A stretch of 64,000 bases of DNA. Source: Juglans regia (Eukaryota; Streptophyta; Magnoliopsida; Fagales; Juglandaceae). The notes beneath the pieces are model-generated. The model saw nothing but the letters and a program-made list of their open reading frames with translations, was not told the origin of the DNA and ran no database searches. Made by a program: the position numbers and the translations under genes. The DNA is taken from contig NC_049903.1 in the NCBI RefSeq assembly GCF_001411555.2, positions 20,565,234 through 20,629,233 of the forward strand. Direction: 5' to 3'. This document shows, in pieces, positions 1 through 64,000 of this stretch. Within the stretch, counting starts at the first letter, position 1. Each line of letters starts with the position of its first letter.

Positions 1-306
1 TTCTTTCAAAAAAAAAAAAAAAGGCCACTGTATAAAAACATATAATCTCTATGATCACCAATAATCTCCACAGGAACCCTCAGCCCCCCTTGCATGACAA
101 TCTCAAAAAAATAGAGAAGCAACAGCAACAACTCTACATAGTTAATCATAGTTAATCTCGATCAACTACATAAGACTTGGCAAACGTTTTCAAAAAACAG
201 AGAAGTGCACAACTTGTTTTCATTACACAGGTTGATTTAGCAACATATAATTTACATGGTTTTCATCAAAATCTAATCCATACAACGTGCAAAAAAGTCT
301 AGGAAT

Positions 307-760
307 TTATTCGAGCCAAGCAAACACTATTACAAATGTAATAACCCAGTACAAACACAACAATTTTCGCTTTTCTTTTTTCAGATTCTCCGCTATCTCT
401 CTCACTTTATCTTCTTTTTTTTGAACGTCATACTCGCGCTATAGTACATCATCCCACATCTTTAAAGCCTTATTCTCTTTAACACTAAAATTCTCCTATA
501 ACAGATTAAGTATATCCGCTCATACGAAGAATTCACACCTCGCATCTCCCTGCACATAATGTCAACTTCCAATTAACGTGATAAAATGCACCCTGCCAGC
601 AACAATGCAAATATGACAAATAAAAAGTTGTTTACCATATTATAATTTGAGCAGGCAAAAAATCTCATAGTGTGGGACGTCTTTAGTGGTGTTTTAGGAT
701 GATGCCATGCGTGATTCTGAAAAACCAAAGATAAATTCAAAGAAGAATTGTCTGCTCTTA
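307..760 (-). pseudogene. GRF-type zinc-finger protein, broken two-exon fragment
   Basis: Read on the - strand, an exon ending at 636 carries TPLKTSHTMRFFACSNYNM. A GTAAAC donor follows at 635, an intron runs to a TGCAG acceptor at 554-550, and the next exon from 549 reads GDARCEFFV-stop-AD. Together these match the second half of a GRF zinc finger (typically ...FFxC..Y...CxFFxWxD). A charged coiled-coil stretch follows, then a hydrophobic C-terminal segment (LYWVITFVIVFAWLE) and a TAA at 309-307. GRF proteins with a coiled coil and C-terminal membrane anchor are common in plants and are often spread with transposons. The expected Trp is a TGA stop, a second stop lies in the coiled coil, and the N-terminal half was not found. 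It is therefore called a pseudogene. The splice phase keeps the frame, which suggests derivation from a genomic copy rather than a cDNA. Confidence 0.55.
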
Positions 761-763
761 GAC

Positions 764-1680
764 AATTCCAAAGTTCATTATTCTAATTAAATGATCTTCA
801 CCAACTGTTTAGTAGTTTGAATCTTGTTATCTAGTGTCAACATGTTGAGGAACTTCATCGAGTTGCAATAAAAATGTGTTGTGAAGTATATGTTAAATAG
901 CTGTCTTAGCATTAGTTTAGAACATAATTGAGTTAGTGAATATACATGAGACAAATGAACATATTCTTAATATTGATCCAGCACTCATTTAGCAAATTTG
1001 CTCCATTCCTTGACTCCAACTATGACTGGACTCAGTTTAAGAATTTTAGAGGAAGAGTCTCTTCCAGATGGAAGGAGTTCTGGGCAACACTATTGCCCAT
1101 TGCTAGCATTTATTGGATTTCACACTATTAAGATAGATAAAATAGACTACTAGTAAGGAAATGTTAATTTAACATTTTTTTTATAAGTTGGAAACCCTAG
1201 TTAATTAGAAACACAATTTATCCTAATTAAATTATGTAGTGAACAACCCTCCAATTTAAGATTCACAGTCATTCTCTTTATTCATTTTCTTTTATTCCAA
1301 ATGAATAAAGAGAATGAGAGTATTGATGTGAAGGGAAGGTGGGAAAAAATCATAAGCAACCATTATACTCAAAGATAGTAAATTTTCATAAACATGTTAT
1401 GAAAAAATCAAAAGACCCCAAACTCGATTATTCTTCTCATTTCTAAAAAATGGAAAAGCAATGCAAGCAAATCATACTATATTCATATGTGAGAACAAAA
1501 CTTCAAAGTCTGACTCCACTTTCAGGCAATCAACTTTCGTCAATTGAAAAAAGCACTCTGATTTGAAAAACATTCAAAAGTTAAGCTCTCAATACCTTAT
1601 ACTTCTCGATACCTTATTCAAAAGTATTTAAGCATGTAAACTGGTGGGGTTGGTTTAGAGTTGCTGAGAGAGAGGTCTAC
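764..1680. other. AT-rich spacer with a short perfect hairpin
   Basis: No gene is supported here. The only clear structure is an inverted repeat with 17-bp perfect arms (1270-1286 and 1300-1316) and a 13-base loop. The short ORF at 946-1131 has no recognisable content. Confidence 0.5.
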
Positions 1681-1769
1681 CTGTTAGTTTCTAGCAAATA
1701 CAGAGATAAATGAGTAAACAGATGAAAAAAAACTTGAAATGGTATGCTAAACCTCCCACATATCTGAGA

Positions 1770-1985
1770 GCTTTGGTGGACTGAGGGCGGCTTCGGGTCG
1801 GTGGACTGAGGGCTTCGTTGGTGGACTGAGATGGGACCGAGAGCTTCGTTGGTGGACTGAGGGATCGAGAGCTTTGGGACTGATCTCCTAGGGAGGGTTG
1901 AGGTCGTGGTGGGGAGGGGAGGGTGAGGTCGTGGTGGGGTGGGGTGGGGTGGGGAGGGGAGGGCGAGGTCATGGTGGGGTTTGGA
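1770..1985. repeat. GC-rich minisatellite and G-run tract
   Basis: The motif GGTGGACTGAG recurs several times between 1770 and 1865. A purine/G tract with repeated GGGGT units follows around 1930-1965 and could form a G-quadruplex on the + strand. An antisense ORF here (Pro/Ser-rich) is only the translation of this low-complexity tract. Confidence 0.6.
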
Positions 1986-2417
1986 CGGCTGAGGTTTAGG
2001 AGGGCTCAGGAGTTCAAAACGTGAATGAATGGAATGAGGGGAATGAGTTGAGAGACCGAACGACTCAAAACCGGTTCAGTGAATATCCGATCTACACGTC
2101 ATGTGTGCAATGGATGTAGCCAAATAGTGGCTGCTGTCAAGATTTTTCCTTGTTAAATACATAAGTATCGCATAATTATTTTGAAAAATAGTATAATTTA
2201 TTATTAAAAAATTATATTTTTTTATGTAAATCTCATATTTATTTACTTTTTCAAAAGGATTGTGCGGCATTTGGTTGAGTTGCATTTGCGCGGCAATTAC
2301 AAATATCATTTATCTTTTGACAATAAGTTCTTTTGAATTCTTTTTTCAACTTTCCTACATTCCTCCTCAAATTAAAGAAGTTAGAAAATACATTCTCAAC
2401 TACAGACATAACATTTA

Positions 2418-2577
2418 GGCTGTATTTGGCTATTGAATCAAACTCAAATCATCTTGACCTATTTCATATATTTTAACTTAAAAAGTTAAACTCATCTCAA
2501 TTATCTTAATGGGACTCATAAATTACTATTTACAATTCAACTCTCAACTCATTTCATCTTAACATCGAAACACAGCC
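2418..2577. mobile_element. MITE, 160 bp, TTA target duplication
   Basis: The ends are GGCTGTATTTGG and CGAAACACAGCC (imperfect terminal inverted repeats). They are flanked by TTA at 2415-2417 and 2578-2580. The interior has the ACTCATCTCA-type motifs shared by several other elements in this window. The 3-bp TTA/TAA duplication is the signature of PIF/Harbinger (Tourist-like) MITEs. Confidence 0.7.
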
Positions 2578-2580
2578 TTA

Positions 2581-3186
2581 AAAGAACATGAATAACAAAG
2601 AATTGATGTATATGTATACTTCACAAAACTTGCTTAACAAATACAAGTTTTCCTCCACTAGACAACAATTTGTCATTTCATCTAACGTGGCATGCTATAG
2701 TTAACAGGCCAATATAAATAGGTACTTTCAAATGTTACAATGGAACCTACCCCTTGGAATCCATTTTTAGTTAAAACAATTCTCTATTTTTTTTTTTTTC
2801 CAAACTGAAACTTATGATTAAAATTGAATTGGTGACTTTATTTATAATGAATTCTCAGCTCCATTCACAAAACGATAATATCATATCATAAGATTGAAAA
2901 TCCTTAGAAAAATATCATATTTGGTCATATGGGTCAAACACCTACCATATCTTGATTTAGGGTCAAAGTAAATTGGAAAAAAAGAAGTGTTATAGTCACA
3001 AAGAGATTTCATAAAAGTAAATGCACAAACTGATATGACTTCATATGATATGTTAAATGTATTTTACAATAAAGATAATTTTACAATCTAACGTATTACA
3101 TTAAGGTACGCCAATTTATATATTTACTAATGGTCTATCTATTTGTAGCTAAACCATTTCTCTTAAAAGAAATTTGAAACATGTTT
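2581..3186. other. AT-rich spacer, no gene seen
   Basis: The sequence is AT-rich with no supported ORF, no recognised repeat ends and no RNA gene. Confidence 0.5.
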
Positions 3187-3401
3187 ACTCTCGTTTATTT
3201 TCATAACACATCTCAATTCATCTCATCTCATCTAATCATTACAACTTTCTCAAATTCTCATACAAAATAAAAAATAATAATTCAACTTTTTCAAATCTCA
3301 AAATAAAAATAATATTAAAAAATATATTCTAATAATATTTTATTCAATTTTTAACTTTTATCTCAACTCATCTCATTTCATCTGTAAAGCCAAACGAGGC
3401 G
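3187..3401. mobile_element. MITE of the CATCTCATCTCATC family
   Basis: The ends TCTCGTTTATTTTC and AGCCAAACGAGGCGAGA are imperfect inverted repeats. The interior closely resembles the element at 19679-19892, including its run of ATCTCATCTCATCTAATCAT. The target duplication is not clear in this copy. Confidence 0.6.
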
Positions 3402-4137
3402 AGAAGGTACTGAGGGATGATCATGGTTAGAAACTTTTGCATCATGTGCCTACTCATCCCTCAAATTTGGATAGGATAATAACAAGTTTTTGGTGGAGCT
3501 TCCGAACAAGGAAGGATTGAAATTTTATGCCGAGAGTATTTTGGTGTCGATAATTTGAAAAGTTATTAGTTAGTATTCGAGTATAGATATCATAGTCCCA
3601 CTGTGCTATCACAAATGACATATCATTAAAATTACTTTAAGGATATATATAAATGAATCTAATTTGAGTGAATAGTAAGTAGTCAAGACTTGTTCGTTTA
3701 ACTTTTATTCAAACATGAGTGGACCTCAAGTTTATCATCAAGCTATATGTTAAGTTCGCGAAACAACTTATGTATTATTCGAACTTGTTCATGAGGTATC
3801 TAATTTTGACGAAATATTTTTTTTTACATTATATATCATAACTTTATCAAAATTTTTAATAAATAATCTTTTATTTTTTGTGAATATCTTTATATAGTTG
3901 ATTTCTACATATATCAATTTCTATAGGCATAAATGCTTAAGCAGTTGCATGGTGTTCTTATTGTAAAATTAAAGATAATATTATAAAATATAAAATTATT
4001 CAAGCTTGTAAGAACTTATTAGAATTGAATTGAATTTTTTATATGAGTTAATGTATGATTTAATAATCCATCATAATTTTAGGACTTATTTAGACGCTGA
4101 AACCTATCTCAAGTGCTTTATTTAGTAACATAGTCGT
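3402..4137. other. AT-rich spacer
   Basis: No gene or defined repeat is seen. It ends at the outer edge of the Tat-like LTR element. Confidence 0.5.
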
Positions 4138-4660
4138 TGATGTCGTGTTTCGCATCCAAGGCAACTGCACGTCGCGATTGATCTACACCTGCAATGTCCA
4201 ACAAAAATGGTGGTATGGGTGGTAGGGATACCTTCGTTGCCTAAGTAAAATTCTTAGTTCATGGTGGAGACTAATTCGAATGTCTGTGTGAGAGAGCTCC
4301 CACCCACTCGGGTATATATACCTGGTGGTGTGGTCCTAGGTACTTGTTAGTAGTAGCGTATTGGTGTACGAGACGTGTCCTTGGTGGTGGGCGATCTTCT
4401 GCCTTGTTGGTTACAGTCGTGTTATTTCTTATTCAGATTGTATTGCTAAGTTTTGGGCAAGTGGTGGTCCATCCATGCACTAGCCCGCGGGATGGTCCGT
4501 GTCTTTCACGTGCAAGGTGCCCATTTTAGTGCACTCGTGGATTTGCATCGGTTGGGTTCCCCATGATGCCACCCAGCGTGAATCTTAGGATTCGCCATGC
4601 CCCTTCAGTTTCTAACGGCTGATCTTTTCAATGCCTAGGGTACGCCAACCGACACTCGAC
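4138..4660 (-). repeat. LTR (3' LTR of the Tat-like element), approximate inner edge
   Basis: 4138-4452 aligns closely with 14329-14641, including the TATATATACC box and the GGGCGATCTTCTGCC stretch. Beyond that point the two copies diverge. The inner boundary is a guess: a pyrimidine-rich stretch from about 4665 could be the polypurine tract of the - strand. Confidence 0.5.
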
Positions 4661-4805
4661 CTCTCCCATTTAAACCCCATTCTCCTCTCACCTTCTTCTT
4701 CCCACCTTTTCCTCGCATCTTTACTTCTCTCTAGCCTGCACCTTGGCATTTCCTTGCTTCCCTGCATTCTTGCTTCTTCCCTTTCCTCCCTCTGCCTGTC
4801 ACAGA

Positions 4806-6770
4806 TGGCCTCTAAAAGAGCTTCTCAACCCTTCGAAGCACAAACTTTGTACTTCGCCGAGCGGGGTTGGGAATCGTCGGTTTCAGCAACCTACAACATA
4901 CTAGAATCGGCAATTTTGGAAATCCCTGGACGTCGTGTCCCTACGATGGATTCACACCGGATGGAATCTAAGGTTGCCTTTTACCCCCTGATTTCACGAA
5001 CGGGTTGCGCCTCCCTTTTTGCCGCCCTATTCGGGACGTATTCAACTTCTTGGGGGTTGGCTCCAACGCAACTTCATCCAAATGCATGGCGACTCTTAGT
5101 TGCCAGCTGCGTGATCAGGTCAAGATGGGAGTACCCCGAGGGGGATGAAGTCCACCAAGAATTCTCCATTTGGGCCATTTGGTCGTACGTCCTCAGCAGC
5201 AAGAGCTTGTCCATCATTTTGACCTAACGGGAAAAGGACAAGCTGGCTACCGTACAAAGTTTGGGTGGTAGCCCACCCCCTTGACACTGAGACTGACATG
5301 GTGTTGACTGATGCCAACATCACGAGGTTCCTGACAACGCCCGATTGCTCATACGTATTGGGGAAGGACATTTTGGGGGATTCCCCATCATCCCAAGGCC
5401 GGAAGCACCACTCCAGCCGTCCAACTTTCGGTGGCAAGGAGAAGCGGCCTCGGGTCACTTGCGAGGTAGCAAGCGGAGCTCCCAAGAGCGAGGTTGGGGC
5501 CTCCCATTCCCATACTGTTCTGAGGAGCGAAGGAGGAGCTCCCCACACCAAGGCCCCTAAACATTCCCCTAGTGTATCAAGTGGGGAGCTGGCGCCTAGT
5601 GCCTCCTCTAGTCGCGGCAAAGGGTGTTTCATTCCTCCCTCACCCCACAGGGTTCCTGTGCAAGATACGTTGCATCCCCATGTTGTAGCGATGATGGCCT
5701 CACTGACTTTGGGGTCTGCAGTTGTTACAGAGGAGGTCGACGATGGTCTACGGATTCCTTCTTCAACACCTTCCTCAACTTCGCACCCCGCAGGCCCCCC
5801 ATGGAGGAGGAGCCATTTCTAGCCTTTGAGGAATTGCCTCCCTTGGTGCGACCCGAGCCTCAGCTTGTGATTCCTAAGGTTCCAATTCTTTCTGCTGGTT
5901 TTGGGCTGTCCGGCCAGAAGGGGTCCGACCTGGGCTCATTTGGATCTTCCTTGAAACTAGAGGGCACCGGGCCATCCTCTTATGCTAGAACTGACTATCC
6001 AGGGGCAACTAGTCCAGGCTTTAAGAGAGCTTGGGCCGAGACAATCAAGCGAGAGGCCCAAAAGTTGAGGCAACTCTTTGTGCAGGTATTCTCTATTCGC
6101 ATTCCCCCTGACCCTCTCAAGTTTGTTTTAACCTTACTTGTATTGCAGGTTGCGGATCAACTAGCAGCCATGGTTGTGAGGGAGCAAGGGGATCTCGAGG
6201 AGGAGAATCGTGCTCTTCGCTTAGTGGCGCTGCTCACTCAATTGAAGGTTCGCAAGGCAAACCTGGAGGTGGAGGATGTGACCCGCGAGCACGACGTCCT
6301 GATAGAGGACTTGGACAGGTTGAGGGATTGTCACAAGCGCTCACAGTTGTTGTCCAAGTATTTTGAGCTGACTTTATCTGTCCAATGCCAGAAAGACCTT
6401 GTGTAGAAGTGTGAGGTCCAAGTTCGCTCCCTGGAATCCAAGTTGCTTATGGCAACCAACACAATCCTGGCTCGCGACGTTCGCATCTCTACCATAAAGT
6501 CCAGTTTGGACTCAAGCCGCAACTAATGGGAAGTTTTCATGTCCCAGGTCAAGAGTGCCAGGGCCATTCAGGATAAGGCCTGAGGCTACGGCTACAAAGA
6601 GGGTTTTGAGTAGTTAAGGGGCCATATGCTTGAGCACCCCATGACCGACCCAAAGACTCTGAACTTGGCTTCCCTCGAGCCTAATTCCCAGGCCTTTGCA
6701 TTTGCTAAGACCATTAGGAAGGACTTGATGCCCCTTGCCTTCCAAGATACCCTCACTCTGCCTTGACGGC
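4806..6770 (+). pseudogene. Antisense accessory ORF of the Tat-like element ('putative gypsy type transposon' domain plus coiled coil)
   Basis: On the strand opposite to gag-pol, codons from ATG 4805 give a domain with FYPLISRTGC...LFGTYSTSWGLAPTQLHPNAWR. This resembles the Pfam family 'putative gypsy type transposon' (Transposase_28). After a stop at 5225 and frame changes, 5624-6406 encodes a Pro-rich linker and a long coiled coil (LEEENRALRL..., VTREHDVLIEDLDRLRD). A degraded tail follows to about 6765. A plausible intron of 63 bp (GT at 6086, AG at 6148) splits the coiled coil. Removing it or keeping it both preserve the frame. The function of such ORFs is unknown. The frame is broken at least twice, so it is called a pseudogene. 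Confidence 0.6.
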
Positions 6771-6934
6771 CTAATGTAATAACTGTAAATGTCTTCCCCC
6801 CTTAGGGTTGTACTTGTAATGTATATATAGACTTTGTTTTGTGTTGTTTCTTCTTACTCCTCCTCGATTGGGTCTTGTCTTTTTGTATCTCATTCTTTCT
6901 CCTTTTCTTCCTTTCTTGTATGTTTGTGAATTCG

Positions 6935-8381
6935 GAGAGCTCAGAGCTCTAGCCCGACCAATGCATCGTGGCAAGTCTAGTGACTTGGCTCGATGGGCAC
7001 GAAAGTCGACAAGTCAATGAACTTTTGTCCGAATGGTCGCGTATAGGGGTGTAACCGGTCCTGTCCGGTCCGGTTTTGGACAAAATTTAGGACCGAACCG
7101 GTATGTACCGGTTTTGTATTTTTCAAAACCGATTACGCCCCGATTACCCTCCTAAACCGGTACCTCCGGTTTTACCGGTTTCCGGTCCCGTCCGATCCGG
7201 TTTTCTCATTTTTTTTAAATGTAAAAAATATATAATAAAGTATTAATTCTTATTATAAAATGTTATTAATAATTTAATATATATATTATGCTTAAAGCAT
7301 ATGATCAATTAAATTTTCATTTTTAAGACTAAACTTTTATTTTATAAATTATAACAACATTATCTTATATATAATTATATTAATAACATATGATCAAATA
7401 AATTACAAATATTCATATTTAAGATAAACATTTTATGTTATTATTTATAAATTATAATATGAAATTTTTTCATATATAATATATAATTATATATATTATA
7501 TATAAAAATTTACCATATAATTATATATATAAATATTTTGTATAATATATAAAATTAATTTTTATATTTTTTTTTCCAACCGGTCCTGTTCGGTCCGGTC
7601 CGGTCTCGGAAACTACGGGACCGGACCGGAACCGGCCGGTTTTCATAAAATAGGAACCGGTTCCGGACCGGACCGGTTCAAAACCGGACCAACCGGTCCG
7701 GTTCGGTCCGGTCCGGACCGGTTTTCCGGTTTCCCGGTTTAAATTTACACCCCTAGTCGCGTAGGCGAGTTTAGAGGCTCTAGCCCGACCAATGCATTGT
7801 GGTGAGTCTAAGGACTCGGCTTGATGGGCAAGGTGGTCCGCAAGTCAAGGGACTTGTGTCCGACTAGCAGTGTGGGCGAGCTCAGGGGGCTCCAGCTCGA
7901 CCAATTCATCGCGGCAAGTCTAAGGACTCCGCTCGGTAGGCACGAAAGTCGGCAAGTCAAAGGACTTGTGTCCGGTTGGCTGTGTGGGCAAGCTCGAGGG
8001 GCTCCAGCCTGACCAATGCATCGCGACGAGTCTAAGGACCAAGCTTGATGGGCACGAAGGTCAACAAGCCAAGGGACTTGTTTTGATTGGTCCTATAGGC
8101 GAGCTCGAGGGATCTATTCGGACCAATGCATCGTGGCAAGTCTAGGGACTAAGCTCGGTAGGCACTATGGTTGGCAAGTCAAGGGACTTGTATTTGACTG
8201 GCCATGTGGGTGAGCTCGGGGGGCTCTAGCCCAACCAATGCATCATGGCAAGTCTAGGGACTCAGCTCGATGTGCACGAAAGTCGCAAGTTAAGGGACTT
8301 ATGTCCAACTGGTCGTGCAGACGAGCTCGGGGGACTCTAGCCCGACTAATGCATCGTGGCGAGTCTAGGGACTCGGCTTGA
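6935..8381. repeat. 111-112 bp tandem repeat, about 6.5 copies, split by a MITE
   Basis: Each unit contains GCGAGCTC, GCTCTAGCCCGACCAATGC, a TCTAGGGACTCGGCT-type stretch and AGTCAAGGGACTTGTGTCC. Unit starts are near 6935, 7765, 7876, 7988, 8099, 8210 and 8321. The first unit is separated from the rest by the hAT MITE at 7044-7755. The last is partial. The array lies between pol and the antisense ORF, where Tat elements often carry tandem repeats. Confidence 0.85.
7044..7755. mobile_element. hAT-type MITE (CCGGT family), 712 bp
   Basis: The element begins TAGGGGTGTAA and ends TTACACCCCTA. It is flanked by a perfect 8-bp target duplication, GTCGCGTA, at 7036-7043 and 7756-7763. The 8-bp duplication and TAGGG terminus are typical of the hAT superfamily. 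Both arms are dense in CCGGT/ACCGG motifs and are largely inverted copies of each other. The 360-bp core is very AT-rich and has no coding capacity. It is inserted in the tandem array. Confidence 0.85.
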
Positions 8382-8499
8382 AAGCTCCCTGGCTCAATAA
8401 AGTTGAATTGAGGCAAATCTATCTCTTCATTCATAGAACGTGATTGTTACATTTCCATAGGCTAAATTACAATCTCTACTGGAAGTACTTTTTTAGATG

Positions 8500-9560
8500 C
8501 TTGGTGTTCCATGGATGAGGGAGTTCATTGCCCCTGTTGTCTTTGAGGCGATACGACCCGTGTTTGCCACTAGTCGTTACCACGTATGGTCTTTCCCATC
8601 GCAGGCCCTGCTTGCCTTCCTCTTAGATAGTGACCCTGGTCTACTTCAACACCAAGTCTCCTATTTTGAAGGAACGAGGCCTGACACGTTTGTTGAAGTA
8701 TCACTCTGCCTTTCTCTTGTTGCTTGCCTTTAACATTTCGGCCTTTTGTTGCCTTTCCTCTAGGAGGTCCAAGTTTTCCTTTAATCTTTCGTTGTTGAGG
8801 TTCAGGTTAAAGTGCTGGACCCGGTAGGTAGGCATTCCTACATCCACTACCGTAGGTGAGGGAAAACGGTGCCTCTCCCATGAGAGTCTTGACGGTTGTT
8901 CAGTACGCCCACAGCACTCCTGGGAGTTCTTCCACCCATCTTCCATTCCAATCTTCCAACCTCTTCTTCAAGATGCTTAGTAGGGTTTTATTGGTCGCCT
9001 CAACTTGCCCGTTGGACTGTGGGTGTCTGAGAGAGGAATATTTAAACTTAATTCCTAGGCCATTGCACCATTCCCGATAGTGTGAGGAATCAAATTGCTA
9101 GCCATTGTCCAATATGATTCTCTGGAGAATATTGAATCGACAAACCACCGACTTCCACAAGAACTTTGTGATGGCTATAGCCCTGATGGTCGTCAGTGCC
9201 TCCGCTTCAATCCATTTCATGAAGTAGTCAATCGTCACAACTACAAATTTTACCTCACCTTTGGCCACAGGGAGTGGCCCGACCAGATCAAACCCCCACT
9301 AGGCAAAGGGCCATGGGGATGTGATCAACGTTAGTTCTTCTGGTGGGCAGTGAAATATGGGTGCATGTTCTTGACATTTCGGGCATTTCTTCAAGAAGCA
9401 TTCTATGTCCCGAAGAGAGTAGGGCCAATAGTATCCTGCGCTAATCACCTTCGAGGCTAACTCTCTTCCCCCTGAATGGTTCCCACATATTCCCTCGTGT
9501 ACCTCGACCAACACATACTGGGCTTCTTCCAAAGAGACGCATCTTAGGAGTGGCTCAGAG
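8500..9560 (-). pseudogene. Integrase region of the Tat-like element
   Basis: On the - strand, ORF 9532-9299 has the zinc-binding part: HEGICGNHSGGRELASKV, YYWPYSLRDIECFLKKCPKCQ. After a stop, the next stretch reads GFDLVGPLPVAKGEVKFVVV, then IDYFMKWIEAEAL, and later QFDSSHYREWCNGLGIKF and PQSNGQVEATNKTLL. These are the rve core with the D and E positions recognisable. WAYRTTVKTLMGEAPFSLTYG closes the domain. Several stops interrupt it. It lies downstream of the second RNase H in element orientation. Confidence 0.75.
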
Positions 9561-9569
9561 AATCCCTCT

Positions 9570-10760
9570 TGTACAAGATCCCTCCCACCAATGTGAATCG
9601 TGAGGTTCGGCTCCTAACCTTTCATGCTTCATCTCTATCGCTCGGGACTTCGCCCGTGTTAAGGAACTTTATTATGTCCGAGGCCCACTTAGGTTGCCCG
9701 GAGGTGACAACCGATATTTTCGTGCTGATGGTTGGGAAGTCAACTGCCCGGGTTACAGTGTGCTCGGACAGGTGGGCCCTTCTTGTTCTTGTTCTCCTCC
9801 CTTGGTATTTTCTGGATGCAAAAGTAGGGAAAAAGGTCGCGCTCTATGCCCACCTGCTGATGTTATTTCTTCAACTTTTTGCCCTTTGTGGTGAACTCCT
9901 CGTGCACCTGGCTAACGACCACCTTGGAGTTTGCCTTGACTTTGACTTTGGTTGCTCCCAACTAGGGGTGAAAAGTTGGTTGGTCCAGACCGGAGAAACC
10001 GACTAGACCAACCCAGGACCAAGACCGGTCGGTCTCGATCCCTGAAATAAAGGATCAAGACTTTTCGGTCCAGTCCTGGTCTAGGGGTTTCCCACCTCGG
10101 ACCAGATCGACCGAATTTAAAAAGAAAAATATATATATTATATATTATTTATATCATAATTGTATAATTAACTATATAATTTTCATCTAACCTATTACCA
10201 TTAAAAATATAAAATTTTAAATATATTGTTAACAAATTAATATTCTATCAATTAACTAATTTATAGTATCAATTAACTAATTATATAGTAATTATATAAG
10301 TTAAGAATGTAATTTTTATCTAATTTATTATCATTCACCTTATAAAATAATTTTGTATTGAGTTAGTTACATATCTACATTACTAATTCACTTAAATTTA
10401 ATTTAATATTTTAAATAAAAAAATTATTAATTTATTTATAAAAAAAAATAATAATAATTGAGTCGGATCGATAGCTACTGGTCCGGTCCCTAGGGATGTT
10501 CGGTCTGGTTCGATCTGGGGAAAATGATGGTCCATCACCCCCTGGACTGAACCAGACTGATTTGCACCCTTATTCCCAACAGCCTAGCTACTGACATTCC
10601 TGCTAGTAGTGCCTCATACTCAGCCTCATTATTAGTTATTTTGAAGGCAAGCTTTATCGCGTAATTATGTTCCTCGCCAAACTTGGTGATAATGTGCACC
10701 CCTACCCCCCCTCTAGCACGACATGATGAGCTATCGATGTAGACCTGACAAGGCTTTCTC
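9570..10760 (-). pseudogene. Second (archaeal-type) RNase H of the Tat-like element, split by a MITE
   Basis: On the - strand, 10760-10573 reads VYIDSSSCRARGGVG and ITNNEAEYEALLAGM, which are the first Asp and the Glu of an RNase H fold. Past the hAT MITE (9963-10572) the frame resumes with VKANSKVVVSQVHEEF. Here the expected active-site Asp (usually RADSKLV) is Asn. A second RNase H between RNase H and integrase is a hallmark of the Tat group. Confidence 0.65.
9963..10572. mobile_element. hAT-type MITE, 610 bp, inside the second RNase H
   Basis: The ends are TAGGGGTGAAAA and TTTGCACCCTTA. The flanks are CTCCCAAC (9955-9962) and TTCCCAAC (10573-10580), an 8-bp target duplication with one mismatch. 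The arms are rich in GACCGG/CCGGTC and the core is AT-rich. It interrupts the RNase H coding region, so it inserted after the retrotransposon. Confidence 0.75.
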
Positions 10761-12200
10761 TAGGGTGCAACCTGTACCTCCTCTGGGAAGTCACTAAAGT
10801 CAGTCACGAAGTTCTCCAGCACTTTCCCCTTAATTATTATGCGAGAAAGATACTCTATGTCGAATTCACCCAGCTCAACCACCCAGTTCATAAGGCAGTT
10901 AGAGGTGGCGGGTTTCTGCAATATCTTCTTGGGGATGTCGATGAGCACCTTTATCGGGTGGGCTTAGAAATACGACCTTAGTCTCTTGGCAGCAACCACC
11001 AGTGTGAATGCCAACATCTCTGTTCACGAGTATCTCGCTTCAGCTCTGTGAAATGCCCGGCTCGTGTAGTAGATGGGCTGTTGCACGCCTTCTCATCTAT
11101 ACCGCTAGGTACACGATCAAGTCCTCACCCGATTCGGTTTGTCTAAGGAGTGGTGGGTGAGCTAGGTACTCCTTTAGTTCTCCGATTGCCCGGTCGCAGT
11201 CGGTGTCACAACTTCGTGCTTTCTTCAAGACTTTAAAAAAAGGAAGACATTTGTTGGTCAAGCAGGTGATGAAGCAGTTTAAGCCTGCTACTCTACGCTT
11301 CATTAATGTTTCCCCAGGGGGGGGGGGGAGCGGGGAGGGTATACCTATTATTGCTTCGACCTTCTTCGAGTTGGCCTCAATTCCCCGTTCAGAGACCATG
11401 AAGCCCAAAAACTTGCCTGACTCCACTCTGAAGGTGCACTTTAGCAGGTTGAGTTTAATATTGTTGCACCATAATACTGTGAAAGCCTCTCGGGGATCGG
11501 ATAGGTGCTGCTCGAGCCTTTTTCTCTTGACCAGTAGGTCACCCATGTATACTTCCAATCTTTGGCCGATTTGATCTTTGAACATTCAGTTAACCAGACA
11601 CTGGTATGTGGCGCCAGCGTTCTTCAGTCTGAAGGGCATGACGTTGTAGCAATAGAGCCTTCAGTCGGTGATAAAGGCCATTTTTGCTTCGTCGTTCGGG
11701 CTCATGCGGATCTAATTGTAGCTCGAGTATGCATCCATAAAGCTGAGCAGCTGGTGGCCTGCGATAGAATCAACGATCAAATCGATACGTGGCAAGGGGA
11801 AGCTATCCTTCAACGTGTCTTGTTTAGGTCAGTGAAGTCGATGCACATTCTTCATTTTCCGCTCACCTTCCTGATCAATACTACGTTTGATAGCCACTCG
11901 GGGTAGTGGGTTTCCTGGATGAAACCCATTGCAAGGAGATGGTCAACCTCTTCGACTATGGCGGTGTACTTCTCGGCACTGAAGTTCCGACACTTTTGCT
12001 TAACTTTCCTAACCCCGGGATCGACACAAAAGCGGTGCTCGATGATCATGTTATCAATCATGTGCATCTCCTCGTGACTCCATGCAAATACGTCTTGGTG
12101 TTGAATGATGAGTCGTTTCATAACCTACCTTAACTCGAGAGCCATCTTTGTCCCAACCCTTATCGTGCGTTCGGGTCTCTAGGAGTTTACGGGAACCAGC
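10761..12200 (-). pseudogene. Reverse transcriptase and RNase H of the Tat-like element
   Basis: On the - strand, ORF 12121-11852 gives HQDVFAWSHEEMHMID and VEEVDHLLAMGFIQETHYPEW, the start of a gypsy RT. ORF 11585-11097 gives the RT palm and thumb (VYMGDLLVKRKRLEQHL, LNLLKCTFRVESGKFLGFMVS) and the connection to RNase H. The catalytic YxDD is YMGD. ORF 10948-10760 gives the end of RNase H (LMNWVVELGEFDIEY). Stops and frame shifts separate the pieces. Confidence 0.75.
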
Positions 12201-12339
12201 TCCAAGGGTTTATTTGGCTCTGCCTACCGAAGGGTTTGTTCATCACGCACCTCTTCATCTTAGTCTGCCAGGGTCAGTGGTGGTGGTTGCTCCACGATCA
12301 CACTTGCTTCTTCAACTGCTCTAATGTCCTTTTCTCTGT

Positions 12340-12770
12340 GCCTCAATCATGTGCATAACATTCTTGAGCTAGGACTTGCTCACCCCGAACTTCGCCAACC
12401 CCCGAGCTCGTGGGGAATTTTATCTTAAGGTGATGTGTTGATGTTATCACCCTCAGACTATTCAAGGTCGAGCGGCTCAATATCGCGTTGTACAAAGATA
12501 GGGCCTTCACCACTAGGAAGTTAGTCATTGTTGCAGAAGTTTTGTAATTTCCCGGCCAGGACAGACAGAGTGATGACCCTTACTGGCTGGACCACATCCC
12601 CGGTGAAACTTTTTAATGGCATTGGGATTGGGCGTAGGCAGTCGGATCGATTCCCATCTTGACAAATGCTTCCCAAAATAGGATGTTGGCGGAGTTACCA
12701 TTGTCGATCAAGACTCTTTGTGTCACAAAGTTGGCAATCTGCACGGTGATCACCAAGGCATCGCCATGGG
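12340..12770 (-). pseudogene. Retroviral-type aspartic protease region of the Tat-like element
   Basis: On the - strand, [24 protein letters not shown] appears near 12715-12640. Plant Tat proteases usually read VLIDxGSSADILFWxAF, so the active-site Asp and Gly positions can be matched. A stop follows. The next open stretch (12528-12343) contains NAILSRSTLNSLRVITSTHHLK, the usual continuation (YNAILGRPTLN...) in this group. Confidence 0.65.
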
Positions 12771-13429
12771 GGTGGAGAATTCATTCTTCATCTTCTTCAT
12801 TGAATGTTATAATAGTGCCTCATGCGTGCCTCCTTAGCCCAGTCGTGGTTCTCTCGGCCCTGAACACTTCCTCATACCATGATCGGCATGCGTGAGTCTT
12901 TCATGCCGATGAAGTGGGTCCCTTACCTACATATCCCCCTGCGATAGTGCAAATTTCACCCACTGGGCTGTGACGTGAGCTTCTATGGGCCTCCCTTCTT
13001 GTTCTTCATCATCTCAAGCTTTCACTTTGTTGGGGCCTTGAGTGCTCGTTTCTCCGTCTCACCAATTGCTTGCATTCTTGGTGGTGTTGGTCCAGTAAGC
13101 TTCCAATTCCTTCCATCCTCTGCTTCAAAGTGTAACAATCTTCTGTTCAGTGTATGTATGTCTGGTAGTAGGTGCAGTATCTTTGGCCCTCCCAACTTGG
13201 TTGAGGCACTCCATGCGAGGTCGGTGCGCGCTCGCCTTCCACTGTCATACTCGTATGTGCTCGAGTCCCACCGTGCACTCGAGTTAGCGCCTTACTTCCC
13301 TAGTTTGGCCTCCTGTGGGCTTTTCTTGTTTTTTTCGCAGTTAGTCTCGCTACCCGGCCTAGCAGCCTTCTTGTCCACCAACTCCAGCTCAGTCTTTCAG
13401 GGAGCCGTCAATGCCTAGAGGGTGTATTC

Positions 13430-14280
13430 GACATTGATAAAACTGTAGGCACAATCCATCAACTCCCTTAGAGTTGTGGGGATTTTTCTTGCTAATTCGG
13501 CCATGAATGGGTTCTGCGGTCAGATTCCCCCCAGTAGGGTGGCCAAAGTGATCTTCTCATCTTGGTTGTTCATAGTTATGCACTCCCGGTTAAATCGGGA
13601 GAGGTATGCCTTGAGATTCTTGTCGTCGCGCTGTTTGACAGTTAGGAGATAGGCGGCCAACTGTCTCCTTTTTCTACTATATATGAATTGTGTTGGAAGC
13701 TATTGATGAATCCCAATGGTAGGGATCTGAACCATGCCCTCGCTGCTCCCTTCAGTGTTAACGGGAAGGCTCAGCACTCGATCTTGCCCGGGAACCTATA
13801 AAGGGTCATATAGGCATTGAATGTCTCTAAGTGTTCGAGGGGGTCCTTTAACCCGTTGTATTTTTCCATCTGAGGGACCTTGAATTTAAGCTGGAGAGGG
13901 GCAACCATGACCTCCGCGCTGTATGACAAGTCGGTGCTATTGAGTAGCTGATCTACAGAGGATGACGAGCCCATCTGTTTGGCCGTCTCTGCATATTTGT
14001 CCCTAAGCTCCCGTAGCTCGTGGTGCATCCGACGTATTTCTTCCTCTACTACGTCAATTTCTGGAGCGCGTCGTGTCTCGGCGTGTTCTTTTTGGTTGAG
14101 TTCTACCCTTCCTACCTGTTCTTCGTTAGCTCTTCGCAATGCCTCATCCTCTTGTTGAAGACCTCCTACTTCCGACGTCAGCTTCTTTATTATATCTTCC
14201 ATTTCAGTGAGTCTCACTTCCATGGTTCCGGACTGGTTTTCTTCTCTTTGCATGGTCTGGGAACATGTCGTTGCTGGCAT
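13430..14280 (-). pseudogene. Gag of the Tat-like element
   Basis: The ORF from ATG 14280 to 13771 (169 aa) starts 46 bp inside the primer-binding site. It has an N-terminal coiled coil (residues 20-100, Glu-rich). The conserved gag core follows: LQLKFKVPQMEKYNGLKDP, EHLETFNAYMTLYRFPGKIEC. The next codon is a stop, and the same frame continues as AFPLTLKGAARAWFRSLPLG, which is the expected continuation. This is a clear retrotransposon gag with a point-mutation stop. Confidence 0.8.
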
Positions 14281-14328
14281 ACGAAAGACATGCTTTTATA
14301 GAAAAAATCTCACAGATGGCGCCATTGT

Positions 14329-15680
14329 TGATGTCGTGTTTCATATCCTGGGCAATTGCACGCTGTAACCGATTTACACCTGCAATTTCCAACAGAAATG
14401 GGGGCATGTGTGGTATGTGATACCTCTGATGCCTAAGTCAGATTCTTATTCGTGGTGGAGATGAGTCTGAATGTCTGTGTGAGAGAGCTCCCTCCCCCTG
14501 GGGGGCAGGGTATATATACCTAGTGGTGTGGTCCCAGGTGCCTGTCTATAGTGCGTATTGGTGTACCGGACGCCCTGGCAGTGGGCGATCTTCTGCCTTG
14601 TTGGTTACGGTCGTGCTATTTCGTACTCGGATTGTATTACTACTAACCTTTCACTTTCTGCCAGGCAACAGGTGCGGGTCATGCATGATCGTGACTATTC
14701 AGACTGGCTCACACCCATTCTTGTCGTGTCGTGTCAATTTCCTAGGACATTAAATGCGGCGTGCCCCAGTCCTAACGTGCGCTTCCTCATCCTTCCTACC
14801 ATCGATCATCTGGAGGGGGCAATGGCCATTTCTGACATTGTGTGCGAGGTTTGTTGGCCATTGAGTGCACAGGCCCTCTTAGAGCACTCTCATTGGAATG
14901 ACTAAATTAAAGTACATTTTTTATGAATGTAAGATGAATTTAACTTTTAGCTATTCCATTTTTATAAATCTCCACATTGGAATAGCCATTTTTTCATTAT
15001 ATGACAATAAAATAATATAAGATGAATTTAATTTTGACTATTCACATCAAATTTCCAAATTGAATTATCCATTTATTCATTATATAGTAATGAGTAATTA
15101 ATAATTTTGAAAATTTTTTAATTTTTTTAATTATAAATTTATTTTATTTTATCATATTTTACTATTTATAATATTATATATTAATTTGTAATTGTATTCT
15201 AATTATATTTTTTCAATTGTCATTTAAAATAGAGAGATAAATAATTAATATTAAAAGGAGAGAGAAATAAATAATATAAAAAGGATTTGATGAATGAATA
15301 GTGTGTTCCAAATTTGAAAATTAGTTTGGATATTACTGTAGCTATATTCCAAATATTTGGAATATAGCTAATTCAATGTGAGCAATTTATTGACCTAATA
15401 GCTAAATTTTCATTGGATTTAGCTTTTAGCTAATCCAATGAGAATGCTCTTACTTGGAGCTCCCATGCTTTGTGTTCATAGCCTTGTCATTGGCCACTAG
15501 GCCTTTCGGGCCGGGCCCATCTCTCAAGTTTGATCTATTCCATCCTTTATCCCAATTTTCCCATTGTTGGGCTGTCTAGAGGCCCATCTCTACCCCTAGG
15601 GTTACCTAGAGCCTCGAGATCCTTCTGTGGGCTAGACCCTCATGCTCTGGCCCCTCGCCCCCCGCCAGGGGGGGGACCCT
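14329..15680 (-). repeat. LTR (5' LTR of the Tat-like element) containing a MITE
   Basis: It begins TGATGTCGTG next to the primer-binding site (14312-14326). It matches the LTR at 4138 for about 315 bp, with TATATATACC at 14513-14522. After the inserted MITE (14882-15449) the unmatched remainder runs into a G/C-rich stretch and may end near GGGACCCTCA at about 15680. The outer end is not firmly placed. Confidence 0.5.
14882..15449. mobile_element. Harbinger-like MITE (GAGCAyT...CAATGAGA family), TTA duplication
   Basis: The element begins GAGCACTCTCATTGGAAT and ends CCAATGAGAATGCTC, near-perfect inverted repeats. TTA flanks it at 14879-14881 and 15450-15452. The interior is AT-rich with no ORF. 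It is the same family as the element at 61631-62258. Confidence 0.8.
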
Positions 15681-15828
15681 CATAATAGTTTATTTACAAT
15701 GTTAGACGAGAGTATTACAAATTCATATTCGAACAATGTCAAATAATTATTAGCATAACTAATTATCGTGTGGTCAATTCTTTTTGTTTTTTGGCATCAA
15801 AATCCTTGTCTTCTTTTCGGATAAAGAG

Positions 15829-16288
15829 TATGGGTGTAATCGGTTCGGTTTGGTCCATCAGTTTTGTCGAATTGAGCCACTAGCTATTGATTCAGTTCGT
15901 CCATTCCGTCTGATTCAGTCCATGAACATTTTTTTGACAGAAAAATTAATATAAAAATTAATTAAATTAGTAAAATTAAAATTTAGTGATTTCTTTAACA
16001 TTTTATATATGATTAATGAATATTCAATAATTTTATTGTATATATTATCAATGGTGATCATTTGAATGAAAATTACATAATTAAATTATACAATTACTAT
16101 ATAAAATATTATATTATATATATAATATTTAAATATATATATACACATTGGGTTGGTCTCGGTTTGGTCTGGTAAAAAAAAACCAAATCTCGAGACTGGC
16201 CTATAAAACTATCGGCCTAGTTCAGTTTGGACCGAACCATTAGGTCCTGCCGATTTTTCCTATTTGGACCAATAGTCTTACACTCTTA
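15829..16288. mobile_element. hAT-type MITE, about 460 bp, diverged
   Basis: The left end is TATGGGTGTAATCGGTTCGG and the right end TCTTACACTCTTA. The arms carry the CGGTTCGGTTTGGTC motif in inverted orientation around an AT core. The flanks ATAAAGAG and ATAAAAAG are a near-match 8-bp duplication if the right edge is shifted by one base. Confidence 0.6.
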
Positions 16289-16299
16289 TAAAAAGATAT

Positions 16300-16743
16300 T
16301 GATTGAGGGTCTAAATTTGAAATTTTCTATAATTAAAAAAGAGTAGTGTTACATGTACTTATACTTTTACTTACAAGATTCATTTTATTATTTTTTTAAA
16401 ATTCATTTTGAGTTTCAAATTTCATGATTTTTAATATATCTAGAGTGACACGTAGAGAAATGATTTTTTTGTAAATTTTTTTCAAATATATTTAACATTT
16501 TCCATAAAAAAATTTTGAGTGAAAATTAATAAAACTGAATTAATACGGCATAAAATGATAGAAAACAAAAATAAATGAACGGAAAAAAATTTAAAGAAAA
16601 AGTCGGGTGCGGTATTTCTTGAGAAGAAAGAAAAGGCTGCGACTCTCTCGTATTTGAAGCTCCAAAGCACAGCATTTGCAGAGGGACACGCAGAAGAAGC
16701 AGAGGACGAAGAAGAAAAGAAATCGGAACAAGGATCAGACAGT
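16300..16743 (+). promoter_or_regulatory. Upstream region and probable 5' UTR of the proteasome gene
   Basis: The 440 bp between the hAT MITE and the ATG is the only space for the promoter. From about 16620 the sequence turns purine/GA-rich and less AT-rich, which suggests 5' UTR. No confident TATA box was picked out. Confidence 0.35.
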
Positions 16744-19700
16744 ATGAGTAGCATAGGAACGGGGTACGATCTTTCAGTGACCACGTTTTCCCCAGATGGC
16801 CGCGTCTTCCAGATCGAGTACGCCGCCAAAGCTGTCGACAACAGCGGGTAACTCTCTACTAATCCTACCCTTCAATCCCTCGATTCTATCTCTCTTGCCC
16901 ACGTTTTCTGGTTCGAGAGCTACAAATCCTAGGGTTATTAGTCGACCTGAGATTATCCTACAACAGCAGAGGTATTAGTTATGGATTCATAAACGTTTTC
17001 TTTGTTCAGTAATTTTGATTTTTTTTTTTGCAGGACTGTCATTGGCATCAAATGCAAAGACGGGATTGTACTGGTAAATACCACCCTACTGACCTACTTG
17101 TTTGTCTATTGGGCAGTTTCTGATCCTTTTTTTTTATTATTTTTTATTTTATTTTGGTGTGGGACTTTAGGGTGTGGAGAAGCTAATAACATCGAAGATG
17201 ATGCTACCCGGTTCCAATAGAAGAATTCATTCCGTTCATCGCCACTCCGGCATGGTATCGCATATTCCCATTTTCTCTTGCTTTGTTTCCGTTTATTTTT
17301 TATTATTTATTGTGACTTTTGATCGGATCTAAATGCTGCTATGTAGTTTTCTTGTATAAATTTTTGTACCATTTCAGTTTCTTAAACTTGGTTATGTCGG
17401 TTGTTTTCAGTATTTCAACGTCGTGAATGTCCTTATCTGCTGGTCCCTTGCGAAGTGTGATCCGTTTCATTCCAAACTATATTGTTATTCGAAATATGTA
17501 GCATTATTACATAGGTTGCCAAGTATAAGGGGTAGTTGTGCTGCTTTAGTTCTTTGGGGATTAGCTGGATTTGGTAAAGTGACTTGGATATTATTTTTGT
17601 CATGCTTCTTCAGAATAGACCTTTGCTAAGGCAAAGATATAAGTAGAAGTAAAGAAGATGTTATGAACTTGAGAAAATTATCTTTCCCAACGTTCTTTAA
17701 ATCGTGGCAAAGAGAGGAGAGATGGAGAGCTTGTTTCTCTTCAAGGGAGCTGCCATCCAAACAGAATTTTCTTCTAAAAACTGGATGATGAGTTCAAATT
17801 TCATCTTGTGAATTGGACCACTGTATGCACCCCGTTCTAATAAGGTGGACTGGGAGTGAGGATCTTATTGTTTTTTAATAAGGCTTTATGAGGGAAATGG
17901 TTATGATGCTACCAACAAGAAAGGGGGTTTTGTGAATGGCAGTGGTAGATACTAAATCTGAAGGGGCTTGGGGTGGATGGTGCTCTAATGAGGTGAATGG
18001 TCCTTGTAGGGTGGGTTTATGGAAGCATATACGAAGAGGATGGGGGAGCTTTTCAGTACACCCGTCTTGTGGTGGGCGATGGTTCTAAAATCAAATTCTA
18101 GCATGATCATTGGTGTGGTGACAGAGTTCTCAAGGAAGTATATTCAATATTCTATGGTATAGCACGTGTGCAAGAAGCTTCAGCTGCTGGTCTCATACAC
18201 CTATCCGATGGATTTCCTAAATGGAATGTCACATTCTTCAGAGCTGCTCAACATTGGGAGATCGATGCATTCACTAAGGGCATGTTTGGGTAATGAGATG
18301 GGATGAGAATTCTGTAAATAGCAGTGAAATGGTTTGTGAATAATAGTAAAATAATTTGAGTTAAGATGTTTTATTGGGTTTTGAAAAAATAGAGAGAAAA
18401 AATTGAATACAAATATTATAAAGTTTAAAAATTGTTTGAATATAACTTTTATTATTTTTTTTTTGAAATTTGAAAAAGTTGTATTGTTTTTGTGTTTTGT
18501 TTGGAAGTTTGGCAAAGTTGTAATTATTAGGTAATGATTAGAAGAAAAAGTTAAAAATTTAAAATTGAAAAGTGCGTTGTATATGAGTGATGTTTGGGAA
18601 GGAAATTATGAGAAGTTTTGACATTTCATCTAACTTACCAAACAACCCCTAAGTTTTACAGTGTTGTCTACTCCATGTGAGTGAGGGTGGGAGAGATAGA
18701 CAAGCTTGTTTGGTGTCCTTCCCAAAAAGGGAAGTTTATTGTCAGCTGTTACGACAAGTCTCTCACTATGCATGCTGCACTTACATTCCCATGGAAGAAT
18801 ATACGGAAGACCAAGGCTCCCCTAAAAGCAGATTTTTTTGTATGGACAGCTTCTTTGAGGAAGATCAATACTAGAGATATCTAAAGAAACGTCAATTACC
18901 TATAATTGATTGGTATTGCATGTGCAAGAAGATTGGGGAAATGGTGAATCATTTACCCCTTTGTTGTGAGGTTTCCGTGACCCTATGGCATGATTTCTTT
19001 TCTAGAGTTGGACTAGCTTCGATGCCAGAAGAGTAATTGAGTTCCTTGCAAATTGGAGAGCCTTACGTGGTAATCTGCAAATTGCAGCTATATGGGAGAT
19101 GGTGGTGGCTTTGGACAAAAAGGAATGCAATAAGTTTTGAAGATTGTGAGTGGTCAATGGAAGAGCTTAGAATTTCCTTTTTAACACATTACTCCATTGA
19201 TCAATTGAAATAGATTTCAATGGCTTGAATCTCCATGACAAGGTGCTTGCTCTTGTATATGTCTCATGTACTTGGGTTATGCCTATTGCAATTAATAGAA
19301 CTTATCGTTTACTGATATAAAAAAACATTGGATCCCCGTTTTATGATTTTTTTTGGATAAGATCCCTTTTTTATTAATGAGAAGCTGCACATACTAGCAA
19401 TCCAAACTCAAAACAAATGCAAAAGGCAATAACAGTTCCTAATACACTTTAGGGCTCCAGAAAAATAGACTGTTAGACTCCTTTAGAATAGAATTGTATC
19501 AGACCTTCCCCTTGAGAATGTCTTTGCCCCTAAAGCTGGTATTGCAACTTCTTTCGTGTTAGCTAGGCTTGTTATTAATCGGTCACGGAATTTTTTTTAC
19601 AACTATGGCTGGTCCATACTTTCAATTCTTTTAAAACATAATCCCTTTTTTGCCTTTGACAAAGCTCTGCAAGTATAAGGTCTCGTTTGTTTTCACAACT

Positions 19701-22700
19701 CTTCCCAACTCATCTCATCTCATCCTATCTAATCATTACAACTTTCTCAAATTCCCACACAAAATAAAATAAATAATTCAAAATTTTCAAATTCCAAAAC
19801 AAAAATAAAATTAAAAAAATATATTCTACTAATATTTTATTCAACTTTCAACTTTCATCTCAACTCATCTCATCTACGAAACAAACAAGGCCTAAGTCTC
19901 ATACTGGCTATCACACCCCAAAGAGACCTATTCCAGTTCCAATCCTGCACTAGGCTTTGTGAATGAGATGCTCCATTGTGAATTGCTATTGGTAGTCTAG
20001 TGAAGATCGTACTCTGATGCCTCCTTGAAAATAAAGAATCTCAAAAATTATGGGAAGACTTTCTTCAAGGCTTGATCTACACACTGAACATCATATCAAA
20101 GGAACAATCTTGTTATCTGTTGTGTCACTAATGAGAGGTTTTATTCCTCAAGACTAGCCCTCAAAAGATTCTTTTACAACACATTATTTTTCTGGGCTAT
20201 TGTTTTTTACTCCAATGGGGTTAGTTTTCATGATTTTCTTGTATTCATTTTAGTTCCTAAATCGCAGATAAGCGTTCTCTTTGTATACCTCCTGTGTACT
20301 TGGGCTACACCTATTCTCTCCTATTAATAAAAAATTATTTTACTTATAAAAATAAAAATATACTAGCCATAAATGATTTATAAAGGTCATTCTTTGAAGT
20401 GGTAATCTTTGTGCAATAACCAAAAACAGCTTTTTACCTAAACTCACAGAATATATAACCAAAGCAGTGAGGTTGGAATGATAATTGTAGTGTTAATTTG
20501 TTTTTCTTAAATGAGCTACTGTCCATCTTAGCCTCATCCAGAATCTTATGGTTTGATACTAGATTGTTGTATATGCTTACGTTTTCCCAATTACAGGCTG
20601 TGGCAGGATTAGCGGCAGATGGGAGGCAAATTGTTGCCCGTGCCAAGTCTGAAGCGACTAATTATGAAAGGTTTGTATTTTGTTCTGGAAATAATCATGG
20701 TCACATTTCTCTCCCCCTGTAGCTCTCTCTGTATGTGAACGTAAATCTTTCATTATTATTATTTTATTTATCTTCATTTACTTACTATCCTTTTTGCAAT
20801 CCACAATTAAGTGAAAATACAAATATAGTCGTAATTAATTGTGACCATGCTACTTGAAGAAAGCATCACATTCATCTCCTCTCCCTATTCCATGCACACT
20901 ATACCACTTGGACACTTTGCTTCATATGGAATAACCTTCAATTGTGTGACATCTTGATTAGTGCTATCTAGAATCCTTATTGATTAAGATGATGTTGAAT
21001 ATATCATTTCATGCAATTCATAATAGTTGTTAGACAAATAATTCTTTTGAAACCACTTGTAAATCTTCAGAGGAATTCTACCCTTTATCATTGGTTTATG
21101 GTCTTGCCTTTCTATTTCTTTTATAGAATTTCTAGCTCCTTTTTCTTTCACTAGTTAGGTGGATCTTCCTGTATACGTCCTGTGTACTGGGATAATACCA
21201 TTTTTCTTATCATAAGAATTGAGAAGATGGGCAATTTTTTTGTGTTTTAACTGACTCGATTCTGACTGCTTCTCTCTATATTTTATTGATGACCATTGAG
21301 TTGATTGTGTGAAGTTCTTCAAAACCATCTACATCTTTATAAAAACAAGTTAGCATGTAATTTTTATTTTTCCCCTACGATGGCCAAAACTTTGGTTTCC
21401 TGTCACCCTGTATATCTCGTCTACTGAAATGTATTACAACAAATTGTCTCTTCTCCTTCTATAACACAAAATTAGGTGCAACTCTTCCATCAGTTTTATA
21501 AATAGCAATAGTGCTTAGGTTTGTTTGGTGACCCAATGGGCTTGGCACCCCCTACTTCTTTGAACTCAATGGGCTTGGATGTGAAAATCCCCTTCCTGGC
21601 TGAACGATGCCTTTGGGTGGGGGGTCTGTAAATTTAACTTCGAAAGATTGAGATAGAAGAGGAGAATTGATTTGAATGTGATTCTTCTTCTTTTGTGACT
21701 CCGTAGCAGTCGTAATTGTAGCTGGGATCGAGAGTATATCACAACGTTCGCAAAAGCACTAGGTTCACTTTAGTGGAAATGTCTCCTAGAGCCTAGGTGC
21801 CAAGGACAAAGCGCAAAGTGTGTGCCTTGTGAAGTAAAGTGCACATTTTCAGAAAATGATTTATGATGAATTTTAAAAAATAGAATAAGAAGGTTTAAGA
21901 AGGCAAATAGCCTATTAACTCCATTTGTTATAGTGGTGCTAATTAAAAGATACTAATATATTGATTAACATGCCAACCAAGCGAGATTAATTAAATAAAA
22001 TTTAAAAGGCATTTTATATAATTCTCATGTGCTTTACAAAATATACACAACCTTGATATTTGATAGCCATAATGAAAATGAAGTGCATGGCTGGATTAAT
22101 ACATACCTAGAAGAAATGACCAAAAAAGCACAATAATTGTAGTTATTGACTTCTATGCTAACATTGGCAAACAATGCAATCCTGAAGTATTTAATCATCC
22201 TCATTATTAAGCATAGAACCATCATCATTGTTTTTCTATTATAAGTGCATAGGACCATCTTCATTGTCATCAAAAGATTCGTAAAATCTCATCATCTTCC
22301 TCATCTAAATTAATTGTCTAGAAAAAGCGTAATAATTAAAACTAATTTATCTTCCTCACCTACATCTAAATTAATTGTCTAGAAAAACTGTAAGAATTAA
22401 ATCTATTTGTTTTTTCAAAATCTGCAAAAGCGCTAATCACTAAAAAAACATGCTTTGGTAAATGCGCTTTGCTTTTGGCAGGCAAAGTGGGTGATTTGCA
22501 CTTAAGTGCACTTTTACTAACTCTAGTATTCAGAAGGGTTGGGTTGGGTTGGGTTGTGTTGGGTGGTGGGAATTTCATCAACCCTCTATCGCTTTCTGCA
22601 TAACACATGATGGGTCTTCTAACCATCGGGATGATGGTGGGAGTTGACATCTTGGGTAGACAAGAAGGGCTTTAACTATACCTGACTGTGACTTCTTTGA

Positions 22701-25700
22701 GATTCCATAGCTTTAGAAATAAATAGCTGCTGGGTGCTACAGAGTATGACTCTGCAGCAGTTGAATAAATGGTTGCTGGTGTGCTAGATTGTATATCATA
22801 GGGTCACAGATCTAGTGGTTGGAGTTTTGCCAGCACATTATTGACTTTAACCCAAGAGAAAAAGTCACTCCACAAAGCAGGAGCTATTTCGCAGGGGAGT
22901 AAAAGATTATCTACAGACTCCCCACTCCTCACACACATGCAGCACTACTCAATCAAAATGATGTATTTTTTCCTTGGATTGTCCAGGGTGAGAATCCATT
23001 AGATGATTAGTCAATGCAAGTAAATAAAGTGGACTTTCTTAACTAGTTTTTTAGGCTTATAATCAATTGCTGAACATGATCATGCACTCATATGAATGTT
23101 GTTGCTGGATACAATGGGAGGGGCGTGACTGCCTATGATACACAACATTTATCCTAAGGTGGGAATAAAAAGTTCCAGTCTCATGATTCCATGTTGAGTA
23201 ACTAGTGTGTGAGCGCATCCATATGGAAAATTTCTTATGGTGTGATTGCTTTCTTTTGCGTTCATGTGTACTTTTGAATATTTTGTTATACATGGACTTG
23301 GTCTGGGTTATGATGGATACATGTCCAATTTCATGGTTTCAACTTAGTGCATGACATCTTTTTCTTTTTGCTTTTCTACTTTGATTTCTTCTGGTGACAT
23401 TCTCATGTTTTGTTTTCCTTACTTTTGCCATTATCTAGAAATGGAGAGTAAATAGTTCCTTTCCTCATGCTTAAAATAAGCTAAGCATTCATTTTGAAGG
23501 ATTTTGATAGTATTTTTTAAACCAGAGTTGTGGGATAGGTTACATTAGGACTGCTTGCACCTTGAAAGTTGCAAACAATTTGTTACAACTTTACATTACA
23601 GTTGCGTTTCAGACCTCATCTGCTATGTGACGTCTGCTAACTATGGCGTGCAGAAGAAGCCAAATGTATTTTCAAAAGGCTTCAAAACCTGTATTCAGCA
23701 TGTGTTTAACCTGGATGGCAAACTATGTTTCCTGAAATTAGCACTTAAGAGTGGTAACCATCAAGTTTTTATATACGTGATTGTGTATGCATTCTGGAAT
23801 CGTACATGCCCCTTTGTGCTCTTATAAAGTCAAAATGAGATCCACAATTGAACGAATACCCTATAATTTGGTCCAAGGTGTTACCCCAATAAGTCGTTGC
23901 TGCACATCAACCTTTTAAATTGTCACATGTTTTTCTCATTTTGTTGCAACTCTTGCACAGTGTCTATGGGGAACCAATACCTGTCAAGGAACTTGCTGAT
24001 CGTGTTGCTAGTTATGTGCATCTGTGTACACTTTACTGGTGGCTGAGGTTTGATAAGATACCAAAATTCTTTATTCATTATGATTTTTTCTTCATTATAT
24101 TCCTTAAGGGAATATCTAATGTTACCCTGCAGACCCTTTGGATGTGGAGTTATTCTTGGAGGATATGACAGAGATGGACCACAGCTGTACATGGTTGAGC
24201 CATCTGGTGTTTCATATGTGAGTTTATTTTGGTCTTTTGTGGCAATAAGTTTGGCCATCAATCCTCTTGCTTTTGCATCATCATTATCTGTTACAGTTGA
24301 TTAGTTTTATATTGTAGTTCTCTTTACTCAATGTGTTTTTGGTATTTGATACAGAGGTACTTTGGAGCTGCAATTGGCAAGGGCAGGCAGGCAGCTAAAA
24401 CGTATGTGATTATCTGTTTATCAAATTCTAACTGCAGCTAAATCATGTCATTATGACAGGAGAATTTCATTGAAATCTTATTTTCCAACTGTTACTAACA
24501 TGGTGCTAATTTTAACTTCTCAACTTTCTGCCTGCCCATGGGCGATTGCATCCCAACCTGACTTAGGTTTGCATAGGAGATCTGCTACAGCTGCTTACAT
24601 GAGAAGTTTTAAGCTACATGTATTTAAACAGGATTATTTTCCTGTGTTTATTAGTGAAAATCTTTGCCTGGTTGTTTGGATGGGAACTAAGAATCTGATG
24701 GTGTCATTGTTGACCGTTGTAAGGAGCAATGTAATCATGAGTCTTAACTAGTTCATCATTATATGGTTAAATATCATAATTGTGAGCATTCATTGTTGAA
24801 TAATACCCAATTCTTTTATTATTCTCATACTAATATCTTACAGGAGTAAACCAGGAGTGGGACATCTAATGATACTAAACTTTTGTTTATAAGGATGCTG
24901 GCTTGGGTATTTTTTTTTTTTTTAAATCTAGATCAGGGCTGCTGTCGTGCTATGTTATGTAATGTTTAAATTAATGATTCCTACAACTTATTTTGATTAT
25001 ATTTTCTGAGCTAAAATACAATAAAGTGATACTGCTGATGTAATTAAATAATGTTTTTCCAGAGAGATCGAAAAGTTGAGGCTCTCAGAGTTGACTTGCC
25101 GTCAAGGGGTTATTGAAGTAGCCAAAATGTGAGTGTCCTTGCAGAGTTTTATGTATAATTTTCACCTTGCAATCTTGAGATAGCTTTATAATTTTCCTTT
25201 CTATTTTAGGGATGATAAAGGAAAAAGGAATTGTAGCTCTGATTTTCATTTTCTGTTGAATCCACTGTATTCTATTAATCGAAAACCGTGATTAGGAGTT
25301 TGTGAGAGAGGGTCATGGAGTGTGGCATCATTGGAGGTGTGCAATAAGGTATGCTAGAAAGTAGGAAGGCAGTCCTCTGTGTGTGTGTGGTGGTTGTTGG
25401 GGTAGGGCGGGGGGTTTAGAAAGGGTGGGGGGAAGGATCAATGAGTGGTGAGATATATAGAGGTGAACGGCATTCTTTCAGCAGAAAGAGGAATATAGGG
25501 TTTTACTGGGGTGGGAATTCTGAAAATGTATGATAGACCAGAATAATAAGAGAAATGAGAGAGAGAGAGGGGTTTTGTACGCCCATTTTAACTTTTAATA
25601 GGAAGGAATATGATGAATATATATTGCATTTTTTTATTATTTTAAAGTAGATAAATATATATATATATATGAGATTTTTTATTGGGGGGTTTATATGCTA

Positions 25701-25993
25701 AGCAGCATTTATGGAGTACATGATGAGGCGAAGGACAAAGAGTTTGAATTGGAAATGAGCTGGGTGTGTGATGAGTCAAACCGTCAACATCAGAAGGTAT
25801 CTATCTCTAAATTTCAATTGCAATAAACATCTTATTGATACTGCACGCTCTTCTGTGTGTCACCCTCCCTTGCTCATTTCATTTCTCTAAACAACCCATG
25901 TCTTGTGCCCTGCCATTTCAGGTTCCGGATGAGCTTTTACATGAAGCTAAAGCAGCGGCTAAAGCGGCACTGGAAGAAATGGATGCTGATTAA
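16744..25993 (+). CDS. PAG1: 20S proteasome subunit alpha type-3 (alpha-7/PAG1), 10 exons
   Basis: Exons: 16744-16847, 17034-17073, 17171-17254, 20597-20670, 23961-24047, 24133-24217, 24355-24401, 25063-25128, 25706-25796, 25922-25993. All introns are GT-AG and the spliced CDS is 750 nt, 249 aa plus stop, the usual length of plant PAG1. The product is a structural, non-catalytic subunit of the outer alpha ring of the 20S core particle, which gates substrate entry in cytosol and nucleus. Residues 5-27 ([19 protein letters not shown]...) are the alpha-subunit N-terminal signature. The body has [53 protein letters not shown] and [18 protein letters not shown], and it ends in the acidic tail EEMDAD. 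There is no disabling change. Introns 3 (3.3 kb) and 4 (3.3 kb) are swollen by LINE pieces and MITEs. The start ATG is the only one giving the signature. Confidence 0.96.
17690..19326 (+). mobile_element. LINE (L1-type) 3' fragment in intron 3 of the proteasome gene
   Basis: It is in sense orientation. [14 protein letters not shown], a stretch like LWKHIRRGW with [17 protein letters not shown], then [33 protein letters not shown] and a degraded zinc-ribbon motif are the C-terminal (zf-RVT) part of a plant LINE ORF2. It ends with a 3' tail, CTCATGTACTTGGGTTATGCC, and a short A-rich end. A MITE (18278-18649) is nested in it. The truncated 5' end near 17690 is approximate. Confidence 0.75.
18278..18649. 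mobile_element. MITE, 372 bp, nested in the intronic LINE
   Basis: The left end is GGGCATGTTTGGGTAATGAG and the right end CTTACCAAACAACCCC. TAA flanks it at 18275-18277 and 18650-18652. It splits the LINE coding sequence, so it inserted later. It has the GAATAATAG..TTTTGAAATTTGAAAAAGTTG interior shared with the elements at 37689 and 38874. Confidence 0.8.
19679..19892. mobile_element. MITE, 214 bp, in intron 3 of the proteasome gene
   Basis: GGTCTCGTTTGTTTTC and GAAACAAACAAGGCC form terminal inverted repeats. TAA flanks both ends (19676-19678 and 19893-19895). The interior has tandem CATCTCATCTCATC. Confidence 0.8.
20270..20355 (+). mobile_element. LINE 3' tail fragment
   Basis: CCTCCTGTGTACTTGGGCTAC, then CTATTAATAAAAAATTATTTTAC, matches the 3' ends of the LINEs at 19250-19326 and 60287-60358. 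Its upstream extent is unclear. Confidence 0.5.
21160..21225 (+). mobile_element. LINE 3' tail fragment in intron 4
   Basis: CCTGTATACGTCCTGTGTACTGGG and the following ATAATACCATTTTTCTTAT match the same LINE 3' terminus. Confidence 0.45.
22537..22568. repeat. GGGTT tandem repeat in intron 4
   Basis: There are four consecutive GGGTT units followed by GTGTTGGGTGG on the + strand. It resembles degenerate telomere repeat and could form a G-quadruplex on the transcribed RNA. Confidence 0.6.
22680..23010 (-). mobile_element. LINE zinc-ribbon fragment, antisense in intron 4
   Basis: On the - strand around 22960-22830 the translation reads [25 protein letters not shown], matching the zf-RVT C-terminal module of plant LINEs (CxxC...HLxLHCxxA..LW). 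The edges are not defined. Confidence 0.5.
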
Positions 25994-25999
25994 TGGGAG

Positions 26000-27070
26000 G
26001 AGCCATATCCCTATTGTTTACTCTGGTTTTAATATTTGCACTTCAACTTCTTCTTGGGATCATTCCATAGATCCATTATGGATAGACTGCTTTTTTTTTT
26101 CTTTTTTTTTAAACCATTTATCTTTATTTCTGCTACAGCGTTTTAGATGAAATGGTTCATTTTTCCAATTTAATCGCAGGCCAAACTATTATTTTCTAGT
26201 ATTAATACAACTTTACGTCCAATCTTTTTTGTTTTTCTAGAAGTATTATTTTTCATAATTTTAATTATTATCCTCATCATATTTGCATGTGACATTACAT
26301 TAAGTGCCCATTTAAGGTGGTTTGTTCTTTTTTTTTTTTTTTTTGGCTTTCTCTTTTAAATATTTTTTAAACATTTAAAAAAAAAAAACACTAATACACT
26401 AGTAGGATCATTTTCCTTAAATAAATGGTAGATAGGTGAAAAAAAATAAAATGTGGACATTTAATAGGCAATTAACTACAATCATTTGGAATGATGAAAT
26501 GATAAGGGAAAATAAAAATATATATTTGGAATGATGAAAGGATGATCATTAAAATAATGATAAATAGTATTTTTTATTTTTTAAAAGTAAATTTGCTCAT
26601 ACTTTTGGATTGCTTTTCTGTATTTTGTTATTTTTTTTTCAAAAGTAACACCTTACACCAAGACTAACACCAACACCAACACCAAATGAAGTGTGGTTTT
26701 TTATTTTATTTTTAAAGCAAAACGTAAACCCACTCATTTTAAAGCAAACACACTCGGTGGAAACATCTCCTCTAACGCAAATTCATCATTATTTTTTTTT
26801 CCAACATCAACAATTTCTCTGGCTCTCTAGCCAATTAACGGTCATCAAATCCTACATTTTCTTTCTCTTTTTTTAAGGGAGAAGAGCCCATTTGGTGAGG
26901 CTACTTCAACTTCTCCTTACCTCAAATCCATCTTTATATTAGTATTATTATTATAAACTGAGATTCTAAGTAATTTCAGGGATTCAGAATTGGAATCCCA
27001 AGCTGTTTATGGATTTCAAAACTAAAACCTCAATCAATTTTGATTTGTATCATTGTATAATTTTAATGTC
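26000..27070. other. Downstream region of the proteasome gene
   Basis: The first part (about 26000-26250) is likely 3' UTR. The rest is AT-rich spacer with homopolymer runs and a short ACCAAC repeat at 26655-26685. No other gene is seen. Confidence 0.5.
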
Positions 27071-27590
27071 ATGGACTTATGTGTCTCGTTATGCACAAAT
27101 AACAAATATAGCTGCAGAAAACAACTGAACTACATGTCCTTTAGGACCACTAGAAGTTTATCTGATTGTTAACTTTAAGATTTCGTAAGATTAGTTGAGG
27201 TGCGCACAAGCTGCTCAGACACCCTCGCTTTAAAAAAAAAAAAAAAAACGACTAAACTACATGTGGCAGCAATGGGCTCTACATCATTCAACATTATATA
27301 CAGTTTCCAAGGTCATTCAACATTATATCATTAGTTCCATCTTATATCTTTGAAATAAAGCCCTGAAAGAGTCTCAAAAACATCATACAGATTCACGAAA
27401 ATGCCTATTTGAAAATGCATTGACATTAAAAAGCACACAACTTGTAGAATTCAATCAAAGAGGTAAAGTCCAATAAATCACTATACATTATGGGGTGACA
27501 GAGGAATTACTGAAGATCCAACTTGAGCCTGACAATCGGTCAAAGCTCTATAAACACCAACAATATCCCCTTTCCCGCACAACAAAGAAT
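27071..27590 (-). pseudogene. Inverted partial copy of the RNase H gene (end of exon 1 and intron 1)
   Basis: The - strand of this stretch matches 33197-33621 on the + strand almost throughout: the end of exon 1 (GGGGATATTGTTGGTGTTTA, GACTGATTGTCAGGCTCAAG-like) and several hundred bases of intron 1. One extra G in the GTGCGGGAAAGGGG stretch shifts the reading frame. Because intron sequence is included and orientation is reversed, this is a DNA-level duplication, not a retrocopy. A SINE-like insertion (27138-27249) is present only in this copy. Confidence 0.85.
27138..27249 (+). mobile_element. SINE-like insertion with poly(A), about 112 bp
   Basis: It contains GGACCACTAGAAG and GATTAGTTGAGGTGCGCACA, resembling the 3' part of plant Au-type SINEs, and ends in an A17-18 run. 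It is flanked by a 15-bp near-identical duplication (AACTGAACTACATGT at 27123-27137 and GACTAAACTACATGT at 27250-27264). The paralogous site in the RNase H gene (about 33550-33570) has this sequence once and no insert. It is 5'-truncated relative to a full SINE (no A and B boxes seen). Confidence 0.7.
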
Positions 27591-27776
27591 AGGATGATCA
27601 TAGAAATCACACTAGCACATCCATAAAAGGTGGGAACAATTTTAATAAAATATAAATTTTTTTTATAAAAGTAAATAATGTATTAAATTTATTTTATAAT
27701 AAAAATAATTTTATAATTTAACGTATTATGCTTTATAATCTAACGTCAAGGGATCGATGCACAGATATGGCATGTT

Positions 27777-28384
27777 TAGGGATGTAAATTTAAACCGGTA
27801 AACTGGAAAACCAGCTCGGACTGGTTGGTCCGGAACCGGTTCCTATATTATGAAAACCGGTCGGTTCCGGTCTGGTTTCGGTTCCGTAGTTTTTGGGACC
27901 GGACCGGACCGGTTTAAAATATATATATATATAAATTAATTTTATATATTATACAAAATATTTATATATATATTTTATATATAATATATAATTATATATC
28001 ACATATGAAATAATTTCATATTATAATTTATAAATTATAACATAAAATGTTAATCTTAAATATGAGTATTTGTAATTTGTTTGATTATATGTTATTAATA
28101 TAAGTATATATAAGATAATATTATTATAATTTATAAAATAAAAGTTTAATGTAAAGATAAAAATTTAATTGATCATATGCTTTAAACATAATATATATAT
28201 TAAATTATTAATAACATTTTATCATAAGAAATAATGTTTTATTATATTTTTTTTACATTTTAAAAAAACTGGAAAACCGAATGTACTGATTTATGAGGAT
28301 AACCGGAACGTAATCGATTTTGAAAAATACAAAACCGATACATATCAATTCGGTCATAAATTTTATCAAAAACCGGACCTGTTA
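27777..28384. mobile_element. hAT-type MITE (CCGGT family), about 608 bp
   Basis: The left end is TAGGGATGTAAATTTAAACCGG and the right arm carries AACCGGACCTGTTA. The arms have inverted CCGGTTCCGGTC-type motifs around an AT-rich core that resembles the core of the 7044 element in inverse order. The flanks GGCATGTT and CGCATGCT match at 6 of 8 positions. Confidence 0.65.
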
Positions 28385-28597
28385 CGCATGCTATCGTATC
28401 TTTTTTTTCTTTTTTCTCCTTTTTTGTCTTACTTTTTTCTTCCCTTCTCCCCGTGCTCTCCCCTCCTCCCCCCTTACCCTTACGAAGGCCACTCTCCTCA
28501 CTGCCAGCCGACAATCGTGACCCTCCTAGTGCCGCCACTTTCCTCCACTCTCCTCACCACCGCCGCCGACAATCGTGACCCTCCCAGTGCAGCCGTC
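28385..28597. repeat. Pyrimidine-rich stretch with a roughly 60-bp tandem duplication
   Basis: The block CCACTCTCCTCAC..GCCGACAATCGTGACCCTCC occurs twice, around 28487-28527 and 28547-28585. The element at 28598 inserted directly after the second copy. Confidence 0.6.
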
Positions 28598-28943
28598 TGT
28601 AACACACCTGATAGTAGGTGTTTGGATGACTAGAAAATATACAAAAAAATTACTCACTTCGAGAGGAGCACCTCCATTGAAGAAAAGAAGAAAATGATAA
28701 AAGTAGAAAAAATAACATTTGTATTAACTTTTTTATATCCTAAACCCTAGAGCTCTTGACTCATATATAAAGGAGATGACCCTACATGGGCCCAAGCTAA
28801 CACTAAAAACATACAAGGAAATAAAACTAAGGGCCAATGCCCATTAGCTATCTTGTAGTCCAAATACATGCTGAATTGAAATTGTAAATGAAATTGGCCC
28901 AAAGCCAATAGCCCATGTCCTTGAATCTTCGGGGACTGTGACA
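28598..28943 (-). repeat. 3' LTR of the Pack-type element
   Basis: 346 bp, TG...CA termini, with the 5-bp target duplication CCGTC directly before it. The captured reading frame runs into this LTR and stops at 28747. Confidence 0.88.
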
Positions 28944-29898
28944 AACCATCCTCCATAGAAGCACCTTGTCCACAAGGTGCGGTTTGGCTGCCACGCTTCC
29001 TTTGTAACTGGAAATTATTAACTTCTAGCTCATCATCAGTAATCCAATCAAAATTTCCATCTTTTACACCATGTCCTGCAAGGCTCATGTAAATAGCTTT
29101 GAAAGAAACAACATATGGGGAGGACATTTGGTCAAAAACCACTTTTGCAAACTCATCCTTGCCATCTTCCATAAACTTGGCAGCCATATATGCTTCTTGA
29201 AGCCTTCCAACATCATTTGCTAAGAAATTCTCAACATGCTTCAAAATTGTCTCCACTACAGCTACAATTTTCATGGAAATAGCAAATAAAACCATCCCTG
29301 TTCCAATTCTCTCAAAGCCTGGCGCAACCTTTCTGTTCATAGTAGCCCCTTGCTTGGTAAAGAAAGTTGATGAATGTGCATACAAAATAGCATATGCCAA
29401 GCTTGTCACCTTCACTAGAGCAAGCCTAAGAACTGCTTTTGCCTCCGCAATGCCATCACGCAAATAATATGACCCACTTCCGTTTGGCATTACACGAAGG
29501 GCATCCTGTAGTGGTGCCAAATATTTCAAAGAGATGATGGTGCAGTGTAGTTGGAGCAATTCAAATTTCAAGGAATTCTGCAATATTGCAAGTGGCCTCG
29601 CCATTGTTGACACAATCACCGAGAGCTCAAATAAGTAGTCATGAGCAATGACATCCAAAGACAGCTTGCTTAGTATCAACATCACAAATTTTGTAGCTAT
29701 CTCCATTAGATTAGAATCATCTGAAAAGGTAGATATTTGAGAAGCCAACACTTTCATGCCTCCAAACTCATACAATCTCTTGTCAATTGGCAGACAATCT
29801 TGAAGACGACGGGACACCTCAACAAGCACTTTCTTTATAGCCAACACATTCCCTTCTATCTCGATCATCTCGTTGGATGGGGCAGCGCAGGCTGGCAA
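28747..29898 (-). pseudogene. Captured chimera part 2: KH-domain, neurochondrin and PPR-like fragments
   Basis: On the - strand the frame after a TAG stop (29901-29899) reads LPACAAPSNEMIEIEGNVLA, then VEVSRRLQDCLP. This is the middle of a plant KH-domain RNA-binding protein ([13 protein letters not shown] just before the stop belongs to the same piece). Next is GGMKVLASQISTF, LSLDVIAHDYLFELSVIV, LQDALRVMPNGSGSYYLRDG, typical of the neurochondrin family. Then comes an unidentified piece (VTSLAYAILYAHSSTFF), and a PPR-like motif (VVFDQMSSPYVVSFKAIY). About 380 codons stay open to a stop inside the LTR at 28747. Each piece is far shorter than its parent, so a working product of any parent function is unlikely. 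The names come from motif recognition only. Confidence 0.7.
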
Positions 29899-30720
29899 CT
29901 AGTCGGTCAAAATCCTAATCTCGCAGCCACTCTCTTTCCTAATCTTCACCAGTTCATCAATAATCTCTCCCAATTTCTCTTGACAAGCCAGATTCCAAAA
30001 GTACCACACTCCAAACAACAAGCACTTGAAGATCAAACCCAGGGCACGCCTCATTGGCATTTTCACAAATACCTGAGGTACCCTTATTGCCTTTTTCATG
30101 TGAAGCACGAAGGCAACATCAGTTCCTCCGTACAATCTCATAGCAACACCAGATGCAAGTTTGAAAAGCAGATGGCTAGATATCATCCCAGCTGCCCCTA
30201 AGACTGCAATATTAATCAATTTCTTACACATTTTTGTCTCTTCTTCAGCCTTGAGATCATACGTGAGGCAGAACACACCGAAGCATTCGGACTTGTTCTT
30301 GGGGTCCTCAACTTGCTCTATGACTGGAGCTTTAACTGCACATATAGTGGTTATTGTCTGATCTACCTCGCCTCTGTTGGCCCAGATCCTAGCAGCCATA
30401 CCGACAAAATCAGAGGATGTAGCTTCGAGAACCAAATGAGAAGCCCGACATGGTGGTTTATCTCCCTCTCTACTGTTGGGTTTAGTATTTGAAAATGGAG
30501 AAGCGGCCGCAGATGACGATGATGATGAAAATGTTGTTCCTCCGAATATAGATGGGGTGGAACTCGGTGCGGCTATAGATGATCTGAAGGCGTATAAACC
30601 TGGACTTGCTGATGGAACTGTTGTTTTGAAAGGTGTTGAACCCGATGCGGAGGTTGCTCCCGCAAATGGCATTGCTCCGAACAGAGGTGAGGCAACAGTG
30701 GGTGTCACGGACGCTGACAT
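29899..30720 (-). pseudogene. Captured chimera part 1: FG-nucleoporin-like, NADP-malate dehydrogenase and KH-domain fragments
   Basis: From ATG 30720 on the - strand, residues 1-95 are Ser/Ala/Pro-rich with [16 protein letters not shown] and [14 protein letters not shown], like an FG nucleoporin. Residues 125-190 read [52 protein letters not shown], matching the N-terminal part of mature chloroplast NADP-malate dehydrogenase through its nucleotide-binding GxAGxI loop. A piece of unknown source follows ([17 protein letters not shown]). The last residues ([14 protein letters not shown]) start the KH fragment. The TAG at 29901-29899 is the only break between this and the next open stretch, which is in the same frame. 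Confidence 0.7.
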
Positions 30721-30981
30721 TGTTCCGAAAGGGATAGAACTGGGACTGGATTTGGGAATGGAATATAATGATCGTGCTGGTATTATCGTTTTTGCGGAAT
30801 GGTTGCTTTTCCGTAGTTGGGAGCTTGTGAATAAACAAATGGTGATGATTCCTCCAGGGTCAAAATTCCAAATATGAGAATCTGACCTTGAAGCTTGGGT
30901 TTGAATTTTCCAAATGGTGGTGAAGGAGAGAATCTTGAGAACAGATCTCTCATCCGCTTGACCTTGTTGTCTAGAAATTAT

Positions 30982-31233
30982 TCATTGATTCCCATTTTTG
31001 CTTTTTGCTTTGAATTTTCGGTAGTTCAAAATTTGTCCGTCATCAACCTCCATCGAATGTTTGGTTTGGAGGGACTGATTTTTTTGGGACAAGGAATCCA
31101 TTGTTGCTTGTTCTTCGTCTTTTTGTAGAGTATCGAGTTGGCTTTTCAGATTTGAGAATTCTTCATTCAAGTTGTTCCGAAAATCTTCAAGATTGTTCTT
31201 GACATTTTTAACTATCTGCAAAATCACACCCAA
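30982..31233 (-). CDS. Gag-like leader ORF of the Pack-type element (83 aa)
   Basis: This is an open frame between the primer site and the captured genes, reading QIVKNVKNNLEDFRNNLNE, FSNLKSQLDTLQKDEEQ. It is a short coiled coil of the sort found at the start of some gypsy gag proteins. It may be the only part left of the parent element. Function is not shown. Confidence 0.35.
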   Translation of the reverse strand: MGVILQIVKNVKNNLEDFRNNLNEEFSNLKSQLDTLQKDEEQATMDSLSQKNQSLQTKHSMEVDDGQILNYRKFKAKSKNGNQ

Positions 31234-31349
31234 ACGTTGTTATGATTGTTCGACTTGGTCTTTGATGTTGAGCAAGGATGGAATAATTTTTTCTATTTCC
31301 ATGGATTGATGCCAGCCGATCCAAGAAAAGACTGGCTCTAGATACCACT

Positions 31350-31695
31350 TGTAACATACCTGATAGTAGGTGTTTGGATGACTAGAAAATATACAAGAAA
31401 ATTACTCACTTCGAGGGGAGCACCTCCATTGAAAAAAAGAAGAAGATGATAAAAGTAGAAAAAATAACATTTGTATTAACTTTTTTATATCCTAAACCCT
31501 AGAGCTCTTGACTCATATATAAAGGAGATAACCCTACATGGGCCCAAGCTAACACTAAAAACATACAAGGAAATAAAACTAAGGGCCAATGCCCATTAGC
31601 TATCTTGTAGTCTAAATTCATGCTAAATTGAAATTGTAAATGAAACTGGCCTCAAGCCCATAGCCCATGTCCTTGAATCTTCGGGGACTGTGACA
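31350..31695 (-). repeat. 5' LTR of the Pack-type element
   Basis: 346 bp, TG...CA termini, about 96% identical to 28598-28943, followed by the CCGTC target duplication at 31696-31700. The primer-binding site abuts it at 31329-31348. Confidence 0.88.
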
Positions 31696-31700
31696 CCGTC

Positions 31701-32640
31701 TTTCTGGCGTCAACCCAATACCGTCACCCACAACCTTAAATTACGGTATATGATGTTGAGTTGTGCAATGCATTTTAAATCAATTTTTGATGCATGAAAA
31801 ATTTAACTGGGATTTGGATGTTGAGAAGAGTGAGAAGGGGGCCGAGAATTTTGTCTTTGAACTTGGATCCCTGTTGAATGTTGGTAGACTAATTGATGGG
31901 TATGTAGTGGAAATTGCACATGATTGAAATCTTCTGTACTTGGTAGACTCTAATCCAGTTCTTTCCACAAGTAATTTATTTTCTAGGACTTGAAATCACC
32001 TTGAACTTTGTAATTTATGTGTTAAAGGCTTCATGTGTCTCTAAGCTAGAAAGCTGTATCCAAGGCAATCGGCACTGAATGTGTAAAACTCTACTGTGTA
32101 AAAATGCAATTTTTTCCAGCCAAATAGAAAATTTAAAGGAAAAACAAAAAAAGCAATGAAGCAACGGAAACCAGAATGGAGAGAGAGAGAGAGAGTTACC
32201 TACAAAGAAGACGGGAACCAGAGAATGATAGAGAGAGAGAGAGAGAGAGAGAAAGTTGTGAAACGGACGCAAGGAAGATGAGAGGCATGGACACAAGGAA
32301 GACGGGATGGCATGTACAGTGCCTTCACCTTTCAGTCTTTTGCCACATCAGTTTGTGGATCCCTATGTGGGATCCCTGTATGCAGCTCCCATTTTCTAAA
32401 CTGAAAAATATTTGTATCAGTCTACTATTTATCACACACTCAATATACTTAGTGTATTGAGTTAAAAAAAAAAAATTGAATACATGATATATGGAGAGTG
32501 TAAGCTGATGCATAGAATTATTCTTTCTAAACATGCTCCCAAGTCCCCACAAATAACCCAACCCGTTTATTTTAAACTCGTCAAAATAACCAACCAAAAT
32601 GTTTCGGTCCTAAAAGCCCATAATAAACCCCTCTCCGTCG
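31701..32640. other. Spacer between the Pack-type element and the RNase H gene
   Basis: No gene is supported. Two GA microsatellites lie at about 32178-32196 and 32230-32253. The short ORFs over them are low complexity. Confidence 0.5.
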
Positions 32641-32933
32641 TCTTCAGTCGTCACCTACCTTCATCGCCAAAGTGATTAACTAGTACGTTAGTGTCTTATT
32701 TTAATTATCTCCCAGCAATTCACTTTTTTCCAATTAGGGTTTTTTCTTCCTTTTCTTCACATTGCTTGGGATTACTATATATTTTGATTTTTTTTTTTTT
32801 GATAAGTTACTATATATATATATTGATTATAGCGTTTGGTTGGGTTTCTTTTAAACTTTATTTAGTGGAGAACGTTGTGATAGCGATTAATTGACTTTCA
32901 GAAATTTGGACAATCAGGGGAAGTTACTCTGGG
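32641..32933 (+). promoter_or_regulatory. Probable 5' UTR region of the RNase H gene
   Basis: A C/T-rich, less AT-rich segment at 32620-32670 resembles a transcribed leader. It is followed by a T-rich stretch and a CTTTCAG acceptor-like site at 32895-32901, just before the leader that holds ATG 32934. A 5' UTR intron is possible but unproven. Confidence 0.35.
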
Positions 32934-35900
32934 ATGAATTGCTTGTCGCAAGTGTCTTCATATGCTGCAGCAATAGTTAGAAGGACCGGCCATCTGGTCT
33001 CAGGGAGTGCTTTGTATGGATGTGCTACTGTCTCGTGGAAAAGGGACTTTAAATACAGTGGTATCAAGGCAATCAATTTAGAACTTGTGCTGGCGAAGAT
33101 TCGTGTTCGGTGCTATTCATCTCCACGGAGCGGCAAAAGTGCATCTCGTTCACGGAAGTTGGATTCTGAACCGGTGATGGAACAAGAAAAGGATGCATTC
33201 TTTGTTGTGCGGAAAGGGGATATTGTTGGTGTTTATAAGAGTTTGACTGATTGTCAGGCTCAAGTTGGATCTTCAGTAATTCCTCTGTCACCCCATAATT
33301 TACTGTGATTTATTGGCTTTTACCTCTTTGATTGGATTCTACAAGAAGTGTGTTTTTTAATGTCATTGCATTTTCAAATAGGCATTTTCATGAATCTGTA
33401 TGATGTTTTTGAGACTCTTTCAGGGCTATATTTCAAAGTTAAAAGATGGAATTAAAATTAATAATCACATTTATTGGAACATTATCAATTAATATGCTTA
33501 ATGACCTTGGAAATTGTATATAACGTTGAATGATGTAGAGCCGGTTGTTGCCACATGTAGTTTAGTTGCTTTCTGCGGCTATATTTGTTATTTGTGCATA
33601 ACGAGACACATAAATCCATGATTAATATGGATCTTCTTTGTTTGCTATTCACATGCCAGCAGGCGCACACGTGCACACACACACACCACACACATGTTCT
33701 CCCATTTACTCTATAGCATTAGGTATACACGGAAGAACCAGTAAGAGTTTGCTTCTTTTTTCTTGGATTTAGTTATGTATTGAGAAACAAAAAGAATTAT
33801 TAATAACAAGGATTGGACCCTTAAGCCTGAACAAGAAGAGCATATTGCATTATCCCTTTAAATGCTTTGATCTGTCTATATATGTCTCACCACGTTTCAG
33901 TTCTGTCTCTTTGAAATCTTTCACTTAGTGATACCTGCTAAAAGTAATTTTTCATTATGGTCAGATGCTATTGTTATCTTTCTACCCAAGATGTAATGCA
34001 TTTGGAAAAGTAAATCCCTTGTATTATTCTGTTAAGTGTAGTTTGACTAAGAAGCAAGTGTATTTTGATGATTCTTCTTTAGTGTTTGTTGCTTCCATTC
34101 AGTTTGATTGTGTTTGTCTACAACGGCTTGGTTATTAGTTAAATTGGTCATTCTCTGCCTGCTTGCAAATAAAACAGCATAACATGTGGTGGAGAAGATG
34201 ATGGTCTTTTCTTGTGGCTTTTCATCAATCACTATTGCAATGTATTTAAAGATTGAGAAATCCCAAATATATCATTTTGTTTGTAGATATTAGACCAGTG
34301 ATTGCTAAACAGATGATTGTCCTTCTACTGGTAGATATGTAATCCTCCTGTTAGTGTGTACAAAGGATACTCTTTGCCCAAGGACACTGAGGAATATCTC
34401 ATTGCTCATGGGCTTAAGAATGCTGTGTACACCATTAAAGCTGCAGACTTGAAGGAAGATCTTTTCGGCACACTTATGCCTTGCCCGTTTCAAGTAAGAT
34501 GATTTCTTTGTAAATTTTATGATTTGATGAATATTTTTTCATCGTTTATAATGTGAAAGCTTGCTGTGCCAATTTTATGTGAACTTATTCAGTTATTTGG
34601 GGTTCTCTCTCTGTCTATTGAACTTCTTTTATTACTTGCTTTGGATCTCTTAGAAATTTGTACAAACATTTAATGTGCCAGCTCTCTGGTGATCTGATTA
34701 TCTATTCTTCTTTTAATTTGAGATGCCAAATTAGGCATTGTTAGATATTTAACCTTACTCCATGTTACTTAATTTTCTGCTAAGAAAAGAGGTTGAAGAT
34801 TGATGCGATATAATCCCAAGTATTTGAATTTAATCTATTTTGTTCATGTTGGTTACGATCTCATATTTCATGATTATGTATATCCAAACAATTTTGTGAT
34901 TTTGCCAAGAATTACCTAGTACTTTGTATTACATTGGCTCTCTAGGGTGAATGGTTATTCAAAGAATAGTTGTGTACTTATTTTGTACTATCGCATGGTA
35001 GAAGTTTTGAGATTGGTGGCTTTAGATAACTTGGATGAATATTTGTCTTTATATTTCAGGATCCAGCTTCTTCCAGAGGTGAAACATCTAGCAAGGATTC
35101 TTCTAAAAAAATATCAAAGGGAGTGCTTGGAGCAGAAATTGTGGTAAGTAGTTCCTAAACTTGAAAAGCTTTGCTATAAGACCATATAGAACCACTTATA
35201 GGACATTTGTCTGCTACTATTTTTCTGACCTTGACTAGGGCAAGGTCTATTTGTCTAGGTTATGGCAGTGTGAGCATTTGACTCCAGAGAATAGGGATAA
35301 TTTGTGTTATTTAGTGCTGGAGGCTAGATGGGTCTCTAAATAATGCTAAGAGGGGCCTGATTTATCTAAGTGGTGGGCGCTGATGCTCCAAGGATTTAGA
35401 ATCATTTTTTATCCTCTTTGGCACTGTTTGGGATCATTTTAGGATTCCGTTCACATTGTATATAGTTTTCATCCTTTCCTTTTATGGTGCTCTTTTTCCT
35501 ATTGGCTCAGTTGTAGGTCATTTTCCATGAACTTCTAGAAGATTGTGGACTTCTTTTTTTCTTTTTATAGGTAAGTAGATTATGCACTTCTCTGCTGAGA
35601 CATAGACCTTGCCCCTCCAATGCCACCCATTCGACTAGCCACTGCTGCCATCATGTTGTTGGTCCCCCCTCCCCTCCCCCTCCTCCCCCTTCCCCTCCCT
35701 TCTCATGATTAGGAGTTTAGGCCAAGGGCCAAGGGAGAAGTGAGTATAATTTGAATTTTAAGCTTTAGGTGGAGTCAAATCATGGAGTACTTTTTTTTAA
35801 ATGCTAAAAGTCTATTTTGTCTTTTTTTCCCCATTCTTTAGTTAGGCTTGTGGTTTAGGGTGCAAACTCTGCTGTGATACTGCTGGTTGCCTATGGTAAC

Positions 35901-38900
35901 CCTCAAACTTTATTCAGTTGAAGGTTGTTCGTTTCTGTGCCTTGGATGATTTATGACATGTTTCTTCTTTATTTTCAATGCTTGGCAGGAAGCAATAGAT
36001 TCTGCATTCATTCCAACTGATCTCAAGACAAAGTATGCAAAGCTAGATCCTTCTGTTGTTATTGAAGCTTCATCCCGTACTTGTGTAAGTGGATGACATA
36101 TTGATGTCAAATGGATACCCAAGAAAAGGAAAATAATATGGGCTTTCCATATTATTTTCTTTGTAGTTAATACACCACATTGAATTATATGGGCCATCTT
36201 ACTGGCGGACTCTACCAAAGTATCTATCCAAGATTGTGGATAGAAGGGAAATTTGTAATTCTTTTTTGAGAGTCTGGAAATGTTTGCATCTGTAGTAGAA
36301 AACTTAAACTTGATTCCTGCAATCATTTATTAATGAACAGAGATCCTGTATTCTTGAGTTTGATGGTGCATCAAAAGGGAATCCTGGACTAGCTGGTGCA
36401 GGAGCTGTGCTGCGAGCTGATGACGGAAGTTTGGTATGAATTCCACTGTTTTGGTTTTGTGGATTCTTTATTTGTTTTAGCTAACCTTGCTTTCAGCATA
36501 GATCTGTAGATTACAGGAAGGCTTGGGTATAGCAACAAACAATGTTGCTGAATATCGAGCTTTGATTTTGGGGTTAAGATATGCTCTTAAAAGGGGTTTT
36601 ACAAGCATCCGTGTAAAAGGAGACTCCAAGCTCATCTGTATGCAGGTTTGTTTGATGTGGATTGGGTATCAAGGATACATGTTTATTTTCTCTAGTTATC
36701 ATCGTCATTTGTAGTTCATTGGTGATACATTTTTTTCCACTTTTTAACATTTATCTTCATCTATTGTTTTCTATAAATAATTTAATTTTATTAGAAAATG
36801 CAGATGGGTGCAGTCCTAGTACACGGGAATCTTTAAGAGAACCCCCTATTCAGGAGAAAAAGAACAGCAGCTAAAAAAATCAGAAAAAGTAGGGAAAAAA
36901 AAACCAATTAGGAGCTACTATCCATGTATAAAGGGAGTTGGAAGCCTTCTGTCCATCATATCATCAAAGTTTCTTTATCTTCAAAGGTTTATACATTTTG
37001 CTCTCTCAAACTACACCACATCAAATATAAAGGAGCCAACATCCACACTTCTAAAATGTGATGACACCCCTCCCCTCCCAAATTCACACTACCCCTCTCA
37101 TTCTTCTAGGCATACACCAAAGGATGTAAAGAGCCAACTCCATGAATCTCTTGATACTTCACTATTAAGAAGTAGGCAATCGATAGGCTTCTCACTCTCC
37201 TTACACGTGCAACACCAATCTACCGCAGTGATGTTCAGTGTCCTGATGCAAATTCAATTCTGGTTGTCACTGCTTGGACTAGGTGTTGAAGAAGTCCAAC
37301 ATCCTGATGCAAATAAATTTTTATTAGAAAGATGAGTTTGATTAAAAGAGTTACTTATCCAGTAAAATAAATTATTTTCAATAGCTGCTTTTTAGACTCT
37401 AATTTGCATTGTCTAGCCGATTTGTTGTAAAATTAAAATTGATGTTTTGTCTTATTTCGATTTAAAAGGCTGTTGTTGGATCTAATATTATTCCATTTGG
37501 GGTTGTGAATTTACAAACATCTGGCTTTAGTATTACACCACCTTAACTCCTAACCTCAAAGGGCCAATCATACATTTAAGAGTGAATTCTGTCTTTGCCT
37601 TTTGTGGTATGAACTTAGTTTACTTTGCCACCTTGTGGTGTGGAAAGTTTGACAGGTTTGTCCAGTTTTGGCTGTCCGAGTAGACTAAGGCCTTGTTTGA
37701 GGAATGAGATGAGAAATCTGTGAATAATAGTGAAGTAGGTATTTCCTTTGTATACGTCCTGTGTACCTGGGCTTTGTCTATTCATGGTAATAAAATTTTC
37801 TTATTAACTATGAAAAAAAAATCTGTCAATAGCAGTAAGATGGTTTGTGAATAATAGTGAAATGGTTTGAGTTAAGATATTTTATTAGGATTTGGGAAAG
37901 GAGAGAGAAAAAGTTGAATAAAAATGTTATAAAGTTAAAATATTGTTAAAATATAATTTATTATTATTTTTATTTTGGAATTTGAAAAAAATGAATTATT
38001 TTGTGTTTTGTTTGGAAGTTTGGGAAAGTTGTAATGATTAGATGAAAATGTTAAAGATTTGAAATTGAAAAGTGTTTATGTTTGAGTGATGTTTGGGAAA
38101 GAAATTGTGAAAAATTTTGAGATGAGATGAAATGAGATGATTTGTATTCCCAAATGGGGCCTAAATGTTCGGTTTACCATCTTGTGCTCTGCACATGTGT
38201 GTATTCATAATGTCATATAGTGGGGCCAATGTAACGCCCCAATGGAAGGGCCAAACCACTTGGCCTATACTCCAAAAAGACTAGTCAATGATACAATTGG
38301 AGACCCATTGGAACATTATAAAGAGCAAGAACTTCTCATTCCCAAGTAATGTGGGATCTCGTATACTACCTACCCTTATCCTTATCATATGGGGTATCAC
38401 AGTCAAAACATATGATCTTACCCACTTGCCTGAGCGATAGTCCATAGTGTTTTGGTTATTATATTGGTGGACATTTCCTGTGCTTGTCCTTTCTTTTTCC
38501 TTAATTTTCTATGAATAACGATATTTCTTTTCATGGTACAGGTACAAGGTTTGTGGAAAGCAAAAAACCAGAACTTGTTTGACTTGTGTGAAGAGGCAAA
38601 GATACTGATGAGCAAATTTCTTTCCTTCGAAATAAATCATGTCTTAAGGGTATGTACAGTTGATTCCATTCTTATATGGAAATACTTATGGGCCCTGTAC
38701 AACACATTGTAGACAGGATCCTGATAGTATGCTATACACAGCTTTGAACCTTAGCACCCGCTTATATGAGAAATTTGAGTCATTGATATAGACATAATTG
38801 CCTTCTATTGGTTGTTCACTTATAACATAACAAAATGGATGTTATAACTAAAAAAAGACTCAAGGGAATGTTTGGATAATGAGATGAGATGAGAATTCTA

Positions 38901-39689
38901 TGAATAGTAGTGAAATGGTTTGTGAATAGTAGTGAAATGGTTTGTGAATAGTAGTGAAATGGTTTGAATTAAGATGTTTTATTGGGTCTTGGGAAATGAG
39001 AGAGAAAATTGAATAAAAATATTATAAAGTTAAAATATTGTTAGAATTTAATTTTTTGATATTATTTTTGTTTTGAAATTTGAAAAAGTTGTATTGTTTT
39101 TGTGTTTTGTTTGGAAGTTTGGAAAAGTTGTAATGATTAGGTAATAATTAGATGAAAAAGTTGAAGATTTGAAATTGAAAAGTGTGTGTTTGAGTGATGT
39201 TTGGGAAGGAAATTATGAGAAATTATGAGAGGAGATGAAATCATCTCACTTCCCAAACAAGCCCTTAATTTTCTTATGCCCGTGCAGCTTTATATGAGAC
39301 CAAGTTTTCTGGTAAATCCATAGCATTCAGTCAATTCTCACCTCTCTTCATCAAATCCCTTTCAGCATTCTTTTTGTTCTCTTCATGCTTTTGACTTCGA
39401 TTTTTGTTCGAAACATTTACTTTATTCCTTGTGATAAGAATCCTGTTACTGGCGCTGTCATGTTATTGCATCTTTTTCAATCAACATCCTGAAATTTCCA
39501 TTTTACCTCTCCAAGGGCCTAAACTCTGACGCTGATGCTCAAGCAAACTTGGCAGTTGGACTTGCTGGTGAGATCCTCTCAAAATTTGTACGACTTTTGT
39601 GACTTTTAGTTTTTCTTGAATTTATTTATTGACTATCGTGTAACCTATCTACCGCTATAGATGGTCAAGTCCAGGAGTTGGAGAAGTAG
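32934..39689 (+). CDS. Plant RNase H1-type protein with hybrid-binding domain, 9 exons
   Basis: Exons: 32934-33275, 34335-34493, 35060-35143, 35989-36084, 36341-36433, 36517-36645, 38542-38649, 39516-39567, 39661-39689. All introns are GT-AG; the CDS is 1092 nt, 363 aa plus stop. RNase H1 cuts the RNA of RNA-DNA hybrids (R-loops, primers). Residues 1-75 are Ser/Arg-rich with few acids, like a mitochondrial or plastid leader. Residues 88-135 (DAFFVVRKGDIVGVYKSLTD...) are the viroplasmin-like hybrid-binding domain. Residues 228-350 are the RNase H fold, with acidic residues D235 (FDGASKGNPG), E270 (NNVAEYRAL), D294 (VKGDSKL) and D344 (NSDADAQAN) all present. Domain order and length match the Arabidopsis AtRNH1 group (RNH1B, RNH1C). 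Which organelle is targeted cannot be settled by eye. Introns carry LINE pieces, MITEs and a solo LTR. Confidence 0.93.
36778..37290 (-). mobile_element. LINE 3' fragment, antisense in intron 6 of the RNase H gene
   Basis: On the - strand the translation includes DWCCTCKESEKPIDCLLLN (zinc-ribbon of plant LINE ORF2). A 3' tail follows, with CCCGTGTACTAGGACTGCACC at its end, preceding an AT-rich terminus near 36778. It is antisense to the host gene. Confidence 0.65.
37689..38161. mobile_element. MITE, 473 bp, with a LINE tail nested inside
   Basis: The left end is GGCCTTGTTTGAGGAATGAG and the right end TTCCCAAATGGGGCC. TAA flanks it at 37686-37688 and 38162-38164. An 80-bp LINE 3' tail (37738-37818, CCTTTGTATACGTCCTGTGT) with an A-run sits inside it, next to a duplicated ATCTGT/AATAGYAGT stretch. 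Confidence 0.75.
38230..38401. mobile_element. Solo-LTR or TRIM-like element, 172 bp
   Basis: It begins TGTAACGCCCCAATGG and ends GGGGTATCACA (TG...CA). The flanks GCCAA and GTCAA match at 4 of 5 bases. It contains AATGTGGGATCTC, a motif seen in short plant LTRs such as the Cassandra/TRIM kind. It is located just before exon 7. Confidence 0.5.
38874..39264. mobile_element. MITE, about 391 bp, in intron 7 of the RNase H gene
   Basis: The ends are GGGAATGTTTGGATAATGAG and CTTCCCAAACAAGCCC. The interior closely matches 18278-18649, with GAATAGTAGTGAAATGGTTT repeated three times near the left end. The target duplication is blurred (CAA against TTA). Confidence 0.7.
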
Positions 39690-39910
39690 TTCAAATGTAT
39701 GCTGCTGGATACTTTTCTATGATAGACATGTCCAATACGATGACAGGTTTTCCTTGAGCCTTTGGACTATGTTTGGCTTCATGTCGGTGACCTGGCCTTT
39801 TGACAATTAAACCCTTAATAGTGTAGGATTTCTGGATTTAGAAGTCACTGCCAGAATGAGCTATGTGAATTGGTTGTTTACAGTTCATGTTTGTTTGGGC
39901 TTCATTTCCA

Positions 39911-40003
39911 GAAGCATCGGCATGATCTCCGCAGCATGACTAAATTGACAGCATTTGTTAATGTCATAGCAAGAGAAAAGTTGAGCCCTTGGCAGGAACC
40001 AGG
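39911..40003 (+). other. Possible extra 3' exon of the RNase H gene
   Basis: The stretch is bounded by a good acceptor (CATTTCCAG) and a donor-like GTTAAGT, and is less AT-rich than its surroundings. It lies 220 bp past the stop codon and could be a spliced 3' UTR or alternative C-terminal exon. Only the splice-site pattern supports it. Confidence 0.3.
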
Positions 40004-40009
40004 TTAAGT

Positions 40010-41024
40010 ACACTTTGGTTATGGTTTGTTCACATCACTGGGATACGATTGAACTTCAGTATAGACAAATTTATTCAGACAACTTGAAATCTGTTACATA
40101 GATAATGTCAGCTTTATTTGTATTATTAACTGCAGTTTCATTTCAAATTGCTGTTAAAATCTCTTGGTTATTGTTCTTTTCATGTCCCCTTTTCAGTATT
40201 CAAGACCATTGAGGCAAATTCATAGAATGGCAGGACATGCAATACACCAACCCAAGTTGTATAGCATGAAAAAAAATTTAGTATCTAAATCAGCATTGTC
40301 TCTAGAGTTGATTCTAGTGTCGACAATATTTTAGACTTGTCGATTCTCTGTTGAAAATGGTCTGTTTTAGAGAAGCAAGGAAAATGCAGTCTTGTTGAGA
40401 AACATAAATGATAGAACCATTTCCACTGGAAATTGAACTGCTTCAGTAACCATTAGTTTTTTCCTAGACATTAACATTAAAATCTGCACAAATCTCACTC
40501 GTCATCATCTCTACTCCTAGACATTAACATTAAAATATTATCAAAATTGCTAGATCGGCATTAAGAAGCAAGAACCTATATGGATACAATTGAGCACTTC
40601 CATGAGAGGCATTTTGCTTAACAAAAAATCTACTAAACATTCTACTATTCACACAACATCCACACACAATACTTTTTTTAATTTTTATTATTTTTTTCTT
40701 TTATCAAATATTTAATATATGAATAATGAATAGAAAAATTGAATTAGTTTAAAAAGAATAAACTCAAAAAAAATTAAAAAAAAAATAAAAATTTTGAAAA
40801 AATGTGGTGTGGAGGTTGGGAGGTTGGGAGGTTGTGTAGCATTACTCTTTGCTTAATCACTATCACTAGTCCAGTCTTTCAGGTCCTTGTCAACATAATC
40901 TTGAGCCCATTTGACCGCCGCCGGTGCAGCCTGTCGTCGGTCCTCCAGGCAATCCCCATTTCAATTACAGCGTTAGCCATTTCAATAAATGGCTAACTTC
41001 ACTCAGTTTGCTTAATAAGATTAC
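40010..41024. other. Downstream spacer with a small fold-back region
   Basis: No gene is seen. The region 40640-40850 has roughly inverted ends (CACACAACATCCACACAC against GTGGTGTGGAGGTTGGGAGG) around an AT core and may be a MITE. It includes GAGGTTGG repeated three times at 40812-40837. Confidence 0.4.
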
Positions 41025-41235
41025 ATGAGATGATTTTAGATAAAAATTAAATAAAATATTATTAGAATATTATTTTTTATATTATTATTATTTTAAAACT
41101 TGAAAAAATTGAATTGGAATTTAAAAAAGTGGAATTGTTTATTGTATTTTATGTGAGAATTTGAGAAAGTTGTAATGATTAAATGAGATTAAATGAGTTG
41201 AGATGAGATGAGATGATTTCTCAATCCAAACAGGG
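41025..41235. mobile_element. MITE of the GAGATGAGATGAGATG family, truncated
   Basis: The interior and right end (GAGATGAGATGATTTCTCAAT, CCAAACAGGGC) match the family at 38874. The left inverted repeat is missing or degraded. Confidence 0.55.
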
Positions 41236-41252
41236 CAGGATGTTTGAAAATA

Positions 41253-41935
41253 TATGTTCATTCCATCTCATTTACTTCCCAAACATCAATCAAATATAAA
41301 TACTTTTAAACTAGTCATTACAACATTTTAAACTAATCATTATAATTTTCCCAAATTTTCAAATAAAAAATAATATAATTTTTTCCAATTCGAAAACAAA
41401 AATTATATTCAAATAATATTTTAACTTTATAATATTTTTTATTCAAATTTTTCTCTCATTTCCTAAAACCTAATAAATACTTAACTCAAACTATTTTACT
41501 ACTATTTATAAACCATCTTATTATTATTCACAAAATTATCATTTTATCCCATTCTCCAAGCTTTAGAAAAAGTTCATCTCATGTCATCGAATTTCATTCC
41601 CAAATATCATTAAAATATAAATACTTTCAAATTAATTATTACAATTTTTTTAAACTAATCATTACAACTTTTTTAAACTTTTAAATAAAAAATAAAAAAT
41701 AATTCAATTTTTTCAAATCCCAAAACAAAATTAATATGAAAAAAAATTATATTCTAAAAATATTTTAACTTTATAATATTTTTTATTCAACTTTTTCTCT
41801 AATTTTTCAAGACTTAATAAATACTTAATTAAAACTTTCTCACTACTATTAATAAATTATCTCATTACTATTCACAAATATTTTTTTTATTATTTACAAA
41901 ATTATCATCTCATCTCATTCTCAAGCATCTCTAAG
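41253..41935. mobile_element. Two tandem, opposite-orientation MITE copies
   Basis: 41253-41575 and 41576-41935 are similar to each other, about 350 bp each, in the reverse orientation relative to 38874. Both have CATCTCATTTACTTCCCAAA-like starts and CATTCTC-CAAGC-like ends. Confidence 0.55.
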
Positions 41936-42022
41936 AGATTACTAAGACCACCGAAATGAGTGTGCAAAAAGTAGCTATATCTGTTAAAAAATATTTCCAC
42001 AAGCAACATAGTTTAGTACAAG

Positions 42023-42638
42023 TAGGGATGTAACCGGTCCGGTTCGGTCTGGTTTTGGACAAAATCTAGGATCGAACCGGTATGTACCGGTTTTGTATTT
42101 TTCAAAACCGATTACGTACCAATTACCCTCCTAAACCGGTACTTTCAGTTTTACCGATTTTCGGTCCGGTCCAGCTCGGTTTCTAGTTTTTTTAAAATGT
42201 AAGTTTCACAATTTGTCTTTAAAAATTTGTTTATTAAAAAAAAAGAAAAAAAAAAGAAAAAACTGATTTAAAAAAAAACTATTTTATACTTATATTAATA
42301 TAGTAGACTATATAATAGTATTAATATTAGACTATTTGTATAGTTATAAGTTATATATTAGTATTAATTATAAACTATATATTTAATATTAGTATTAGTT
42401 ATAAACTTTTAGTAAAAACTTGTAGTATTAGTTACAAGTATAACTATAGTCATTAGTCTATATTAGACTATTAATATTAGTTATAATCTTTTAGTGATTT
42501 ATTATTAACATTTTATGTAATAATTTATAAATTATAATAAGAAATTATTTCATATATGAATATATATAATTATCTATATTATATATAAAAATTTCACATA
42601 AAAATTTATAATTATACATAATATATAAAATTTATATA

Positions 42639-42675
<37 letters not shown>

Positions 42676-42868
42676 TTGTATAAAACTTATATATGCAATA
42701 ATACAAATATTATTTTTTATATATAATTTTTATCAACCGGTCTGGTTCTGTCCGAAAAATTCTAAAATCGGAATTAGACCGGAACCGGCCGATTTTCACA
42801 TTCTAAGAACCGGTCCCGGACCGGACCGGTTCAAAATCGGTAAATTCCGGTTTGAATTTACAACCCTA
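42023..42868. mobile_element. hAT-type MITE (CCGGT family), 846 bp
   Basis: It begins TAGGGATGTAACCGGTCCGG and ends GAATTTACAACCCTA. A perfect 8-bp target duplication, AGTACAAG, lies at 42015-42022 and 42869-42876. The core is AT-rich with a (TA)n run at about 42640-42671 and is longer than in the other copies. Confidence 0.85.
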
Positions 42869-43259
42869 AGTACAAGTATTATTTCCACAAATCAATTCGT
42901 CATGTTTATCAATAAGTATAAAAGTTGAGAACCAAAAAAATCTATGCGCACACAACACAATACTAGAAAAGCAGAGGTTCAATATTCTCTTTTGGTTGAG
43001 AGAAAGTACGTTACAAATAATAACTCAACAGAGGATCAATCCTACGAATAACTTAAAGAATAATATATAATAAAATTCTCAATTTTGCGTTGATTATGGC
43101 TCGTTTTCCAACCATTTGTGCAAGGAAAGACTCCACTTTTCCAATGTCCTAGAGATCACGCGAAGACACTGTTTGACAATAACACGTACATTGATTAAAA
43201 TTTGTCATTCGACAACAAACTTATAATTGATTGTATTACTTTCATCGGTACATCTAACA
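42869..43259. other. AT-rich spacer
   Basis: No gene is seen. It may be decayed gypsy sequence continuing from 43290, but no motif is recognisable. Confidence 0.4.
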
Positions 43260-43289
43260 ACAATTTTTTTTTACCCTTTTACCATACAT

Positions 43290-43536
43290 TTCTATCGTAG
43301 GAGTCTCTTATATTCAAGTTTTTGCAAGGTTAATCAAGCTTTCATTCAAGAATGGGTAAAGGCTGCAAATTTCATGCCAGTCATTGATGCTCTATCTTTA
43401 CTCTCCTACACGTATCACATTTTTCGATAAAGCGAGTGATGTCCCTATTCATCCCTTTTTACTAGTATCCTTTCTTATGATCTCGATACATTTTCATTCA
43501 TCTCAGATGCATGGTGTATGGTGAGGAATTGAATTT
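43290..43536 (-). pseudogene. Ty3/gypsy integrase fragment, left of a copia insertion
   Basis: On the - strand it reads NSSPYTMHLR, KMYRDHKKGY, KGMNRDITRFIEKCDTCRRV, KIEHQ, LQPLPILE. This is the zinc-binding HHCC region of a chromovirus-type gypsy integrase, with stops replacing Trp codons. Reading continues across the copia element into 48784. Confidence 0.75.
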
Positions 43537-43937
43537 TGTTGAAAACACAAAAGAAAATGCAAGATGAATGTCACCAACATAACCATGACTCAGCTTAACT
43601 GGACAGCCAACAAGTCTAGGATGGCTCAGAAGAAAAAGGAAAGAAAGTGGATACTATAGGAGGGATGGAATAAAGCAGCAATGTACAAAGGGACCAACGT
43701 TTTTTTTTTTTTTTTTCTACTTTTTGTACAACACAGAACTTTGTTTTCTTCTATTGTCCTTGTACAGGTTTTGTCATCAAATGACCTCAATTATTTCTCT
43801 ATAAATACTGAGCTCAAATGTATAGAACACATACAAGTTAAAATGATAAGAACAGAGAAAAAGTTTTTCTTTCTCAAGCATGGTTATTGTCTCACTGTAC
43901 ATAGTATTTGCTACTTTCTGTTTTACCTTTTCTTACA
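43537..43937 (+). repeat. 5' LTR of the copia element
   Basis: 401 bp. It contains TATAAATACTGAGC at 43800, a probable promoter, and ends CTTACA directly before the primer site. It is clearly similar to 48373-48783, with small indels, notably in a T-run. Confidence 0.85.
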
Positions 43938-43952
43938 TGGTATCAGAGCACC

Positions 43953-45060
43953 ATGGCTGATTCCATCAACTCCAATGTCAATCAAAACACAAATCCAAAC
44001 TCAAATATTCTTGATCCATCCCAACCAAACAACCCTTATTTTATTGGCTCCAATGACAGTTCTGGAGCCCTTCTTGTCACCAAAATGCTTGATTCAAGCA
44101 GTTGTCATTCTTAGGCATGTTCAATGAAAAGAGCTATTTGCATAAAAAATAAACTTGGGTTTGTTGATGGGAGCATTTGTGAACCATATGAGGCTGATAG
44201 TCAATTGATGGATCATTGGCTTTGATGCAATGAATCACTTGGTTGCAAAACACTATGTCCATTGACATCAAGAGCAGCAGCACCCTTTATGCTTAGATTG
44301 CTCACCAACTATGGAAGGAACTTGAACAACGACTTGCCCAACAAAATGCTCCCAGGATGTATGAAGTAAAGCAAGGTATTGCTACAATAATGCAAAACCA
44401 AGACACTGTAAGTATGTATTACTCTAAGTTAAAGACTCTGTTGGATGAATTGATGAACTATGAATCTATTCCTAATTGCACATGTGGGGGTTTGAAAACA
44501 ATAGTGGTTAACCAAGAAAGAGACTGGGTAGTGAAGTTTCTTATGGGTTTAAATGACACATACAAAGCCTTTAAGTCTCAGATCCTTCTAATCAAACATT
44601 TTCCTAGTCTAAATGAAGTGTACTCCATAATACAACAAGAAGAAAAGAGGTGACATATTTCTAAAGACACTTCAGTTAGTGATTCCATGGCTATGATACC
44701 AACTGCTAGAGATGTGGGAAGGCAGAATATCACACCTCAAAGAAAATATTATTGCACCTTTTGTAAAGTGCTTGGACATTCCTTAGAAAGATGCTTTAAA
44801 GCTAATCCTGAAAAACCATTGTGCAGCCATTACATAATGCCTGGCCATGTTGGAGAAAAGTGCTTCAAACTTCATGGGACGTGTAGACCATCAGTTGTCA
44901 ATCAAGTCACTACCCTTATGACATCTGGACAAGAGAAAATCAATGACAACCAAGTAGCACTCACTCGAGCAATATTCACAGTTGATTGCCTTGCTCAATT
45001 CACAACCCAGTCATTCTCACACACCTCCACTTAATCAAGTCCATTCCCTCAGTCATTCTG
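43953..45060 (+). pseudogene. Copia gag with zinc knuckle, frameshifted
   Basis: ATG 43953 begins MADSINSNVNQN. A stop interrupts at about 44112. Open stretches at 44357-44653 (YEVKQGIATIMQNQDTVSMY, FLMGLNDTYKAFKSQIL) and 44687-45034 (YYCTFCKVLGHSLERCFK, a CCHC knuckle, and CSHYIMPGHVGEKCFK, a second one) are the UBN2-type gag of copia elements. Confidence 0.75.
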
Positions 45061-45129
45061 AATCTGACATGTCAAAGCTATCTGGTATCTCACTTTGTCT
45101 CTCAGCTTGTAGCATAAACACACACAACA

Positions 45130-46986
45130 CTTTTGATACACCTTGGATAATAGACATAGGGGCGACAACCACATAGTCTACTCAACCTCCCTTTTCACTA
45201 CCATCAAAAGTGTTGCTACATATTCTATAGCTCTTCCAAATTGTGAAACTGTTAGTGTTTCTCATGTTGGGACAATGAAGATATCAAAATAATTGACTCG
45301 CATGATGTGCTTTGTGTTCCATCATTTTCCTTTAATCTCATATTTGCTAGGAAACTTAGTCAAAAATAAGATGTTGTCTTATTTTTCTACCTTAAGGACC
45401 TTTTAACTTGGAAAACGACTGGAATGGGTGAAATGAGGAATGGCTTGTATCACTTATTGAGGAATGAAGTTTCCCCTACAGCTTTAGTTGAAGCTCTATC
45501 ATCTCTAACCACCAACTCAGCCATTTCTGCTTCTGTTATCAACAATCAAGAAGATTTTTTCCCGTGAAACTATGGACTTGGACACCTCTCTGATTCTAGG
45601 ACGAGCTTGATTAGCAAAGATGGCATTTTTTATTTTGATCTTACTTCCATACCTTGCTCAGTTTTCCTTTTAGCAAAATTACATAAGCTTCCTTTTCCTG
45701 TTAGCCTTCATAAAATAGAAAGATGTTTTGATTTAGTCCACTGTGATCTTTAGGGGCCTTGTAATGAGATTAGTCATGATGGATCAAGATACTTTTTGAG
45801 TATAGTTGATGATTTCAGTTGTTGTACCTGGGTATATATGTTAAAACTAAAATTTGATGCAACTGGAGCTTTACAATAATTTTGTGCCATGATTGAAACC
45901 CAATTTGACTCCAAAATTAAAGTGATTAGAAGTGATAATGGAAGGGAATTTGACATGAAATATTTTTATTCAAAAAGAGGCATAATCCATCAGGAAACTT
46001 GTGTTGAAACACCTCAGCAAAATGTTATTGTAGAAAGGAAACACCAACACATCTTGAATGTAGCTAAGGCCCTAAAGTTTCAAAGTAAAATTCCAATGAG
46101 ATATTGGAATGATTGCATTATCACTGCAATGTACCTCATAAACAGAACCCCCTCACCATTGCTTAAAAACAAGACTCCTTTTGAGCTCCTTTTTAAGACC
46201 AAACATGTTTACTCTCATCTTAGGGCATTCAGGTGCTTGGCCTTTGCCTCCACTCTGGTCAATAACAGGCACAAGTTTGATCCTAGAGTTAGGAAGTGTG
46301 TGTTCTTGGGTTATCCTTTTGGGGTTAAAAGTTATAAGCTACTGGATCTAGAGACAAAAAGAGTCTTCATCTCTAGAAATGTAATCTTCCATGAGAAGAT
46401 TTTTCCATACAAAACTAAGACTACAACCACTCCACATGACCTGCCAAGTCCAACTATATTATCCTTCCCCCAACCATTGGATACTGCTCTTGACCACACT
46501 ATTGAGTTATTTCACCTTGAACTTGAACCAGATGTCGATATAGAGAATGCAAAAAACACTTCAAACACACAAAATTCACCAGAACCTCTTGGAGAAGAGA
46601 CACATGCCAGTTCCACCAGTCCTCACATGCCTAGAAGGTCCACTAGAGAGAAGCATGCACCACCTTACTTGTTGGACTTCATTTGTCAACAAGCATTCTC
46701 ACTCCCCCATTCACAAAAGTTAAACAAGAAGAAAGGATCAAGACTTTCAGGTAATGCCTATCCTCTTGATGTTACTCTCTCTTATCATAAACTGTCCAGC
46801 ATACACAAAGCCTTTGTTGCTTCAATCACAAAGCAAATAGAACCTAACACATATGCACAAGCTGTCAAAACTATTGGATGGTGCAAGGTAATGCAAGCTG
46901 AAATAGAGGCTTTAGAGATGAATGACACTTGGACTGTAGTTGATTTGCCTCATGGCAAGGAGGCTATTGGGTGCAAATGGGTTTAA
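45130..46986 (+). pseudogene. Copia protease remnant, integrase and start of RT
   Basis: WIIDIGATTT at about 45148 is the protease site, with the usual DTGA read as DIGA. After a broken pre-integrase zinc region, the integrase has CDL (45740), SDNGREFD and a VERKHQHIL Glu motif, so the D, D, E positions remain. ORF 45889-46986 (365 aa) covers the catalytic core end, the C-terminal GYPFGVKSYKLLDLETK motif, the linker, and the RT start (MQAEIEALEMNDTWTVVDLP). It stops at the Trp-rich KWV. Confidence 0.78.
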
Positions 46987-46999
46987 GTAAAATGCAGAT

Positions 47000-48476
47000 G
47001 GAAGTGTTGAGAGGTATGAGGCATGGTTAGTGCTAAAGAGATACACACAACAGGAGGGGTTGGATTACCATGAGACTTTCTCTCCTGCAGCAAAGTTAGT
47101 AATAGTGAGAACACTGCTTGTTGTAGTAGTTGTTAGAGGGTGGAATTTGCACCAATTGGATGTGAACAATGCATTCCTCCATGGTGATTTGGATGAGAAA
47201 GTTTATATTGAACTTCCACCAGAATATGTTGATTGTAATTGTGCATAAGTTTGCAAACTTCATAAGAGTTTGTATGGATTAAAATAGGCATCGAGGCAAT
47301 GGTATGTTAAGCTCTCGGATTTCATTGTTCAAAAGGGTTTCAAACAGTCAAAAGCAGATTATAGTCTATTTACAAGGTTAGTGGGAGAGTCCGTTATATC
47401 TATACATGTCTATGCGGATGATCTTATTATAACAAGTAATGACATGGACATTTTTCATTCTAGCAAATCTTCCCTGCATGACAGATTTAAGATAAAGGAC
47501 TTTGGTACTTTGAAGTACTTTCTTGGCTTAGAAGTGACAAGATCAGAAAAGGGGATTTATGTATGTCAGAAAATATGCATTGGACATATTACTTGACTCG
47601 GGAACCATTGGAGCAGCACCTACTGAGATACCCCTAGATCAAAATGGCAAGTTGCCCAAAGATCAAGGTGCTCTGCTTGAGGATCCCTTTATTTACAAAA
47701 GACTTATTGGGAGGCTTCTTTACCTCACCATCACCATACTAGATTTAGCATATTCAGTCCAATTGCTTAGCCAATTCATGCAAGCTCCTAAGGTCCCACA
47801 CTTAAATGCTGCTCATAAGGTGCTGAGGAATATAAAGAGGACTCCAGGCCAAGGATTGTTGTATTCTTCACAGTCAAACCTACAACTTGAGGTGTACTAT
47901 GATTTGGATTGGGGGGCATGCCCAGATACACGAAGGTCTGTGATAGGCTACTGTGCCTTTTTTGGTCCTTCCCTAGTGTCTTGAAAATCTAAGAAACGAA
48001 ACACCATCTCTAGGTCCTCAGTTGAAACTGAATATAGGGCCATGGCAAGTGCTTGCTGTGAATTAACTTGGTTAAGGTTTTTACTTCAAGACATAATAGT
48101 AGATCATCGTCAAGCAGTTGTGTTATATTGTGACAACAAGACTGCATTACACATAACTGTAAATCCAGTGTTCCATGAACAGACTACACACATAGAACTC
48201 GATTGTCATTTGGTCAGTGATAAAATCCAAGAAGGAAGTGTCATTACTAAGCATGTAAGTAGTGGATCACAAGTTGCAGATATTCTGACTAAGGCACTGG
48301 GATCTAACAGCCTCTACACACACTTGCACAAGATGGAAGCAGAAAACATATACTCTCCATCTTGTGGGGGGCTGTTGAAAATACAAAAGAAAATGCAAGA
48401 TGAATGCCACCAACATAACCGTGACTCATCTAAATTGGATAGCCAACAAGTCCAAGATGACTTAGAAGAAAAATGA
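47000..48476 (+). pseudogene. Copia RT and RNase H
   Basis: Open stretches at 47030-47248 ([36 protein letters not shown]), 47381-47596 (VYADDLIITS, the intact catalytic box) and 47559-47984 (LLYLTITILDLAYSVQLLS) are RT. 48042-48476 is RNase H (ACCELTWLRFLL, YCDNKTALHI, VADILTKALG). Stops and at least one frameshift separate them. Confidence 0.78.
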
Positions 48477-48783
48477 AAGAAAGTGGAAGCAATAGGAGAG
48501 ATGGAATAAAGCTACAATGTGCAGAAGGACCAACTTTTTTTTTTCTACTTTTTGTACAGCACAGAACTTTGTTTTCTTTCGTTGTCTTTGTATAGGTTTT
48601 TTCATCAAATCACGTCAATTATTTCTGTATAAATACTGAGCTTGAATGTATAGAACACATACAAGTTAATGATAAGAAAAGAGAAAAGGTTTTTCTTTCT
48701 CAAGCATGGTTATTGCCTTACTATTTTTCTATTCTTCAACAACGACATAGTATTTGCTACTTTCTGTTTTACCTTTTCCTATA
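48373..48783 (+). repeat. 3' LTR of the copia element
   Basis: 411 bp, preceded by a polypurine tract. It has the same TATAAATACTGAGC box as the 5' LTR. It ends TTCCTATA where the 5' LTR ends TTCTTACA, so the terminal CA is mutated. Confidence 0.82.
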
Positions 48784-50280
48784 GATTTTGCCAAAATTCC
48801 TCGTATAAACTCTTGGTTATTTGAGATCGCTTTTTTCTCTTTGAATAATAAGATCACGTCCTTGCGCAAACTAAAATGGGCAGGTCATTCCCCTTTGTCA
48901 ACTTTCTTTTGACTCTCCGACAACTTCCAATCCTTCTCCTGTTGCTCTCGCAATTCCACAAAATTATTTATCCTCAAATGTTGTAGAGCAACAAGAACCT
49001 CTCCTGGTGACCTGTCCTCTACCCATAAATGCCTCATATCCTCTAACAACAAATCTACCTCTGAAAATTTTCCCTTATCCTTTGCCTTTGACTTATATTT
49101 AGGGCATCCATGACTAAGTTAGCCTTACTCGAGTGATACTTAATCACGTACTGGTAATCATTGATGGTCTCCAACCACCTCCGATGTCTTATGTTAAGGC
49201 TCGCTTGCGTAAACAAGTACTTCAAGCTCTTGTAATCCATGTACACCTCGCACTCTTCTCCATATAGATAATGTCGTCATATCTTCAAGGTAAACACTAT
49301 TGCAGCTAATTTCATGCCATGGGTGGGGTAATTATTCTTATGATTCTTCAAGTATCTAGATGCATAGGCTATCACCTTACCTTTTTCCATTAGAACACAC
49401 CCAATATAGATAGTGTCGCTATATCTTTAGTGTAAACACTACTGCGTCTAATTCCATGTCATAAGTGGGATAATTATTTTCATGATCTTTCAATTATCTA
49501 AATGCATAGACTATCACCTTGCCTTTTTGCATTAGAACACATCTTAAATCATATTTTGACGTGTCACTGAATACCATGAATGGCTTGTATGGCTCCAGTA
49601 AAGCTAAAACAGTGGCCATGGTTAATCATCTCTTCAATTCCTCAAAAAACCGCTCACATCGATCGGTCCATATGAACTTAACGTCCTTCCTTATCAACGC
49701 CATAAGAGGACTTGACAATTTAAAAAATCATTCCACAAACCTACGATAATAACCGGCTAAACCCAAAAAACTCCTGATTTCCTATACTAAGGTGGGTCGT
49801 TTCCAATCCGTCACAACCTCTACTTTGCTTAGGTTCACCATGATATAATTCCCTCTCCGGGGACTACATGGGCTAGAAATCTTACTTCCTCCAACGACAA
49901 CTCGCACTTGCTGAGTTTAACATACAATTGGTGGTCTTGTAGGGTCTTTAGTACCATCCTCAAGTGATCTCCATGCTCCTCAACATTTCGGGAGTACATT
50001 AAGATATCGTATATAAACACTATTACAAATAAATCCAAGAATAGTTGGAACAACCTATTCATGAGATTGATAAAAGCTGCTAGCATTCGCCAACTCGAAA
50101 GGCACGGTGAATTCATAGTGACCCTATCTAGTTTGAAAAATCGTCTTATATACATTGTCTTCCGTAATCCTCAACTAATAGTACTTTGATCTGAGATCGA
50201 TTTTAGAAAAAACTGCAGCTCCTTGCAGCTGATCGAATAGATCATCTATCTTAGGTAATGTGTACCTATTCTTAAACATG
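48784..50280 (-). pseudogene. Ty3/gypsy RT and RNase H fragment, right of the copia insertion
   Basis: On the - strand, 50155-49835 carries [22 protein letters not shown], where the catalytic IDD is read IYD, and [20 protein letters not shown]. 49246-49055 carries RNase [34 protein letters not shown]. Between them a stretch of about 150 bp is present twice. Downstream in element order it meets 43536, giving a continuous gypsy pol split by copia. Confidence 0.78.
49259..49555. repeat. Tandem duplication of about 150 bp within the gypsy fragment
   Basis: The block ATAGATA-TGTCG...CTATCACCTT-CCTTTTT-CATTAGAACACA occurs at about 49262-49412 and again at about 49413-49552, with about 15-20% divergence by eye. 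Confidence 0.65.
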
Positions 50281-50504
50281 AACATTAATATTAAGCTATT
50301 AATATAAACCTACTTTTTATATATGTATATACATATCAATGATAAATACATTTTATGGCATAATGAATTATGATATATATTATTTTTTATAAATACATTT
50401 ATACACATTTGATCATATGTATTCATATAAAAGGTGTATAGTCTATCTTATATAGACTATAGTTAAATTCAATATTATAGTAGTATTTGTCTGTACTCTA
50501 GAAA

Positions 50505-50698
50505 AACTTTGTGAGGTTTTCATCATTAAAATCACACTAGGAAATCAGATCAAACCAGACCAAAATCGGTAATTTTAGTTTTGGTGATGAATCGGTTTGA
50601 TATCGATTTTTCAATTTTCAAAACTGGTGTATACCAGTTCAGTTCTAAAATATGTTCAAAATCGGATCAAACCGAACTGATTACAAATTACACCCCTA
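50505..50698. mobile_element. Partial hAT-type MITE
   Basis: AAACCAGACCAAAATCGG, ATCGGTTTGATATCG and the right terminus TTACAAATTACACCCCTAA belong to the same family as the other TAGGGGTGTAA elements. The left terminus was not located. Confidence 0.5.
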
Positions 50699-50956
50699 AT
50701 TCCCCCCGAAATAGTAGAAGTTGTAACAAGGATTGATGGAACCAGATTGGATAAGGGTGAAATTGCCGCGGGCGTATGGCCTGAGCTGAATGAAGCCGAG
50801 TTCACGATGGAGGATCGTTTCAAGTTGATAGATTTTTATATGAAGATTATTATGTACTTGATTAGTGGTATTGAAAGGGTTTTAGAAGGGGAAGCATGGC
50901 CCCAATGGATGCTAATAATTGAAGAGATTCTCACCCTTGAAATTGCTTTGTCCTAA
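50699..50956 (+). CDS. Unidentified ORF fragment
   Basis: The frame is open from 50699, directly at the end of the hAT remnant, with a possible ATG at 50747. It ends at TAA 50954-50956. It reads PEIVEVVTRIDGTRLDKGE, then AGVWPELNEAEFTMEDRF, and WPQWMLIIEEILTLE. Composition is protein-like (less AT-rich, mixed charge). I do not recognise it. It could be an exon of a decayed gene or retroelement gag. Confidence 0.3.
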   Translation: MPPEIVEVVTRIDGTRLDKGEIAAGVWPELNEAEFTMEDRFKLIDFYMKIIMYLISGIERVLEGEAWPQWMLIIEEILTLEIALS

Positions 50957-51390
50957 CCGACTATTTTATGGAAGTCATTTTGAAATTATTAGTCGAGAGG
51001 GATGAAATCTTGGGAGGCATGAGATGAGGTTTAGGACCATGTAACCTTAAATAATGTGCTTCACTTTTGAGGTTTAAAGTGAAGCAATGTTTTGAGACCC
51101 TACTTTATTATATGGATGGTTTAACTTGATATTTTGGATGAAAGATGAATTATTTTATATGAATGAAATGAGAAGTTTTAGGATTTAGCATTCTAGTACA
51201 TTGTATGTTGATAAAAAAAAATTATCTGCTATGTTTAATGTATATTGTTATAAACATGTTAGGTGCATTGCATCTTATCTATCATGAACGAGGGTATGTA
51301 ACATTACGTTGCATATCTCGATGGTTCAATCTCTGTCAAATTCCAAGCGGAACTTGGGGGCGTCACCTTACTTTGAATTAGCTCTCTATG
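50957..51390. other. AT-rich spacer
   Basis: Nothing was recognised. Confidence 0.4.
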
Positions 51391-52090
51391 TTTGTTTAGA
51401 AATAACACCTCGGTTATTTAAATATAGGTCCATCTATCAACTTTTTTGTCCATTAACTTTAATGAAAAGCATGTGGCCCAATCATAAACTACCATGTGTC
51501 CTCAAAATAATCTTTTAAAAAAACAAATAAGAATTTTATTAACAAAAATTAATTTTTATTATTAAAAAATAAAAAATAAACAAGAGGAGAAAAAAGGAGG
51601 GACAACCACTGGTGGTGAGGGTGCACCCCAACCACTAGTGGTGGCCAAAATTGATTGACCTTCGTGGCAGATGGATGCTATCTCTTGGTGGCCCTATGTG
51701 GACCACTTCGTGTCTGTCGTGGTGGTGCCTCAACCATTGGAGGCGTTCGAACCATGCCATATGATGTGGCACCACCACGATAGCCACGAAGTGGCCCAGA
51801 TGGGGGCCACCTTTGTGGTGGCTGAAAATTGGCATAGCGAAGGTTGGTGTGTTCTGGCCACTATTGGTGGTTGGGGTTGCAGCCACTAGTGGTGGATGTC
51901 CCTCATTTTTTATTTGTTTATTATTTATTTTATTTTTAATAATAAAAATTCATTTTTTTTAAAAAAAGTTGACAATCTTTTAAGAAGATTATGGAGGACA
52001 TGTGATAGTTTGTGATTAGGTCATGTGTTTCTTTTCAGTATTGATTGACGGAAAAGTTGACAAAGAGACTTATTTCTAAATAATTAAAAC
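51391..52090. mobile_element. Fold-back element with long inverted repeats
   Basis: The outer arms TTTAGAAATAACACCTC (left) and the reverse of AGAGACTTATTTCTAAA (right) pair. So do the T-rich middle arms and the inner GGGACAACCACTGGTGGTGAG / CACTAGTGGTGGATGTCCC pair. The centre is a GC-rich block with GTGGTGCC and GGCACCAC. No transposase is present. The long terminal repeats suggest a Mutator-type MITE, but no target duplication was found. Confidence 0.55.
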
Positions 52091-52440
52091 CATAAAGTGA
52101 AAAAATTATGCTGGCTGCTAGCGAGTTGACCAGCCTTTACCACTGGGTGTACCGCTAGTTGAAAGTTTTTTATTTTTGTGATTTTCTTTTAAACATTTGT
52201 TTAACATCCTTAATCATTAAAAAAAATTAAAAAATATACAACTGTATTAATAGGCACTTCCTTAATTATTAAGAAAAAAAATAAAAAAAAATAAAAATGC
52301 ATGAGTGATGAGATTTATGAGACAAACTCATGAAACCATTTAGCATTTTTTGTAAAAAAATATAAAGAGTTCAAAGTCGAGCATAGTAAAGGAAATGCGT
52401 GGCAACTTTATCTACTTATTTATTTTAATAACTATTATCA
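52091..52440. other. Spacer upstream of RPL4
   Basis: AT-rich sequence without a recognised gene. Confidence 0.4.
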
Positions 52441-52445
52441 TTTAC

Positions 52446-52633
52446 GGGCCCATCTATTAGCCCAAATATGATTGAGACAAAGATCCAATGAACCCACAGC
52501 CCAACACACAAACCATACGAAACTACCCAACGTACTATAAAGTGCCACTCGAAAGTCGAAACCTAGTTTGCACCCATAAACCCTAGTGTCCCTCACCCCA
52601 ATATTCGCTTTCATTTCCACACACTGAGCACCA
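52446..52633 (+). promoter_or_regulatory. RPL4 promoter: site II-like motifs, TATA box and telo box
   Basis: Site II-like GGCCCA or AGCCCA lies at 52447-52452, 52459-52464 and 52498-52503. TATAAAG lies at 52536-52542. The telo box AAACCCTAG lies at 52578-52586, just upstream of the ATG (52634). Site II plus telo box is the known signature of plant ribosomal-protein promoters linked to growth and cell division. Confidence 0.75.
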
Positions 52634-54672
52634 ATGGCTGCAGCCGCCGCACGCCCTCTCGTCACCGTTCAATCACATGATGGCGCCGAATCAACCGACA
52701 ACGTTCACCTGCCGGACGTTATGAGGGCCTCGATCCGACCTGACATCGTCAACTTCGTCCACGCCAACATATCCAAGAACAAACGGCAGCCGTACGCCGT
52801 ATCAAAGCGCGCCGGCCACCAGACCTCCGCAGAGTCCTGGGGAACCGGACGCGCAGTTTCCCGTATACCCCGTGTCCCCGGCGGTGGGACCCACCGCGCC
52901 GGCCAGGGTGCTTTTGGTAACATGTGCCGTGGCGGCCGCATGTTCGCCCCCACGAAGATCTGGCGCCGCTGGCACCGCAAGGTTAATGTCAACCTCAAGC
53001 GCTACGCCGTTGTTTCGGCCATAGCCGCATCCGCCGTCCCCTCCCTAGTTCTTGCCCGTGGACACCGGATCGAGTCGGTTCCCGAGTTGCCCCTGGTCAT
53101 CAGCGACTCAGCCGAGAGCGTGGAGAAGACTTCGGCGGCTCTCAAGGTTCTGAAAGACATTGGTGCTCACCCCGATGCCGAAAAGGCTAAGGACAGCCAC
53201 TCGATCCGTCCAGGCAAGGGTAAAATGCGAAACCGCCGTTACATCAATCGCAAGGGCCCACTGATTGTCTACGGAACTGAGGGGGCGAAGCTCGTGAAAG
53301 CGTTCAGGAACATCCCCGGCGTCGATATCGTGAACGTGGAGAGGCTGAACCTTCTGAAGCTGGCTCCCGGTGGTCACCTCGGGAGGTTTGTGATCTGGAC
53401 CAAGTCTGCATTCGAGAAGCTGGACTCGATCTACGGGTCATTCGAAAAGCCTTCGGAGAAGAAGAAGGGGTATGTGCTGCCGAGGTCGAAGATGGTGAAC
53501 GCTGACCTGTCGAGGATTATCAACTCGGACGAGGTGCAGTCCGTGGTGAAGCCGATCAAGAGGGAGGTTAAGAGGGCGCCAATGAAGAAAAACCCACTGA
53601 AGAATCTCAACACCTTGCTGAAGCTGAACCCCTACGCCAAGACCGCCAGGCGGATGGCTCTTCTGGCCGAGGCAGAACGCGTTAAGGCCAAGAAGGAGAA
53701 GCTTGACAAGAAGAGAAAGCAAATCACTAAGGTTTGCCACTTTCATGCTAATTTCCTTCTCTTTCTTATTATAGCTTCATATACTATAATGCTCTATAAA
53801 TGAGGTGGGATTTTGCATTGCTTGCTTCTAACCATTGCATTGCGTTTCGACCAAACAATGGAATAGACATAAGCAACCTAGGGCCGTTCTTAAAACAGAC
53901 ATATAGAAAGCATTATTTGTAACGGTAAGTGATTATAGTTTTATTTGGTATTTGGAAAAATAACTTTTGTCTGCCCATGTAATATAATGCTCTAGTATTT
54001 GCTGGGTACCTCTGGTGCCATATACAACAACTCCAGGGAAAGAGTTAGCCACGTCTGACCATGATTCTAAAAGGACTAGTTAATTTGAAGCTTTCCTAGG
54101 ATCATAAAATTTCCTAGATTTTCATGATTTCATCCTAAAAAAAAAAAATCGTAGAATTACCAATGGTTTCACCAAGTAAGTAGTCAAAGTGGGATTGAAC
54201 TGTCCAGACTACGCATATAACTCGCACACTCAATGTGAATTCTTTTTCCCAATGTGGGATTGTGTTACAATTACCTAACCAAGCGCTGTTATTGAAAACT
54301 TAATAGGTTTCCACAATCCGTTTGCTTTTTTTCTGTCCTCTCAGTTGTTTTAGGTCATCTGTGTGCATGAGCCCAATGTTACAGGTTTGATTTCCCCAGG
54401 GATTGTTGTGCTAGTCTTCTGGGGGTTTAGATTCGAGGAGTCCTAAAGGCTCTGTTGTGGGTGGTTCCCCGTCATTAAAAAATTGTAATGCCATTGGTGA
54501 TTTCAGCAAGTTATTAATGGACATTTTTGTGTCACCTTGTTTCTTTTGGGTTTTTCAGGACGAGGCTTCTGCAATTCAGGCTGCAGGGAAAGCATGGTAC
54601 AAGACAATGATATCAGATAGTGATTACACCGAGTTTGAGAACTTCACTAAGTGGCTAGGAGTCTCTCAGTAA
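52634..54672 (+). CDS. RPL4: 60S ribosomal protein L4 (uL4), 2 exons
   Basis: Exons are 52634-53731 and 54559-54672, with a GT-AG intron of 827 bp in phase 0. The product has 403 aa plus stop, close to the plant family's usual 404-407. uL4 binds 23S/25S rRNA, and its internal loop lines the peptide exit tunnel. The start reads [14 protein letters not shown]. Residues 40-110 hold the loop ([40 protein letters not shown]), residues 205-225 hold [10 protein letters not shown], and the eukaryotic extension 290-403 is Lys-rich ([29 protein letters not shown]) and ends [12 protein letters not shown]. The coding exon is much more GC-rich than its surroundings. No disruption is seen. The upstream motifs fit a ribosomal-protein gene. 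Confidence 0.97.
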
Positions 54673-55700
54673 TTTACCCTTTTTCTTTGTTTGAAAATCC
54701 TGTAGGCCCCTTCAATTGTTTTACTTTGTGGTGCTCATTTAGTTCTTATAAGGTTTTGAGACATGGATTATATTTGGTGGGAGGAAATGAGATATATGAC
54801 TCGGAAATTGTTTTCCTTTCCTCTCACTTTTTCTTTTTAAAATATCGATTTCTGCTTTGGAGTTTGTATTTTTGGAACCGTGTAATTGTATTAGAGATTT
54901 GGTTTTTCTCTCTTGAGATTTTTTTTTCCCCTCTCCTTACAACTCATATTCAGTTGATTCCGATGTCGTTTGGTGGTATGTTACGGTGAGATTAGTTCGA
55001 ACTTTGAGTGGTTAGGTGTGATCACAATGTGATTTCCAAAACACGATAGCATCGAAGGTTTTTTGGTTATCAAAGGAGGGAAGTTTTTGGCTTATTACTG
55101 AGAGAAACTGGAAGGTGATGAACAAGCTGAGATTGGGTTTGGTCACGGTTCAGTGGCACTGGAGGACTTTATGAAAGGAGTAAAAAAGGACTTCTTACAC
55201 CACAGTAATGGAAGGGAATCACAGTTTCATAGGGCAACGGTTATTTTATGGCGATAGTGGAATATGGTGGTGGTAGCAGGTGCAGTTTTATCTTCATACT
55301 AGAAGATATGGAAGGGAAGGGATGATGGAGGTGCTGTGGGAGTTCACAAACGTTCATAGACAAAGGGAGGGGTGGAAACCACACTAAGAGGAGGAGCACC
55401 TTTGAGGCCACTATTGGCGGTCCTTCAGTCGCAGAGCCGTTCCTATAGAGAGGCTCTGGTATCGGTGCAACTCCATGAAAATAGGGGTGGAGGTAGAGGT
55501 GACGTGAAAGATAGGGGAGGAGCCAATAAGTTAAGGTAATGCACATGGGTTGACAAAGCTCCTCGTACTGCTAGAACAGGCACTGCGCAGTGGCAAGGTG
55601 GCGGTGGTAGGTTTTCAACGTTATTTGACAAATTATCGAGATTTAATTTTATATATGCCTTATGATTTTGTAATATTTATTCATTTTATATAAACATACC
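54673..55700. other. RPL4 3' region and spacer
   Basis: The first 200-300 bp is T-rich and likely 3' UTR. Beyond 55000 the sequence is less AT-rich and may be decayed transposon sequence, but no motif was recognised. Confidence 0.45.
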
Positions 55701-56683
55701 GTGCGACAGAAAAGTTGGCCCCCCTAAGAAAAATTGCTGGTTCTACCATTGAGTAGCTGATGGATGTGAAGGTACAACTGGGTGTACTTCAGGACAGAGT
55801 GGATTATTTGATAGTGTGAAGAGGAAAAAAGAGATTTGGACGTGGGCTTGGAGATCAGTGTTTTCGGTACGGGCTTAGGCTTGGAGGGAACATGCATTAA
55901 TAGAATATTAGATGGGCAGTGCAAAAGAGATCAAATGGGCCTCGGCTTGGATGTTGCAAGACCCAACATGGCAGCTCGTGTGGAGAGCAGCTTGATCGGA
56001 CTAGCGGAACAGCAGCTGAACATGTAGGTCGCTCCCTTGGGCCTTAGCCTGTGGTACAAATTGGAATGAAGGAAAGCCACAGGACCCAGCCCATGCGGAG
56101 GATCAAAGAGGTGGTGACCCACAACCCTCGACCTGCGGGAATTTGGCTTCCTCCTAGGAAAAGGGCTTCGTTAGTGGTAGAGGGACACTCGTCGATGGCC
56201 TAAAGGGTGACGGCAACTGTGGAGGAGCCATTGGAAGGCATTTTTGTTAGGGCTCTAGATATCTCTTCACATTTAAGGGTCGGATCTCTGACGCATCTTG
56301 GCCAAAAAGCACCGACGAGTAGGAGGGAGGTGGTACCTTGCCCATAAAATGCCAACGAGCAGACATGAAGGTTGTGATTACTTTGGCGCTAAATTTGTCC
56401 CTAGAAGTGGAAGGAGCTATTGAAAGGCCCTCATAGATGCTTATCCCAATGCAGGGCCCCTTTGAATGGGAGGGTAAGAATATCTTTTTGGAGGAGGAAA
56501 TGGGCACGTCGATACCCCTAAATTGTGAGGGATTTGAGGAACAATTTATGCTCAGCTTAAGAAATCTAGTTCAAAAAAATAGAGGGAGTTAAAGAGACTT
56601 ACGTGGTCTCTAAATTATGAGAACAGCTCAAATCGAGAAAGATCCTCCAAAGGGAAGGGGCTAGCCTCTTCTTTATGAAGCCT

Positions 56684-57260
56684 AAAATTGTTTCGTGGAA
56701 TGTTCGATGACTCAACAAAGCCAACAAGTGTCTTCGTATAAAAAATTATTTTGTGAGTGGAAGGCGAACATAGTATGCTTATAGGATTCTAAGTTGAAAT
56801 CTATTCCAAGAAGAACTGTTCGAAGTATTTGGAGTTTTCTATATGTGGATTGGGCTTATCTTGCATCGAAAGGGCATCAGGAGGTGTTCTAGTGATGTGG
56901 GATAGAAGAGTGGTGAAAAAAATGGAGGAATTTTTAGGGGCATACACGGTTGCAATGTCCTTTAAGAGTGAGGAAGACAACTTCTTGTGGTCTTTTGCTT
57001 GTATTTATGGACTGAATTTGGGCAACAATAGAAGGCTTTTATGGGAAGAATTAGCGGGAGTACATAGTTGGTGGGACTTGCCATGGTGCATAGGTGGAGA
57101 TTTTAATGTTATAAGGTTACCAAGCGGACATTCTGGCAAAAGTAGGATGCGACCAGCGATGTTAGAATTCTCGGAATGTATTTTTTATTTGAGTTTGGTG
57201 GACATCCCTCTTATGGGAAGGACATTCACGAGGTCCAATAATCGGATTTGATCAAGATTG
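56684..57260 (+). pseudogene. LINE ORF2 endonuclease domain
   Basis: KPKIVSWNVR, a stop where Gly is usual, then LNKANK. After a frame change, ORF 56829-57251 reads GGVLVMWDRRVV, FACIYGLNLGNNRRLLWEEL, WCIGGDFNVIRLPSG, GRTFTRSNN. The GGDFN motif contains a catalytic Asp of the exonuclease-endonuclease-phosphatase fold. Confidence 0.75.
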
Positions 57261-57699
57261 GACAGATTTTTAGTTTCATTGGAATGAAAATTCACTATCC
57301 AGACGTATGTCAAAAGAAGTTGTCTCGTTTGTGTTCGGATCATTTTTCTATATTGTTGAATTGTGGTGGGATTCAAGAAGTGTGTCAATATTTTAAATTT
57401 GAAAATATGTGGCTGAAATATGAAAGTTTTGTGGATAGGACTTGGCAATGATGCTCTTCATATAAGTTTCGTGGTACCCATAGCTTAATCTTTGTAGGCA
57501 AACTGAAAAATTTAAAAAAAGATTTAAAACTTGGAATACTCTATCCTTTGGCGATATAGGTGAAAATAAGAAATCCATGTTGAAGGAGTTATAGGAATTA
57601 GAAAGGATACAGGAGGGTCAGGTCCTTATCTTAGAAGAATTATCACAGAAGTCAGAGCTGGTCTCAGAATTAGAAAGAGTTACATTATTGGAGGAGATT

Positions 57700-59062
57700 T
57701 CTTGGTGACAAAAATCTAGAGCATGGTGGATGAAAGAAGGGGATCGAAGTATGATGTTCTTTCATAGAGTGGCTAACTCTCATAGGAGAACCAATAACAT
57801 TAAGATGCTGAATATAGATGGTGTGGATTGTACGGAGGCCCCCGGGACTCGATAACATATTGTTGATTTTTTTGAGCAGTTGCTTACCAAACAAGAAGGG
57901 TGGCGGCCAAAGGTTAATGTACTAGCTTTTGAGTCTATTGAGCCACATAAGGTCTCTTGGTTGGAGAGGCCTTTTGAGGAGATTGAGGTTCACGATTTGG
58001 TGAGGAGAATGGTAAAAGCAAAGCACAAGGTTTAGATGGATTTTCTATTGGTTTCTTCCAAATATGTTGGGAGGTGATAAATGAAGATCTAATGAAGATA
58101 TTCCAGGAATTGTTCTTAGTTGAAAATTTTGAGAAAAGCCTCAATGTCACTTTTATTGTATTGATTTTTAAGAAGATTGAAGCATCAAAGGTTAAGGATT
58201 ATCAGCCCATCACTCTTGTGAATGATGTGTATAATATCATCTTCAAGGTGCTTGTTAATCACCTAGAGAGGTATTGGGAAGATAATTACAAAACCCCAAA
58301 ATGAATTTGTAAAGGGTAGTTTTTCATTCAATTTTAACTGGTTTTGTCAATGAATGCCTAGATAGCAGACTAAAAGTTGGCAATATAAGGATCCTTTGTA
58401 AGTTAGATATGGAGAAGGCATATGATCATGTTAACTGGTATTTCTTACTTTACTTACTTGGGAGGTGCGGATTTTGGGTGAGATGGTATATAGCAACAAC
58501 GAAGTTCTCAATTTTGGTGAATGGCAATCCAGTTGGTTTCTTAAACAGCTCTCGAGACCTAAGACAAGGAGATTCGTTATTCCCACTACTTTTTGTCATT
58601 GTCATGGAAGCGCTTAGCAGAATGTTAACAACTTTAGTAAATAATAGATTTGTGGATGGATTCTCGGTTGGTGATCCCAATATGGGTAATCTTAACACTT
58701 CTCACTTACAATTTGCAGATGATAGACTAATCTTTTGTGAGGTAGATAAAAATCATATTCAGGCACTGAGAGCACTTCTACTATGTTTTGAAGCGGCATC
58801 AGTGTTGAAAGTGGATTTTGACAAATCAGAGCTGGTGCCAGCTGGTAATATTCGTAACATTCGGAAGTTGGCTAACACTCTTAGATGTAAGGTTTCCGCT
58901 CTTCCCATGAATTACCTTGGCCTTCCGTTAGGGGCTGCCTTAAGGGCTAAATCAATCTGGGACACAGTGATCAAGAAGATAGAACGTAGATTAGCAGGTT
59001 GGAATAGACTGTACATGTCGAAAGTTGGCAGGATCCCCTTAATCAAAGAGTACCCTATCTAA
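57700..59062 (+). pseudogene. LINE ORF2 reverse transcriptase
   Basis: [16 protein letters not shown] leads in. Later FIVLIFKKIEASKVKDYQP is RT block 1. ORF 58409-59062 (217 aa) reads MEKAYDHVNWYFL, RQGDSLFPLLFVIVMEALS, FADDRLIFCEVDK (catalytic FADD intact), MNYLGLPLGA and IERRLAGWNRLYMSKVGR. An in-frame stop before 58409 and others upstream break the ORF. Confidence 0.8.
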
Positions 59063-59499
59063 TTTACCTATATACTTCCTATCTCTATTCTCAATTCTAA
59101 CAAGTGTGGCGACCTGGATTGAAAAACTTCATAGTGATTTCCTTTGGAGCGGCATGGGGAATGACTTCAAATTCCATCTAGTCAGTTGGGACATGGTATG
59201 CTCTCCATTGTGCTCTATAGGGCTGGAAATTAGAAACCTAAGGATTTTCAATCATGTTTTACTCGAAAAATGGTTGTAGCGATATAATATGGAACTGGAA
59301 GCCCTATGAAAATTAGTGATTGATTGTAAATATGGAGGTTTGGGGGGAGTTGGTGCACTAGAGAGATAATTGGGGCTAATGGGGTGGGAGTTTGGAAGCA
59401 CATTAGACGAGGATGAGGGGTTTTTAATCGTCATACAAGACTCGTATTGGGAGATAGCTCTAGAATAAAACTTTAGAGCGACCTATTGTGTGGGAATAA

Positions 59500-60210
59500 T
59501 GTCCTGAAGGTCTTGTTCCCTTCAGGTTTTCGGGTTTCATGCGAGAAAGACGCTTCGGTGGTTGATCTTATGGAAATATCTAGGGATCAAGTCTAATGGA
59601 ACATTAACTTCACTAGGGCGGCCCAAGATTGGAAAGTGGGTAGCTTTGAGGACTTTTTTAGTCTCTTGTATTCAAGAAACCGAGCACTCAAGGAGCTGAT
59701 AAGTTGTGGTAGATACCTGCAGGCAAAGGTACCCTCTTATAAGTCTCTCACACAGTCTTAGAACAATCAATTTCCATGGAGAAAGATTTGGCAAAATAAG
59801 GCACCTCCCAAAGCAGCATTCTTTGCTTGGACAACTTCTCTGGGTAAGATTTTGATGACGGATAACTTGCGAAAGTGCAGGGTGATCATAGTAGATTGGC
59901 GTTGCATGTGTAAGAAAAATGGCGAGATTGTGGATCACCTCTTACTGCATTGTGAGCTTGCTAGAGTGCTATGGGATGAACTGTTTGGCAGATTAGGGCT
60001 AGCTTGGGTAATGCCCGACATAGTCGCCGCGTTGTCAGCCATTTAGACAAACATAGGAGGTATTCTACAAATCAAATCGGTGTGGAAGATGGTTCCTATC
60101 TGTATTCTGTGGTGCTTGTGGTAGGAGAGAAATGACCAGATGTTCGAAGACAAGGAGCGCACATTAGAGGAACACTTAGATCTCTTTTTATCACGTCTTT
60201 ATTTCTATGG
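59500..60210 (+). pseudogene. LINE ORF2 zinc-ribbon (zf-RVT) region
   Basis: FPWRKIWQNKAPPKAAFFAW, TTSLGKILMTDNLRKC, DWRCMCKKNGEIVDHLLLHC, ARVLWDELFGRLGL. This is the C-terminal region of plant LINE ORF2. It continues as ILWCLW, RNDQMFEDKERTLEEHLDLF. Confidence 0.78.
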
Positions 60211-60368
60211 GCCATAGTTATAGATTTTAATGGCCTTGATGTTCATGATTTTCTTGTTTCCTTTGCTTCTTCCTATATAGGTGTTACCTTGTATATACCA
60301 TCTTGTGTACTTGGCTATGATTGTTATGGTGAATACAATCGTTTACTTATAAAATAAAATAAAAATTT

Positions 60369-61190
60369 GGAACCGAAATAAATTATTTTAGGTATTGTAG
60401 TTTGTTAATTTTCTCTCTTAATGGTGTGATGTTAAATGCACTTCGGCTTATGATGTACTTAATTTGGTTTTGATTTCTCTTTGCTATTATAGTATTTCAG
60501 GTGATCAGTTTTGATTCTAATTAATAACTTACCAATCGAGCCGCCAAAATATCGTAGAGTGCATCTTTTTTTTAAAGATTCAACCGTCAAAATTATGTCA
60601 TGTAAATGACATTGATCTTCTGTTCATCTTTATTTTATGTCATTTATTTTGACTTAATTTTATGTTCATCTTAATGGTGGTAGAATTCCATGATGGTGTT
60701 ATTTGTCATTTGTTGTCATTGAATAATGCAGTGTGTCAAATCTCTCATGTATACTACTGTGATACTAGATACAAGTTTGGGTTAGAAGAGTCTCATTCAA
60801 AGTCTTTTATAAAAAAGTAGATCCTACTAAAAATGAATAGATTGTTCTATATTTTTTATAATAAGGTTCATTTTTTTATAAAAGAACTGCACGATACTTG
60901 TATACTTATCATTACTGTATCAAAATACCATCGCACTAGTTAGGAGTATAAATGAGTCGGGTATAAGTGAATAGTAGTTGGTAACTTGGGTGCAGCCTTG
61001 GTCTTCGAATTGTATGGAGATAATGAATGAGTTCGAGTTTATGTTTATTTTCTAATTATATTTTATGTTCACAACTTACTTATTATTCAAGTAAAGTCAA
61101 ACCTGTTGATGAGCTACTTAACCTTGACAAAAAATATAATTTATATTTTATCGTACAACTTTAACAAATAAATTGAGTATTTGTAAACTT

Positions 61191-61237
<47 letters not shown>

Positions 61238-61627
61238 TCATACATCATAGAGATTTATTTAAGGTTTAAAGAAATAATTCGATTCAAAATAATTCAATCA
61301 ATTAAATTTGAATTGGTAACAAAATGAATCGAGTCTAGTATTTTCTAGTCATGTACAATCATTTCAATTGGTCAATATGGGCTGATTAAGATCGATTTGA
61401 GTTGATTTAAGATCAATTTGAGTCGATTTTAATCGTTTCAAGATTATATTTATTTTTAAAGTTGTGTTTGATAAATGAGTTATTTTTTTAATTATTGTAT
61501 AAAATATTATAAAGGGCATTTGAGGATGAGTTTTTTTTTTTTTTAAGAAAAACTGTTATCATTTATTCATCAGATAAACTTACATCCATGACTGGATATA
61601 TATTTTAGAATGTTCTCATATCAAACA
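60369..61627. other. AT-rich spacer with an (AT)n microsatellite
   Basis: No gene is seen. An (AT) run lies at about 61195-61230, followed by (AC)4. Confidence 0.5.
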
Positions 61628-61630
61628 TTA

Positions 61631-62258
61631 GAGCATTGGCATTGGATTAGCCAAATGCCTTTTCATCTTTATATTTGACTAATTTTAACAATAAATGGCC
61701 CACATTGAATTAGCCAAAGACTTTTCATCTCAACTATAAGCTACAGTAATTTCATTTTCTTTCTAAAGATGAAGAGTCCTGTAGTAAGTCTAAACCCATT
61801 GTTTATTATATTTTGGCTCCTCTCTCCAGTGGCTCTTTTCCTTCTTCTTTCCTGGGACCCTTTTCCTGCAGTTGTGATGTATTGCCTCACATTATAATAT
61901 GGTGGGATAAAAGTAACAAATATCATCTCATGTTCGTTGTTTTATCTTTCTCTTTATATGGTGGGATAAAAGCAACAACTATTGATATCGATTTTGTTTA
62001 TTGGATTGTGAAAATGAAAATGAAAATGATTGTTAGAAATTATAGGTGATTATAGGAGGTTATGAAAATAAAATTAATTAAAAAATAAAAATTAATTATA
62101 AAAATATAAAAATAAAAAATAATAATATTTTATTATTATAGAGAGTGTGATGACTAATCCAATGTAGACTTTAAGTTTTGAATGATTAGCTAAAAGTGAA
62201 AAAGTTACATATTAGTTAAAATTTGAAGAGTAAAATAACCAATCCAATGCCAATGCTC
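61631..62258. mobile_element. Harbinger-like MITE, 628 bp, TTA duplication
   Basis: It begins GAGCATTGGCATTGGATTAG and ends CAATCCAATGCCAATGCTC. TTA flanks both ends (61628-61630 and 62259-62261). ATGGTGGGATAAAAGYAACAA occurs twice inside. It is the same family as 14882-15449. Confidence 0.85.
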
Positions 62259-63510
62259 TTAGAGTTCCTTGACTTTTAGTAATCACATAAGTAAATTTAG
62301 GACATTATTGCGAGTGGCAAATTATGCTATTAAGCTCAAAATAGATCATTGTTGAATTAGCTTTATAATATGCTTATATTTTTTTAATATTATTTTTTAT
62401 GCACGATGAACGATGAACGATGAGATTGTTATTGGAAATTATTATATTTTATATGGATTATTTTCTCATTATTTTTAATATTATTTTTTATGCACGCGAT
62501 GTGATTATTATTAGAAATATTATATTTCATATGCATTATTTTCTCATTCTATAGGTAAAATATTGCTAAATTGATTTTAATGTGGTCGGATGAAATTATG
62601 TTTTGTTGTTGACTATAGTTTTATTTTGATGTATAGTTTGTTGTAATTTTAATGTATTTAAAAAAATTTAGGCAGAAAAATTTTACACATACATGAATTG
62701 TAAAAAATTTGGGTTGATGAATCTTGAAGATATTATTAAAGTTTATAATTGTGTAAACCTGAAATTAACAGACTCATCTTGTTCGAGATGAATAAAATAT
62801 TTTATTTTTGTAAAAATTTGGATTGAAATAAATTTGTATACAGTCCATTGAATATTTTGCAAATTAATTTGTTTACAATCCAATAAAAATGAAGATAAAA
62901 AATAAACAAATAAAGGTTGGTGGCAATACCGTCTCATCATGGTGGGATAAAAATGAATTTTTCAATTGTTGGAAATTATGAAAATAAATATAAAAAATTA
63001 TTTAAAAAATAAATAAATAATATATATTAAAAAAAGATAAAAAGATAATAATATTTTATAATCATGGAAAGCGAAATGGCTAATTAATATAGGGTTTAAA
63101 TTTTGAATGGATAGTCAAAAGCCAAAAAGAGATATATTAGCCAGTTTTGCATCAAGCTTTTCCTAAACTACTACTAGAAAGCAATTGAGAAGTCATTGTT
63201 GAGACAGAGTGATAGAGCTCTTATATATGGATATTAAAGATTGAGATAGACAGCGATCAAGTGAGTATTAGTAATTTAGTAGTGAAGTGACTAAACTTTG
63301 GGGCCATAATCATCTGACAAATATAAGTACCAACGTATTTAGTGACCATCTAAACATCCAACTCTTCACTATCATCAAATTCTGGGCATATCGAGATTAG
63401 TATATAGAAGATAGATTATTTGGTACAATCTTGAATCTTAATGGATGGTGGTGGACATGATTATGACTAATTCTGGGTAGTTTGAAGGTGTAATGTGTAA
63501 TATGTTGGTA
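62259..63510. other. AT-rich spacer with a partial MITE copy
   Basis: 62938-63146 repeats internal sequence of the 61631 MITE (ATGGTGGGATAAAA, TTGGAAATTATGAAAATAAA, TTTTGAATGGATAGTCAAAAG). ATGAACGATGAACGATGA is a short tandem at 62405-62422. No gene is seen. Confidence 0.5.
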
Positions 63511-63516
63511 TTCTAG

Positions 63517-63768
63517 GGTGCAAAATATAAAACACTTATTGCTCAAGCCATGCATGCATTCCATGCAAATCAAGGTGCATAGCCTACAGTAAATACAGAG
63601 GGGTCCACTGAGTGCATGTAGCAGAATGCAGGAGGTGCTCCTGCAGATTTCATACAACAGACTCCTCAATCCATGCAGCACTCACTGCATATAAAGGATG
63701 ATTCTTCAAATCAAGTTCAAGATCACACGAGCAGCAAATTTGCCAACAATCAAGGATGTAACAGCTAG
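63517..63768 (+). pseudogene. Exon-like Q-rich pseudogene fragment, unknown family
   Basis: It follows a TTCTAG acceptor-like site. 84 codons read GAKYKTLIAQAMHAFHANQG, a stop, PTVNTEGSTECM, a stop, QNAGGAPADFIQQTPQSMQ, HSLHIKDDSSNQVQDHTSS, ending GCNS-stop at 63766-63768. The composition is protein-like (Gln, Asn, Ser, Ala). Both internal stops are TAG and could each come from one C-to-T change of a CAG codon. I do not recognise the family. Confidence 0.4.
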
Positions 63769-63828
63769 AAAATAAATAAGAAAATTTGATTCTATTTTAA
63801 GCTTGTAACCGATAGAAAATATAGCCTT

Positions 63829-64000
63829 ATTTTTTGTTTGGATTCGCAAGTCATCTCAGCTCATCTCAGCTCATCTCAACTCATCTCAGCTCATCTCAAC
63901 TCATCTCACTACTATTCAGTAACTTTAACTCATAAATCTCACTACTATTCACAACTCATCTCATTACTATTCACAATCCATCTCAACTCATCTTAGCTCA
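63829..64000. mobile_element. MITE cut by the window end
   Basis: TTTGTTTGGATTCGCAAG begins it, followed by TCATCTCAGC/TCATCTCAAC repeated at least five times and CTCACTACTATTCA. This is the left end of the same family as 19679 and 38874. The right end lies outside the window. Confidence 0.6.

What the first reader, a model, noticed from the sequence alone, without database searches (positions are those of the whole stretch)
28598..31695. LTR retrotransposon packed with fragments of at least four unrelated host genes
Seen directly: matching 346-bp LTRs, a perfect CCGTC target duplication, an iMet-type primer site, and an interior with no recognised retroviral enzymes. By motif recognition the interior contains FG-nucleoporin-like, chloroplast NADP-malate dehydrogenase, KH-domain, neurochondrin and PPR-like pieces, all in one orientation. 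Most reported plant gene capture is by MULEs and Helitrons. LTR elements carrying several gene fragments (the maize Bs1 type) are rare. The inference is that this is a transduplicating, non-autonomous LTR element that may make chimeric transcripts.
Basis: partly seen in the sequence, partly recalled or inferred. Interest (0 to 1): 0.88.

Follow-up and report, generated by a model that had tools for sequence, protein, structure and literature searches.

The report
Walnut jumping element collecting host-gene fragments
A walnut LTR retrotransposon carries spliced fragments of about five unrelated plant genes joined in one reading frame, and related copies in the same genome carry other host-gene pieces, which suggests a natural machine for shuffling genes.

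Summary
Window 28598-31695 is a complete, non-autonomous LTR element on the minus strand: 346-bp LTRs (333/346 identical), TSD CCGTC, no retroviral enzyme found. The PPR claim is not supported. The neurochondrin piece is four parent exon parts joined at splice junctions, three introns missing; KH and malate dehydrogenase pieces also cross parental exon boundaries: spliced mRNA was captured. The identified coding pieces are sense and in one frame with 3 stops in 802 codons (0 of 5000 frame-randomised versions do as well). Beyond the finding: related copies share LTRs, leader and 3' end but carry different cargo. Nine of 21 loci (eight separate insertions) have perfect 5-bp TSDs, two very young; sense frames of sister loci match 14 Pfam families above curated cut-off, seven of them in TSD-bearing copies. 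Copies also share cargo modules, suggesting recombination. Best mechanism: template switching onto host mRNAs during reverse transcription in trans. Bs1-like, but family-wide. Expression was not testable; no autonomous partner was found.

The parts
31350..31695 (-). 5' LTR (in element sense)
   Evidence: 346 bp, 333/346 identical to the other LTR; 40 matches scored of 172 candidates in the genome
28598..28943 (-). 3' LTR (in element sense)
28593..28597 (.). target-site duplication CCGTC, left copy
31696..31700 (.). target-site duplication CCGTC, right copy
31328..31348 (-). primer-binding-site-like sequence TGGTATCTAGAGCC (initiator-Met type, recalled)
   Evidence: read directly; similar sequence at the same place in most sister LTR pairs
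30758..31349 (-). family leader with short coiled-coil-like ORF (ATG at 31302) and family 5' module; no gag domain found by Pfam
   Evidence: part of it (sense 347-620) found in 44 of 67 held loci, which overlap one another and include this copy; 31077-30428 shared with other loci at 86-90%; Pfam
30489..30757 (-). FG-nucleoporin (NUP62-like) coding piece, native frame
   Evidence: 86% identical to locus L049 (C16) 1501-1769, inside a long FG-rich frame that starts with ATG
30428..30494 (-). sequence around the start codon of the same FG gene (upstream part plus ATG), placed after the FG piece, so order is reversed; 6-nt overlap at the joint; not in the native frame here
   Evidence: 90% identical to L049 895-961
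30340..30427 (-). unassigned piece, open in the same frame
30142..30339 (-). NADP-malate dehydrogenase piece (residues 54-119 of J. regia protein P0023, 82%)
   Evidence: crosses parental exon edges at about residues 85 and 112 (tblastn extents)
29980..30141 (-). unassigned piece shared with the C1 sister locus (92%)
29776..29979 (-). KH-domain piece (HEN4-like), one in-frame TAG at 29899-29901
29445..29779 (-). neurochondrin piece: four parent exon parts joined at splice junctions
29245..29451 (-). NPF5.10 (PTR2/NRT1 family) transporter piece with an internal 43-residue deletion relative to the pecan protein
29006..29244 (-).
   Evidence: no PPR in Pfam; shared with L009, L011, L012, L017, L046
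28944..29005 (-). conserved 3' end next to the LTR (polypurine-tract region, recalled label)
   Evidence: similar sequence in 31 of 67 held loci, which overlap one another and include this copy
28747..31302 (-). one reading frame from ATG into the 3' LTR, about 850 codons, stops at 31240-31242 (TAA), 30982-30984 (TGA), 29899-29901 (TAG)

Best explanation
This is one copy of a non-autonomous LTR retrotransposon family of walnut that has repeatedly captured pieces of spliced host mRNAs. Shown: LTRs, TSDs, young insertions, cargo from about five genes in this copy with introns missing in the three where it can be tested, different cargo in sister copies, cargo modules shared between copies. Inferred: the element RNA is packaged and copied by reverse transcriptase supplied in trans by an autonomous relative; during minus-strand synthesis the enzyme switches to co-packaged host mRNAs and back, or between RNAs of two family members, at short homologies; copies whose fusion frame stays open are preferentially propagated.
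For: Candidate parents in the same genome: neurochondrin C8 (parent parts 201-262, 1664-1770, 1918-2014, 3976-4049 joined at gt-ag junctions within 1-2 nt, 92-93.5% identity), KH C13 and a second copy C16, NADP-MDH C7 and a second copy C12, NPF C8, FG nucleoporin C16. The two FG-gene pieces lie in reversed order with a 6-nt overlap TTTCAA at the joint, as template switching can give. Sister elements: 9 of 21 examined loci have perfect 5-bp TSDs, 8 independent insertions; LTR K2P 0.006 in two. Different cargo in sense frames. L009, L011, L012 and a C1 locus share or extend the same spliced pieces. Antisense control: 10 chosen of 25 listed antisense ORFs gave one sub-threshold Pfam match (E 0.013) and no other. 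Frame: 0 of 5000 frame-randomised versions have 3 stops or fewer.
Against: No autonomous partner was found, but the search was partial: a motif scan of the 67 held loci matched only L040, which lists ORFs of 18 loci, also shows a gypsy RT-like ORF in L023 that the scan missed. Both lie on the strand opposite to the family sense (labels by eye). L016 holds gypsy-like ORFs in an insert that its duplicate L014 lacks. No TSD was found at 12 of 21 loci, L009 and L017 among them. No expression data. Pieces at 30340-30427, 29980-30141 and 29006-29244 have no known parent. L011 and L012 lack the usual leader. The NPF and FG pieces lie within single open stretches of the parents and do not test intron loss. 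Recent changes in the neurochondrin piece look neutral.
Confidence: 0.92

Rival explanations
1. Host sequence was brought in at the DNA level (Helitron, Pack-MULE or nested insertion), and the LTRs only frame it.
For: In maize, Helitrons (1194) and other DNA transposons (462) account for more gene-fragment captures than LTR elements (PMC2774510, passages).
Against: Introns are missing at splice sites in neurochondrin, and exon boundaries are crossed in KH and MDH; Pack-MULEs hold exons and introns (PMC4717578, passages); identified coding pieces are sense and in one frame; sister copies have the same framing with other cargo.
Confidence: 0.03
2. Independent processed retrocopies (LINE-type) of several mRNAs were inserted one after another into an LTR element.
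For: LINE-type retroposition occurs in dicots (PMC4838847, abstract and passages).
Against: No poly(A) tails or internal target duplications were noticed on reading the sequence (no dedicated scan was run); pieces are internal parts of mRNAs joined directly, sense and in frame.
Confidence: 0.03
3. Cargo is mostly reshuffled among family members by recombination or lost by deletion, and fresh captures from mRNA were few and old.
For: This copy looks like a join at 29779 of an L009-like 3' half (97% inside) and a C1-like 5' half (92%); the neurochondrin piece is shared by four copies.
Against: Fourteen Pfam families above cut-off in sister loci, seven in TSD-bearing copies, ask for several separate captures, though Pfam families are not a count of genes. 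Both processes can be true together.
Confidence: 0.3

Closest known systems
Bs1 of maize
   Same: LTR element with pieces of several host genes, exons only, fused into a chimeric gene (PMC13317346, PMC4717578, PMC7264820, passages only)
   Different: Bs1 has three host genes. Here about five candidate parents are found for one copy, and sister copies carry other genes, which the passages read do not describe for Bs1.
Gene-fragment-bearing LTR elements of maize, rice and sorghum
   Different: The maize survey identified, under its conditions, no single LTR element with fragments of more than one standard nuclear gene (PMC2774510).
TRIM elements with captured exons (soybean GmaRetroS15)
   Same: Non-autonomous LTR element with spliced host exons (PMC4717578, passages)
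   Different: One parent gene in the passage read; no multi-gene reading frame described there.
Pack-MULEs and gene-carrying Helitrons
   Same: Multi-gene cargo and exon shuffling (PMC3544724 passages)
   Different: DNA-level capture; Pack-MULEs keep introns. Introns are absent here.

Membership tests
LTR retrotransposon (non-autonomous) | paired direct LTRs with TG..CA ends | tested here: met
   333/346
LTR retrotransposon (non-autonomous) | short target-site duplication | tested here: met
   CCGTC; 9 of 21 family loci, 8 independent insertions
LTR retrotransposon (non-autonomous) | primer-binding site next to 5' LTR and purine-rich stretch before 3' LTR | tested here: inconclusive
   TGGTATCTAGAGCC read directly and similar in sisters; the match to tRNA-iMet is recalled, no tRNA was compared
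LTR retrotransposon (non-autonomous) | no gag-pol enzymes of its own | tested here: met
   no RT, integrase, protease or RNase H match in Pfam scans of the three sense frames of 10 elements at E<=0.01
LTR retrotransposon (non-autonomous) | mobilised by an identified autonomous partner | tested here: inconclusive
   none found in a partial look at 67 held loci; the genome was not searched for it
Bs1-type host-gene transduction | several unrelated host genes inside one LTR element | tested here: met
   five candidate parents located
Bs1-type host-gene transduction | exons only, introns lost | tested here: met
   neurochondrin at DNA level; KH at DNA level against the C16 copy; MDH by tblastn extents
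Bs1-type host-gene transduction | chimeric gene transcribed and translated | not testable with these tools
   no expression data; this copy has three stops
Bs1-type host-gene transduction | sequence homology to Bs1 itself | not tested
   no comparison with Bs1 was made
Pack-MULE / Helitron | capture of genomic DNA including introns | tested here: not met
   introns absent
Pack-MULE / Helitron | terminal inverted repeats or Helitron ends | tested here: inconclusive
   one search reports two inverted-repeat pairs of 20-21 nt in 28000-32500, neither at the element ends; Helitron ends were not sought

The most novel reading that the evidence does not exclude
The family is a standing exon-shuffling engine. 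A compact LTR chassis (LTRs, a coiled-coil-like leader ORF, a family core module and a 3' end) repeatedly takes up internal pieces of spliced host mRNAs, trades them between members, and selection at the level of propagation (for example escape from nonsense-mediated decay, or a need for a leader fusion protein) keeps in-frame fusions, so that dozens of different open chimeric frames of several hundred residues are seeded across one plant genome.
Probability: 0.4. Interest if true: 0.88.

Novelty: new variant of a known kind. Interest (0 to 1): 0.78.

Why it matters
Capture of several host genes by one LTR element appears rare: the maize survey of 425 gene-bearing LTR elements identified none with more than one nuclear gene (PMC2774510, passages). 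A partly young family that does it repeatedly, with candidate parents, sister copies and joints visible in one sequenced tree crop, makes the capture mechanism (where and at what homology reverse transcriptase switches templates) directly measurable. It also lets one ask whether new proteins arise this way and whether an open frame is selected during propagation.

Tried and rejected
Considered and rejected: chance repeat or pseudogene cluster; DNA-level capture; one continuous host gene (candidate parents on C16, C7/C12, C13/C16 and C8); PPR origin of 29006-29244. Antisense control: of 25 antisense ORFs of 85 residues or more listed, 10 were scanned (near-duplicates and others skipped); one sub-threshold match (Tocopherol_cycl, E 0.013), no other. 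PDB searches gave nothing useful for the neurochondrin/NPF and KH stretches.

Selection on cargo: NG86 on up to 111 neurochondrin codons gives parent-element dN/dS 0.40-0.52; this copy against L009 has 0 synonymous and 5 nonsynonymous changes, L011 against L012 has 1 and 14. Recent changes look neutral; constraint on the element itself is not shown. In-frame test by three-frame Pfam scans at E<=0.01 over 10 elements: by my count 5 of 7 adjacent domain pairs share a frame (this copy neurochondrin-PTR2, L010, L011, L017, L025 yes; L009 trypsin-neurochondrin and L013 MAP70-kinase no; L012 left out as a relative of L011; single-domain elements L014 and L018 give no pair). Three of the five rest on a domain below its curated cut-off (PTR2, Nuc_sug_transp, PPR_2), so it is suggestive only. 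L009 and L012 show frameshifts inside neurochondrin. A cruder control with random cuts was inconclusive for most elements (2 to 130 of 400 controls reach the observed ORF), though the longest sense ORF exceeds the longest antisense ORF in 10 of 10.

Not done: parents of the L013 (MAP70), L017 (DXS) and L010 cargo; some searches were unanswered (not completed).

Full report
What is there. The stretch 28598-31695 is a complete LTR element. The two 346-bp LTRs are 333/346 identical with no gap, and CCGTC lies on both sides. At rates recalled from rice and Arabidopsis the K2P of 0.039 would mean about 1.5-2.8 million years; a tree may be slower, so older. The element reads on the minus strand: its 5' LTR is 31695-31350, followed by a primer-site-like sequence.

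What the interior is. PDB and a 5.8-billion-protein search identify NADP-malate dehydrogenase, a HEN4-like KH protein, neurochondrin and an NPF5.10 transporter. Pfam alone is weak: only neurochondrin passes its cut-off. The best named relatives are pecan (Carya) proteins. The FG piece has a candidate parent in C16, a long FG-rich frame starting MSGFSFGS; I call it NUP62 from recall. The PPR-like piece has no PPR match and is a module shared by sister elements.

The host. The window lies in G000:C3. The lengths of contigs C7 and C13 equal the contig lengths listed for two Juglans regia proteins, so the host is very probably common walnut.

RNA-level capture. The neurochondrin parent on C8 spans about 10 kb. 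The element's 335-nt piece equals four exon parts of that gene, joined where the parent has gt-ag introns of about 1.40 kb, 147 bp and 1.96 kb, within 1-2 nt of ambiguity, at 92-93.5% identity. L009, L011 and L012 carry more of the same spliced gene, starting at an exon start; L011 and L012 run on into the next exon. The KH piece covers residues 185-243 in one run where parent exon matches change at about residue 215, and at DNA level it splits at an intron of about 0.23 kb in the C16 copy. A sister locus on C1 carries KH residues 184-478 in one frame, across three such boundaries. The malate dehydrogenase piece covers residues 54-119 in one run where parent exon matches change at about 85 and 112 (protein-level extents only). 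NPF and FG pieces do not test this.

Joints. The FG part is followed by the region around the start codon of the same gene, so gene order is reversed, with a 6-nt overlap TTTCAA; this second piece is not in its native frame. Reverse transcriptase copying toward the 5' end of one mRNA and jumping to an inner place of another would give this; that step is inference. The neurochondrin-NPF joint of this copy and L009 lies at ATTGnGG, which L011 has at both edges of a further stretch of about 330 bp that includes an HSP70 piece. At 29779 this copy changes from similarity to the C1 locus (92%) to similarity to L009 (97% inside), so it looks like a join of two family members.

The frame. The FG, malate dehydrogenase, KH, neurochondrin and NPF pieces are sense and in native frame within one frame from an ATG at 31302 into the 3' LTR, broken by three stops. 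Stops inside per sense frame are 50, 46 and 3, antisense 51, 37 and 20. With a random frame at each of nine joints that I set, 0 of 5000 versions have 3 stops or fewer, median 25. The LTR divergence predicts about 1.6 new stops since insertion, so the frame may have been open when it inserted. This is inference, not proof of a protein; tests for selection and family-wide frame keeping were neutral or only suggestive (see Tried and rejected).

The family. The LTR finds 40 scored matches among 172 candidates. Of 21 loci examined, 9 have perfect 5-bp TSDs, 8 separate insertions because L014 and L016 share flanks and TSD; 12 show none. LTR K2P among the nine runs from 0.006 (L010, L013) to 0.088. 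Cargo differs. In some searches sense ORFs from 18 loci were scanned, chosen by length; 9 had no match at E<=0.05. With, matches above curated cut-off are Trypsin_2, Ubiquitin_4, neurochondrin, HSP70, MAP70, protein kinase, Per1, cofilin/ADF, DXP synthase, DUF7899, E1-E2 ATPase, cation ATPase N, KH and EF-hand: 14 families. Seven are in TSD-bearing copies (Ubiquitin_4, neurochondrin, HSP70, MAP70, kinase, Per1, EF-hand); the others are in L009, L017, L026, L031 and L041, for which no TSD is shown. A query with the L014 ORF matches a core segment (about residues 22-136) at 66 other loci by my count of the 84 listed matches, on all 16 large contigs; 27 of them lie in open frames of 300 residues or more, 11 of 500 or more. 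The weakest of these matches (E near 1e-3) may be chance or a parent family. Per1 in L014 is contiguous where candidate parents on C2 and C10 are split.

Literature. The 2026 review of gene capture (PMC13317346, passages) gives Bs1 with three host genes as one of the first examples. The maize survey (PMC2774510, passages) identified no LTR element with more than one nuclear gene among 425. Searches naming Juglans or Carya found nothing on this (no papers; three papers, listing only), nor did I see such a family in the listings. The library holds open-licence papers only; one primary Bs1 paper was not held and the others were not looked up.

Judgement. Membership in LTR retrotransposons is firm; a Bs1-like way of working is well supported; what looks new is that one family does it repeatedly and with many genes. 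Expression, protein, selection on the frame and the autonomous partner are open.

Noticed in passing
L014 1106-2032 (minus), residues about 22-136, and 66 other loci: A family core segment of unknown origin with a recurring LLDxLPLRVxFxPFDRGxGR-like motif sits in long open frames at many loci; Pfam gave no match for it in L014.
   Followed up: partly
L010 (C6:24135300-24141300): A very young copy (LTR K2P 0.006) has part of its leader region repeated three times, the last at the start of a 791-residue open frame.
   Followed up: no
L011 and L012: These two related copies (94% identical) lack the family leader and carry another open frame after the primer site.
   Followed up: partly
L014 and L016 (C4): The same insertion with the same TSD GAAGG occurs twice on C4; one copy has a further insertion inside. 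Looks like a segmental or assembly duplicate.
   Followed up: no
G000 C8:474518-477369 and C8:981147-990987: The NPF and neurochondrin parents lie only 0.5 Mb apart on C8, and their pecan homologues both bear chromosome-8 gene numbers; perhaps coincidence.
   Followed up: no
window 52628-53800 (+): A 391-residue open frame looks like ribosomal protein L4 (recalled, not searched); it may be a host gene or retrocopy.
   Followed up: no
window 44297-48473 (+): Fragments that look like a decayed copia element (recalled motifs, ORFs).
   Followed up: no
G000 C6:20220277-20220821: A stretch matching malate dehydrogenase residues 175-373 lies about 1.1 kb from an LTR match at C6:20221950-20222268: a different part of the same host gene.
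   Followed up: no
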